From an uncultured Clostridia bacterium (GTDB lineage Bacteria; Bacillota; Clostridia; Christensenellales; Borkfalkiaceae), in the NCBI GenBank assembly GCA_947623655.1, contig CANQHG010000017.1:1-40093 (forward strand): DNA of 40,093 bases. Direction: 5' to 3'. Shown here in pieces: positions 1 to 40,093 of this stretch (positions within the stretch are counted from its first letter, which is position 1; each line of letters starts with the position of its first letter). The translations under genes were made by a program, and so were the position numbers. Under the pieces are notes generated by a model. That model was not told the origin of the DNA, did not search any database, and was given only the letters and a program-made list of their open reading frames with translations.

Positions 1-47
1 CTAATACTTTATTGGGTGGCTTTTTTGTGATTTTCCGCATGAAAAAA

Positions 48-76
48 CCTCCCGCGGGGCGGCGCCCCGCGGGAGG
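48..76. terminator. Strong GC-rich hairpin terminator after the integrase
   Basis: A perfect 13-bp stem (CCTCCCGCGGGGC / GCCCCGCGGGAGG) closes a GGC loop. It is bordered by AAAA on the left and TTTT on the right, so it can act as an intrinsic terminator in both directions. It lies 18 nt beyond the integrase stop codon. Confidence 0.85.
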
Positions 77-94
77 TTTTAAAATTTATTCGGT

Positions 95-1054
95 TTAACC
101 GTTTACGATCTCCATCATCTTCCGCTTGTGATCGAGCAGAGAATGGACATAAAGCCTCAGCGTGATGACGGGAGATTTGTGTCCGAGCACTTCCGAGAGC
201 GTTTTATCGTCCATCGCCCGCTCGTTCGCCCTCGTCGCGAACGTATGCCTGAGCGCGTGGAACTTCTTGTGCGGGATCCCCAGCCTCTTTAAGAGAAGTT
301 CGTAACTTCTCTGGAAAGAACGCACCCGCACGGTATTCCCCTTTGCGTCCGAAATGACAAAATTGCTCTTGCTCTCCGCTTTCATCTCCCTGAGGAGTTC
401 CAAAAGGCTGTTCGGCAGGGGGATGACGCGCCGCGAGGAGTATGTTTTGGGCCTGTCGACGATCTTTTTATAGTTGCCGTTTTCGTCTTTCCCGTCGCGG
501 CAGGTCTTTGAGATCGTCATGAGCGCGTTTTCGAAATCGATATCGTCCCATTCGAGGGCGAGAAGTTCGCCGATCCTCAGTCCCGTGTGCAGGCAGATGA
601 CGATCCCGTTGAGTTTGTGGCGGCACGACTTCTTTTTTAAAAGTCTTGCGATCTCTTCCTCGATCCGCTTCTGTTCGCTCTCCGTAAAACATACCACCTC
701 TTCCGACGTGACTTTGGGAAGCTCGAGTTTATCGCCGATGTACCGCTCGGCGTAACCGATGTTGTACGCCCTGCGCAACGAATTGCGGAACACGCTAAAT
801 ATGAGCCGTATGCTGTTGGCGGAAAGCGGTTTTCCCGTGCGCAGATTGCCGCTTTCGAGCAGCCCCGTGATATAGTGCTGGATCTCCCCGACGTCGAGCG
901 CATTGATCTCGCAGTTCCCGAAAACGGGCTTGAGCCGAAGCCTTATCACATCCTTATAATTATTATATGTCCTCTCTTTTTCCACGGGACGGACATAATC
1001 TTCCAGCCAGATCTCCAGCCATTCTCCGTATAACAATTTTTCACCTCTCATCAT
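95..1054 (-). CDS. Tyrosine recombinase/integrase (XerC/D or Tn916-integrase type)
   Basis: Site-specific DNA recombinase of the phage-integrase family, about 319 aa. The N-terminal 100 residues form the SAM-like core-binding domain. The C-terminal catalytic domain shows Arg in HTGLRIGELL, a beta-hairpin Lys in RPKTYSSRR, the HALRH motif, His in LGHKSP and the nucleophile Tyr in LRLYVHS, so all active-site residues are present. The frame opens at a TTG (1063), but the -10 box (1065-1070) ends one base from that codon, so the mRNA probably starts near ATG 1054 with a leader of about 4 nt. ATG 1051 is an alternative. No other phage or conjugation gene is visible. It may be the edge gene of an island lying to the left, or a stand-alone recombinase. 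Family call is firm; biological role is not known. Confidence 0.9.
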   Translation of the reverse strand: MMRGEKLLYGEWLEIWLEDYVRPVEKERTYNNYKDVIRLRLKPVFGNCEINALDVGEIQHYITGLLESGNLRTGKPLSANSIRLIFSVFRNSLRRAYNIGYAERYIGDKLELPKVTSEEVVCFTESEQKRIEEEIARLLKKKSCRHKLNGIVICLHTGLRIGELLALEWDDIDFENALMTISKTCRDGKDENGNYKKIVDRPKTYSSRRVIPLPNSLLELLREMKAESKSNFVISDAKGNTVRVRSFQRSYELLLKRLGIPHKKFHALRHTFATRANERAMDDKTLSEVLGHKSPVITLRLYVHSLLDHKRKMMEIVNG

Positions 1055-1064
1055 TTGTTCCAAT

Positions 1065-1093
1065 ATTGTAACAGAAAATAAAAAAACTTACAA
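1065..1093 (-). promoter_or_regulatory. Integrase promoter, TTGTAA-17-TACAAT
   Basis: -35 TTGTAA (1088-1093) and -10 TACAAT (1065-1070) are 17 nt apart, with a TGT extended -10. Only 10 nt separate the -10 from ATG 1054, giving a predicted leader of about 4 nt with no room for a Shine-Dalgarno site. Confidence 0.65.
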
Positions 1094-1224
1094 ATGGCAA
1101 ACCGTTTTACTTTTGAAAATTTTTTCAAAAAAAATTTTTTTGTGCAAAAAATCCCCCCGAAAACAAGTCCCGAGAAGATTTTTTACGTTTTTTACTCAAT
1201 TTATTTTTATATAACTCAATATTT
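1094..1224. other. AT-rich gap between integrase and esterase
   Basis: About 130 nt, far richer in A and T than its surroundings, with long A and T runs, a TTGAAAA/TTTTCAA inverted repeat and two ACTCAAT copies about 20 nt apart. It has no coding potential. It could hold an attachment site for the adjacent integrase, but there is no proof. Confidence 0.4.
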
Positions 1225-1962
1225 TTAAACTAAATTCAACATTTTTAATACCGTCGGGAGACGGTTGCGCCATGAAGTTTCGCTGTGCGTCCCGCCGCCG
1301 ATGATGCGGAATGTAAAGGGAACGCCCTTTTTTACGAGCGCTTCACAGCAGCCCGCGAGCGCCTCTTTCCGCGCCGTGCCGCCGCCCAGCTCCTTTTCTC
1401 CGTAATCGAAATAGAGCGCGGGCGCCCCGCTCTGCCAATCGGCATCGGCGATCATCTTTGCGCAGGCTGCGGGAGCTACCCACAAGCTCGGCGAGAGCGC
1501 CGCCCCGCCCGCAAAAATTTCGGGATAGCGGCAGAGGGCGTACATCGTCATGAGGCCGCCCATCGAGCACCCCGCAAGGTATGTTGAACTCCTTTGGGGT
1601 AGGGTCGGAAATTTCTCGTCGACTTTCTCTTTGAACGTGCGGACGAGCCAATCGAGATAGACCTCCCCCCGTCCCGCGGAAGAGCCGTACTGCGACGAAA
1701 AGGCAAACGGAGAATACTCCGTCAGTCTGTTTTCGGGATCGCAATCGACCGCCGCGACGATGAGAGAAGCGTGCATGGAGTCGAGAAGTTCTCCCATGCG
1801 AAGACTCTCCCCGAAAGGGGCGCGCTTGTCGGAAAACGCCGTCTGCCCGTCGAAGAGATATAAAACGGGGAAGCGCCCGCTCCGTTCGGGGACATACACG
1901 GCCGCCCCTCTCCGCTGCGGGCCGCCGACCGCGGGGACCGTCACCTCAAATTGTTCTATCAT
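1225..1962 (-). CDS. Alpha/beta-hydrolase, putative esterase (enterochelin-esterase/esterase D type)
   Basis: About 245 aa, cytoplasmic (no signal peptide). The nucleophile elbow GCSMGG (Ser about residue 133) and a C-terminal GGGTHSETSW (His about 226) are two parts of the catalytic triad. YLFDGQ near residue 35 is typical of the putative-esterase family (Fes, EsD, antigen 85-like). The substrate cannot be inferred. An upstream in-frame ATG exists at 2004, but GGAG sits 7 nt before ATG 1960-1962, so that start was chosen. ATGAAT at 1966-1968 is too close to the SD. The gene has its own promoter and runs towards the integrase. An acyl or phosphoryl ester hydrolase is the safest description. 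Confidence 0.75.
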   Translation of the reverse strand: MIEQFEVTVPAVGGPQRRGAAVYVPERSGRFPVLYLFDGQTAFSDKRAPFGESLRMGELLDSMHASLIVAAVDCDPENRLTEYSPFAFSSQYGSSAGRGEVYLDWLVRTFKEKVDEKFPTLPQRSSTYLAGCSMGGLMTMYALCRYPEIFAGGAALSPSLWVAPAACAKMIADADWQSGAPALYFDYGEKELGGGTARKEALAGCCEALVKKGVPFTFRIIGGGTHSETSWRNRLPTVLKMLNLV

Positions 1963-1989
1963 ATTCATTCTCCGCGTTGAGATAGAAAA

Positions 1990-2018
1990 AGTATAACAGA
2001 ACAACGCCCGTCTGTCAA
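1990..2018 (-). promoter_or_regulatory. Esterase promoter, TTGACA-17-TATACT
   Basis: -35 TTGACA at 2013-2018 and -10 TATACT at 1990-1995 with a 17-nt spacer. It gives a leader of about 20 nt with GGAG before the start. Confidence 0.75.
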
Positions 2019-2036
2019 CCGCGGGGGAAAAGTTCT

Positions 2037-2456
2037 TCAGTTTGCGCCGAACGACGCGTGGAGAAGAGTCCCGAAGAGGTTGTAGTCGATACAGATCGTT
2101 CCGTTTCGATAAGGAAAAGTAAAGGACTTGTCCCTCTTGCCCTGCCGCGCGGTGAGCGAGATCTCCCCCTTTTCGCTGTCTAAACCGTATGTCCCGTTGT
2201 AACCGCCCCTGTTCCCCTCTTTTGTCTCATAGAGGAGCACGAAACTGCCGTCCTGTTTGAGTTCGAGCGTGATCTCCTCAAAATCCCCGCGCATGTCCCT
2301 GCCGCCGAGAGAGAGCTCTTTGCAGATATACATGCCCGCATAGGGACGGGAAATATCTTTGAGAGAGCCCATATTTTCCGCGTCGCATGCCGCAAGGCAG
2401 AAGAGGAAAAAGACGGAAAACATCGCCAAACACAGCGCTTGCGCAAACTTTTTCAT
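2037..2456 (-). CDS. Small secreted lipoprotein of unknown function
   Basis: About 139 aa. It starts with a lipoprotein signal: MKK, a hydrophobic stretch, then the lipobox LAAC with Cys at residue 24. The mature part has GGYNGTYGLDSEKGEISLTA and looks like a small beta-rich domain resembling lipocalin-like or META-type stress domains, but I cannot name a family. The start at 2456 gives a textbook signal peptide. The frame stays open to 2534, and GGAGAGG lies 34 nt upstream, too far to serve this ATG. No convincing promoter was found. Probably anchored to the outer face of the membrane. Confidence 0.7.
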   Translation of the reverse strand: MKKFAQALCLAMFSVFFLFCLAACDAENMGSLKDISRPYAGMYICKELSLGGRDMRGDFEEITLELKQDGSFVLLYETKEGNRGGYNGTYGLDSEKGEISLTARQGKRDKSFTFPYRNGTICIDYNLFGTLLHASFGAN

Positions 2457-2527
2457 AGAAAAACTTTGTACACTTTTTGTGAATTTTATTCCTCTCCGAT
2501 TTTTTTGCGCACGGCGGGGGAAAAAGA

Positions 2528-2556
2528 TTGTCAATCAAAAAACAAAATGCTATAAT
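2528..2556 (+). promoter_or_regulatory. Strong promoter for the MBL-fold gene, TTGTCA-17-TATAAT
   Basis: -35 TTGTCA 2528-2533, 17-nt spacer, extended -10 TGCTATAAT (2548-2556). The leader is about 24 nt and carries GGGAAGTG before ATG 2587. Confidence 0.85.
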
Positions 2557-2586
2557 GCGGAGTAGAAATACGGGAAGTGACAAAAT

Positions 2587-3363
2587 ATGAAAATCAAATG
2601 GTACGGGACGGCCTCCCTTCTCCTCGAGAGCGGCGGCTCAAAGCTTCTCATCGACCCGTATCTGAAAAATCTGAATAAGACGCTGTATCGCATTCCGATG
2701 GAAGAGGCAAAATCGTGCCGTGCGATCTTTATCACGCACCCCCATCTCGACCACTTCGGAGACGTGGGGGCGTTCACCGAAGACACCGTCATTCCCGTGT
2801 TCGTCTCCGAGAACGGCATCTCCCACGCCAAGGCCCTCGGGCAGGATACCGACGGCATGATCTCCTACGCCGTCAACGAGGAGATCAAGATCGGCAATTT
2901 TACCGTCCGCACCTATCAGAGCCGCCACTGCGTGTTCGACGTTCCCACGGTGCTCCGCGTCACCTTCGCCCCGCGGACGTGGCTACACGCCATCAGCTGT
3001 TTAAAGCTTTGCCACCATGCGCTTCAGTATAAATTGCAGGGCGATTGCTTCGCGCTCCACATCTCGGACGGGGAAAAGACGGTGTTCGTACTCGGTTCGG
3101 CAGGCATGGACGAAAATGTCTCTTACCCGCAAGGAGCGGATCTTCTGGTGTTTCCCTATCAGGGCAGAAGCAGGATGCACAAATATATGGTAAACTTCCT
3201 CGAGGCGTTCAAGCCGAAAAAGGTCATGGCCGACCATTTCGACGACGCTTTCCCCCCGCTCACCCACAGGGAAAACATGGAGAAGTTTGTCCCGACGGTA
3301 AAAAAAATTCTCCCCGATGCGGAGGCGTTTATCCCGCAAGAGGGAGAATGGTATGAAGTTTAA
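2587..3363 (+). CDS. Metallo-beta-lactamase-fold hydrolase (UlaG-like)
   Basis: 258 aa. The zinc-binding signature HPHLDHFGD (residues 51-59), further His in YQSRHCVFD and a late MADHFDD give a complete metal-binding set. The N-terminus MKIKWYGTASLLLES resembles UlaG/YtnP-like small MBL proteins. The family hydrolyses lactones, phosphodiesters or other esters; the substrate here is unknown. Its TAA stop overlaps the TAA of the convergent phosphopantetheinyl transferase by 2 nt (TTAA at 3360-3363), so the two genes have no space between them for terminators. Transcribed from its own strong promoter. Confidence 0.8.
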   Translation: MKIKWYGTASLLLESGGSKLLIDPYLKNLNKTLYRIPMEEAKSCRAIFITHPHLDHFGDVGAFTEDTVIPVFVSENGISHAKALGQDTDGMISYAVNEEIKIGNFTVRTYQSRHCVFDVPTVLRVTFAPRTWLHAISCLKLCHHALQYKLQGDCFALHISDGEKTVFVLGSAGMDENVSYPQGADLLVFPYQGRSRMHKYMVNFLEAFKPKKVMADHFDDAFPPLTHRENMEKFVPTVKKILPDAEAFIPQEGEWYEV

Positions 3364-3842
3364 AGTCTGACGAAGACGGTCTCCTCTTCGCGCTCCGTGC
3401 AAAGGCACAACGTACAGCCCTCGAGACAAAAATGTTTTATGATAACGTCGGTCGGCGCGTCCTTAAAATAGAGGACGCCTTTTTCATACTTTAAATCGGG
3501 AAGATCTCTCGCGAGCGTGCCGCCGCGGTATTTGACGTACGCCTCCTTGGCCGTCCAGAGTTCGAAGAAGTCCTCCTCTCTCTCGGCGGGCGTAAGGCGG
3601 GCGAGAATGGCGTCAAACTTGCGGGGCTTGCGGCGTTCGGCATCCAGCCCCACCCTCTGCGCCCCGACCGCCACGGCGACGAGACCGTCCGTATCGGCAA
3701 GATTAAACGCACACTCGCCCTTTTCGAGATAGGGCTTGCCGTTTTCTGTGCGGAGGATCTGCGACGTCCCGCCGTGCTTTGCGAGCACATTTTTAAGAAA
3801 TTCCCCGCTCTCCGTCTTTTCCGTGGTGTAATAGATGACCAT
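3360..3842 (-). CDS. 4'-phosphopantetheinyl transferase (Sfp/AcpS superfamily)
   Basis: About 160 aa. Transfers phosphopantetheine from CoA to a carrier-protein serine. Key motifs: GKP (residues 35-37), VGLDAE (64-69) with the Mg2+ Asp and Glu, and W-T-A-K-E-A-x-x-K (96-104). It is shorter than Bacillus Sfp, and the usual FNxSHS motif reads FNLADTDG, so the substrate side is divergent. No acyl-carrier, NRPS or PKS gene is nearby, so the target is unknown. The frame extends upstream, but a TATAAT box lies 6 nt before ATG 3842, fixing this start and predicting a leaderless mRNA. Confidence 0.85.
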   Translation of the reverse strand: MVIYYTTEKTESGEFLKNVLAKHGGTSQILRTENGKPYLEKGECAFNLADTDGLVAVAVGAQRVGLDAERRKPRKFDAILARLTPAEREEDFFELWTAKEAYVKYRGGTLARDLPDLKYEKGVLYFKDAPTDVIIKHFCLEGCTLCLCTEREEETVFVRL

Positions 3843-3848
3843 GCTTTG

Positions 3849-3877
3849 ATTATAGCACGTTTGATTTGATTTGTAAA
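3849..3877 (-). promoter_or_regulatory. Leaderless promoter, TTTACA-17-TATAAT
   Basis: -35 TTTACA at 3872-3877 and extended -10 TGCTATAAT with the box at 3849-3854. Exactly 6 nt lie between the box and the A of ATG 3842, so transcription should begin at or next to the start codon. Confidence 0.8.
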
Positions 3878-3892
3878 TCCCCGCTCTGCCCT

Positions 3893-4006
3893 CGGCTCCC
3901 CTCGCAGGGGAGCTGTCGCCGTAGGCGACTGATGGGGGGTGCTTCTGATTGGAAGGCCTCTCATCCGTCACGGCAAAGCCGTGCCCCCCGCAGGGGGAAG
4001 GCATTG
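3893..4006. repeat. Dispersed repeat family R1 (GGCTCCCC / GACTGAGGGG type), two adjacent copies
   Basis: 3893-3942 reads GGCTCCCCTCGCAGGGGAGC followed by TGTCGCC...GACTGATGGGG; 3951-4006 is a related unit with GTCACGGCAAAGCCGTG and a CCCC/GGGG hairpin. Relatives occur at 5491-5524, 10965-11017 and 39879-39926. The repeat is non-coding and palindromic. From general knowledge, similar intergenic sequences are common in gut Clostridia; I could not search. Confidence 0.7.
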
Positions 4007-4032
4007 CACCACAATTTTTAATTCAAAGAGTC

Positions 4033-4140
4033 CGCCCGTTTGAGGGGATTCTTCGCTCCCTCAGAATGAGCGGCGGACTCCGTTTGAGGGGTTCCTTCCT
4101 CTTCGACTACGCTCAGGGTCAGGATGAGCGCGGAGGCGCT
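4033..4140. repeat. R2 repeat array (GATTCTTCG...CTCAGAATGAGC type)
   Basis: Two palindromic units of the R2 family: GGGATTCTTCGC, then CTCAGAATGAGC, and a second with CTCAGGATGAGC. The right edge runs into the TGA of the ferritin-like gene (4140-4142), so the element abuts or forms the stop codon. Confidence 0.7.
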
Positions 4141-5387
4141 CACTTTCCCTTCACTCTTGCGATGTCGGTGTTGTCTTTCTTTCTGTCGGCGAGAGCCTTG
4201 ATGGGGTGCTCCTTGTTTTGGATGCGGTAGTCATACTTAAACGCCGAAATGGCCTTGTCGATGACGATATGGGTGCCGACTGTCTTGGGGTCGCCGTTGA
4301 TCTTGGCATTATAGCCGAAATAGCGGAACTTGTCGGGAACCTTGTCGAGCTCTTCCCAGCCCTCCTCGACGCCCGTGAGCCGCACGCTCTTCAGGATTTC
4401 ACGCACATACTCCTTCTGCGAACGGAACTTCAGAAGTTCGGGGAATTCCCCTCCCTCGGGCAAAACTTGTTGCCAGACCTTTCCCTCGTACGTCCTCAAA
4501 AGATCTGCCGCCTCGTGCAGATGGGCGACTTCCTCCTCGAAGTGCATCTCCCAGATCTTCTTGATGCGCTCGTCTTTCTCGTCCTCATAGCAAGAATAAT
4601 AGAGATATGCTTCGGTATATTCATTCATGAGCAGGCATTCGAACGGCGTTGCGGTGGGGTCCTTGAGGCAGCCGTAGCCCGTGACGTGCTGTTCCTCGAT
4701 CATGGCGATCTCGTTGTAGAGCTTTCTGCCGAGGGGGGAAGCATAGATGTTGGCGACGTTCATATAGAAATTCATCGTCTGCTGTTCGGCGGCCGTGATG
4801 ATGTTGACGTTGAGCTTGGTCTTGATATCGTTGAGATAGTTGTTGAGGTAGAAATTCACGTCGTCGTGGGGATGACGGTATTCGGCGACGGTCGGGCGGC
4901 CGGGCATGATCTCCGTGTAGTCGCCGACAAGCTTCTTGGGATCCCCCGCTTTTTCGAGCTCCATAAGGTCGGAATAGCGATATAAGTGATCGAAATCTTC
5001 CAAAAGGGCGAAGTCGAGCTGTTTCTTGACGTAAGAATTTTTCTCGGTGACGGCAAGATTTGCCGTGAGGTCAACGGCGAGCTGTTCGTAGCCGATGGTG
5101 TGTTCGATGATGCTCTCGTTGGCGGGCTTGAGCGAGGCCACGCGCTTTTGCTGGATCTGCTCCCCTCTTCGCATATAGGCGAGGCGGCGCCTCACGTCGT
5201 TATTTGCGCACATGCGCGTGAATGAATTTGAAAGACGCACGCTCTCAAACTCCGTGCCCGACATCAGAATGACGCGGAGACGGGTGTAGGGGTCGACTTC
5301 GTTTTTATTATACGGCTTCACGAGCACATTCTTCCAAGTGGTGAAAATCTTGTCCGCCTTCTGCGGCTTACATTCAAACGGATTCAT
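4140..5387 (-). CDS. Diiron ferritin-like protein, function unknown
   Basis: 415 aa, no signal peptide. The C-terminal half has the spacing of a ferritin-like four-helix diiron bundle: E201, E231-x-x-H234, E259 and E286-x-x-H289. The N-terminal half contains a similar but less complete set (E95-H96, E130-DFD-H134), suggesting an internally duplicated or two-bundle protein. Such folds serve in oxidases, peroxidases or oxygenases. A ferritin cage subunit is much smaller, so iron storage is unlikely. Start is ATG 5387, preceded by AAGGAGG. It stands alone on its strand; the rubrerythrin at 15128 is the other diiron protein in the window. Specific family not recognised. Confidence 0.65.
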   Translation of the reverse strand: MNPFECKPQKADKIFTTWKNVLVKPYNKNEVDPYTRLRVILMSGTEFESVRLSNSFTRMCANNDVRRRLAYMRRGEQIQQKRVASLKPANESIIEHTIGYEQLAVDLTANLAVTEKNSYVKKQLDFALLEDFDHLYRYSDLMELEKAGDPKKLVGDYTEIMPGRPTVAEYRHPHDDVNFYLNNYLNDIKTKLNVNIITAAEQQTMNFYMNVANIYASPLGRKLYNEIAMIEEQHVTGYGCLKDPTATPFECLLMNEYTEAYLYYSCYEDEKDERIKKIWEMHFEEEVAHLHEAADLLRTYEGKVWQQVLPEGGEFPELLKFRSQKEYVREILKSVRLTGVEEGWEELDKVPDKFRYFGYNAKINGDPKTVGTHIVIDKAISAFKYDYRIQNKEHPIKALADRKKDNTDIARVKGK

Positions 5388-5439
5388 TTGAACCTCCTTG
5401 CTTTTTTTATGCTCTTTCGGAAAAAGAAGTATTCATCCA

Positions 5440-5468
5440 TTGCAAAATGGCGGAAAAGTTGTTATAAT
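5440..5468 (+). promoter_or_regulatory. Orphan plus-strand promoter, TTGCAA-17-TATAAT
   Basis: -35 TTGCAA (5440-5445) and -10 TATAAT (5463-5468), 17-nt spacer. No gene starts within 600 nt downstream. The first plus-strand gene is mtnN at 6079, separated by repeat sequence. Either it drives mtnN through a long leader or it makes a non-coding RNA. Confidence 0.65.
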
Positions 5469-5490
5469 AGAAAAAAGAGGCGGCTTAGAA

Positions 5491-5662
5491 TGACACCCCC
5501 TCAGTCTCGCAGAGCTCGACAGCTGTCTCATGCGGGTAGAGACCCGCATTCGGTCACCGTTCGCGCGAAACAATGCGCTCACTCATCGCAAAACGCAGCG
5601 CACAGCGCACTGTGCTGATGCGCAGCAATGCGTTTTGCGTCCCTCGAGGGGGAGCCAAGGGG
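5491..5662. repeat. R1 repeat split by an insert
   Basis: 5491-5524 (CACCCCCTCAGTC...GACAGCT) and 5641-5662 (CCCTCGAGGGGGAGCCAAGG) look like the two halves of one R1 unit. They are separated by about 116 nt rich in GCGC/CGCAAAACG palindromes. No ORF. Confidence 0.5.
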
Positions 5663-5712
5663 ACTCATCCCGAGCGATGCGAGTGGATCTCATAAACCCA
5701 CGGAGTCCGTAG

Positions 5713-5885
5713 GTGCGGCGTCATGCTGAAAACGGGATTTGTACGAAGTCTACGGCGGCTTACCCGAAGTATCTTGCCGCATGATAGTGCAATCGCCCCG
5801 CGAGATTCTTCGCGTCAAGTCCACTGACTGCGTTCAACATCCGTACCTCAGAATGACGCGGGGCGGCTCAGAATAAGCGGCCGAG
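5713..5885. repeat. R2 repeat unit (long form)
   Basis: It contains GCGGCGTCATGCTGA...CCGAAG...GCGAGATTCTTCGCG...CTCAGAATGACGCGG, the long R2 form also seen at 11030-11175, 26440-26600 and 27640-27795. No ORF is supported in this stretch. Confidence 0.65.
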
Positions 5886-6028
5886 TTCCTACGGCGCCAT
5901 TCCCAATTTACGGCGCGTGGCGGGCCCCCTAAGCGCACCCCGTTTGGTACCCTACGGGAACCTTAATGTCCGAATGAAAGGCGGAGCGGGTGGCAGCGGA
6001 CTTATTGTGAAATACGGAACTTAACCCC

Positions 6029-6066
6029 TCGATGAATTCTTTTCGCCCTTGAAAAGAATTCATCGA
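6029..6066. repeat. Perfect palindrome just upstream of mtnN
   Basis: 16-bp arms (TCGATGAATTCTTTTC and its complement) around a 6-nt loop, preceded by ACCCC. It ends 3 nt before the mtnN SD (AAGGAG at 6069-6074), so it would form the last hairpin of the mtnN leader. It resembles the palindrome at 30078-30117, which is also preceded by ACCCC. Confidence 0.75.
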
Positions 6067-6078
6067 AAAGGAGTCATT

Positions 6079-6732
6079 ATGATTGGTTGTGTCATTGCTA
6101 TGGACAAAGAGGCAGACCTTCTGCTTTCTTCCATGGAAATCAAAAAAACGCAACATATGTGCGGAAAAACGACATATTTCGGCAACGCGTTCGGGCATGA
6201 CATTGTCCTTGTCTACTCCAAGGAGGGCAAGGTCAACGCCGCCGCGGGAACGTGCGTCGCACTGCAGGCCGGAGCGGACCGCATTCTCAATTTCGGCGTC
6301 GCGGGCGGGCTTCAAAAAAATACCGAAGTAGGCAAGCTATACCTCATTGAAAGGGCCGTGCAATACGACTTTGACTTACATCAGCTCTCGGGCAAGGAAG
6401 TCGGCACTCTTCCCGATGAAGCGGAAAATTTTTTACCCCTCTTCTGCCCCGCCCTTCCCTATGAACGCCGCGCGCTCGGCACGGGAGACAGGTTCAACGA
6501 CTCCCCCGCAGATCACGAGCTTTTGTTGAGGCTTGGGTGCGATATCCGCGAGATGGAGGGCGGCGCGATCGCGCAGGTGTGCAAGTATGCAAACGTACCC
6601 TTCACTTCGATGAAAGCTATCTCCGACGTGTACGGCTCCGGCTCGACGACCGAACAATTCAGGGTGAACTGCGCCCTCGCCCTTTCCAACCTCAAATCGG
6701 AGCTCAAAACGATTTTGGATGCGTTGGAGTGA
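6079..6732 (+). CDS. mtnN: 5'-methylthioadenosine/S-adenosylhomocysteine nucleosidase
   Basis: About 217 aa. Hydrolyses SAH to S-ribosylhomocysteine plus adenine, and MTA likewise. The N-terminus MIGCVIAMDKEAD matches the family start with the catalytic-region Glu at about residue 11. FGVAGGL, REMEGGAIAQVC (substrate Glu) and AISDVYG with the catalytic Asp are all present. Start 6079 is set by AAAAGGAG 5 nt upstream; the open frame from 6049 lies inside a palindrome. luxS, the next enzyme of the pathway, follows on the same strand, so the two act in sequence. The nearest promoter seen is far upstream (5440). Confidence 0.88.
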   Translation: MIGCVIAMDKEADLLLSSMEIKKTQHMCGKTTYFGNAFGHDIVLVYSKEGKVNAAAGTCVALQAGADRILNFGVAGGLQKNTEVGKLYLIERAVQYDFDLHQLSGKEVGTLPDEAENFLPLFCPALPYERRALGTGDRFNDSPADHELLLRLGCDIREMEGGAIAQVCKYANVPFTSMKAISDVYGSGSTTEQFRVNCALALSNLKSELKTILDALE

Positions 6733-6994
6733 TATGCCGCGGCCATAGGATGCCGCGCTCTCATGCACGACACTGCACGGCGTGCACCGCGGCGCACGCT
6801 CATGCTGAACGCATGTGAAGCATCCCATTAAAGCTACGGAGCAACATGTTTCTTGTCCATTGGAGTTCGCCCGTTTGCCGGGATTCTTCGCTACGCTACT
6901 TCGCGCCAAGGACGGCGCTCGTGCCGTGCTTAGACATGAATAGAATGCGCACGGGGCAGAATGAGCGGTCGTTGCTGTGCGACGCCGCACCGCC
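6733..6994. repeat. R2-like repeats between mtnN and luxS
   Basis: It contains hairpin-forming GCATGTGAAGCATCCCATT, GGGATTCTTCGCTACGCTAC and GGCAGAATGAGCGG. It has no coding potential and no clear terminator, so mtnN-luxS cotranscription stays possible. Confidence 0.55.
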
Positions 6995-7029
6995 GCAATT
7001 TTTTATTTTTCATTTTGAATTTTTAATTT
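6995..7029. repeat. R4 AT-rich repeat, directly before luxS
   Basis: GCAATTTTTTATTTTTC, then TTGAATTTTTAATTT. Close relatives are at 39984-40012 and partly at 4011-4022 and 15041-15060. Here it fills the position where a luxS ribosome-binding site should be. Confidence 0.55.
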
Positions 7030-7458
7030 ATGAATAAGATCCCTTCCTTTCAGAAAAATCACGACCTATTGCAGGTCGGACTGCACATGTCGGCACCGCA
7101 AAACGGCGTGACGACCTTCGACCTCCGCTTCAAAAAGCCGAACGCGGGCGACTTTATCACGCCCGACGCCCTGCATTCCATCGAACACATGCTGGCGACC
7201 GTGCTCCGCAACAGCCGCGAAAAGGACAATATCGTCTACTTCGGCCCCATGGGCTGCCGCACGGGGTTCTACCTTCTCACCGTGAATTTGAGCTAAGGGG
7301 AAGTTTTGGCTCTCCTCAAAGAGTGCATCCCCGCGGCGCTTTCCCTCGGCGAGGTCCCCGGGGCGAAGCGGGAGGAGTGCGGCAACTACCTCGCCCACGA
7401 CCTCAACGGCGCAAAAGAGGAACTGCGAAAATATTTTGAAATTTTGGAGACACTATGA
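7030..7458 (+). pseudogene. luxS: S-ribosylhomocysteine lyase with an in-frame TAA (interrupted luxS)
   Basis: LuxS cleaves S-ribosylhomocysteine to homocysteine and the AI-2 precursor. The frame has the zinc motif HSIEH (H49, E52, H53), TFDLRF and GPMGCRTGFYLL with the catalytic Cys76. Codon 89 is TAA (7294-7296), yet the same frame continues without another lesion through the third zinc ligand ECGNYLAHDL (Cys117) to a TGA at 7456-7458 that overlaps the ung ATG. A product ending at codon 88 would lack that Cys. The intact downstream half and the preserved overlap suggest a recent nonsense mutation, a sequencing error, or a split gene restarting at TTG 7306 after a GGGGAAG. There is no SD before ATG 7030. 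Confidence 0.85.
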
Positions 7459-8123
7459 TCGATTTAGGCGACTGGAAAGAACCGCTCGCGCCCTTGTTTG
7501 CGGACGAGCGCTACAAAAAAATACGGGAGTTCCTGAAGTACGAATACTCCCATTATATCGTTTACCCCGATATGTACGACCTCTACAACTGCTTCCGCTA
7601 CACGCCGTACAGCGAGGTAAAGGCCGTTCTCCTCGGACAGGATCCCTACCACAACGAGGGGCAAGCGCACGGGCTCTGTTTTTCGGTGAAAGACGGCGTT
7701 CCCAAGCCCCCGTCGCTTGAAAATATGCTCAAAGAACTCAAAGACGATCTGGGCTTCCCCCCGCCGAAAAGCGGAAATTTGACGAAATGGGCGAAAGAGG
7801 GCGTTCTCCTTCTCAACACTGCGCTCACCGTCCGCGAGCATCAGGCGAATTCCCACGCAAACTGCGGTTGGAGTTGGTTTACGGACTCCGTTATCGAACT
7901 TCTCTCCCGTGAAAAAGAGCACTTAGTGTTTATTTTATGGGGAAATAACGCGCGGAGAAAGCGGGAACTGATCGATCCGAAAAAGCACCTCATCCTCGAG
8001 GCGCCACATCCCTCTCCGCTCTCCGCCTATGCGGGATTTTTCGGGTGCCGACACTATTCCAAGGCCAACGAATATCTCCTCTCCCACGGCATTTCTCCCA
8101 TCGATTGGAATTTGAATGATTGA
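7455..8123 (+). CDS. ung: Uracil-DNA glycosylase, family 1
   Basis: 222 aa, full length. Removes uracil from DNA in base-excision repair. GQDPYH (residues 61-66, catalytic water-activating Asp63), LLLNTALTVREHQANSH and HPSPLSAYAGF (His185) are the diagnostic motifs. ATG 7455 overlaps the terminal TGA of the interrupted luxS frame (ATGA), so translation was probably coupled. The in-frame stop in luxS could reduce ung expression. Confidence 0.95.
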   Translation: MIDLGDWKEPLAPLFADERYKKIREFLKYEYSHYIVYPDMYDLYNCFRYTPYSEVKAVLLGQDPYHNEGQAHGLCFSVKDGVPKPPSLENMLKELKDDLGFPPPKSGNLTKWAKEGVLLLNTALTVREHQANSHANCGWSWFTDSVIELLSREKEHLVFILWGNNARRKRELIDPKKHLILEAPHPSPLSAYAGFFGCRHYSKANEYLLSHGISPIDWNLND

Positions 8124-8140
8124 GGGTATATGAAGTTAAT

Positions 8141-8250
8141 ATGACCTTTGGATTTTAACTGACGGAGCTCAGGACACAACACAAGATCTCTCAGGAAGCG
8201 CTTGCGGAGAAAACGGATGTCTCCCGTCGTCCCCTTTCGTCAGGAGAGGT
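8141..8250 (+). pseudogene. Remnant of an XRE-family HTH regulator
   Basis: From ATG 8141 the frame reads MTFGF, a TAA at 8156-8158, then LTELRTQHKISQEALAEKTD followed by VSRR. This matches the first helices of Cro/C1-type HTH domains (ELR...SQEALAEK..VSRQ). The C-terminal part of the domain is lost after about residue 36. It is a decayed regulator with both a nonsense codon and a truncation. The rest of 8251-8377 shows nothing recognisable. Confidence 0.65.
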
Positions 8251-8377
8251 TTTGCCAAGCAGATCGGAGCGGAAGTAAGCGGCTTTCTTCTCCGCGCTCG
8301 CTCTGCGGGGAATACTTCCGCAGTTGTCCCATCGCATTTCTCAACGGAGAATGAAGAATAAAATGCAGAAAATCAAC

Positions 8378-8413
8378 GGCGCCGCCTGCGGACAAATGTC
8401 CGCGGGCGGCGCC
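8378..8413. terminator. GC-rich hairpin downstream of the membrane protein gene
   Basis: 17-nt arms (GGCGCCGCC...GCGGACA) with one G-T wobble and an AA loop, 22 nt past the stop of the minus-strand gene. The T-tract on that strand is poor (GTTGATTTT), so terminator function is likely but not certain. Confidence 0.6.
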
Positions 8414-8435
8414 GCTGAACCGATTTTTCAAAAAC

Positions 8436-9266
8436 TCAGATCTCAAACATGCCGTCTCTGCCTGTGCTTCCGCCGTTTACATAGTAGGCGGCAAAATTTT
8501 TCGTCCAATATTTTACATTGAGGGCGAAAGCGGATCTCTCGGCAGGAGAGGCGACAACGGGAAGCAGTTCATCCGTCGCCTTGTAGAGAGGCAGATGGGG
8601 ACGGTATACCATGATACAGCTCGCATAAACTTCTCTGCCGTTTGTGATCGCATCGCTCAAGCGTTTGTTGGTAAAAAATGCGCTCTCATTGCGCAAAAAG
8701 TTACCCTCTTTCCCCTCATAAAGCCGTTCGGAGATGTGTTTGAGCTCCAGCGGATCGGCGTCGAAATATGCGTCGGGACTATATAAGATCACGGCGGGAA
8801 CGGGAAGAATGTCGATCCGTTTATTTTGATAGAGCGTATCGTTCGCCTGCACAAGGCAGCCCCAGACGACTTGTCCGCGGGCAAGAACGCCGAAGTCGGA
8901 CACGTAGGCCGAACCCGCGAAAGGACGTATGAAAAATTGATTGGACGCGGGGTCTTTTTCCGCCCCGAAAGCCGCGCGCATGGCGGAAATCTCTGCCGCA
9001 AAATCGGAGATCTCCACCGGAGATAAGGCAGAATATGTTTGAAATCTCTCCCGGAGCTCCTTGGTCGGACGCGTGGTGAAGAGATATCCCAAAGGTAAAA
9101 GTACAATGCTGACCGCACCGGTCGCAAGGCCCGACCAAAGCAGAGCCGGAATCTCTTCTTCTTCGGAACTCTTCAGACCGAAATAGGCAATAAGGAGTCC
9201 GAACGCCACTGCGAGCAACGCTCCCCCGCCGAGATACATGCAAAGACCGAGTTTTCTGTGTTTCAT
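8436..9266 (-). CDS. Two-TM membrane protein of unknown function
   Basis: About 276 aa. Two N-terminal membrane helices (roughly residues 6-30 and 38-60), separated by an acidic SSEEEE loop, are followed by a soluble domain of about 210 aa. That domain contains YVSDFGVLARGQVVWGCLVQ and AVILYSPD. No catalytic motif is recognised. Start 9266 is chosen because AGGAG lies 8 nt upstream; ATG 9272 is only 2 nt from it. It is divergent from the PfoR-like gene, and both have their own promoter and hairpin. Function not inferred. Confidence 0.6.
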   Translation of the reverse strand: MKHRKLGLCMYLGGGALLAVAFGLLIAYFGLKSSEEEEIPALLWSGLATGAVSIVLLPLGYLFTTRPTKELRERFQTYSALSPVEISDFAAEISAMRAAFGAEKDPASNQFFIRPFAGSAYVSDFGVLARGQVVWGCLVQANDTLYQNKRIDILPVPAVILYSPDAYFDADPLELKHISERLYEGKEGNFLRNESAFFTNKRLSDAITNGREVYASCIMVYRPHLPLYKATDELLPVVASPAERSAFALNVKYWTKNFAAYYVNGGSTGRDGMFEI

Positions 9267-9295
9267 GTACATTTCTCCTCTATTTACTATCAATA

Positions 9296-9324
9296 TTTAT
9301 GACATATTTATCGCCCTCTGTCAA
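9296..9324 (-). promoter_or_regulatory. Promoter of the two-TM protein, TTGACA-17-CATAAA
   Basis: -35 TTGACA 9319-9324; -10 CATAAA 9296-9301 preceded by TGT (extended -10); 17-nt spacer. Confidence 0.6.
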
Positions 9325-9491
9325 GCGGTTTTCAAAAAACTTTATTGTAAATTGAGCAAAAACCGTGTATATCCCCCTCATCGTTCTATCTGCGCCCGGC
9401 GGTTCCCCTTCAGGAGCGCCGAAAATCGGGAACGCCGCCGTACGGGCACGTTTATCCGCTTCTCCCGATGGAAATTACCGAATGAATTTAC

Positions 9492-9520
9492 TTGCATTTC
9501 ATTCAAAAATGTGATACCAT
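9492..9520 (+). promoter_or_regulatory. Promoter of the PfoR-like gene, TTGCAT-17-TACCAT
   Basis: -35 TTGCAT 9492-9497, extended -10 TGATACCAT with the box at 9515-9520, 17-nt spacer. ATG 9531 is 10 nt beyond the box, giving a predicted leader of about 4 nt. Confidence 0.55.
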
Positions 9521-9530
9521 ATCGGCAATC

Positions 9531-10823
9531 ATGGAAAAAGAAATCAAAAACACGGAAGAACCGTCGGCGGAAGAGAGCGAAGCGAAGAGTTGCGTAACGC
9601 CGTCCGAAGAGACCGCCGCGGAACACACGGAGGCGGTCTTGTCCGCCGAAGCCGCAACGGATTTGTCCGAAACTTCGGAGAAAACGGACAAATCTGACGC
9701 TTCCCCGCAAAGCAAGGGGAAAGTGTTTCTCCAATATCTCAAAAAATTTGCAAACCGCTACTTCATCGTTGCATTCGGAGGAATGGCGAACGGACTCTTC
9801 TGCACGCTCATCGCGGGGACGATCATCTGCCAACTCGCGCGCATCTTCGGGGACGGGTCGTCGCAGAACGAAATTCTCAACATATGTTACCGTTTTTTGA
9901 ACGGCATCGGCACATTTGCCAAAGTCATGATGGGCGCGGGAATCGGCGTCGGCATCGCCTATTCCCTCAAATCGTCAAAAATGGCCATGGCGTGCAGCGT
10001 TGCGGTCGGGGTCTTCTCTGCGAATGCCACGACGTTTATCTCCTACGTCACGGGCGGGACGGCGCTTTCCGCGTCCGTGCTCATTGCGACGGGAAACCCC
10101 ATCACATGCTATCTTGCGGTCGTAGTGGCGGCGGAACTCGGCACGCTGGCGACGGGAAAATCCAGACTCGACATCCTCGTCGTGCCGCTCGTTAGCCTTT
10201 TGTCAGGCGGGGCGATTGCGGCGATCTTCGGCACCCCCATCGAATGGCTGATGGGAAAGATCGGCGCGGGCATCAATGCGGCGACCGAACTGCAGCCTTT
10301 CCTGATGGGACTTATCATCTCGGCGGCGATGGGACTTCTCCTCACGCTCCCCACTTCGAGCGCGGCGATCGGGGTCTCGATCGGGCTCAAAGGTATTGCC
10401 GCGGGTGCGGGCGTCGCGGGCTGCTGTGCGCATATGATCGGATTTGCAGTTGCGAGCTTCCGCGAAAACAAATTTTCGGGGCTCATGGCGCAAGGGCTCG
10501 GCACATCGATGTTGCAGATCCCCAACCTCAAAAATCCCCTCATTCTGATTCCCGCAGTTGTGTCGTCGCTGGTCGTCGGACCTATCTCCACCTGTCTCTT
10601 TAAATTGCAGGCGACGGCGGTCGGCGCGGGCATGGGCACGGCGGGGCTCGTCGGCGTGATCGATATGATCGGCGCCTCGTGGGGCGTTGTACCGACGCTG
10701 CAACTTGTCTTCGGAGTCATTCTTGTATGTTTTGTCCTGCCTGCGACGATCTCGCTGTTGGTGAGCGAACTTCTCCGCAAGATCGGCTGGATCAAACCGG
10801 GAGACATGAAAATCGAACTATAA
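9531..10823 (+). CDS. PfoR-like PTS EIIC-family membrane protein
   Basis: About 430 aa. The first 65 residues are acidic (Glu, Ser, Ala) and should be cytosolic. After that come about ten membrane segments rich in Gly and Ala, including IVAFGGMANGLFCTLIAGT, MMGAGIGVGIAYSLKSS and MGTAGLVGVIDMIGASWG. This fits the EIIC_2/PfoR family, known from the Clostridium perfringens PfoR protein. No EIIA or EIIB partner is encoded nearby, so it may not be a working PTS permease. Start 9531 follows from the promoter position; an upstream in-frame ATG at 9492 overlaps the -35. The acidic extension is unusual for the family. Confidence 0.75.
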   Translation: MEKEIKNTEEPSAEESEAKSCVTPSEETAAEHTEAVLSAEAATDLSETSEKTDKSDASPQSKGKVFLQYLKKFANRYFIVAFGGMANGLFCTLIAGTIICQLARIFGDGSSQNEILNICYRFLNGIGTFAKVMMGAGIGVGIAYSLKSSKMAMACSVAVGVFSANATTFISYVTGGTALSASVLIATGNPITCYLAVVVAAELGTLATGKSRLDILVVPLVSLLSGGAIAAIFGTPIEWLMGKIGAGINAATELQPFLMGLIISAAMGLLLTLPTSSAAIGVSIGLKGIAAGAGVAGCCAHMIGFAVASFRENKFSGLMAQGLGTSMLQIPNLKNPLILIPAVVSSLVVGPISTCLFKLQATAVGAGMGTAGLVGVIDMIGASWGVVPTLQLVFGVILVCFVLPATISLLVSELLRKIGWIKPGDMKIEL

Positions 10824-10841
10824 GTTGCATAATTTAAGATC

Positions 10842-10884
10842 ATGAAGCGCCGCCCGCGGCCATAGGCCGCGGGCGGCGCTTCAT
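10842..10884. terminator. Perfect 20-bp hairpin after the PfoR-like gene
   Basis: Arms ATGAAGCGCCGCCCGCGGCC and its exact complement around ATA, 18 nt after the stop. There is no clear T-tract, but it is the only terminator candidate for this gene. Confidence 0.7.
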
Positions 10885-10924
10885 ACTTATCAAATCATAC
10901 ATCAATCTATTTTCCTCATCGATC

Positions 10925-11017
10925 TCGCCGTACCTCTTGGGGAAAGGGGATCGACCCATTTGAGCAGGAGTTGATGCAAGGCTCCTCCCAAAGCGGAGCC
11001 GGCACCACAGGTGGCTG
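10925..11017. repeat. Degenerate R1 repeat
   Basis: GGCTCCTCCCAAAGCGGAGC...GGTGGCTGAGGGGGC follows the R1 pattern with mismatches. Non-coding. Confidence 0.45.
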
Positions 11018-11029
11018 AGGGGGCAGAGG

Positions 11030-11270
11030 CGCCCCGCGTCATTCTGAAGTATGGATGCAGAACGAAGTCAGAATCCTTAATTTGAAGAATCTCGCGGGGC
11101 AAACGTAAAACATGCGGCGAGATGCTTCGGTACATCTTTCACGGACTGCGTACAGCTCCTGTTCTCAGCATGACGCCGCCCGCACCCCCTTTGAACACTT
11201 TCTTTTCGAAAGCCCGCGAGATTCTTCGCTTTGCTCAGAATGACGCGCGGGCTGACGCCCTACGCGTCCG
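11030..11270. repeat. R2 repeat units downstream of ychF
   Basis: The first unit runs from CGTCATTCTGAAG through GAATCTCGCGGGGC, ATGCGGCGAGATGCTTCGGT and CTCAGCATGACGCCGC. The second, CGCGAGATTCTTCGC...CTCAGAATGACGCGCGGG, follows at 11213-11257. Inverted relative to the copy at 5713-5885. No ORF is supported in 10885-11482. Confidence 0.7.
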
Positions 11271-11272
11271 TA

Positions 11273-11482
11273 GGCCGAGCAAAGAAATGTTCGAAACCAT
11301 TCCGAAATCATGTGCCTTAGGCGGAATTCACTTCCGCCGTGGGCGACTCAATTCGGCGCATACCTGCGCCTTGTTGTAATTGCATATAACGCTTCCGCGG
11401 CCAACTCGATTGATGAACGAGGAAGGTTCGATCGAACGTTTCTTTTCGTAGGCCGCGGGCCGAGCAAAGAAATGTTCGAAAC
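11273..11482. repeat. R3 structured element, copy A
   Basis: Left end GGCCGAGCAAAGAAATGTTC; core with two hairpins (GGCGGAA/TTCCGCC and GGCGCA/TGCGCC); right end TCGAACGTTTCTTTTCGTAG. A further GGGCCGAGCAAAGAAATG makes the right side an imperfect palindrome (about 11432-11480). It ends at the ychF stop codon (11483). The core is shared with 17653-17825 (inverted) and 29913-30020. Confidence 0.8.
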
Positions 11483-12583
11483 TTATACATTAAATCTGAA
11501 CAAAACGACATCGCCGTCTTTCATCACATAGTCCTTGCCCTCGGAACGGACTTTCCCTTTCTCACGGGCGCCCGTAAGCCCCCCGCACTCCAAAAGCGTC
11601 TCCCAATCGACCACTTCGGCGCGGATAAAGCCCTTTTCGAAGTCTGTGTGGATCTTCCCCGCCGCCTGCGGCGCCTTTGTCCCGTTCACGATCGTCCATG
11701 CTCTCGTCTCCTTTTCTCCCGCCGTAAGGTAGGAGATAAGCCCGAGCAACGAATAGGACGCCTTGATGAGCTTATTGAGCCCGCTCTCCTTGAGCCCGAA
11801 CTCTTCGAGAAACACCTTTGCATCTTCGGGATCCATTTCGGCGAGTTCCTCTTCCGTTTTGGCGCATACGACGATGACCCCCGCTTTATGTTTCTCGGCG
11901 TATTCCCGCACCTGTTTCACGAGGGGCAAATTCTCTTCGTCCGCGCCCATATCCATTTCGGAGATGTTCGCGCAGTAGATGACGGGCTTTGCGGAGAGCA
12001 AAAACAAATTGTCGAGCATGATCTTTTCGTCTTCGCTTACGGGAAGGCAAGAAGCGGGTTGCTCCTTTTCGAGATGCGCCATGAGTTTTTCGAGGAAAGC
12101 AAATTCCACCGCCGCAGCCTTGTCCGCGCCGCCGCGGGCGGCGTTTCTGATCCTGTCCTGCCGTTTTTGAACCGTCTCAATGTCGGCAAGGATGAGTTCC
12201 AGATTGATCGTCTCGATGTCACGAACGGGGTCGACGGTATTTTCGACATGCGTCACGTTTTCATCCTCAAAACAGCGGACGACGTGCGCGATGGCGTCGC
12301 ACTCTCTGATATGAGAAAGAAATTTATTGCCGAGCCCCTCGCCGCGGCTTGCACCCTTGACGAGCCCCGCAATGTCGACAAATTCGATGACGGCGGGGGT
12401 CACTTTTTTACTGTTATAGAGGGCGGCGAGCTTGTCGAGCCTCTCGTCGGGAACGGCGACCACGCCGACGTTGGGTTCTATGGTACAGAAAGGGTAATTC
12501 GCCATTTCGGCGCCCGCGTGGGTGATGGCGTTGAACAGCGTGGACTTGCCGACGTTGGGCAGTCCCACAACTCCGAGTTTCAT
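11483..12583 (-). CDS. ychF: Redox-regulated ATPase/GTPase YchF (Obg-related, ribosome-associated)
   Basis: 366 aa, normal length. P-loop GLPNVGKST (residues 7-15), DIAGLVKGASRGEGLGNKFL (switch/G3 region), a C-terminal TGS-like domain with SYLTAGEKETRAWTI and DFEKGFIRAEV. The family binds ribosomes and hydrolyses ATP rather than GTP. Start ATG 12583 has GGAG 8 nt upstream and follows TTGCCG-17-TATAAT. The reading frame stays open far upstream of this ATG, over the argS gene, but that part is antisense noise. Divergent from argS. Confidence 0.95.
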   Translation of the reverse strand: MKLGVVGLPNVGKSTLFNAITHAGAEMANYPFCTIEPNVGVVAVPDERLDKLAALYNSKKVTPAVIEFVDIAGLVKGASRGEGLGNKFLSHIRECDAIAHVVRCFEDENVTHVENTVDPVRDIETINLELILADIETVQKRQDRIRNAARGGADKAAAVEFAFLEKLMAHLEKEQPASCLPVSEDEKIMLDNLFLLSAKPVIYCANISEMDMGADEENLPLVKQVREYAEKHKAGVIVVCAKTEEELAEMDPEDAKVFLEEFGLKESGLNKLIKASYSLLGLISYLTAGEKETRAWTIVNGTKAPQAAGKIHTDFEKGFIRAEVVDWETLLECGGLTGAREKGKVRSEGKDYVMKDGDVVLFRFNV

Positions 12584-12611
12584 ATTCTTTTCTCCGAACG
12601 GTGTTTTCCTC

Positions 12612-12640
12612 ATTATAAAACATTTTCGGCGAAACGGCAA
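12612..12640 (-). promoter_or_regulatory. ychF promoter, TTGCCG-17-TATAAT
   Basis: -10 TATAAT 12612-12617, -35 TTGCCG 12635-12640, 17-nt spacer. Nine nt separate it from the argS -35. Confidence 0.8.
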
Positions 12641-12649
12641 GCCTTTCGG

Positions 12650-12678
12650 TTGCCTTGCGGGGAAAAATATGCTAAAAT
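12650..12678 (+). promoter_or_regulatory. argS promoter, TTGCCT-17-TAAAAT
   Basis: -35 TTGCCT 12650-12655, extended -10 TGCTAAAAT with the box at 12673-12678, 17-nt spacer. Confidence 0.75.
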
Positions 12679-12700
12679 ACTGCCGAATAAGGAGTTCACC

Positions 12701-14386
12701 ATGGATCATAAGGCATACATCGCGGAAAGGCTCAAAATCGAAGGCGTCACGAAAGAGGAGATCGCAGACTCTCTCGCCGTCCCGCCCGACACTTCGCTCG
12801 GAGACTATGCGCTCCCCTGTTTTAAATTTGCAAAGCTCTTGAGAAGATCTCCCGTTGCGATCGCGGAGGGCCTCGCCGCAGATTTTAAAACGGACGGCGT
12901 GATCTCTTCCGTCTCCGCCGTAAACGGCTATCTCAATTTTAAAATCGACCGCACGGGGCTTGCGGAGGAAGTCATTCTGAAAGCTTTGCGGGAAAAATGC
13001 GCATATGGGGCCTCGGACATGGGTGCTGGAAAAACCGTCTGCATCGATTACTCTTCGGTCAACATCGCCAAACCTTTCCACATCGGGCACCTCTCGACGA
13101 CCGTGCTCGGCGGCGCGCTTTACCGCATTTTTAACTTTCTCGGATACCGTGCCGTCGGGATCAACCATCTCGGCGACTACGGCACGCAGTTCGGAAAGCT
13201 CATCGCCGCCTACAAGCGTTGGGGCGACCGCGAAGAGGTGGAAAATGGCGGGATCCACGCCATCAACGATCTCTATGTCCGCTTCAACAACGAGGCGACA
13301 GAGGAGATGGAGGCCGAGGCGCGGGAATATTTTCGGCTTATCGAAAGCGGAGACAGCGAGGCGAACGAGCTCTTCAACCGTTTCAAATCCATCACGCTTG
13401 CCTATGTTGAAAAAATCTACTCCCGCCTGAACGTGCAGTTCGACAGCTACTGCGGCGAGAGCTTCTATATCGACAAGATCCCCGCCGTCATCGACGCACT
13501 CAAAGAAAAAAATCTGCTCAAAGAGAGCCGCGGGGCGCAAGTCGTCGACCTCGATGCATACGGCATGCCCCCTTTCATCGTGCTTCGCTCGGACGGCGCC
13601 TCTCTCTATGCGACGCGCGACCTCGCCGCCGCATTCTACCGCAAAAAGACATACGACTTCGATAAGTGCCTGTACGTCGTCGCCTACCAGCAAAATCTTC
13701 ACTTCAATCAACTCTTCAAGGTCATCGAACTCATGGGAGAGCCGTGGGCGAAAGATATGGTGCACGTCGCCTATGGCATGGTCTCCCTCGAAGACGGCGC
13801 GATGTCCACGCGGAAAGGGAAAGTCGTATGGCTCGAAGACGTCATCTCGCGCAGTGTGGAGAAAGCCGCCGCCATTCTTGCGGAAAAAAATCCGGAACTT
13901 GCGGGCAGGGACGATATCGCGGAGCAGGTCGGCGTCGGCGCCGTCGTGTTCGGTGCACTCTACAACAATAAGATAAAGGACATCGTGTTTTCCTACGATA
14001 AGGCGCTCAATTTCGACGGGGAGACAAGCGTATATGTGCAATACACATGCGCCCGCGCCGCCTCCGTGCTTGCAAAGCTCAAAGATACCCCCCTGTGGAA
14101 CGGGGAGGAAGTCGGCATGAACGCGCGGGAATTCGAACTCGTGAAAGCCGTCTCCGATTTCCCCGATACGGTTAAAGCGGCGGCGAAGAATTATGAACCG
14201 AGCATGATCGCGCGCTGGTGCGTCGACGCGGCACAGACGTTCAATAAGTTCTACATCGATTGCAGGATCGTCAACGCCGAGACGGAAACGCTGCGCAGGT
14301 TCCGCAAAGCGCTCACCGAGGCGACTCTGACCGCGCTGACGAACGCCTTGACTCTCCTCGGAATCGGCGTCCCGGAGAAGATGTGA
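12701..14386 (+). CDS. argS: Arginyl-tRNA synthetase
   Basis: 561 aa, typical length. Class Ia synthetase charging tRNA-Arg. N-terminal tRNA-binding (Arg_S_N) region, HIGH motif as FHIGH (residues 126-130), MSTRKGKVV in place of KMSKS as is normal for ArgRS, and a DALR anticodon-binding domain ending at the C-terminus. ATG 12701 has AAGGAG 6 nt upstream. Its TGA shares a base with the ATG of the HAD gene (TGATG), so the two are translationally coupled. Confidence 0.96.
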   Translation: MDHKAYIAERLKIEGVTKEEIADSLAVPPDTSLGDYALPCFKFAKLLRRSPVAIAEGLAADFKTDGVISSVSAVNGYLNFKIDRTGLAEEVILKALREKCAYGASDMGAGKTVCIDYSSVNIAKPFHIGHLSTTVLGGALYRIFNFLGYRAVGINHLGDYGTQFGKLIAAYKRWGDREEVENGGIHAINDLYVRFNNEATEEMEAEAREYFRLIESGDSEANELFNRFKSITLAYVEKIYSRLNVQFDSYCGESFYIDKIPAVIDALKEKNLLKESRGAQVVDLDAYGMPPFIVLRSDGASLYATRDLAAAFYRKKTYDFDKCLYVVAYQQNLHFNQLFKVIELMGEPWAKDMVHVAYGMVSLEDGAMSTRKGKVVWLEDVISRSVEKAAAILAEKNPELAGRDDIAEQVGVGAVVFGALYNNKIKDIVFSYDKALNFDGETSVYVQYTCARAASVLAKLKDTPLWNGEEVGMNAREFELVKAVSDFPDTVKAAAKNYEPSMIARWCVDAAQTFNKFYIDCRIVNAETETLRRFRKALTEATLTALTNALTLLGIGVPEKM

Positions 14387-15018
14387 TGAGGGCGGTATTT
14401 TTCGATCTCGACGGCACGCTGCTCGATACACTGCCCGATCTCTGCGCCTGCGTCAATACGATCCTGAGAAAGTACGGCGATCGGGAAGCGACGCTTTCCG
14501 AAGTCCGCGCCGCCGTGGGAAACGGAGCGAGAAAGCTCATGGAACGTGTCCTCCCCGAAGGCGCCCCGATCGAAGCGCGCCTTTCGGAATTTCGCAGCAT
14601 ATATGCCGAAAACAGTTGCGTGAATACGCAAGTTTACGAGGGAGCACGGGAATGTCTTTCCGCTCTCAGGCAAAAGGGGCTGAAACTTGCCGTCATCACC
14701 AATAAGCCGCACGAGGCGACTGTGAAAGTGCTGAAAAAGTTTTTTTCACAAGATATGTTCGATTTTATCGCGGGAGACAGCGGAGATTTTCCCGTAAAAC
14801 CCGACCCTGCGCTCACGCGGTATGCGGCGCTTACGCTCCGCGTAAGCCCCGCCGAGACTCTCTTTGTCGGCGACGGCGAGACCGATCTTCTGACGGCGAA
14901 AAACGCAGGCATGTGTCCCCTCTCCGCGCTCTGGGGATATCGCACCAAAGAGCAGCTCTTTGCGGCAGGCGCACGGGAGTTCGCTGAAAGATTTGAGGAC
15001 ATTTTGAAGTACGTCTGA
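14386..15018 (+). CDS. HAD-family phosphatase, phosphoglycolate-phosphatase-like
   Basis: 210 aa. HAD motif I FFDLDGTLLDT (nucleophile Asp7, acid/base Asp9), motif II VITNKPH, motif III Lys in VKPDP, motif IV FVGDGETD. A cap domain after motif I (subfamily IA) fits Gph/PGMB-like phosphatases acting on small phosphorylated metabolites. Start overlaps the argS stop. In this context it may act as a house-cleaning phosphatase; substrate not known. Confidence 0.85.
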   Translation: MRAVFFDLDGTLLDTLPDLCACVNTILRKYGDREATLSEVRAAVGNGARKLMERVLPEGAPIEARLSEFRSIYAENSCVNTQVYEGARECLSALRQKGLKLAVITNKPHEATVKVLKKFFSQDMFDFIAGDSGDFPVKPDPALTRYAALTLRVSPAETLFVGDGETDLLTAKNAGMCPLSALWGYRTKEQLFAAGAREFAERFEDILKYV

Positions 15019-15062
15019 ATTTCCGCCGCCGTCTGTTTTTTCATTTCATTTTTTAATTTATC

Positions 15063-15091
15063 TTGTCTTTTTTGCGGACATGTGATATAAT
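15063..15091 (+). promoter_or_regulatory. Rubrerythrin promoter, TTGTCT-17-TATAAT
   Basis: -35 TTGTCT 15063-15068, extended -10 TGATATAAT with the box at 15086-15091, 17-nt spacer. AAAGGAGA lies 8 nt before ATG 15128. A strong unit throughout. Confidence 0.85.
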
Positions 15092-15127
15092 ACATTTGCA
15101 AAATAAATTTTTAAAGGAGATACAGAT

Positions 15128-15652
15128 ATGAAAAGATGTGCAATCTGCGGCGAGATCGTAGAAGATGATGTCACCGAATGCCCCGTTTGCCATGCGAAAA
15201 AGTTTGTTCCCGTCGAGGAAGAGGGCTTTGCATGCGAACACCACGTCGGCGACGGCGTTGTGGAGGATCAAGAGGTCATGGACGGCCTCCGCGCTAATTT
15301 CAACGGCGAATGCTGCGAAGTCGGCATGTATCTTGCAATGGCAAGAGTCGCCGAACGCGAGGGCTATCCCGAGGTCGCCGAGGCCTATAAGCGCTATGCC
15401 TATGAGGAAGCCGACCACGCTTCCAAGTTTGCGGAACTTTTAGGCGAAGTCGTGACCCCTTCCACCAAGAAGAACCTCGAACTGAGAGCGGCTGCGGAAG
15501 CGGGCGCCTGCGAGGGCAAACTCAAGCTTGCAAAAAGGGCAAAAGAGCTCGGATATGACGCGATTCACGACACCGTGCATGAAATGGCAAAGGACGAGGC
15601 GCGTCACGGCGCGGGCTTTAAGGGTCTTTTAAAGAGATACTTTGGTAAATAA
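15128..15652 (+). CDS. Reverse rubrerythrin (N-terminal rubredoxin, C-terminal diiron domain)
   Basis: 174 aa. Reduces hydrogen peroxide, and in clostridia also links NADH-derived electrons to oxygen and peroxide removal. Rubredoxin-like iron site C4-x2-C7 and C18-x2-C21, followed by a ferritin-like domain with [34 protein letters not shown] and [10 protein letters not shown] carrying the E and ExxH iron ligands. The domain order is the reverse of classical rubrerythrin, which defines this clostridial subtype. Monocistronic, with its own strong promoter, a good SD and a strong terminator: a highly expressed stress protein. Confidence 0.92.
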
Positions 15653-15673
15653 ATTTTTTACAAAAGAAGCACA

Positions 15674-15719
15674 AAAGAGAAAACAGGAACGTTTGACCGT
15701 TCCTGTTTTTTCTTTTGTG
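15674..15719. terminator. Bidirectional terminator between rubrerythrin and mgtE
   Basis: Core stem CAGGAACG/CGTTCCTG with loop TTTGAC. The arms extend to about 20 bp with one mismatch, with A-run and T-run on either side. It serves both convergent genes. Confidence 0.9.
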
Positions 15720-15730
15720 CGATGGCTGCA

Positions 15731-17395
15731 TCAGCCCAAAATCAAAATGGACAGGCCGCAGAAAAGGATGAGAGAGAGCGCGTCGACAATAGTCGTGATA
15801 AAGGGCGAGGCGACGGCGGCAGGGTCGAGTTTCACCGCCTTGACGGCGAGAGGCAACAGGCAGCCGACAAGCTTTGCAATGATGATCGTCGCGAACATGG
15901 CGAGAGATACGACCGCGCTCAAAAGCACCGTGTAGCTCTCGTACCCGAAGAGCAATCTGTCGATGAGTTGCAGTTTGCAGAAGCATGCCATGGAGAGCGT
16001 CGCCGAGAGGAGAAGAGAAACGCGCAATTCCTTCCACAAAACTTTCCATGAGTCTTTGAGGGTGAGATCGCCCAGCGCGAGAGAGCGGATGACGGTGACG
16101 GAAGCCTGCGAGCCCGTGTTTCCGCCCGTATCCATCAGCATGGGCACGCACGCGAAGAGCACGGGACTGATCGCGTTCAGTCTTCCCTCGAACGTGTTGA
16201 TGATGAGCCCCGTAAAGGTCGCGCTAACCATGAGAATGAGCAACCACGGCACGCGGTTTTTATAGATAGAAAACACGCTCGTCTTCAGATACGGCTTCTG
16301 GGCGGGGAGAATAGCGGCCATCTTTTCGATATCCTCGGTATTCTCTTCCTCGATGACGTCCATTGCGTCGTCGACGGTGACGATACCGACGAGCCGCCGT
16401 TCATCGTCCACGACGGGGATCGCGAGGAAGCCGTAATCGGAGATCTTCCGTGCCACGGCTTCTTTATCGTCCCGTGTGTTGACGTAGATGACGTTATCCT
16501 CCATGACATCGGAGATGAGAGCGTTTTTTTTCGCGAGCATGAGCTCTTTGGCCGTGACGAGCCCGATGAGCCGATTTGACATATCCGTCACGTAACAAGT
16601 GTAGATAGTCTCTTTGTCGATCGCCGTCTCGCGGATACGGTCGAACGCCTTTTCCACCGTCATATCGGGCAAAAAGCGCACATATTCGATGGTCATGATC
16701 GAACCCGCGCTGTCTTTCGGATACTTGAGGAGTTCGTTGATGTACGTTCTCGTCTCGCTGTCGCTCTGGGCAAGAAGACGCTTGACGACGTTAGCGGGCA
16801 TCTCCTCGATGAGGTCGACGGTATCGTCGAGGAAAAGCTCGTCCATGACCGCCTTGACTTCTTTGTCGGAGAGTTTCTTTAAAAGTTTTTCCTGCGTATC
16901 GCTGTCGATCTCGACAAACATGTCTGCAGCGAGGTCCTTGGGAAGAATGCGGAAGAGGACGGGCAGGTCTTCTTCCTTGACGTTCTCAAAGATCTCCGCA
17001 AGGTCGATCTCGTTCATCGAGGAGAGAATGGGCTTTAAAACGGAAAATTTTCTCTCCCCGAGAAGCGCGATGATCTCCTCTTCTTCGGCGATCCTGCGGG
17101 CGGCTCCCTCGGGCAAGTCCTCGATGATATCTACGGTGTCGTCGACCGAGACGTCTTCCATGACTTCTTGCAGTTCGTCGTCGCGCAACCCCTCAACGAT
17201 CTTCTGTTGCACAGATGAGTCGAGAAGGACGAGGATCTCGGCGAGAAAGTCGCTTTCGAGCGCCCGCGCGAGAGGGATCAGATCCTCGGTTTCCGATAAA
17301 ATTTGAGCCGCCTCTTCGGGGGAGAGTTTCCCCACGATCTCGGCGGCGGCTTCATAGTCTTTGTTTGTGAGCAGTTCTTTTAACATATCTGTCAT
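15731..17395 (-). CDS. mgtE: Magnesium transporter MgtE with a duplicated N-terminal domain
   Basis: 554 aa against about 450 for the family. Mg2+ channel gated by internal Mg2+. Two copies of the helical MgtE_N domain are visible: about residues 24-104, ending DDTVDIIEDLP, and about 127-207, ending DDTVDLIEEMP. Next come paired CBS domains (about 235-355: SAGSIMTIEYV, ISDVMEDNVIYV, GIVTVDDAMDVI) and a five-helix pore with PMLMDTGGNTGSQASVTVIR and DPAAVASPFITTIVD. Start 17395 has GGAGGTGG just upstream. A long structured leader precedes it. The extra N domain is the main oddity. Confidence 0.93.
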   Translation of the reverse strand: MTDMLKELLTNKDYEAAAEIVGKLSPEEAAQILSETEDLIPLARALESDFLAEILVLLDSSVQQKIVEGLRDDELQEVMEDVSVDDTVDIIEDLPEGAARRIAEEEEIIALLGERKFSVLKPILSSMNEIDLAEIFENVKEEDLPVLFRILPKDLAADMFVEIDSDTQEKLLKKLSDKEVKAVMDELFLDDTVDLIEEMPANVVKRLLAQSDSETRTYINELLKYPKDSAGSIMTIEYVRFLPDMTVEKAFDRIRETAIDKETIYTCYVTDMSNRLIGLVTAKELMLAKKNALISDVMEDNVIYVNTRDDKEAVARKISDYGFLAIPVVDDERRLVGIVTVDDAMDVIEEENTEDIEKMAAILPAQKPYLKTSVFSIYKNRVPWLLILMVSATFTGLIINTFEGRLNAISPVLFACVPMLMDTGGNTGSQASVTVIRSLALGDLTLKDSWKVLWKELRVSLLLSATLSMACFCKLQLIDRLLFGYESYTVLLSAVVSLAMFATIIIAKLVGCLLPLAVKAVKLDPAAVASPFITTIVDALSLILFCGLSILILG

Positions 17396-17429
17396 GGCTC
17401 CACCTCCGTTCTGAAATTATGGAATGAGA

Positions 17430-17538
17430 GCGCAGACAACAATAGGGCCCCTGCTATTTTTGGCATGCCGAAAGGAACAAAGGCTTTCCTATGTTGTCTA
17501 CGCAGCTACTTCGTCCTTTCATAGCAATATTTCTCCTT
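17430..17538 (-). promoter_or_regulatory. Structured mgtE leader RNA, riboswitch-like, novel type
   Basis: On the minus strand, a 16-bp stem with one bulge pairs 17488-17503 with 17430-17446 (GCGTAGACAACATAGG with CCTATTGTTGTCTGCGC). A competing set pairs TGCTAT (17521-17526) with ATAGCA (17452-17457) and GAAAGG (17515-17520) with CCTTTC (17470-17475). The two sets cross, so they form either a pseudoknot or alternative states. It does not match the M-box consensus as I remember it, nor yybP-ykoY. No U-run follows, so control would be at translation or through the upstream ORF. Confidence 0.5.
17454..17522 (-). CDS. Possible 22-codon leader peptide upstream of mgtE
   Basis: ATG 17522 is preceded by AAGGAG at 10 nt. 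The peptide begins MKGRSSC and ends with SACQK, then TAG. Its coding region spans the 5' arms of both alternative stems, so its translation would change the leader fold. It could equally be chance: the SD spacing is slightly long and there is no way to test coding here. Confidence 0.35.
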   Translation of the reverse strand: MKGRSSCVDNIGKPLFLSACQK

Positions 17539-17562
17539 ATCATTAATTAATTATTTATTTAT

Positions 17563-17825
17563 TTCGAACATTTCTTTGCTTGGCCTGCGGACGCGTAGGG
17601 AGTTCGCCCGCGCGTCATTCTGAGCGAAGCGAAGAATCTCACGGGCCTACGAAAAGAAACGTTCAATCGAACCTTCCCCGTTCATCAATCAGGTTGGCCG
17701 CGGAAGCGTTATATGCAAGGACAATAAGGCGCAGATATGCGCCGAATTGAGTCGTCCACGGCGGAAGTAAATTCCGCCTAAGGCACATGATTTCGGAATG
17801 GTTTCGAACGTTTCTTTGCTCGGCC
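17563..17825. repeat. R3 structured element, copy B, with an R2 unit inside
   Basis: Inverted relative to copy A. It starts TTCGAACATTTCTTTGCTTG, holds an R2 unit (17591-17652, GTCATTCTGAGCGAAGCG) and then the core, and ends TTTCGAACGTTTCTTTGCTC. It sits directly upstream of the mgtE leader, where its promoter would be expected. No clear sigma-A promoter is visible for mgtE. Confidence 0.8.
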
Positions 17826-18079
17826 CTCGCTTGCCCCATTTAAAGGGGGGAGCGGCACCGTTCTTGCTCAACAGCCCTGTGGGCTGTGAGCGTGCCGCGA
17901 CATGAGGCGTGGCCTCGCCGAAGAAGTTGCGGCGGTCCCTGCCGCCGCACCGGGTGGCGCGGCGTAGCCGCGTCAGGTGGGGGTTGAAGCCGAGGGCAAC
18001 TCACGGGGTGCCGTTCGAAATCACCCTACCGCGATTTTTCTTTTTCCACTCTTTATTATACGCGAATGCGGAAAAAAAG
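17826..18079. other. Repeat-rich, non-coding gap downstream of ade
   Basis: GC-rich palindromic sequence, for example CAGCCCTGTGGGCTG and GCGGCGTAGCCGCG, with R1-like pieces (GGGGGGAGCGGCACCG), then an AT-rich tail. No supported ORF, RNA gene or promoter. Confidence 0.5.
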
Positions 18080-19807
18080 TCAATGATTTTGCATTTCTTC
18101 GAGCGGAACAAAAGCGCCCTTTCCGAGGTCAAAAAGTCCCTTATCGGTGAGCTTGAGAGCGGGAATGACGGGAAGTGCCAAAAATGCGAGAGACATAAAG
18201 GGATCGAACCCTTCTTTCACCCCCATTCCGTAGGCGCGACGGCGCATCGCGGAAGTTCTCCCTACGACTTCTTCGTACGGCGCCGAACTCATCAGCCCCG
18301 CAATATCGAGCGGGAAGACTTCCTCCCCCCCGTCAAAGACGAGCGCCATACCGCCGCCCGCCTCTTTCAGCAGTGACACGACCCGCGCCATCGCCCCGTC
18401 GTCATCGCCCATGACGATGAGATTGTGGCTGTCGTGCGCGACGGTGACGCCGATCGCTCCCCCGCGAAGGCCAAAGCCCTTGACGACGCCGAGCCCGATC
18501 CGCCCCGTTGCAAAATGGCGTTCGACGACGGCAAGCTTTAAAAATTCCGTCCCCTTGACCCACAGTTCCCCCGCCGCGGCGTCGAAAAACGTTTCGGCGG
18601 TGTAGAGAGACTGAGGAGTCATCTCAATGGCACGGAGCTTTCCCCCTCGCGTGACGATCTTAAAATCTTCGGGCGAAACGTCCTTCACATGGACGGTATT
18701 TTTTACGGCGTCGGGTAAGTAGCGCTGTGCGGCGGAAAAGATGGTTCTCCCGTTTTCCGCAACGAGCATGCCCCGCTTCCAGACGGCAGCAACTTCGAAG
18801 TTCTCAAGGTCATTTACGAGTACCATGTCTGCAAAGTAATGCGGAGCGATCGCGCCGACATCTTGGACATGGTAGCACTCTGCGACGTTGAGCGTAGACA
18901 TGGGTACCGCAAATTTCGCGGGAAGCCCCGCATGCACCAGACGGGCGAGAGCGCCGTTGATGTGCCCCTTTTCGAGATCCTCGGCATGCTTGTCGTCCGA
19001 ACAGACGAGGAAGCGGCGGAAGTTCATACAGGTCACGGCTTTCACCCCCTCTTCCACGCTGTTCGTCGAGGAGCCGACGCGGATCTGCACATACATGCCC
19101 TTTTCCGTCTTTTCACGGAACTCTTCCGCCGTGAGGCACTCATGGTCCGTTCTGACGCCCGCGCTAAGATAGGCGTCGAGCGCGTTGCCCGTGAGGGCGG
19201 GAGCGTGGCCGTCGACGATCTTGCCGTATTTTTCTGCGGCCTGCAATTTTCTCAGAACATCTTCGTCGGCCTGCAAAACGCCGGGAAAATTCATCATCTC
19301 GCCGAGCCCGTGAAAGAGCTCCCGACTAAGTTCCGCCTCCGTCTCCCTGCCGTTGATGGCCGCGCCGCTCGTCTCAAACGGGGTAGCGGGCACACAGGAA
19401 GGAAGCTGCATTTTTATGCCGAGCGGCTGTACGCCGTCTACGGAGAGACGGCCGAGGGCTTCCCAAAGATATTCCGCGCCCGCGACGCCGCAGACGTTGA
19501 CGATCTCATGCGGATCGGCGATCACGGTGCCCGTGCCGTTGCGCACGGCGAGCACAGCAAACGCCTCGGGCGACAGAAGACTGCTCTCGATGTGGATATG
19601 GGCGTCGAGAAAACTCGGCAGAAGATATTTTCCGCCGCCGTCGTATTCCCGCTTTCCCGCGAGGTTGCCGAAGCCGACGATGCGGCCGTCCGCAATGCCC
19701 ACGGCGCCAAGCGCCGTCTCTCCCGTAAAGACGTTGAAGATATTGACGTTTTTGATCACAAGGTCGCATTTTTCGCGGCCCATCGCGCAATCGATACAAT
19801 GTTTCAT
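18080..19807 (-). CDS. ade: Adenine deaminase
   Basis: 575 aa, full length. Converts adenine to hypoxanthine plus ammonia for purine salvage. Amidohydrolase fold with the metal motif DAHIHIESS, VIADPHEIVNV, DGHAPALTG and DHECLTAEE. A typical C-terminal AdeC domain includes GGAIGVTVAHDSHNLIVMG. Adenine released by MtnN could be a substrate, though the genes are far apart. The -10 box lies 6 nt from ATG 19807, so the mRNA should be leaderless. Confidence 0.93.
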   Translation of the reverse strand: MKHCIDCAMGREKCDLVIKNVNIFNVFTGETALGAVGIADGRIVGFGNLAGKREYDGGGKYLLPSFLDAHIHIESSLLSPEAFAVLAVRNGTGTVIADPHEIVNVCGVAGAEYLWEALGRLSVDGVQPLGIKMQLPSCVPATPFETSGAAINGRETEAELSRELFHGLGEMMNFPGVLQADEDVLRKLQAAEKYGKIVDGHAPALTGNALDAYLSAGVRTDHECLTAEEFREKTEKGMYVQIRVGSSTNSVEEGVKAVTCMNFRRFLVCSDDKHAEDLEKGHINGALARLVHAGLPAKFAVPMSTLNVAECYHVQDVGAIAPHYFADMVLVNDLENFEVAAVWKRGMLVAENGRTIFSAAQRYLPDAVKNTVHVKDVSPEDFKIVTRGGKLRAIEMTPQSLYTAETFFDAAAGELWVKGTEFLKLAVVERHFATGRIGLGVVKGFGLRGGAIGVTVAHDSHNLIVMGDDDGAMARVVSLLKEAGGGMALVFDGGEEVFPLDIAGLMSSAPYEEVVGRTSAMRRRAYGMGVKEGFDPFMSLAFLALPVIPALKLTDKGLFDLGKGAFVPLEEMQNH

Positions 19808-19813
19808 GGCTCA

Positions 19814-19843
19814 AGTATAACACAAGCGTCGCCCGCTTGGCAA
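19814..19843 (-). promoter_or_regulatory. Leaderless ade promoter, TTGCCA-18-TATACT
   Basis: -10 TATACT 19814-19819 and -35 TTGCCA 19838-19843, spacer 18 nt. Six nt separate the box from ATG 19807. Confidence 0.75.
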
Positions 19844-20009
19844 GCGACCGACGCTTTTTTATGAGGAAGAAAATAAACGTTAACGGAAAACGGACTGCGC
19901 CTTTCGATTCCGCTCCGGAAAATCATAAGATCTGTGCCTCTCCGATTTTCCCCAAGGAAAATCGGAGAGGCACAGCAAAAAATAAACTTCTTCATATTCC
20001 CGCGCAAGA

Positions 20010-20360
20010 TCAATCCCGAATGATGACGGTGATCCCCTCTTCTTCGGAGTACGTCCGCGATGAGACGAGCGCGTCGACGAGGTAGAGCCCCCTCCCGCGC
20101 TCCGCGTCTGCGGGGCTTAAAACGCTCTGTTCGGGCGGACGGAAGCCGTTTTCCCCGCGCACGGAGATCCTGATCCCGTCTGTCCGTTCCACGGCAAGAA
20201 ATGCGCGTCCGCCGCCGTGCTGCAAAACGTTGGAGACAAGCTCGTCGATGACAAGCTTGCAATCGAACACAACGCCTTCGGGAAGATCCCCGATCTCCGC
20301 AATAATTTTTAAAAGCGCCTCTCTCAGGGCCGGAAAGCAATCGATCTCGAAACGCATCAT
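20010..20360 (-). CDS. RsbW/SpoIIAB-like ATP-binding protein (anti-sigma kinase), fourth gene of the sigma operon
   Basis: 116 aa. GHKL (Bergerat) ATPase of the anti-sigma family. The N-box IDELVSNVLQHGG carries E40 and Mg-binding N44, and the G2 box AERGRGLYLVDAL is intact. The G1 region (VRGENGFRP) is atypical. ATG 20360 overlaps the sigma TGA (ATGA), so it is translationally coupled. Its position after the sigma gene differs from rsbV-rsbW-sigB. It is the only kinase of the operon with a canonical N-box and so the likelier active anti-sigma kinase. Confidence 0.8.
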   Translation of the reverse strand: MMRFEIDCFPALREALLKIIAEIGDLPEGVVFDCKLVIDELVSNVLQHGGGRAFLAVERTDGIRISVRGENGFRPPEQSVLSPADAERGRGLYLVDALVSSRTYSEEEGITVIIRD

Positions 20361-21079
20361 TCCGCCATGCTCTTTTTGAGCCTCTCCCTTAATTTTTCCA
20401 AAACTCTGCGTTCCATGCGCGATACGTACATCTGCGACACGCCCATGCGGCGGGCGGTCTCCGCCTGCGAGAGTTCCTCGGTGAAGCGGAGTTTCACGAG
20501 CGTCTTCTCCTTGTCGCTGAGCGCCGTGAGCGCGGAAGAAACGGCGTCGCGCGTCTCGATGCGTTCAAACACATCATTCTCGGCGGGAATGACATCGTAA
20601 AAGTTCATGTCGCCGTCTTCGGACGGTTTGTCGAGGGAAACGACTCCGCCCGCTTCGGCAGAATACAAAACGTCTTCTTCCGAAATGCCCAGCCTTTGGG
20701 CGATCTCGTTCGCCGTGGGCTTTTTTCCAAGTTCTTTCGTGAGGTCTTCCGCCGCTCTCCGCACGGAAGCGCGGAGCTCGGAAATTTTTCTCGGCAGATG
20801 CACGAGGCGGGAACGGTCGCGGAAGTAATTCTTGATCTCACCCGCGATGGTCGGCGTGATAAACGTGGAAAATTTCAGTCCTTTGCGTTCGTCAAAACGG
20901 TCGATCCCCTTGAGAAGCGCAAGGGAAGCGACCTGATAGAGATCGTCGTATTCAACGCCGCGGCCGACAAATTTTTTTGCGAGAATGGCGGCTATGTAGA
21001 GGTATTTTTCGGCAATGAGATTGCGAAGCTCAATATCTCCCGTCTCGCGATACCTCTGAAAAAGCTCGCTCTCCGTCAT
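20357..21079 (-). CDS. RNA polymerase sigma factor, SigB/SigF/SigG group
   Basis: 240 aa. Region 2 (YDDLYQVASLALLKGIDRFD, FSTFITPTIAGEIKNYFRD), region 3 (KKPTANEIAQRLGIS) and region 4 (SDKEKTLVKLRF, SQAETARRMGVSQMYVSRME) are all present. This group directs general stress or forespore genes and is normally held by an RsbW/SpoIIAB-type anti-sigma factor. Both flanking genes encode such proteins and overlap it by 4 nt. No sporulation genes are visible here, so stress versus sporulation cannot be decided. Confidence 0.9.
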   Translation of the reverse strand: MTESELFQRYRETGDIELRNLIAEKYLYIAAILAKKFVGRGVEYDDLYQVASLALLKGIDRFDERKGLKFSTFITPTIAGEIKNYFRDRSRLVHLPRKISELRASVRRAAEDLTKELGKKPTANEIAQRLGISEEDVLYSAEAGGVVSLDKPSEDGDMNFYDVIPAENDVFERIETRDAVSSALTALSDKEKTLVKLRFTEELSQAETARRMGVSQMYVSRMERRVLEKLRERLKKSMAE

Positions 21080-21441
21080 TTCCGTGACCCGATCTCAAAG
21101 GAAACGGAATTGAGCTTGCCGCCCTTTTCCGTCGTCTCGACAGTGCCGAGGAGCGCGCTCAGAAGGGCGAGAGAGATCTCGTCTTCGGGAGACTCCTCTT
21201 CCTGCCCGACGCCTTCGCCTTCAACGCGGACGGAGAGGCCTTCGCTCTCGAAAAAGCGCACTCTGCCTACCGCGTAGCCCCTGTGCTTTAAAAGGAGCAA
21301 ACTCTCCGTGATGCAGACTTTGCAGTCTTCGCTCGCGTCCATATCCAGACCTTTGAGCGCGCAAACGCCCCCCGCCGCCAACCGTACCGTTGTCATGAGG
21401 TCGCTGCGAAGCGGAAATGAAAGTTCAAAAATAATTTTCAT
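21076..21441 (-). CDS. Degenerate RsbW-like protein (predicted non-catalytic anti-sigma factor)
   Basis: 121 aa, at the usual rsbW position between the STAS gene and the sigma gene. CKVCITESLLLLKH aligns with the N-box, but the Mg-coordinating Asn is Leu50 (E46 and H53 kept). The G2 box is replaced by EISLALLSALLG without glycines. It probably does not bind or hydrolyse ATP, yet may still bind sigma or the STAS protein. It overlaps both neighbours by 4 nt. Family placement rests on position and weak motif similarity. Confidence 0.65.
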   Translation of the reverse strand: MKIIFELSFPLRSDLMTTVRLAAGGVCALKGLDMDASEDCKVCITESLLLLKHRGYAVGRVRFFESEGLSVRVEGEGVGQEEESPEDEISLALLSALLGTVETTEKGGKLNSVSFEIGSRK

Positions 21442-21743
21442 CCCTCTATCTCCATGATGCGGTCGAGCGCGCAGATCACGAACAGCTTTTTGAGCTGCGG
21501 CTTGAGAGCGGTGAGCTTAAGCGTATGACCGTCTGCCTTGGCAAGATTTAAGATCTTCACAAAAGTGCCGAGCGTCGTGGAGTCGATAAAAGAAAGGCGG
21601 TTACATTCGAAAACGAGGTCCGCGGGAGTTTTTTTATACTCCCCCATGACGATATCGAAGAGCTCGTCCGAGTTTTCGGAGTCGATCTCTCCCGCAAGGG
21701 AAAATGTGAGCGGAATGCCGCCCATGATGGTAACTTCCTGCAT
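21438..21743 (-). CDS. STAS-domain anti-sigma factor antagonist (RsbV/SpoIIAA-like)
   Basis: 101 aa, a single STAS domain. The switch motif SFIDSTTLGTFV contains the phospho-acceptor Ser55. When unphosphorylated, such proteins pull the anti-sigma factor off sigma. First gene of the four-gene unit, with GGAGG 6 nt before ATG 21743. The leader holds two small hairpins (AACGCC/GGCGTT and GCCGCA/TGCGGC). No PP2C phosphatase (RsbU/SpoIIE type) is in the window. Confidence 0.88.
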   Translation of the reverse strand: MQEVTIMGGIPLTFSLAGEIDSENSDELFDIVMGEYKKTPADLVFECNRLSFIDSTTLGTFVKILNLAKADGHTLKLTALKPQLKKLFVICALDRIMEIEG

Positions 21744-21816
21744 AACTTCCTCCGCCGCACACTTGCGGCACCTTTATTGTAACGCCGAAAAAGGGCGTTC
21801 AAACTTTTTCATGAGA

Positions 21817-21845
21817 ATTGTATCAAAAAAGCGGAAAAATGTCAA
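21817..21845 (-). promoter_or_regulatory. Promoter of the sigma operon, TTGACA-17-TACAAT
   Basis: -35 TTGACA 21840-21845 and extended -10 TGATACAAT with the box at 21817-21822. A sigma-A-type promoter, so basal expression need not depend on the operon's own sigma. The -35 overlaps the TGA stop of the upstream HAD gene. Confidence 0.85.
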
Positions 21846-22621
21846 TCGCCGAAAATATCGTTGAGATCCTTTAAAATCAAATCGGGTTTGTCGGGAAAAT
21901 TCCCGATGTCGTCCGCGGCAGTTTCCCCCGAGAGGACGAGCACAGACTTCATGCCGCAACGGTTGGCAAAGCGGATATCGGTGTACATTCTGTCGCCTAC
22001 CATGCACATATGTTGCAATTTTTCGCCTGTCAGGCGGGAGAGCGCCTCGCCCATATAGGGGTACGGTTTTCCGATCGTTTGCGCCGTTCTCTTTGCGGAA
22101 CGCTCGAACATCGCCAAAAAGGAGCCGACGTCGGGAATCGAACCGTCGGGCGTCGGGCAAACGTCGTCGGGATGCGTGGCCAAAAAGGGTTTGTTTTGCC
22201 GCAAAAAGAAATCGAGCCGCCTTATCTTGTCAAACGTCAGCGTCGTGTCGTAGGCGAGAACGCAAACATCCGGGTCATTCTCGTTGAGTTCGATTCCGCT
22301 CCTTTCGAATTCTTCCCGAACGGCGTCCGTCGCGACGAGATAGACCGAGGCGCCGCGATAGCGCTCCTTCAGATAGGAAACAGTCGCCATGGCAGACGTA
22401 TAAACGACGTCATTCTTCTCAAAAAGCCCCATGCGGGTGAGCTTGAGGCGATATTCGAGCTCGGTGCGGGATGAGTTGTTGGTGAGAAAGACGAGACGTT
22501 TTCCCATGCCGCGGAGTTTGCGCAGCGTGGTCGGCATCTGTCCGATGGGCTTGCCGCCGAGATACACCGTACCGTCGAGATCGAGCAAAAAAAAGTTGAC
22601 CGTTTGCAAGAATTCGTTCAT
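21842..22621 (-). CDS. HAD-IIA phosphatase (NagD/AraL-like)
   Basis: 259 aa. Motif I LLDLDGTVYLG, motif II FLTNNSSRT, a C2-type cap, the Lys region IGKPYPYMG and motif IV MVGDRMYTDI. The family dephosphorylates sugar phosphates or glycerol phosphates. ATG 22621 overlaps the stop of the AraM-like gene by 4 nt. In Bacillus subtilis araL and araM are also adjacent, which supports reading this as an AraL-AraM-type pair. Confidence 0.82.
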   Translation of the reverse strand: MNEFLQTVNFFLLDLDGTVYLGGKPIGQMPTTLRKLRGMGKRLVFLTNNSSRTELEYRLKLTRMGLFEKNDVVYTSAMATVSYLKERYRGASVYLVATDAVREEFERSGIELNENDPDVCVLAYDTTLTFDKIRRLDFFLRQNKPFLATHPDDVCPTPDGSIPDVGSFLAMFERSAKRTAQTIGKPYPYMGEALSRLTGEKLQHMCMVGDRMYTDIRFANRCGMKSVLVLSGETAADDIGNFPDKPDLILKDLNDIFGD

Positions 22622-23679
22622 AACTTCTCCATGAGGCCGAAATCGCGGATGACGGCGGAAAGCCCGCCCGCTCTCTCGGGAAGATATTTGACGTCCGCGC
22701 GCAACGCTTTCGTCACCGTACCGCCGAGCATGCGGTAATTTCTGCGATATATGTGCGAATTTTGCGTAATAAGACGCAGTTCGCGCAAAAATTCCGCTCT
22801 TCTGCCGCCGAAGACGAGCGCCCGCCGCGCAAACGTCTCTTCCGTCGGAATGACCTGCCGCGCGTAAGGGATCCCCGCCTCCCGTGCCCGCGCCGCATAG
22901 TCGGGAACGACGGTTTTAAGTGGCTCTCCGCATCGAAAAAACGCAACATATAGTGCGGTTAAGCTCTCAAATGCGGCAAAATTCCCCGCGGAACGCGCCA
23001 ACACTTTTCCCTCCCCTTCGCTCGTGCCGAGGCGGCGCAATGCGGCGTTTTTCAACAATATGTCGCGGTTTTTCGGCTCCTCCCCGAGCCCCGAGACAAC
23101 GGCAAACGCCTTTTCGCGGTTTTCGGAAAGTTCTTTTTCCCCGAAAAAACGGGCGAGGGCGCTCTGTTCGAACAGGGCAAGGCGGCACAGCAAAAGTCGC
23201 GCGTAGCCCTCAGCAAGGGAGGGAGCGACCAGACTTTCGTCGACGCATACTTTCGCCGCCGAAAGAGGATAGACGATCCTGCCGCCGTGTAGCGGGACCT
23301 CTCCTTGAAGCTCGAAAACGCCGTCGAGTTCGCATTTCGAGGGGAAAAGGACGCACGGAATTTTGCGCACTTGCGCGTACAGCCTTGCCGCGCGCAACAC
23401 GCCCTCCCCGCCGACCGCAAACACGCCGCCCGTCTCAGGCATTGCAAAAAGGGGCAATGCGTCGTCTTCCGTCACAACGCTCACGGTGCGCGGATCCCGC
23501 GCCGCAAAGGCGAGGGCGGAAAACGCGTTTGCGTCTGAAACGGCGAGAATTTTCCCCGCCGTCCGCCGCAAAAAAGCGGAAAAGCCCTCCTGAACGGTAC
23601 AAAAACACAGTCCGTCCGCCGCGCCGTCTGCCCCGTCTTCGGGATTTTTCTTCAGTACGGAACTTTGGACGAATGCCAT
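22618..23679 (-). CDS. AraM/glycerol-1-phosphate-dehydrogenase-like protein, possibly non-catalytic
   Basis: 353 aa. The middle (GGEGVLRAARLYAQVRKIPC, FPSKCELDGVFE, AKVCVDESLVAPSLAEGYAR) follows the fold signature of the iron-alcohol-dehydrogenase/G1PDH family: dinucleotide motif, IP..VPT..S.DG, then IAD..... The His metal ligands of active G1PDHs are not apparent; where GxxH is expected the protein reads RSAGNFAAFESL. It may have lost dehydrogenase activity. Start 23679 has GAGAGGTGG 3-9 nt upstream. It overlaps the HAD gene and follows the metal permease after 11 nt. Confidence 0.5.
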   Translation of the reverse strand: MAFVQSSVLKKNPEDGADGAADGLCFCTVQEGFSAFLRRTAGKILAVSDANAFSALAFAARDPRTVSVVTEDDALPLFAMPETGGVFAVGGEGVLRAARLYAQVRKIPCVLFPSKCELDGVFELQGEVPLHGGRIVYPLSAAKVCVDESLVAPSLAEGYARLLLCRLALFEQSALARFFGEKELSENREKAFAVVSGLGEEPKNRDILLKNAALRRLGTSEGEGKVLARSAGNFAAFESLTALYVAFFRCGEPLKTVVPDYAARAREAGIPYARQVIPTEETFARRALVFGGRRAEFLRELRLITQNSHIYRRNYRMLGGTVTKALRADVKYLPERAGGLSAVIRDFGLMEKL

Positions 23680-23690
23680 GTTCCACCTCT

Positions 23691-24716
23691 CTAAACGATA
23701 AATTTTGTCACAATACAGGCGATATATCCCACGGCAATGCCCAAAAGAAACATGAAGAGCAGAATGCCGAGCGCCCGTTTCGAGCCCTCTTTCCCCTTGA
23801 AGAGAACGAGATACCCAAGCCCCGCGTTCGCGACGAGCCCGCCGAGAAGCCCTCCGAATCCGATGCCGCCGAGCGCGTATACTTCGGCGAGTACGACGGA
23901 AGAAGCGCAGTTCGGAATGAGCCCGACGAGTGAACAAATCACGGGCTGCGCCCAATATCCCGCGCCCCGCATGAAATTTCCGACAAGCGCATTGCCCGCT
24001 TCCGCGTCGCCGCCGCCCAGCCCGAAAAAGAGGAAACCGAACAATAAGTTGACGAAAAGCACAAATCCCGCGACCTCGAGCGCATGTAAAAGCGGAGAGA
24101 CAAAGAAGAGCGTTACATTGCTCTCGTGCTTGTGCTCGCAAACGGAGAGTTCCGCACATTCGCAACTGCCGTCTTCGTGGACATGCAGGTCGTCTTCTTC
24201 AGGCATATGTTCATGATCGTGCACATGTCCGTCTTCATGATCATGTCCGTGTTCATGTTCGTGGATGTGCATGTATTCGTGCTCGTGGCGGGCGGGAATG
24301 GGAAGAGGTTCGCGTTTTTTCGCAATGCAATCGACGAGATACCCCACCCCCGCGCCGAGGACGAGTTTGCTCAGAATGAGCGCCAGAAGCGAATAAAGTT
24401 TAAAATCCCATGCGGCATCGGAGAGAAGAAGCACGAGCAGTCCCTCGTCGCTCGTTGCGATAAACACGGAGATGAGGGCGCCGAGAGTCAGATGACGGTG
24501 CGAATATAGCTTTGCCGCCATGACAGAGAAGCCGCACATGGGAAGAATTCCCGTCGCCGTGCCGATCAGCGGCGCAAACTTCCCCGAAAGAAGGCGCGAG
24601 GGATGGCCCATTTTCGTCTTGTGCTCCATGAGCTCTATGAGGATATAGAGCACGAGAAGAAACGGAAACAACTTGAGCGTATCCAAAAGCGCGTCAACGA
24701 TGACTTCCCACCACAT
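23691..24716 (-). CDS. Putative 10TM metal permease (ArsP_2/putative manganese transporter) with a His-rich loop
   Basis: About 341 aa. Membrane segments fill both halves. The conserved half-repeats ILPMCGFSVMAAKLYSHRHL and LIPNCASSVVLAEVYALGG, each with a Cys and a helix-breaking Pro, are typical of the ArsP_2 group. Residues 144-200 form a cytosolic loop with about 20 His plus Asp, Glu and three Cys (HEHEHGHDHEDGHVHDHEH), a probable metal sensor or buffer. The substrate is a divalent metal or possibly a metalloid. ATG 24716 has AAGGAGG 6 nt upstream. First gene of a likely unit with the AraM- and AraL-like genes. Confidence 0.75.
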   Translation of the reverse strand: MWWEVIVDALLDTLKLFPFLLVLYILIELMEHKTKMGHPSRLLSGKFAPLIGTATGILPMCGFSVMAAKLYSHRHLTLGALISVFIATSDEGLLVLLLSDAAWDFKLYSLLALILSKLVLGAGVGYLVDCIAKKREPLPIPARHEHEYMHIHEHEHGHDHEDGHVHDHEHMPEEDDLHVHEDGSCECAELSVCEHKHESNVTLFFVSPLLHALEVAGFVLFVNLLFGFLFFGLGGGDAEAGNALVGNFMRGAGYWAQPVICSLVGLIPNCASSVVLAEVYALGGIGFGGLLGGLVANAGLGYLVLFKGKEGSKRALGILLFMFLLGIAVGYIACIVTKFIV

Positions 24717-24746
24717 ATGCACCTCCTTATAGACTTTATCGCGTAT

Positions 24747-24775
24747 ATGATACAGAACTTTTGTGAAATTGTCAA
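24747..24775 (-). promoter_or_regulatory. Metal permease promoter, TTGACA-17-TATCAT
   Basis: -35 TTGACA 24770-24775, -10 TATCAT 24747-24752, 17-nt spacer. No riboswitch is seen in the short leader. Confidence 0.8.
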
Positions 24776-24848
24776 GAACTTCTGCGCGGTTTATGAGGAA
24801 GCCGATCGGGAAAGCCCCGCCCCCGACGGGACGTCTGCGCACGAAAGA

Positions 24849-24879
24849 AAAAGAGCGACCGCTCAGCGATCGCTCTTTT
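24849..24879. terminator. Terminator of the ABC ATPase gene
   Basis: On the minus strand GAGCGATCG - CTGAG - CGGTCGCTC with one G-U pair, followed by TTTTT. The plus strand also has a short T-run after it. Confidence 0.88.
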
Positions 24880-24890
24880 GTAAATTCCGT

Positions 24891-26288
24891 TTATTTCTGT
24901 GTATCTGTGGGCTGGTCGCCTTCCGCGGGCGTATTGCCGTCTGTCGGCGCCGTCTGAGCGGGTTCGGCTTCCGCTTTCTTCGCAAGTTTTTCGTCGCGCT
25001 TCATCTGCTTCTTCATCTCTTTGGTGACAACGCGCGCCGCTTCGATCTGCGCCTTCATTTCCTGAGGCGTAGGCGGTACGAAAGAAGCGCCCTCTGCGTT
25101 CTCGGGGATCACGTCGTAGTGCTCATCGCGCTCAAGGAGCGTAGCTTCGGTCACGCCGTCGAAGAGGTGGATGTGGCGTGCGTCGAACGCAAGCTTGACG
25201 ATCTGTCCGAGTTCGACCGTTGCACGCGAGGAGATCTTAGCGACCATCTGCGCCGCATTTTCGACGACGGAGGTCTTCTCGCTGTTATAGTCGAGGTCGC
25301 AGTAGATCTGCATTTCGGCGCCGAGCTTTTCGATGACGTCGATCTTGGCGTTGACGACCGTCTCGGGAGAGGTCGCGATGAAGCGTTCATCCTCGTGGAT
25401 ATCCTCGGGACGGACGCCGAGCGTGACTTCCTTGCCGGTATCCTTGTACTCGTCGAGGTTCTTGATGCGCTTTACCATCGTTTCGGGAAGAAGGATCCTG
25501 TTCCCACCGATGAAATTGACGTAGACCTTGCCGCCCTCGGAGGAGATCGTGGCGTTTTTGAAGAAGTTCATCTGAGGGGTCCCGATGAACCCTGCGACAA
25601 AGAGGTTGATGGGATAGTCGTAGAGGTTCTGCGGGGTATCGACCTGCTGCATAAAGCCATCTTTCATAACGACGATACGGGTGCCCATCGTCATAGCCTC
25701 GATCTGGTCGTGGGTGACGTAGATAAACGTCGTCGCGAGGCGGACGTGGAGCTTGCTGATCTCGGTACGCATCTGTGCACGGAGCTTAGCGTCGAGGTTG
25801 GAAAGAGGTTCGTCGAGAAGGAAGACCTTGGGCTCACGGACGATGGTACGGCCGAGCGCGACACGCTGTCTCTGGCCGCCCGAAAGAGCCTTGGGCTTAC
25901 GGGAAAGATATTCGGTGATGCCGAGGATCTTGGCGGCTTCTTTCACGCGCCTGTCGATCTCGTCTTTGGCGATCTTGCGGAGTTTGAGACCGAACGCCAT
26001 GTTGTCGTACACGGACATGTGGGGATAGAGAGCATAGTTCTGGAAGACCATTGCGATGTCTCTGTCTTTGGGAACGACGTCGTTGACGAGCTTGCCGTCG
26101 ATATACAGTTCGCCCGAGGTGATCTCTTCGAGACCCGCGATCATACGGAGCGTTGTAGACTTACCGCAGCCGGAAGGGCCGACGAAAACCATGAATTCCT
26201 TATCCCTGATCTCGAGGCAGAAGTTGAAAACCGCCTGATTTCCGCCGGGATAAACCTTGTTGATGCCTTTGAGTAAAAGACCGGACAT
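24891..26288 (-). CDS. Sugar ABC transporter ATPase, MsmK/UgpC type
   Basis: 465 aa, about 90 longer than typical. Walker A GPSGCGKSTT (37-46), Q-loop VFQNYALYPH, signature LSGGQRQR, Walker B VFLLDEPLSNLD and H-loop VTHDQ. A C-terminal MalK-like OB regulatory domain (GVRPEDIH) is followed by an 80-residue charged tail ending in a Pro/Thr/Gln/Glu stretch. No permease or binding protein is adjacent, so it is probably the shared ATPase that energises several carbohydrate importers, as MsmK does in streptococci. SD GGGAGG. The GH43 arabinanase in this window is a plausible functional partner. Confidence 0.9.
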   Translation of the reverse strand: MSGLLLKGINKVYPGGNQAVFNFCLEIRDKEFMVFVGPSGCGKSTTLRMIAGLEEITSGELYIDGKLVNDVVPKDRDIAMVFQNYALYPHMSVYDNMAFGLKLRKIAKDEIDRRVKEAAKILGITEYLSRKPKALSGGQRQRVALGRTIVREPKVFLLDEPLSNLDAKLRAQMRTEISKLHVRLATTFIYVTHDQIEAMTMGTRIVVMKDGFMQQVDTPQNLYDYPINLFVAGFIGTPQMNFFKNATISSEGGKVYVNFIGGNRILLPETMVKRIKNLDEYKDTGKEVTLGVRPEDIHEDERFIATSPETVVNAKIDVIEKLGAEMQIYCDLDYNSEKTSVVENAAQMVAKISSRATVELGQIVKLAFDARHIHLFDGVTEATLLERDEHYDVIPENAEGASFVPPTPQEMKAQIEAARVVTKEMKKQMKRDEKLAKKAEAEPAQTAPTDGNTPAEGDQPTDTQK

Positions 26289-26323
26289 AATTTCCTCCCT
26301 GTTTGAACAGTTTTTATATAATC

Positions 26324-26352
26324 ATTTTACAAAATTTACGCCGAGATTGCAA
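26324..26352 (-). promoter_or_regulatory. ABC ATPase promoter, TTGCAA-17-TAAAAT
   Basis: -35 TTGCAA 26347-26352, -10 TAAAAT 26324-26329, 17-nt spacer. Confidence 0.7.
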
Positions 26353-26416
26353 GAGAAAAACACAACAAAATTGCAGGCTGATTTTGTACAATATGCACAA
26401 AAAATGTCCCCGCCGT

Positions 26417-26700
26417 CCTCATCCCGAGGCGGGACGCGCCGCCTCGTCATTCTGAGAAACGGAACAGGACGAAAGGACGGGGACTGACCCGAAGAATCTC
26501 GCGGCGAATGTCCGTAGAGTATGCGGCGAGATGCTTCGGTAAGACTTCCGTAGACTGCGTTATGCTCGCGTTCTCGGCATGACGCCGCTACAGGCCGCCG
26601 TTGGTTTTATGGGATCCTTCGCTACGCTCAGGATGAGCGCGCGTGGCAACATGAGCGCGCGGAGCAGGATGAACGGGGGCGGGCTATCGAAAAAAGGCTC
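26417..26700. repeat. R2 repeat block, left flank of the flavoprotein gene
   Basis: Long-form R2 (GTCATTCTGAGAAACGGA...GAAGAATCTCGCGGCGAATG...GATGCTTCGG) continuing into the exact 75-bp inverted repeat at 26569-26643. The inverted partner lies at 27565-27800. Non-coding. Confidence 0.8.
26569..26643 (+). repeat. 75-bp perfect inverted repeat, left arm
   Basis: Begins CGTTCTCGGCATGACGCC and ends CTCAGGATGAGCGCGCG. Identical in inverted orientation to 27587-27661. Bases just outside do not match. Confidence 0.95.
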
Positions 26701-26736
26701 CCTGCGGGAAGCCATTTTTTGCAACATATGTGCGAT

Positions 26737-27516
26737 TTATTTCACTTCTTCGAATGCGCTCTTGGGCTCGCCGCACAGAGGGCATACCCAATCGTCGGGC
26801 AATTCTTCAAACGGGACCTTACCGTCGTACTCATAGCCGCAGACCGTACAGCGATACTTCTTTTTCTCCTCGCCGCCGACCTTTTTGAACATATCTTTCC
26901 CCACGCCGCACAGAGGACAGACCCAATCGTCGGGCAATTCCTCAAACGGGATATCCCCGTCGTATTCATATCCGCACACCGTGCAGATATATTTTGCACC
27001 GACGTCCCCTTTGGGTTCTTCCTTGACATATGTGGGCGCGTTCACGCTCGTTTTTCCCTTTAATACCTTGTGATAATACGCATATGTCATGGGTGCGCCG
27101 CCGTGCAATACTTCGGCGTCGTACACCTCGCCGAGAAAGACGGTATGGGTCGTTGTCTCCATTTTGCCAATGACCTTGCAGGCAAAATAGCAGAGGCAGT
27201 CGTCGACGACGGGAAGTTTCCCGCGCACCGCATAGGGCGTCCCGGCGAACTTATCGACCTCTTTCGAGGAACGGAAACCGAAATTGCCGATGAGCTTGGG
27301 GTCGGCCTTCTCGCCCAAGACGCAAATGGAGAAATATCCCGTTTTTGAGACGCATGCATGGGTATAGTTGACCTTATTGATCGAGACGGCGATGGTGGCG
27401 GGGTCGGAAGTGATCTGCATGGCGCTGTTGGCAACGCAGCCGACGGGCCTCCCCTCGTCCCACGACGTACAGATATACACACCGTAAGATAAATTATAAA
27501 AAGCAGTTTGATTCAT
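26737..27516 (-). CDS. Flavin reductase-rubredoxin fusion with two tandem rubredoxin domains
   Basis: 259 aa. Residues 1-165 form an FMN-binding split-barrel flavin reductase domain ([33 protein letters not shown]). Two rubredoxin domains follow, about 175-213 and 221-259, each with [10 protein letters not shown]...[11 protein letters not shown] and so four Cys for one iron. It resembles Moorella high-molecular-weight rubredoxin (Hrb), which has only one rubredoxin, and would pass electrons from NADH or ferredoxin partners to rubrerythrin or flavodiiron proteins. Start 27516 has GGAG 5 nt upstream; the frame extends into repeat DNA. The two rubredoxin stretches are strikingly similar at DNA level. 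Confidence 0.88.
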
Positions 27517-27564
27517 AATGACTCCATTGGGAAAAGTTTCTCTGTTGAAAGCGGTTGTTGTGTG

Positions 27565-27800
27565 CCGCGGGACGCTCATTCTGCCCCGCGCGCTCATCCT
27601 GAGCGTAGCGAAGGATCCCATAAAACCAACGGCGGCCTGTAGCGGCGTCATGCCGAGAACGGAAATTGTACGAAGTCCGTGAAGGCTGACCCGAAGCATC
27701 TCTCCGCATGCTTTACGGATCTCACCGCGAGATCCTTCGGATTAAGTCATTTCGACTTCGTTTCAAGTCCGTTTCTCAGAATGATGCGGCGGCGAGCCGG
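27565..27800. repeat. R2 repeat block, right flank of the flavoprotein gene
   Basis: Inverted counterpart of 26417-26700: the 75-bp exact arm, then a diverged part (GAAGCATCTC...GCGAGATCCTTCGG...CTCAGAATGATGCGGCGG). No ORF is supported in 27517-27874. Confidence 0.8.
27587..27661 (-). repeat. 75-bp perfect inverted repeat, right arm
   Basis: Exact reverse complement of 26569-26643. Together the arms bound a segment of 1,093 bp containing one gene. Confidence 0.95.
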
Positions 27801-27833
27801 GAACCCATCAAGTCCCCTCTCAAACGAAAAGAA

Positions 27834-27858
27834 AAGGCGGACATGATATATCCGCCTT
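27834..27858 (-). terminator. Terminator of the yceD-rpmF operon
   Basis: AAGGCGGA/TCCGCCTT stem with a 9-nt loop, followed on the minus strand by TTCTTTTCG, 17 nt after the rpmF stop. Confidence 0.8.
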
Positions 27859-27874
27859 CGTGGTTTTTACTGCA

Positions 27875-28063
27875 TTACTTCTTTTCGACAGGCTCGGGTA
27901 CAACTTCTTTCCCATCATACCAGCCGCAGTTTGCGCAAACTCTGTGCGCCACTTTCAGTTCGTGGCAATGAGGGCACTCTACGAGCGTAGCCGCAGTCGC
28001 CTTATAGTTTGCAAAGCGCTTATTCGTTCTGCTTTTGGATTGTTTTCTCTTGGGAACAGCCAT
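27875..28063 (-). CDS. rpmF: 50S ribosomal protein L32
   Basis: 62 aa. N-terminus MAVPKRKQSKSRTNKRF is diagnostic. A zinc ribbon with CPHC...CANC (all four Cys kept) marks the zinc-containing form, and a short acidic tail follows. It comes 20 nt after yceD, the usual partner. Confidence 0.96.
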   Translation of the reverse strand: MAVPKRKQSKSRTNKRFANYKATAATLVECPHCHELKVAHRVCANCGWYDGKEVVPEPVEKK

Positions 28064-28083
28064 TTTACACCTCTCAATGTCGT

Positions 28084-28488
28084 TTATTCTGAGTCATCTT
28101 CCGCACAGGCCCTGCACAGAAGCCGCGAAGGAAGCGCAAACAGAACGCTGTCGCGCAAAAACTCCCTCAAATCGATGATCCCGTTCCGATAGCCGTATTC
28201 TTCGTCTTTGGGAAGCGGGGAAAACACGCCTTCGGCGCCGTATTCGATCTTCTCTTCGGTCTCCGCAAGGCAACGCGAACAGAGCCCTTTCAGAGAGAAA
28301 ACTATCGTTCCCTCGATTTCCGTTTTATCATCTGCAAAGATCTCATACTTCAGCGCCGCTTTTACGGGGGATGAAAATTCCACAAACGGGATATCGATGA
28401 GAGCTTCGTCGCCATCGAATGAAAACTCCAGTTCTCCCGTGTAATTTTTCCTCGCAACGAGGTTGCGTACGTCGATCCTCGGAACCAT
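28084..28488 (-). CDS. YceD family protein (DUF177), rRNA accumulation factor
   Basis: 134 aa from ATG 28488. Family members affect 23S rRNA accumulation and are almost always encoded upstream of rpmF, as here. It has LKGLCSRCLAETEE (CxxC) and a late CRACAEDD. An in-frame ATG at 28497 begins 2 nt from the -10 box and cannot be in the transcript, so MVPRIDV is the start, with a leader of about 4 nt. Confidence 0.88.
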   Translation of the reverse strand: MVPRIDVRNLVARKNYTGELEFSFDGDEALIDIPFVEFSSPVKAALKYEIFADDKTEIEGTIVFSLKGLCSRCLAETEEKIEYGAEGVFSPLPKDEEYGYRNGIIDLREFLRDSVLFALPSRLLCRACAEDDSE

Positions 28489-28498
28489 TGACTGCATA

Positions 28499-28527
28499 AT
28501 TATATTTTATTTATGACAGTCTGTCAA
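28499..28527 (-). promoter_or_regulatory. Consensus promoter of yceD-rpmF, TTGACA-17-TATAAT
   Basis: -35 TTGACA 28522-28527 and -10 TATAAT 28499-28504 match consensus at all 12 positions, spacer 17. Ten nt separate the box from ATG 28488. Confidence 0.9.
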
Positions 28528-28574
28528 TCGATTTTGACGGCTTTTCCTCTTCTTTTTCACGCTTTTGCGAAAAA

Positions 28575-29768
28575 TCAAAGGAGAGCGGCCGTCTCGCGGG
28601 CGATGACGAGCTCTTCGTTTGTGGGGATCACGAGGATCTTTACCTTGGAATCTCCTGCCGAAAGATCGTGGATCGCGCCGTCGTTTTTATACTCGTTCTT
28701 CTCTGCGTCGAGCTTGACGCCGAACGCCTCGAGGCCGTTGCATATGCCCGCTCTGACCGAGGGCGTATTTTCGCCGACGCCCGCCGTAAAGACAATAACG
28801 TCGAGCCCGCCGAGGGCCGCCATATACGCGCCGACGTATTTCTTGCAGGAATAGGCGAACATGTCGAGGGCGAGCTGAGCTCTCTCGTTCCCCCCATCCG
28901 CCGCGGCGCAGAGGTCGCGGAAGTCGGACGAGACGCCCGAGACGCCGAGCATGCCGCATTTCTTATTGAGATAATTCATGCCTTCGGCAAACGTCATCCC
29001 TTTCTTGTTGCAGAGGAATTCCACGGCCGCAACGTCGATGTCGCCGCTTCTCGTCCCCATGGGAACGCCCGCAAGGGGAGTGAAACCCATGGACGTGTCG
29101 ATGCATTTCCCGCCTTTTACGGCAGAGATCGAAGAGCCGTTGCCGAGATGGCAGGTGACGATCTTCAATTCTTCGGGTTTTTTGCCGAGATATTCCGCCG
29201 CCGCCTGCGATACATACTTGTGCGATGTGCCGTGGAAGCCGTATTTTCTGACCTTATGTTCCTTGTAGTCGTTATAATCGATGCCGTAGAGATAGGCATA
29301 GGGCGGCATGGTGGCGTGGAAAGAGGTATCGAATACCATCGCCATCTTTTTTTGCGGCATAATGGCGCGGCAGGCGTTGATGCCGAGGATCGCCGCGGGA
29401 TTGTGGAGAGGCGCAAGTTCGGAGAGAGGAAGAAGCGCTTTCATCGTCTCGTCGGTGACAAGCGTCGTTTCTGTGAACGTCTCGCCCGAGGCGACCACGC
29501 GGTGCCCAACGGCGTCGATCTCGTCCATCGACTTGATGACCCCCGCCTTTTCGTCGACAAGTTCCTTGAGGACAAGGGAGATGGCAGCGGTGTGATCGGG
29601 AAGTTCCTGTTCGACGACATAGGTTTCCCCGTGCGCCTTGTGGGTAAGTTTACCGCCGTCGATCCCGATGCGTTCACACCCGCCCTTTGCGATGACCTCT
29701 TCGGTCTCCATGTTGATGAGTTGGTACTTGAGGGAAGAACTCCCTGCATTGATGACTAAAATTTTCAT
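28575..29768 (-). CDS. ackA: Acetate kinase
   Basis: 397 aa, standard length. Converts acetyl phosphate and ADP to acetate and ATP. NAGSSSLKYQLI, VFDTSFHATMP, YGFHGTSHKYVS, CHLGNGSS and TAGVGENT are the family signatures with the catalytic Arg/His/Glu regions. SD CGGAG 6 nt before ATG. Together with pta on the same strand it forms the acetate pathway, but 355 nt of repeat DNA separates them, so they are probably not one compact operon. Confidence 0.96.
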   Translation of the reverse strand: MKILVINAGSSSLKYQLINMETEEVIAKGGCERIGIDGGKLTHKAHGETYVVEQELPDHTAAISLVLKELVDEKAGVIKSMDEIDAVGHRVVASGETFTETTLVTDETMKALLPLSELAPLHNPAAILGINACRAIMPQKKMAMVFDTSFHATMPPYAYLYGIDYNDYKEHKVRKYGFHGTSHKYVSQAAAEYLGKKPEELKIVTCHLGNGSSISAVKGGKCIDTSMGFTPLAGVPMGTRSGDIDVAAVEFLCNKKGMTFAEGMNYLNKKCGMLGVSGVSSDFRDLCAAADGGNERAQLALDMFAYSCKKYVGAYMAALGGLDVIVFTAGVGENTPSVRAGICNGLEAFGVKLDAEKNEYKNDGAIHDLSAGDSKVKILVIPTNEELVIARETAALL

Positions 29769-29805
29769 GATATACTCCGAATTTGAAATTCAAAATTGTG
29801 GTTCG

Positions 29806-29912
29806 CTCATGCTGAGCGCAAGCGAAGCATCTCATAAACCCACGGAGCCCGTAGGTTTGCTTGGATTCGCTTCGCTCAGAATGACGCGCGGGCCGGCGCC
29901 CGACGCGTCCGC
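29806..29912. repeat. R2 repeat between ackA and pta
   Basis: GCTCATGCTGAGCGCAAGCG, CATAAACCCACGGAGCCCG and GGATTCGCTTCGCTCAGAAT units. Similar CATAAACCCACGGAG wording occurs at 5690-5707. Non-coding. Confidence 0.65.
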
Positions 29913-30117
29913 GGGCCGAGCAAAGAAATGTTCGAAATCATTCCAACATCATGCGCCTCAGGCGGAATTTACTTCCGCCGTGGGCGACTCAATTCGGCGC
30001 ATACCTGCGCCTTGTTGTCTTTCAAGGAAGCTCAATTCGTGGGGAGATAAGGCTCCGGAATGTAATAAGCCGACCCCTCGAACGATTTCTTTTGCAAATG
30101 CAAAAGAAATCGTTCGA
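29913..30117. repeat. R3 structured element, copy C
   Basis: Left end GGCCGAGCAAAGAAATGTTC, core hairpins GGCGGAATTTACTTCCGCC and GGCGCATACCTGCGCC, and a different right part ending in the palindrome 30078-30117. It ends 6 nt beyond the pta stop codon. Confidence 0.8.
30078..30117. repeat. Perfect 19-bp palindrome next to pta
   Basis: Arms TCGAACGATTTCTTTTGCA and its complement around AA. The sequence is an exact match of the R3 end type (TTCGAAC.TTTCTTT) folded on itself. No T-tract on the pta strand, so not a standard terminator. Confidence 0.85.
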
Positions 30118-30123
30118 AAAATC

Positions 30124-31167
30124 TTACTTTGCCTGCAACGCAGTTATTGCGACGGCGCAGACGATATCGGCCGTTTTGCACCCGCGCGAAAGGTCGTTCA
30201 AAGGCTTCGCAAAGCCTTGGCAGATCGGGCCGATCGCCTGGAACCCGCCCAATCTCTCCGCGATCTTGTAGCCGATGTTGCCCGCCTGCAGATCGGGGAA
30301 AATGAGCACGTTCGCATGGCCGGCAACGGCGGAACCGGGCGCCTTGAGCTTTGCGACCTCGGGTACGAGCGCCGCGTCGAACTGCAACTCGCCGTCGAGC
30401 AAAAGATCGGGCGCTTTCTCCTTTGCGATACGGGTCGCTTCCTGTACGAGGGTAACATTGTCGTGCTTGGCGCTTCCCTTTGTGGAGAAAGAGAGCATGG
30501 CGACGCGGGGAGTGAGGCCTGCGATCTCCTTTGCGCTCTTCGCCGTTGCGATGGCGCAGTCGGCAAGGCCTTCCGCCGTGTATGTAGGATTGAGCCCGCA
30601 GTCGGCAAAGACGAGCATGTTGTCTTCGCAGTATTTATTGCCGAGCGCGGGGGCGACCATGAGATTGAAGCTGGAAACGGAGCTCACGCCGGGCGCCGTC
30701 TTGATGATCTGAAGCCCGGGGCGGAGTGTGTTCGCCGTGGAATGGCATGCGCCCGAGACGAGGCCGTCGACGTCGCCGCTTTTCAGCATGAGAGCGCCGA
30801 AGAATGTGCTGTCTTTGGCCTGTTCTTGGGCCTGTTCTTCCGTCATGCCCTTTGCCTTTCTGAGTTCGTATAAGAGCGCGGCATATTCTCCGAGCTTATC
30901 GCTCGTTGCGGGATCGACGATCTCCACGCCGCTGAGGTCGACGTCGGGATTGCGTCCCGCGATCTCCTGCGCGTTGCCGAGAAGAACGATGCGGGCGATC
31001 TTGTCGCGCACGCACTCTGCGGCCGCTTTGACGACGCGGCTGTCTTCCCCCTCGCACAAAACGATCTTCTTGTTCAGGGCCTGCGCCTTCTTTTTGATGA
31101 CGCCTACGATCGTGCCGCTCTCGGCGATCTCCCGCGCGGCAGATTTGAACTTTTCAACAAAATCCAT
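30124..31167 (-). CDS. pta: Phosphate acetyltransferase
   Basis: About 347 aa. Interconverts acetyl-CoA and acetyl phosphate. GEDSRVVKAAAECV, GDVDGLVSGACHSTANTLRP, FADCGLNPTYTAEGLADCAI, MLSFSTKGSA and GELQFDAALVPEVA are typical of the short (Pta-only) class. Start 31167 is favoured by CGGAG 8 nt upstream; ATG 31188 lacks an SD. It supplies AckA with substrate. Confidence 0.95.
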   Translation of the reverse strand: MDFVEKFKSAAREIAESGTIVGVIKKKAQALNKKIVLCEGEDSRVVKAAAECVRDKIARIVLLGNAQEIAGRNPDVDLSGVEIVDPATSDKLGEYAALLYELRKAKGMTEEQAQEQAKDSTFFGALMLKSGDVDGLVSGACHSTANTLRPGLQIIKTAPGVSSVSSFNLMVAPALGNKYCEDNMLVFADCGLNPTYTAEGLADCAIATAKSAKEIAGLTPRVAMLSFSTKGSAKHDNVTLVQEATRIAKEKAPDLLLDGELQFDAALVPEVAKLKAPGSAVAGHANVLIFPDLQAGNIGYKIAERLGGFQAIGPICQGFAKPLNDLSRGCKTADIVCAVAITALQAK

Positions 31168-31199
31168 AGTTTTTTCTCCGTTGAACACTTTATTTTTCT

Positions 31200-31273
31200 C
31201 TCTGCTTTGTGTATAATGATAAGCAGAGGAAATCTTTCCGTTCTATTATACAACAATCGAGCGGACTTGTAAA
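31200..31273. promoter_or_regulatory. Overlapping divergent promoters of pta and tmcAL with an inverted repeat
   Basis: pta: TTTACA (31268-31273)-17-TATAAT (31245-31250) on the minus strand. tmcAL: TATAAT 31212-31217 on the plus strand with a weak -35 (TTTATT 31189-31194). The inverted repeat CTCTGCTT/AAGCAGAG (31200-31207, 31221-31228) encloses the tmcAL -10. Predicted transcripts overlap by about 15 nt. Confidence 0.6.
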
Positions 31274-31280
31274 GAAAAAA

Positions 31281-32459
31281 ATGAAATTCTGTGCGATAAT
31301 TTGCGAATATAACCCCTTTCACAACGGCCACAAATACCTGTTTTCCAAGGTAAAAGAGGCGGGATACGAACATATCCTGTGTCTCATGAGCGGCAATTTC
31401 GTACAGAGGGGCGAAGAAGCGGTCTTCGGGAAATATGTCCGTGCCCGCCACGCCGTGCAAAACGGCGCCGACGCCGTGCTCGAACTTCCCGCCTGCTTTT
31501 CGGTCTCCCCCGCCGAACTCTTCGCACGGGGCGCCATACATATCCTCTCGGCGCTCGGCAATGTGGAAGCGCTCGCTTTCGGCTGTGAAAGCGGCGATAA
31601 GGCGGAGTTTTTAAGGGTCGCAAAACTGTTGTCCCGCGAGGACAAGTCCTTTAAGAACGCCCTCAAAGAAAACATGAAAGACGGGACTTCGTACATACGC
31701 GCCCGTAATGCGGCCATTCTTTCGACGGGGGGAGAGATCGGGGAAAGCTTTCTTTCAACGCCGAACAATATCCTCGGGATCGAGTACTGCCGCGCCCTGC
31801 TCGCGGAAAAGAGCGCGATCGAACCCCTCCCCGTTCTCCGTACGGGAAGCGGACACGGCGACCTCGTGCCCAAAGAAAATTTTTCTTCCTCTTCCGCCAT
31901 CAGAGAAAGGATGAAAAAGGGCGCGCGCAAGGATCTGAAGCTCCTGAAAGCCAATCTTCCGCCCGACGTCTACGCCGATTGCGCCGAATACAGAGAACTC
32001 CCCTATAAAAGAGCCGCGCTTTTAGCCCTGTTGCGGGCGGAGCGGGAGAAGATCGCGCTTGCGCCCGACTGCTCGGAAGGGCTCGAAAACAGACTTCTCT
32101 CCATGGCGAAGACCAATCCCGATTACGATGCCCTGCTTTCGAAAGTCGTCTCCAAGCGATACACCGCGTCCCGCCTGAGGCGCATCCTCATGCAGAATTT
32201 TTTGGGCGTGAGCGTGAAAGAAGTCAAAAATTTTCTGTCCGTCCCGCTGTATGCCAACGTGCTCGCCGTAAAAAAGGAGGGCGCCGAAGAGATCTTGTCG
32301 TCCCTTGCGGGCGGCATCCCCCTCATCGCGCGGAAGAGCGACTATTTGTTGCTGAAAAAAGACGCGCTCGCCTGTTTTGAACGGGACGTCCGCGCCAACG
32401 ATCTCTACAACGTCCTGACGGGCGCATACACGAGCGAATTTTTGACGCTGTTTGTATAG
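31281..32459 (+). CDS. tmcAL: tRNA(Met) cytidine acetate ligase TmcAL (YlbM)
   Basis: 392 aa. Makes N4-acetylcytidine at the wobble position of elongator tRNA-Met using acetate and ATP. The nucleotidyltransferase motif ICEYNPFHNGHKYL (residues 7-20), CLMSGNFVQRGE, ANFLPPD-like KANLPPDVY and SSSAIRE are family features. Start 31281 matches the conserved N-terminus MKFCAIICEYNP; the SD is weak (AAAGA). Adjacency to pta and ackA links it to acetate supply. Confidence 0.92.
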   Translation: MKFCAIICEYNPFHNGHKYLFSKVKEAGYEHILCLMSGNFVQRGEEAVFGKYVRARHAVQNGADAVLELPACFSVSPAELFARGAIHILSALGNVEALAFGCESGDKAEFLRVAKLLSREDKSFKNALKENMKDGTSYIRARNAAILSTGGEIGESFLSTPNNILGIEYCRALLAEKSAIEPLPVLRTGSGHGDLVPKENFSSSSAIRERMKKGARKDLKLLKANLPPDVYADCAEYRELPYKRAALLALLRAEREKIALAPDCSEGLENRLLSMAKTNPDYDALLSKVVSKRYTASRLRRILMQNFLGVSVKEVKNFLSVPLYANVLAVKKEGAEEILSSLAGGIPLIARKSDYLLLKKDALACFERDVRANDLYNVLTGAYTSEFLTLFV

Positions 32460-32469
32460 ATCATAACAA

Positions 32470-32508
32470 AAAAAAGTGCACTTATGCTCGCATAAGTGCA
32501 CTTTTTTT
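32470..32508. terminator. Bidirectional terminator between tmcAL and the GH43 gene
   Basis: 12-bp stem AGTGCACTTATG/CATAAGTGCACT with loop CTCG, A-run before and T-run after. It serves both convergent genes. Confidence 0.93.
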
Positions 32509-32515
32509 GATGAGA

Positions 32516-34693
32516 TCAACCGACGAGGCCGCTGCCCGTGATGGTCGAATAATTGTTCATGAACATCGCCATGCTGCGGGTCGTGTTTGCGTCGGAGCCG
32601 AGGGTCGTGATCGTGAAGCCCGACTTGTTCTGATCGCCCAGCCATGCGGGACGGACAACGCCGTAGAACGTCTTGTTGCCGCTGTCTTTGTTGTTCGTTC
32701 CCTTGAGGGTCTCGGTGAAGTTGAAGACGATATATCCCTTACCGTACATCTTCCATGTGCCGAGCGCCGTGCCGTTCTCTTCCGTGATCGTGTGATCGCT
32801 CTTTAAGAGCACGTTGCGGGAGACGTTCTGAATGTTGCTGAAATTGCCGCTCGCAGTGTCGCGCTGATTGATCATGACGACCATCTTGAATTTATACGCG
32901 CCTTCAGACTTCGTTTCGGTGTATTTGAAAAGTTCTTCTTCCGATACCGCTCTGTCTACTTCGAGGCCGTAGCGGTTGGGGTTGATGACGATGTAGCCGA
33001 GGCTGTTGAGATAGTATTGATGGATCTGGGTAAGGAAAGCGCCCGTGTCTTTGGGAGCATTTTCCTTGGGGATACGGGTGATGTACGCCGCGAGGTCAAC
33101 GCCGTCTTTGGTCGTGTAGAGGTCGTTGTGGCCGGGGAGAATGATGTCGTACTCCGTGACGCCCGCACCCTTTTCGGCCCACTTGAAAGCGCCCATGTAT
33201 TTATTGCCCGAGTTACCGCCGCTGTCGGGGCCGACGTTGCGGACGATGCCGCCGCCAACGGACTTATAGACGCCCCAGACGCTCTCGCTTCTGCCGCCCC
33301 ACATCTGATAGTTGTCGTCAAGGCCGTCGTAGGAGTGCATGGAGTAGTAATACGTCTTGCCGCTGCCCTCGAGAAGCTGTTCGTTCTCATCCATGATCGT
33401 CACATTGTCGTGACGCGCGATCACGGGCGCCTCCATGTTGGCCTTACTGATGTTCTTGCCGTAGTAGTCGTGTTCCCAGCCGATGCTGTCGCTCGACACG
33501 TTGCCGAAATCGTCTTGAATGTCGTTGACATATGTGCGGATCTGCTCATGCGTCTGCCAACCCTTGCCGTCTTTCCGCATACCCGTCTCGGGATCGAGCT
33601 CGATCATATAGTCGCCCGAGCCGAAAGAGCCGTATGCCATGTACATCTTTCCGTCGGGAGAATAGATGATCTGCGGGTCGATGCCGTTGACGTCGGCAAC
33701 AGTCTCATGGCGCTGAAGGGAAGATTGCATCAAAACGACGGGATCGCCGTTTGCGTCTTTTACGGGCGTGAACGTTCCGGGAAGCGTCGATCTCGAATGA
33801 TAGAGAAGGATGCAGGCGCGGGCATAGACATTGCCGTCGATGAGCATACCTTCATCGCTACCCGCGTCGTCGACAACGCAGGTATACAGCCAATAGCCGC
33901 CCGTGGGGCAAGGCACGATGTCGGGCGCCCACCAGCTCGCGTCGTCGGAACCGTAACCGCTCGTCGTGCCGTCGTAGAGCCATTTGCCGGCCTTGGTGTT
34001 GACAAATTCCTCGTCGCGGGTCTCTACGTCAAACGTTCTGCCGATGTATTCCCACGTCACAAGGTCGGTCGAAGAGTGAATCGCATTTCCGTATGTCTTC
34101 TCGCCGTCGACCGTCGTCTGATCCGCCCAGCCCGTCGAGAAGAGATAGTAGGTGGATTTCCCCGACTTGGGATTGACGACTTCCACAAACGACGGGTCGT
34201 GCGTGTGGCCGAGCAAGCTGCTCGAAGACTCGGCGGTATCGGGACCGAGATCGGTGTATTGATATCCGGGATTCTCGACGTAGGCGGGCGCAACGGTGAG
34301 TCTGCCGTAGTTGCCGTTTGCGTCGGTGAAGACGATCGTTCCCGCGCCGACAGCCGTGAACACACCCGTATCGGCATTGTAAGTCGCGATGTCGGTGTAG
34401 TTCTTAGATCCCGTGGAGACGAATTTGGAAGTGTCGAGTCCCTTGGGCGCCGTATAGGTAGTGTCCTCTGCGGAGAGGGCCATGCCGTCGTCGAGGTTAT
34501 CGTAGCAGATCACGCCTGCGCCTAAAAAAGAAGCCGTTTTTCCGTCGTCGGGCTTGGGATCGGGATCGGGATCGGTATTCTGATTCTGATTGTCGCCCGT
34601 GGAAGGCGTATTGTCGTTACAGCCGGCGAGACCGATGACGGAGAGCGTCATGGCGCCCGCGAGCAGGAACGGCAGCCATTTAAAATGTTTCAT
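32516..34693 (-). CDS. Secreted GH43 endo-alpha-1,5-L-arabinanase-like lipoprotein
   Basis: 725 aa. Lipoprotein signal with lipobox LAGC (Cys25), then an Asp/Pro/Asn linker. Next a small bacterial Ig-like (Big_2) domain (about 60-140, ATYNADTGVFTAVGAGTI). The five-bladed GH43 domain has HTHDPSF (catalytic base Asp), VNGIDPQIIY and MEAPVIAR (catalytic acid Glu). The C-terminal beta-barrel of about 110 residues (TITEENGTALGTWKMYGKGY) matches the GH43 arabinanase C-terminal domain. It would cut pectic arabinan at the cell surface. SD GGGGGAAAG before ATG 34693. Linkage specificity is inferred. Confidence 0.85.
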   Translation of the reverse strand: MKHFKWLPFLLAGAMTLSVIGLAGCNDNTPSTGDNQNQNTDPDPDPKPDDGKTASFLGAGVICYDNLDDGMALSAEDTTYTAPKGLDTSKFVSTGSKNYTDIATYNADTGVFTAVGAGTIVFTDANGNYGRLTVAPAYVENPGYQYTDLGPDTAESSSSLLGHTHDPSFVEVVNPKSGKSTYYLFSTGWADQTTVDGEKTYGNAIHSSTDLVTWEYIGRTFDVETRDEEFVNTKAGKWLYDGTTSGYGSDDASWWAPDIVPCPTGGYWLYTCVVDDAGSDEGMLIDGNVYARACILLYHSRSTLPGTFTPVKDANGDPVVLMQSSLQRHETVADVNGIDPQIIYSPDGKMYMAYGSFGSGDYMIELDPETGMRKDGKGWQTHEQIRTYVNDIQDDFGNVSSDSIGWEHDYYGKNISKANMEAPVIARHDNVTIMDENEQLLEGSGKTYYYSMHSYDGLDDNYQMWGGRSESVWGVYKSVGGGIVRNVGPDSGGNSGNKYMGAFKWAEKGAGVTEYDIILPGHNDLYTTKDGVDLAAYITRIPKENAPKDTGAFLTQIHQYYLNSLGYIVINPNRYGLEVDRAVSEEELFKYTETKSEGAYKFKMVVMINQRDTASGNFSNIQNVSRNVLLKSDHTITEENGTALGTWKMYGKGYIVFNFTETLKGTNNKDSGNKTFYGVVRPAWLGDQNKSGFTITTLGSDANTTRSMAMFMNNYSTITGSGLVG

Positions 34694-34723
34694 TGTCTTT
34701 CCCCCTGAAATTATTATAAAATC

Positions 34724-34752
34724 ATTATAATCCATTTGCGGTCATTTTTCAA
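34724..34752 (-). promoter_or_regulatory. GH43 promoter, TTGAAA-17-TATAAT
   Basis: -35 TTGAAA 34747-34752, -10 TATAAT 34724-34729, 17-nt spacer. A second TATAAT lies at 34711-34716. No carbon-catabolite (cre) site is obvious. Confidence 0.75.
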
Positions 34753-35081
34753 GCCCTGATTTCGATTTTTTCCGAATTATTTCAGAAAACTCCTTTTTTT
34801 GTCCATTTCCGCCCCTTTTGACGCAAGAATTTTGCGCCGAAAGGAGACTTCGCTCCCGAAAATGGCTTGGCGGGCCGCCTTTTTCGGGGATCGGACAACA
34901 GCCTCGGCGCGCTTTTCGCACAGAGCAGGAAAGCGCCGCACGTTTCCGCGCGGCGCTTTCCTTTGAGAGAATATGAAAAATATGGTATAGGCGATGTTTT
35001 CGGCCACGGGAAATATCCCGACAGCGTTTTTATTGTACAGCGCCTACGTGTTCAATTTGTGAAAGATCTATAAAAGATGTA
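34753..35081. other. Non-coding gap with a GC-rich hairpin
   Basis: It contains the stem GGAAAGCGCCGC/GCGGCGCTTTCC (34930-34963) and a small CGGGA/TCCCG hairpin near 35014-35027. Either could end transcription from the upstream FAD gene, although T-tracts are weak. No ORF, tRNA or repeat-family member is recognised. Confidence 0.45.
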
Positions 35082-36599
35082 TTAAAGATATTTTTGTGCG
35101 ATTCTCTCGCCCACGCGCAGACCGTCCGCCGCCGCCGACATGATGCCGCCCGCATAGCCGCAACCCTCGCCGCAAGGGTAGATATTTTCTTTTCCCACGG
35201 CCATGAGATCGTCGCCGCGTTCGATGCGGACGGGAGAACTCGTGCGCGTTTCGGGTCCCGTGAGCACGGCGTCGAAAGAGGCAAATCCCTTGAGCCGCGC
35301 GTCCATGTCGGGAACGGCGGCCCGCAGAGAGGACACGACAACGGTCGGGAGATAGCTTTCAAGGGGCGCAAACGCCGTACCGCGCGCATAAGAAGGCATA
35401 ACTTCGCCGAAGAAATAACTCTCTTTCCCCGCGAGAAAGTCCCCCATGAGCTGGACGGGCGCCAGATAGTTTCCGCCCGCCGCCGCATACGCCGCCCGCT
35501 CGATCGCGCGCTGGAACGCAACTCCCGCGAGCGGATGTTCCGAGCCGAAATCTTCGGGCGTCACTTGCGCGATGAGTGCGGAATTTGCGTTTTTTCCGTC
35601 CCGCGCGAAGTTGCTCATGCCGTTCGTGACGACGCCGCCCTCCTCGCTCGCCGCGGGTATGACGACGCCCCCGGGACACATGCAGAACGTAAAAGCCGCT
35701 CTCTCCCCCGCATGGGAGACGAGCTTGTAGTCCGCGGGCGGAAGGGCGAGATAGCCGCTGCCGTACTGCGCCCTGCCGATCGCCGTTTGCAGATGTTCCA
35801 CCCGCACGCCGACGGCAAACGGCTTCTGTCTGATACAAAACCCGCGGGAGAGCAGCATGCCGAATGTATCCCTCGCGCTGTGGCCGACGGCAATGACGAG
35901 TTCATCCGCGTCTTCCCTCACGCCGTTCACATATATGCCCGAGAGCTTGCCGTTTTTTGTTTCGATATCCGAAAGACAGGAAGAAAAGCGCACCTGACCG
36001 CCGTTTTCCAGCACATATGTGCGCATTTTTGAGACAATGCCCCTCAGATTGTCGCTGCCGATGTGCGGCTTCCCGAGATAAGCGATCTCCTGCGGGGCGC
36101 CGAATTTTACGAACAGATCGAGCACTTCCCTGTTGAGCGGGGAATTGGTCTGCGTGTTAAGTTTTCCGTCCGAAAACGTTCCCGCGCCGCCCTCGCCGAA
36201 CTGCACGTTGCTGTCGGGCGCGAGAACGCCGCTCCTTAAAAAGTTCTCCACGTCTTTCGCCCGCTCCTCCACGGGCCTGCCGCGCTCGAGAAGTATGGGC
36301 CGAAGACCGTGGCGGATGAGCTGAATGGCGCAAAACAGTCCCGCCGGGCCCATTCCCGCCACATAGATCTTCGGTTGCTTGCGCGCCTGTCCGTAGGTCG
36401 GTTGCACGGTCGGCTCGGCCTTTTCGGAACATTCCACGGTATAGACCCAACGGATATTGGCTTTATCGCGGGCGTCGAGAGATTTTTTGAGGATGCGGAA
36501 AGATGCGACGGGCGCATGGAGTTTTTTCTCGCAGATCTTCACGAGCTTTCCCTCCCGCTCCGACGGGCTCAGATACAGATTGTTGACGACAAGCTTCAT
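35082..36599 (-). CDS. FAD-dependent dehydrogenase, COG2509-like
   Basis: 505 aa. An N-terminal domain of about 75 residues precedes the FAD fold, with GMGPAGLFCA (Rossmann GxGxxG, 82-87) and an ERG that contacts the ribose. Conserved stretches VQFGEGGAGTFSDGKLNT, KPHIGSDNLR, FAVGVRVEH and MCPGGVVIPAASE are typical of this uncharacterised family. The ATG overlaps the TGA of the HI0933-type gene (ATGA), with GGAGGGAA as SD. The redox substrate is unknown. Confidence 0.85.
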   Translation of the reverse strand: MKLVVNNLYLSPSEREGKLVKICEKKLHAPVASFRILKKSLDARDKANIRWVYTVECSEKAEPTVQPTYGQARKQPKIYVAGMGPAGLFCAIQLIRHGLRPILLERGRPVEERAKDVENFLRSGVLAPDSNVQFGEGGAGTFSDGKLNTQTNSPLNREVLDLFVKFGAPQEIAYLGKPHIGSDNLRGIVSKMRTYVLENGGQVRFSSCLSDIETKNGKLSGIYVNGVREDADELVIAVGHSARDTFGMLLSRGFCIRQKPFAVGVRVEHLQTAIGRAQYGSGYLALPPADYKLVSHAGERAAFTFCMCPGGVVIPAASEEGGVVTNGMSNFARDGKNANSALIAQVTPEDFGSEHPLAGVAFQRAIERAAYAAAGGNYLAPVQLMGDFLAGKESYFFGEVMPSYARGTAFAPLESYLPTVVVSSLRAAVPDMDARLKGFASFDAVLTGPETRTSSPVRIERGDDLMAVGKENIYPCGEGCGYAGGIMSAAADGLRVGERIAQKYL

Positions 36600-37702
36600 A
36601 TTCCCTCCGACACGATATGCGCGGACGTGAACGCCCATTGCAGGTTATATCCCCCGCAAACGCCGTCGACATTTAAGATCTCGCCCGCAAAATACAGGCC
36701 CTTTCGGAAGAGGCTCATGAGATTTTCGTCCGTCTCCCCGAGCGGAATGCCGCCCCGCGTCACCTGCGCATAGTCGAAGCCGAGCGTGCCCGTCACGGTG
36801 AGCGGGAAATTTTTGACGAGAGCGACGGCGTTCCCCCGCGCCTCGAGCATGCGGCCGAGCCCGTTGTTGACAAGGCAAAGCATGCCGCCCCGCCGATACG
36901 CCCCCTCGATCTTTTCGGCGGGAACGTCGGGAAGAAAATCGAGCAGAACGGCGTCTCCTTTCCGCGCATACGACGAAGCTTTGAAAACGGCGTCGCCCGA
37001 AAGGCCGCTTTCGGTGAAGAGAACGTCCCCTCTCGTCTCGAAAATCAGCGACTTATTGCGCAAAATCTTAAGATTTGCGTCCGTGCGGATCCCCTTGAGC
37101 CCCCGTACTTCCGCGGGATCGCAACGAAGTTGCACGAGGGCGGGAGAGAGCTGCGTCACAGTGTGCCCGAACGGCGCCGCCAACGCATATGCCGTTCCGT
37201 CTGTCCCGAAATTTTTTGCCGCCTTTCCGCCCGCGGCCAGCACAACTGCGTCCGCGTTCATCTGTCCGCAGTCCCATTTGATACAAAAATCGTCGACATA
37301 TGCGACGGAATTCACATGTGCGCCGAAGACAACTTTAACGCCGAGCCTTTCGATCTCGCGGCGGAAGAGATCTGTAACGGCCGAGGCCTGCCGCCCCGCG
37401 GGATACACTCTTCCCCTTGCGTCGGGCAGAAAGATCCCCCCCATGCTCTCAAGGAAAGAAACGGTATCCTTTTCCGAAAAACGCGCTAAGGCGCGGGCGA
37501 CCTTGTCGGAACCGTCCGAAAAATAATATTGCGGGCCCATATTGAGGTTGGTAACGTTCCCCTGCCCGTTACCGCTTGCCGAAAGTTTGCGCCCGAGCCG
37601 CTCTCCCCGTTCCAGAACCGTAACGTCATTTCCCCTCTTCGCAAGCATGACGGCGACCGCCATTCCCGCCGCACCGCCGCCGATTACCGAAATTTTTTTC
37701 AT
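36596..37702 (-). CDS. HI0933/YhiN-like flavoprotein (BaiN-type NAD(P)/FAD oxidoreductase)
   Basis: 368 aa. FAD motif VIGGGAAGMAVAVMLAKRG, VLERGERLGRKLSASGNGQGN (family signature), YVDDFCIKWDC, VLAAGGKAAKNFGTDG and a C-terminal GEILNVDGVCGGYNLQWAF. Related proteins include BaiN; the physiological substrate is generally unclear. It forms an operon with the downstream FAD gene. The -10 TAAGAT lies 6 nt from ATG 37702, so the operon mRNA should be leaderless. Confidence 0.88.
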   Translation of the reverse strand: MKKISVIGGGAAGMAVAVMLAKRGNDVTVLERGERLGRKLSASGNGQGNVTNLNMGPQYYFSDGSDKVARALARFSEKDTVSFLESMGGIFLPDARGRVYPAGRQASAVTDLFRREIERLGVKVVFGAHVNSVAYVDDFCIKWDCGQMNADAVVLAAGGKAAKNFGTDGTAYALAAPFGHTVTQLSPALVQLRCDPAEVRGLKGIRTDANLKILRNKSLIFETRGDVLFTESGLSGDAVFKASSYARKGDAVLLDFLPDVPAEKIEGAYRRGGMLCLVNNGLGRMLEARGNAVALVKNFPLTVTGTLGFDYAQVTRGGIPLGETDENLMSLFRKGLYFAGEILNVDGVCGGYNLQWAFTSAHIVSEGI

Positions 37703-37708
37703 ATTTCT

Positions 37709-37737
37709 ATCTTACAGCAACCAAAATTTTTTGTCAA
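37709..37737 (-). promoter_or_regulatory. Leaderless promoter of the FAD-gene operon, TTGACA-17-TAAGAT
   Basis: -35 TTGACA 37732-37737, -10 TAAGAT 37709-37714, 17-nt spacer, 6 nt to ATG. Only 3 nt separate this -35 from the -35 of the divergent promoter. Confidence 0.8.
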
Positions 37738-37740
37738 ACA

Positions 37741-37769
37741 TTGACAGGTGGATTTTTTCGTGTTAAAAT
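37741..37769 (+). promoter_or_regulatory. Promoter of the DUF1508 protein gene, TTGACA-17-TAAAAT
   Basis: -35 TTGACA 37741-37746, -10 TAAAAT 37764-37769, 17-nt spacer; AAGGAG lies 7 nt before ATG 37793. Confidence 0.85.
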
Positions 37770-37792
37770 ATGATAGAAAAAGGAGTATATCA

Positions 37793-38734
37793 ATGCAATA
37801 TAATTTAAATAACGCTTTTACGGATTACATCAAAAACCGCGAAAATCTTCCCCTGCTCATTATTCTTGCGGCGATCGTCTTCGTGATTCTCGTGCTCGTG
37901 ATCGTCATGGTCGTCCGCACCGTCAAGACGAAAAAACGCAGCAGACGCGAAACGGAAGAGGCCGTACGTGCGCTCGCGAACGTTCCGCCGGACGAGGAAT
38001 ATATGCCTTATTCCCCCGAAAATGAGATCCGCACGGCTTCCGAACAGACGGAAGAGAAACCCCAGGCATCGGAGGCAGAAGAAACGCCCGCAGAGACTCC
38101 CGCAGAAGTGAAAGAAGAAACAACAGAAGAACAAGCGCCTCAGGAAGCTCTTTCCTCGCCCGAACAGACGGCCGAAGAGCCCGCGGCGGAAGAAATGCCG
38201 CAAGAAACAAGCGATATGACGGAAAAAACGGCGCCGATCGCAGCCGAAGAACATAAGGAGGAAGAAACAATGGCAGCAAAGAAACCCGCAGAGCCCGCCC
38301 AAAAGGCTGAGCCCGCAAAGAAAGAAAATAAAATTCCCGCCAAGAAACCCGAACCCAAGGCGCCTGCAAAAAAGGCTGAACCCGCAAAAGTTTCGGCAGC
38401 TAACGGCAAGTGGGTCATCGAAGCAGTCAAGGGCAAGTTCTGGCTCAACCTCATTGCCCCCAACGGACAGGTCATGCTCGAAAGCCCCACCGCATATGCG
38501 TCCCTCTCGAGTGCGAGATCGGGCATCAAGACCTATCAGGACAACATCGCCGCCAACCGTCTCGAGATCACCGAACACAAGAACGGCGATTCGCAGGTAC
38601 AAGTACTCACCGCAGGCGGCAGATTGCTCGCAACGAGTTCGACCTATTCCTCCCGCGCGCAGGCGGAAAGCGCCAAAGACTCCATTAAACGCTGGGCTTC
38701 CACCACTGCCGTCGAGGAGATCTCAGAGAAGTAA
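37793..38734 (+). CDS. Membrane-anchored protein with two DUF1508 (YegP) repeats
   Basis: 313 aa. One N-terminal membrane helix (residues 20-42) is followed by KTKKRSRR, so the rest is probably cytosolic. A long low-complexity linker comes next, first Glu/Ala/Pro/Thr-rich, then Lys/Ala/Pro-rich with repeated AEPAK units (about 60-200). The C-terminus carries two YegP-like repeats, GKWVIEAVKGKFWLNLIAPN and a second with HKNGDSQVQVLTAGGRLLAT. Single-domain DUF1508 proteins are small and poorly understood; a TM-tethered version is unusual. The basic linker might bind nucleic acid, which is speculation. Confidence 0.75.
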   Translation: MQYNLNNAFTDYIKNRENLPLLIILAAIVFVILVLVIVMVVRTVKTKKRSRRETEEAVRALANVPPDEEYMPYSPENEIRTASEQTEEKPQASEAEETPAETPAEVKEETTEEQAPQEALSSPEQTAEEPAAEEMPQETSDMTEKTAPIAAEEHKEEETMAAKKPAEPAQKAEPAKKENKIPAKKPEPKAPAKKAEPAKVSAANGKWVIEAVKGKFWLNLIAPNGQVMLESPTAYASLSSARSGIKTYQDNIAANRLEITEHKNGDSQVQVLTAGGRLLATSSTYSSRAQAESAKDSIKRWASTTAVEEISEK

Positions 38735-38752
38735 AAGCTCCGAAAACTTTAA

Positions 38753-38780
38753 AAACAGCGACATATGTCGCTGTTTTTTG
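38753..38780. terminator. Bidirectional terminator between the DUF1508 gene and mrp
   Basis: Perfect 9-bp palindromic stem CAGCGACAT/ATGTCGCTG with A-run on the left and T-run on the right. Confidence 0.88.
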
Positions 38781-38804
38781 TTGTTTTTATGCCGAAAACT
38801 TCTT

Positions 38805-39650
38805 TCACTCTCCCCAATTTTCAATCGTGCGGGACTTGCCGATCACAGCAAAGATGTCGGCGAGAGCGTCGGTATCGGCCTGTTCGATGAGCCCGCCGTC
38901 CGCAAGCTTCCGCGTCTCGAACGAGAGCGGAATTCGCGCATATGCGGGGAATTTGAACTTATTTTTGAGTTCTTCGATGCGGCTCGGACCGAAGATCTCG
39001 TGCGCCTTTCCGCAGTCGGGACAGACAAAATAGCTCATGTTCTCTACAAGACCGAGAAGCGGAATATTCATCATATTCGCCATATTTACGGCCTTTCCGA
39101 CGATCATTTCGACGAGATCCTGCGGGGTCGAGACCACGACGACGCCCGAGAGCGGGATCGATTGGAAGACGGTCAGTGGCACGTCGCCCGTTCCCGGGGG
39201 CATGTCGATAAACATGATGTCGAGATCCCCCCATTCGACATCCGTCCAAAACTGCGCCGCCGCGCCCGCGATGAGGCTCCCGCGCCAGACAACGGGATCG
39301 TCCTCGTGCTCGAGAAGAGAATTCATCGACATGAGTTTGATGCCGCTCCGCGTTTCGACGGGGAGAATGGCGCCGTCGGTACCGCGGGCGAGCTCTTTCA
39401 CGCCGAATGCCTTGGGAATGGACGGGCCCGTGATGTCGGCGTCGAGAATGCCGACGCGCAGTCCCATCGCACGCGCACGGACGGCGAGAAGCGCCGTGAC
39501 GAGGGATTTCCCCACGCCGCCCTTGCCGCTTGCGACGGCGACGACCCGCTTGACGCTTGCGTTTTTGTTGATAGGTTTGATGAAGGACGTCTTGTTCCGC
39601 GTCCCACAATTACTGCTACAGGTGGAGCAGTCATGCGTACAGTTTGCCAT
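38805..39650 (-). CDS. Mrp/NBP35-family P-loop ATPase (Fe-S carrier)
   Basis: 281 aa. An N-terminal Cys cluster (C4, C8, C11, C15) as in Nbp35-type proteins precedes the deviant Walker A GKGGVGKS (42-49). Switch motifs LDADITGPSIP and IDMPPGTGD and the C-terminal YFVCPDCGKAH (CxxC cluster-binding pair) follow. It would carry and deliver Fe-S clusters in the cytosol. An upstream ATG (39737) lies beyond the promoter, so MANCTHDC is the start. The -10 TACAAT is 6 nt away: leaderless mRNA. Confidence 0.9.
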   Translation of the reverse strand: MANCTHDCSTCSSNCGTRNKTSFIKPINKNASVKRVVAVASGKGGVGKSLVTALLAVRARAMGLRVGILDADITGPSIPKAFGVKELARGTDGAILPVETRSGIKLMSMNSLLEHEDDPVVWRGSLIAGAAAQFWTDVEWGDLDIMFIDMPPGTGDVPLTVFQSIPLSGVVVVSTPQDLVEMIVGKAVNMANMMNIPLLGLVENMSYFVCPDCGKAHEIFGPSRIEELKNKFKFPAYARIPLSFETRKLADGGLIEQADTDALADIFAVIGKSRTIENWGE

Positions 39651-39656
39651 AAGTCT

Positions 39657-39685
39657 ATTGTAGCATGATTTCGGCAGAATAGCAA
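39657..39685 (-). promoter_or_regulatory. Leaderless mrp promoter, TTGCTA-17-TACAAT
   Basis: -35 TTGCTA 39680-39685; extended -10 TGCTACAAT with the box at 39657-39662; 17-nt spacer; 6 nt to ATG 39650. Confidence 0.75.
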
Positions 39686-39705
39686 GCTTTTTTGTGAATG
39701 ACACC

Positions 39706-39880
39706 CCTTCCGCCACTGCGTGGCACCCACCCCTCAAGGGGTGGGCAAGCGCGGCGGCGGTAACGCCGCCGCGCTCATCCTGAGCGCAGCGAAGGATCCC
39801 ATTAGACTTACAGAGGCAGCTGCTCCACTGGTCTAATGGGATTCTTCGACCCCTGTGGGGCCTCAGAATGAGCGGTACCC
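39706..39880. repeat. R1 fragment and a palindromic R2 unit
   Basis: CACCCCTCAAGGGGTGGG and GCGGCGGCGGTAACGCCGCCG hairpins precede an R2 unit in palindromic form: GCTCATCCTGAG...GGATCCCATTAGAC, 23 nt, then GTCTAATGGGATTCTTCG...CTCAGAATGAGC. Confidence 0.7.
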
Positions 39881-39926
39881 CTTGGCTCCCCTTATAGGGG
39901 AGCTGTCACGCATTGACTGAGGGGTT
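39879..39926. repeat. R1 repeat copy near the right edge
   Basis: CCTTGGCTCCCCTTATAGGG continuing to GAGCTGTCACGCATTGACTG and AGGGG. The cleanest R1 copy in the window. Confidence 0.75.
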
Positions 39927-39983
39927 TTGGACCCCTATCCCCCCTTACTTCCCCTAAGAGGGGAAGCAAGGGATTTCCCCACT

Positions 39984-40012
39984 GCAATTTTTCATTTTTA
40001 ATTTTTAATTTC
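39984..40012. repeat. R4 AT-rich repeat copy
   Basis: GCAATTTTTCATTTTTAATT plus TTTAATTTC, close to the sequence before luxS (6995-7029). Confidence 0.6.
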
Positions 40013-40021
40013 CATTATCGC

Positions 40022-40050
40022 TTGCTTTTTTCCCGAAAATAGCGTATACT
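40022..40050 (+). promoter_or_regulatory. SRP RNA promoter, TTGCTT-17-TATACT
   Basis: -35 TTGCTT 40022-40027, -10 TATACT 40045-40050, 17-nt spacer; transcription should start at about 40057. Confidence 0.8.
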
Positions 40051-40056
40051 GGATAT

Positions 40057-40093
40057 GCTGATAGGCGGGGAGTTAGCGGTGCCCTGAATCTGC
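40057..40093 (+). ncRNA. ffs: Signal recognition particle RNA, 5' part (runs off the window)
   Basis: GCTGATAGGCGGGGAGTTAG followed by CGGTGCCCTGAATCTGC matches the 5' side of the small bacterial SRP RNA as I remember it (TAGGCGGGGAG.TAGCGGTGCCCTG.). The RNA scaffolds Ffh for co-translational membrane targeting. Only the first 37 nt or so are inside the window. Confidence 0.85.

Follow-up and report, generated by a model that had tools for sequence, protein, structure and literature searches.

A conserved upstream open reading frame interlaced with alternative RNA folds in the mgtE leader of a genus of uncultured Clostridia

The mgtE locus and the layout of its leader

The window, the whole 40,093-nucleotide stretch of DNA that was analyzed, carries on its minus strand a gene for the Mg2+ channel MgtE, and the leader of this gene contains a 22-codon upstream open reading frame (uORF) with its own Shine-Dalgarno (SD) sequence, as a preliminary description of the locus had claimed (Table 1). 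Within the leader, GCGTAGACAACATAGG (17488-17503, minus strand) pairs with 17430-17446 over 16 bp with a single bulge on the 3' side (17442), which is the long-range stem reported in the same description. The hairpin spanning 17430-17503 had a predicted energy of -36.3 kcal/mol (z -6.2), and none of 200 shuffled sequences was as good; the fold of the whole leader (z -3.2) was equalled by 1 of 200 shuffles. The second set of pairings, described as crossing the stem, was also present in the window in both halves, TGCTAT (17521-17526) with ATAGCA (17452-17457) and GAAAGG (17515-17520) with CCTTTC (17470-17475). A third, competing pairing, between the 3' arm of the stem and the mgtE SD, was absent from that description.

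Table 1. Positions of the mgtE gene and of the leader features in the window
Feature	Position	Strand	Evidence
mgtE, Mg2+ channel, 554 aa	15731..17395	minus	TIGR00400 E 6.5e-140, over cut-off; Pfam MgtE_N, CBS, MgtE
mgtE Shine-Dalgarno region CGGAGGTGGAGCC	17396..17408	minus	sequence; coevolution with post-stop segment in relatives
uORF, 22 codons, MKGRSSCVDNIGKPLFLSACQK then stop	17454..17522	minus	SD-led uORF in all leaders kept
uORF Shine-Dalgarno AAGGAG	17533..17538	minus	sequence
Codons 4-5 (CGA-AGT) of uORF	17508..17513	minus	near-invariant across leaders; rare in genus mgtE genes
P1 5' arm (uORF codons 7-12)	17488..17503	minus	fold and covariation
P1 3' arm, bulge at 17442	17430..17446	minus	fold and covariation
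P2 5' arm	17476..17484	minus	fold; swap test z -8.7 (44 main-class leaders)
P2 3' arm, at uORF stop	17447..17455	minus	fold; swap test
P0 5' strand (uORF start region)	17515..17526	minus	swap test z -6.2; -6.3 and -5.2 on 32 and 17 representatives
P0 3' strand (uORF end; in relatives also P3 5' arm)	17465..17475	minus	swap test, covariation
Anti-SD segment, overlapping hairpin 3' arm	17432..17450	minus	duplex energy with mgtE SD
Candidate mgtE promoter TTGACT-N17-TATAAT	18055..18083	minus	sequence; similar site before uORF in 29/55 leaders

Among the 55 related leaders that were compared (see below), a promoter-like site ended 23-73 nt (median 30) upstream of the uORF in 29, so that little RNA would lie 5' of the uORF; the remaining 26 did not match the strict promoter pattern. 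In the window itself, a 475-nt repeat region (17561-18035), which had 66 matches in its own genome including itself, mostly partial, separates the candidate mgtE promoter from the uORF. With this repeat region in between, the window leader may be transcribed from a different promoter or may extend far in the 5' direction.

Conservation of the leader and coding character of the uORF

In the genus sample, an MgtE match was found in 38 of 61 genomes, and the loci of the best 30 of these 38 were examined. The uORF was present in all 29 uncut loci of this mgtE-first sample, the window among them; the thirtieth (L029) was cut by a contig end and was left out of the count. Four further near-full MgtE matches included two with the uORF start pattern (G084 and G185) and two, in G179 and G180 (L088 and L089), in which mgtE had no leader and a promoter-like TTGACA/TATAAT lay directly 5' of the mgtE SD, possibly through natural loss. 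The start pattern RTGAARGGNCGAAGTA had one match each in 53 of the 398 genomes of the family, all from the window genus, and the reversed pattern had no match in the same 398 genomes. A total of 55 leaders that differed in the 100-nt core, with 54 distinct uORFs, were kept: 29 found via mgtE and 26 via the start pattern, for which latter 26 invariance of the motif was built in. An SD-led uORF of 20-27 codons was found in all 55, and in every one of them the frame that opens 39-65 nt past the uORF stop starts like MgtE. The motif was present in 39 of the 80 named loci, a set that overlaps the 55 leaders. The leader was absent from 6 of the 45 close relatives having upstream DNA (L095-L145 minus L112, L137, and L139-L142); the relatives are uncultured Clostridia, mostly isolates called 'Lapin', which we took to mean rabbit gut. 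A search of 151 genomes by DNA similarity to the window leader gave one weak match per genus in three other genera (E 4.9e-4 to 9.1e-4).

The coding character of the uORF was assessed in the 55 leaders. The stop codons of the uORF interchange (TAG in 28, TAA in 21, and TGA in 6); frame 1 was never open for more than 7 codons, and frame 2 closed after a median of 4 codons, yet was open for at least 20 codons in 12 leaders. Gap intervals were multiples of three in 8 of the 11 distinct cases within the uORF versus 11 of 29 after it (43-leader alignment). Codons 2 and 3 varied at the third base (AAA/AAG and GGA/G/C/T), apart from one GAA; residue 2 was accordingly Lys in 54 leaders and Glu in 1, and the peptide start M-K-G-R-S was nearly invariant. 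Codon 4 was CGA in 28 and codon 5 AGT in 29 of the 29 mgtE-first leaders; the corresponding counts for all leaders, 54 and 55 of 55, partly reflect the search pattern. Both codons are rare in mgtE itself: across 27 genes from the genus, CGA made up 2.4% of the Arg codons and AGT 1.8% of the Ser codons. The first acidic residue lay at positions 7-10 in 42 leaders and was later or absent in 12.

Past codon 6, pN/pS was 0.98 (26 pairs), so that there is no visible constraint on this part of the peptide, although pS may be depressed by overlapping RNA structure. The open frame and the first codons of the uORF thus matter, the rest of the peptide being without visible constraint. A small protein with a function of its own, such as a partner of MgtE, could be the product of the uORF, with the RNA folds secondary; this reading would suit the retention of the SD and open frame in 55/55 leaders and the near-invariant M-K-G-R-S. 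It is nevertheless very improbable in view of the pN/pS value, the fixed position before mgtE, and the different C-terminal halves of the two subclasses of leaders. That the presence of the uORF proves its peptide functional was rejected.

Coevolving pairings and a predicted switch

The leaders were divided by peptide motif into a main class of 44 and an HPC subclass of 11. RNAalifold, run on a sequence-only alignment of 43 main-class leaders (L015 was omitted as close to L046), found P1 and a further stem, P3. Pairs changed on both sides numbered 6 of 7 in the P1 core and 3 of 5 in P3, 89.3% of the cells of the P1 core were paired, and P1 and P3 pair counts exceeded those of shuffles and slides. 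The covariation score was 0.276 versus 0.178 in shuffles and was reached by 0 of 500, the structure being favored in this comparison since it was derived from the same alignment. One outlying pair (columns 42 and 139) was poor, with 54.8% paired.

Because P2 aligned poorly, an alignment-free swap test was chosen, which compares the duplex energy of a segment pair from a single leader with that of segments exchanged among leaders. Among the 44 main-class leaders, four pairings coevolved: P1 (z -7.9) and P2 (z -8.7), which join the uORF middle to the post-stop segment; P0 (z -6.2), which joins the uORF start to the uORF end; and the pairing of the anti-SD segment with the mgtE SD (z -5.0). Four unpredicted control pairings gave z scores of 0.0 to +2.0. 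When the 55 leaders were thinned to 32 or to 17 that are less closely related, the four predicted pairings ranged from z -4.1 to -7.1 and six control pairings from z -1.2 to +2.6. Covariation among related mgtE leaders, named beforehand in the preliminary description as a check, was in this way found for P1, P2, P0, and anti-SD:SD. Of the crossing pairings proposed in that description, the 17515-17520 half is part of the coevolving P0; the 17521-17526 half is not the conserved version, and many relatives pair GCC(R) at the uORF start with GGC near the uORF end, unlike the TGCTAT/ATAGCA of the window.

In the HPC subclass (n = 11), the swap test was weak (P1 z 0.0, P2 -0.9, anti-SD -1.7, and P0 -2.7), and one unpredicted pairing reached z -2.0. 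This subclass comprises L013, L014, L018, L022, L027, L028, L071, L082, L084, L085, and L087, and its peptides have an [HY]HPC or similar motif. By eye, its 5' arm differs, reading GACGGGCC with GGCTCCGTC, and the uORF start appears to have a pairing of its own, AGGACGA with TCGTCCT.

The duplex of the anti-SD segment with the mgtE SD had an energy of -14.2 kcal/mol versus -33.2 kcal/mol for the hairpin arms. In every one of the 55 leaders, the best anti-SD stretch overlapped the 3' arm of the hairpin, but with so short a post-stop segment (11-37 nt for main-class leaders) such an overlap is nearly forced. P1/P2 and anti-SD:SD share one segment and are mutually exclusive where they overlap. 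P0 crosses P1/P2, and the uORF end is common to P0 and P3. One reading of these pairings is a metal- or ligand-binding riboswitch, in which P0 and P1/P2 form one pseudoknot with the joining strand GGNCGAAGTA as its core for binding. One state would hide the start of the uORF, and the uORF itself would only pass the signal on. The crossing of P0 with P1/P2, both of which coevolve, would suit such a riboswitch, as would a peptide without visible constraint past codon 6 and a CGA-AGT that is near-invariant at third codon positions though rare in mgtE genes, as expected of an RNA core. We nonetheless regard it as unlikely: the core is short, its variable positions are mostly the third positions of codons 2 and 3, as for coding, and P3, which shares the uORF end with P0 and shows double changes, points to alternation rather than to one stable pseudoknot.

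The reading towards which we lean is that mgtE is attenuated at the level of translation, under the control of ribosomes on the 22-codon uORF. The preliminary description had proposed a regulatory RNA that contains a small ORF. The analysis bore out that the mgtE leader is conserved and structured, that it has alternative folds, and that its uORF looks translated; the whole is better read as a uORF-gated attenuator, because the stem, the uORF, and the mgtE SD form one switch and because, in 29 of 55 leaders, a promoter-like site close to the uORF leaves little RNA 5' of it. The post-stop segment, Y, would pair with the uORF middle (the P1/P2 hairpin), leaving the mgtE SD free and mgtE ON, or alternatively with the mgtE SD, turning mgtE OFF. 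A ribosome traversing codons 7-20 would cover the uORF middle, prevent P1/P2, and release Y, so that mgtE would be OFF; a ribosome that paused at the rare CGA-AGT (codons 4-5), dropped off, or never started would leave most of the hairpin in place and mgtE ON. P0 may tune initiation at the uORF. What precedes mgtE is a real, conserved, uORF-embedded switch, with conservation of the uORF and coevolution of the four pairings established at the level of sequence comparison; by analogy with MgtL and MgtQ, we infer its direction, a pause of the ribosome at CGA-AGT, and that low Mg2+ turns mgtE ON.

Modelled access of the mgtE SD across the genus was 0.29 in the free leader; placing a ribosome at codon 5, at codon 12, or at the stop gave 0.26, 0.19, and 0.30, respectively. 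In 43 of the 55 leaders, access was lower with the ribosome at codon 12 than without one, a modest effect. For the window's own leader, modelling predicted no switch, the SD being mostly paired in every state (unpaired 0.16 free and 0.21 at codon 12).

Transcription attenuation, in which the hairpin or an uncovered segment would act as an intrinsic or Rho-dependent terminator governed by uORF translation, was also weighed. A run of five T residues followed the hairpin 3' arm in 7 of 11 HPC and 5 of 44 main-class leaders; such a run would suit a terminator and an OFF hairpin, counting against the attenuator of translation preferred here, and termination may play a part, above all in the HPC subclass. 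In addition, a terminator-like hairpin lies before mgtE in 12 of the 46 class-level M-D uORF loci described below, and MgtL acts via Rho, according to the available part of PMC11282234. The window hairpin has no T-run after it, nor do those of 39 of the 44 main-class leaders, and the coevolution of SD and anti-SD is not required by termination alone; we judge this explanation improbable.

Relation to known Mg2+ leaders and to other Clostridia

No Rfam 15 family, M-box (RF00380) and yybP-ykoY included, had a gathering-score match in the window, and the five matches at E <= 10 in 17200-17900 were at chance level, none being M-box or yybP-ykoY; the preliminary description had found the leader unlike either. 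The M-box is likewise a leader of Mg2+-related genes, and that of Mycobacterium tuberculosis resembles the present leader in anti-SD/anti-anti-SD control with uORFs (PMC12810186, available part), but the genome of the window had no M-box match under the strict filters used. The M-box as a rule for the genus was rejected: it was found in 32 of 151 family genomes but in 1 of 19 genus genomes (G111), which had no MgtE match. The Thioalkalivibrio mgtE motif, compared here by its description, is also a candidate structured mgtE leader that takes in the SD; in the available part of PMC11109978 it is reported only from Thioalkalivibrio, as a riboswitch candidate.

The available part of PMC8092293 describes mgtQ of Salmonella as a translation-aborting ORF before mgtB, with destabilized ribosomes on MgtQ freeing the mgtB ribosome-binding site. 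As there, a short SD-led ORF precedes a Mg2+ transporter gene in 55 of 55 leaders, and alternative stem-loops would mask or free the transporter ribosome-binding site depending on uORF translation, such pairings being found in the main class and weak in the HPC subclass (n = 11). In contrast to mgtQ, which has 8 codons and requires Asp2 and Glu5 (same source), the uORF has 20-27 codons, an M-K-G-R-S start, and CGA-AGT; in addition, the gene is mgtE and the phylum is another. In E. coli mgtA, translation of the MgtL leader ORF keeps the transporter off and early ribosome drop-off at low Mg2+ turns it on, as given in the available part of PMC11282234. The logic whereby uORF translation keeps the transporter off would, by analogy, be shared by the window leader; MgtL, however, depends on a Rho-dependent terminator and on EPDP, an acidic/proline motif (same source). 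In the present leaders, the pairings point to SD masking, and the uORFs do not open with acidic (and proline) residues: Glu2, in 1 of 55, is the sole acidic residue within the first six. In the literature searched, with most subscription journals outside it, no description of mgtE uORFs in Clostridia was found; the available part of PMC6429828 names uORFs and a corA motif without mention of mgtE.

Control of mgtE matters, MgtE matches being found in 185 of the 243 class-level genomes searched, and uORF-based control is indicated in a genus with an M-box in just 1 of 19 genomes searched. SD-led uORFs also precede mgtE in many other Clostridia, where they start with M-D, as in MDAGSSSG...GR, MDDGARCQ...VPRSRR, and MDSGPLP; this start, absent from the 55 leaders of the window genus, is a likeness to MgtQ. 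With related loci counted apart, as in all class-level counts, an ATG/SD M-D uORF was present in 22 of 80 order- and class-list loci, compared with at most 2 (mean 0.4) in 50 shuffles. When the rules for SD and start codon were relaxed, the count was 42 of 80, a figure without shuffle control, and 46 of a second set of 86 loci lacking the genus motif; some of these 46 are probably chance ORFs, and L163 looks like the end of another gene. In this second set, Asp2 occurred in 41 of the 69 strict small ORFs that precede mgtE, compared with 5 of 144 in other parts of these loci (Fisher p 7e-20). Of the 148 Arg codons in the 46 uORFs, 31.8% were CGA, and of the 141 Ser codons, 32.6% were AGT; the shares in the mgtE genes were 4.6% and 7.9%.

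A single profile uniting the genus uORF with the class-level uORFs was not established in 166 upstream regions and their reversals. A DNA profile found L137 (E 8.6e-4) and then L286, L139, and L291 (E 0.017-0.027), the rest having E >1 and being mixed with reversed controls, and a peptide profile gave a best E of 0.052. Place and codons suggest that the M-D uORFs share descent with M-K-G-R-S; by profile searches, common descent was not established beyond L137/L139 and, perhaps, L286/L291. In L286 and L291, the uORF, of another family, reads MDLCGRSTKMDS..., with GGACGAAGTA-like DNA common to the window genus (E 0.017 and 0.027).

A broader proposal, tentative and on balance doubtful, is that a class-wide family of mgtE-leader uORFs in Clostridia senses Mg2+ via decoding, the gate in the window genus being a slow CGA-AGT pair just before the switch arm rather than an acidic/proline nascent chain, a peptide, or an aptamer. 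If this were true, the speed of CGA-AGT decoding would set expression of the Mg2+ channel. Sensing of Mg2+ by the ribosome during translation is known for Enterobacteria; these leaders offer a system for asking whether it is more widespread among bacteria and whether the sensor can be a codon pair.

Rfam searches gave no match in twenty class-level loci and four matches, all M-box, in twenty others. In L252, L256, L294, and L296, a full M-box (131-155 bits) was found before mgtE together with an MgtL-like uORF (MDSGPLP, MDTGPVP, or a frame with VDPGPLP), a combination suggesting double control of mgtE. In L154, L170, L171, and L174, M-D uORFs with an MDDG start and a GVPR core were followed by terminator-like hairpins with T-runs before mgtE, and these leaders are possible transcriptional attenuators.
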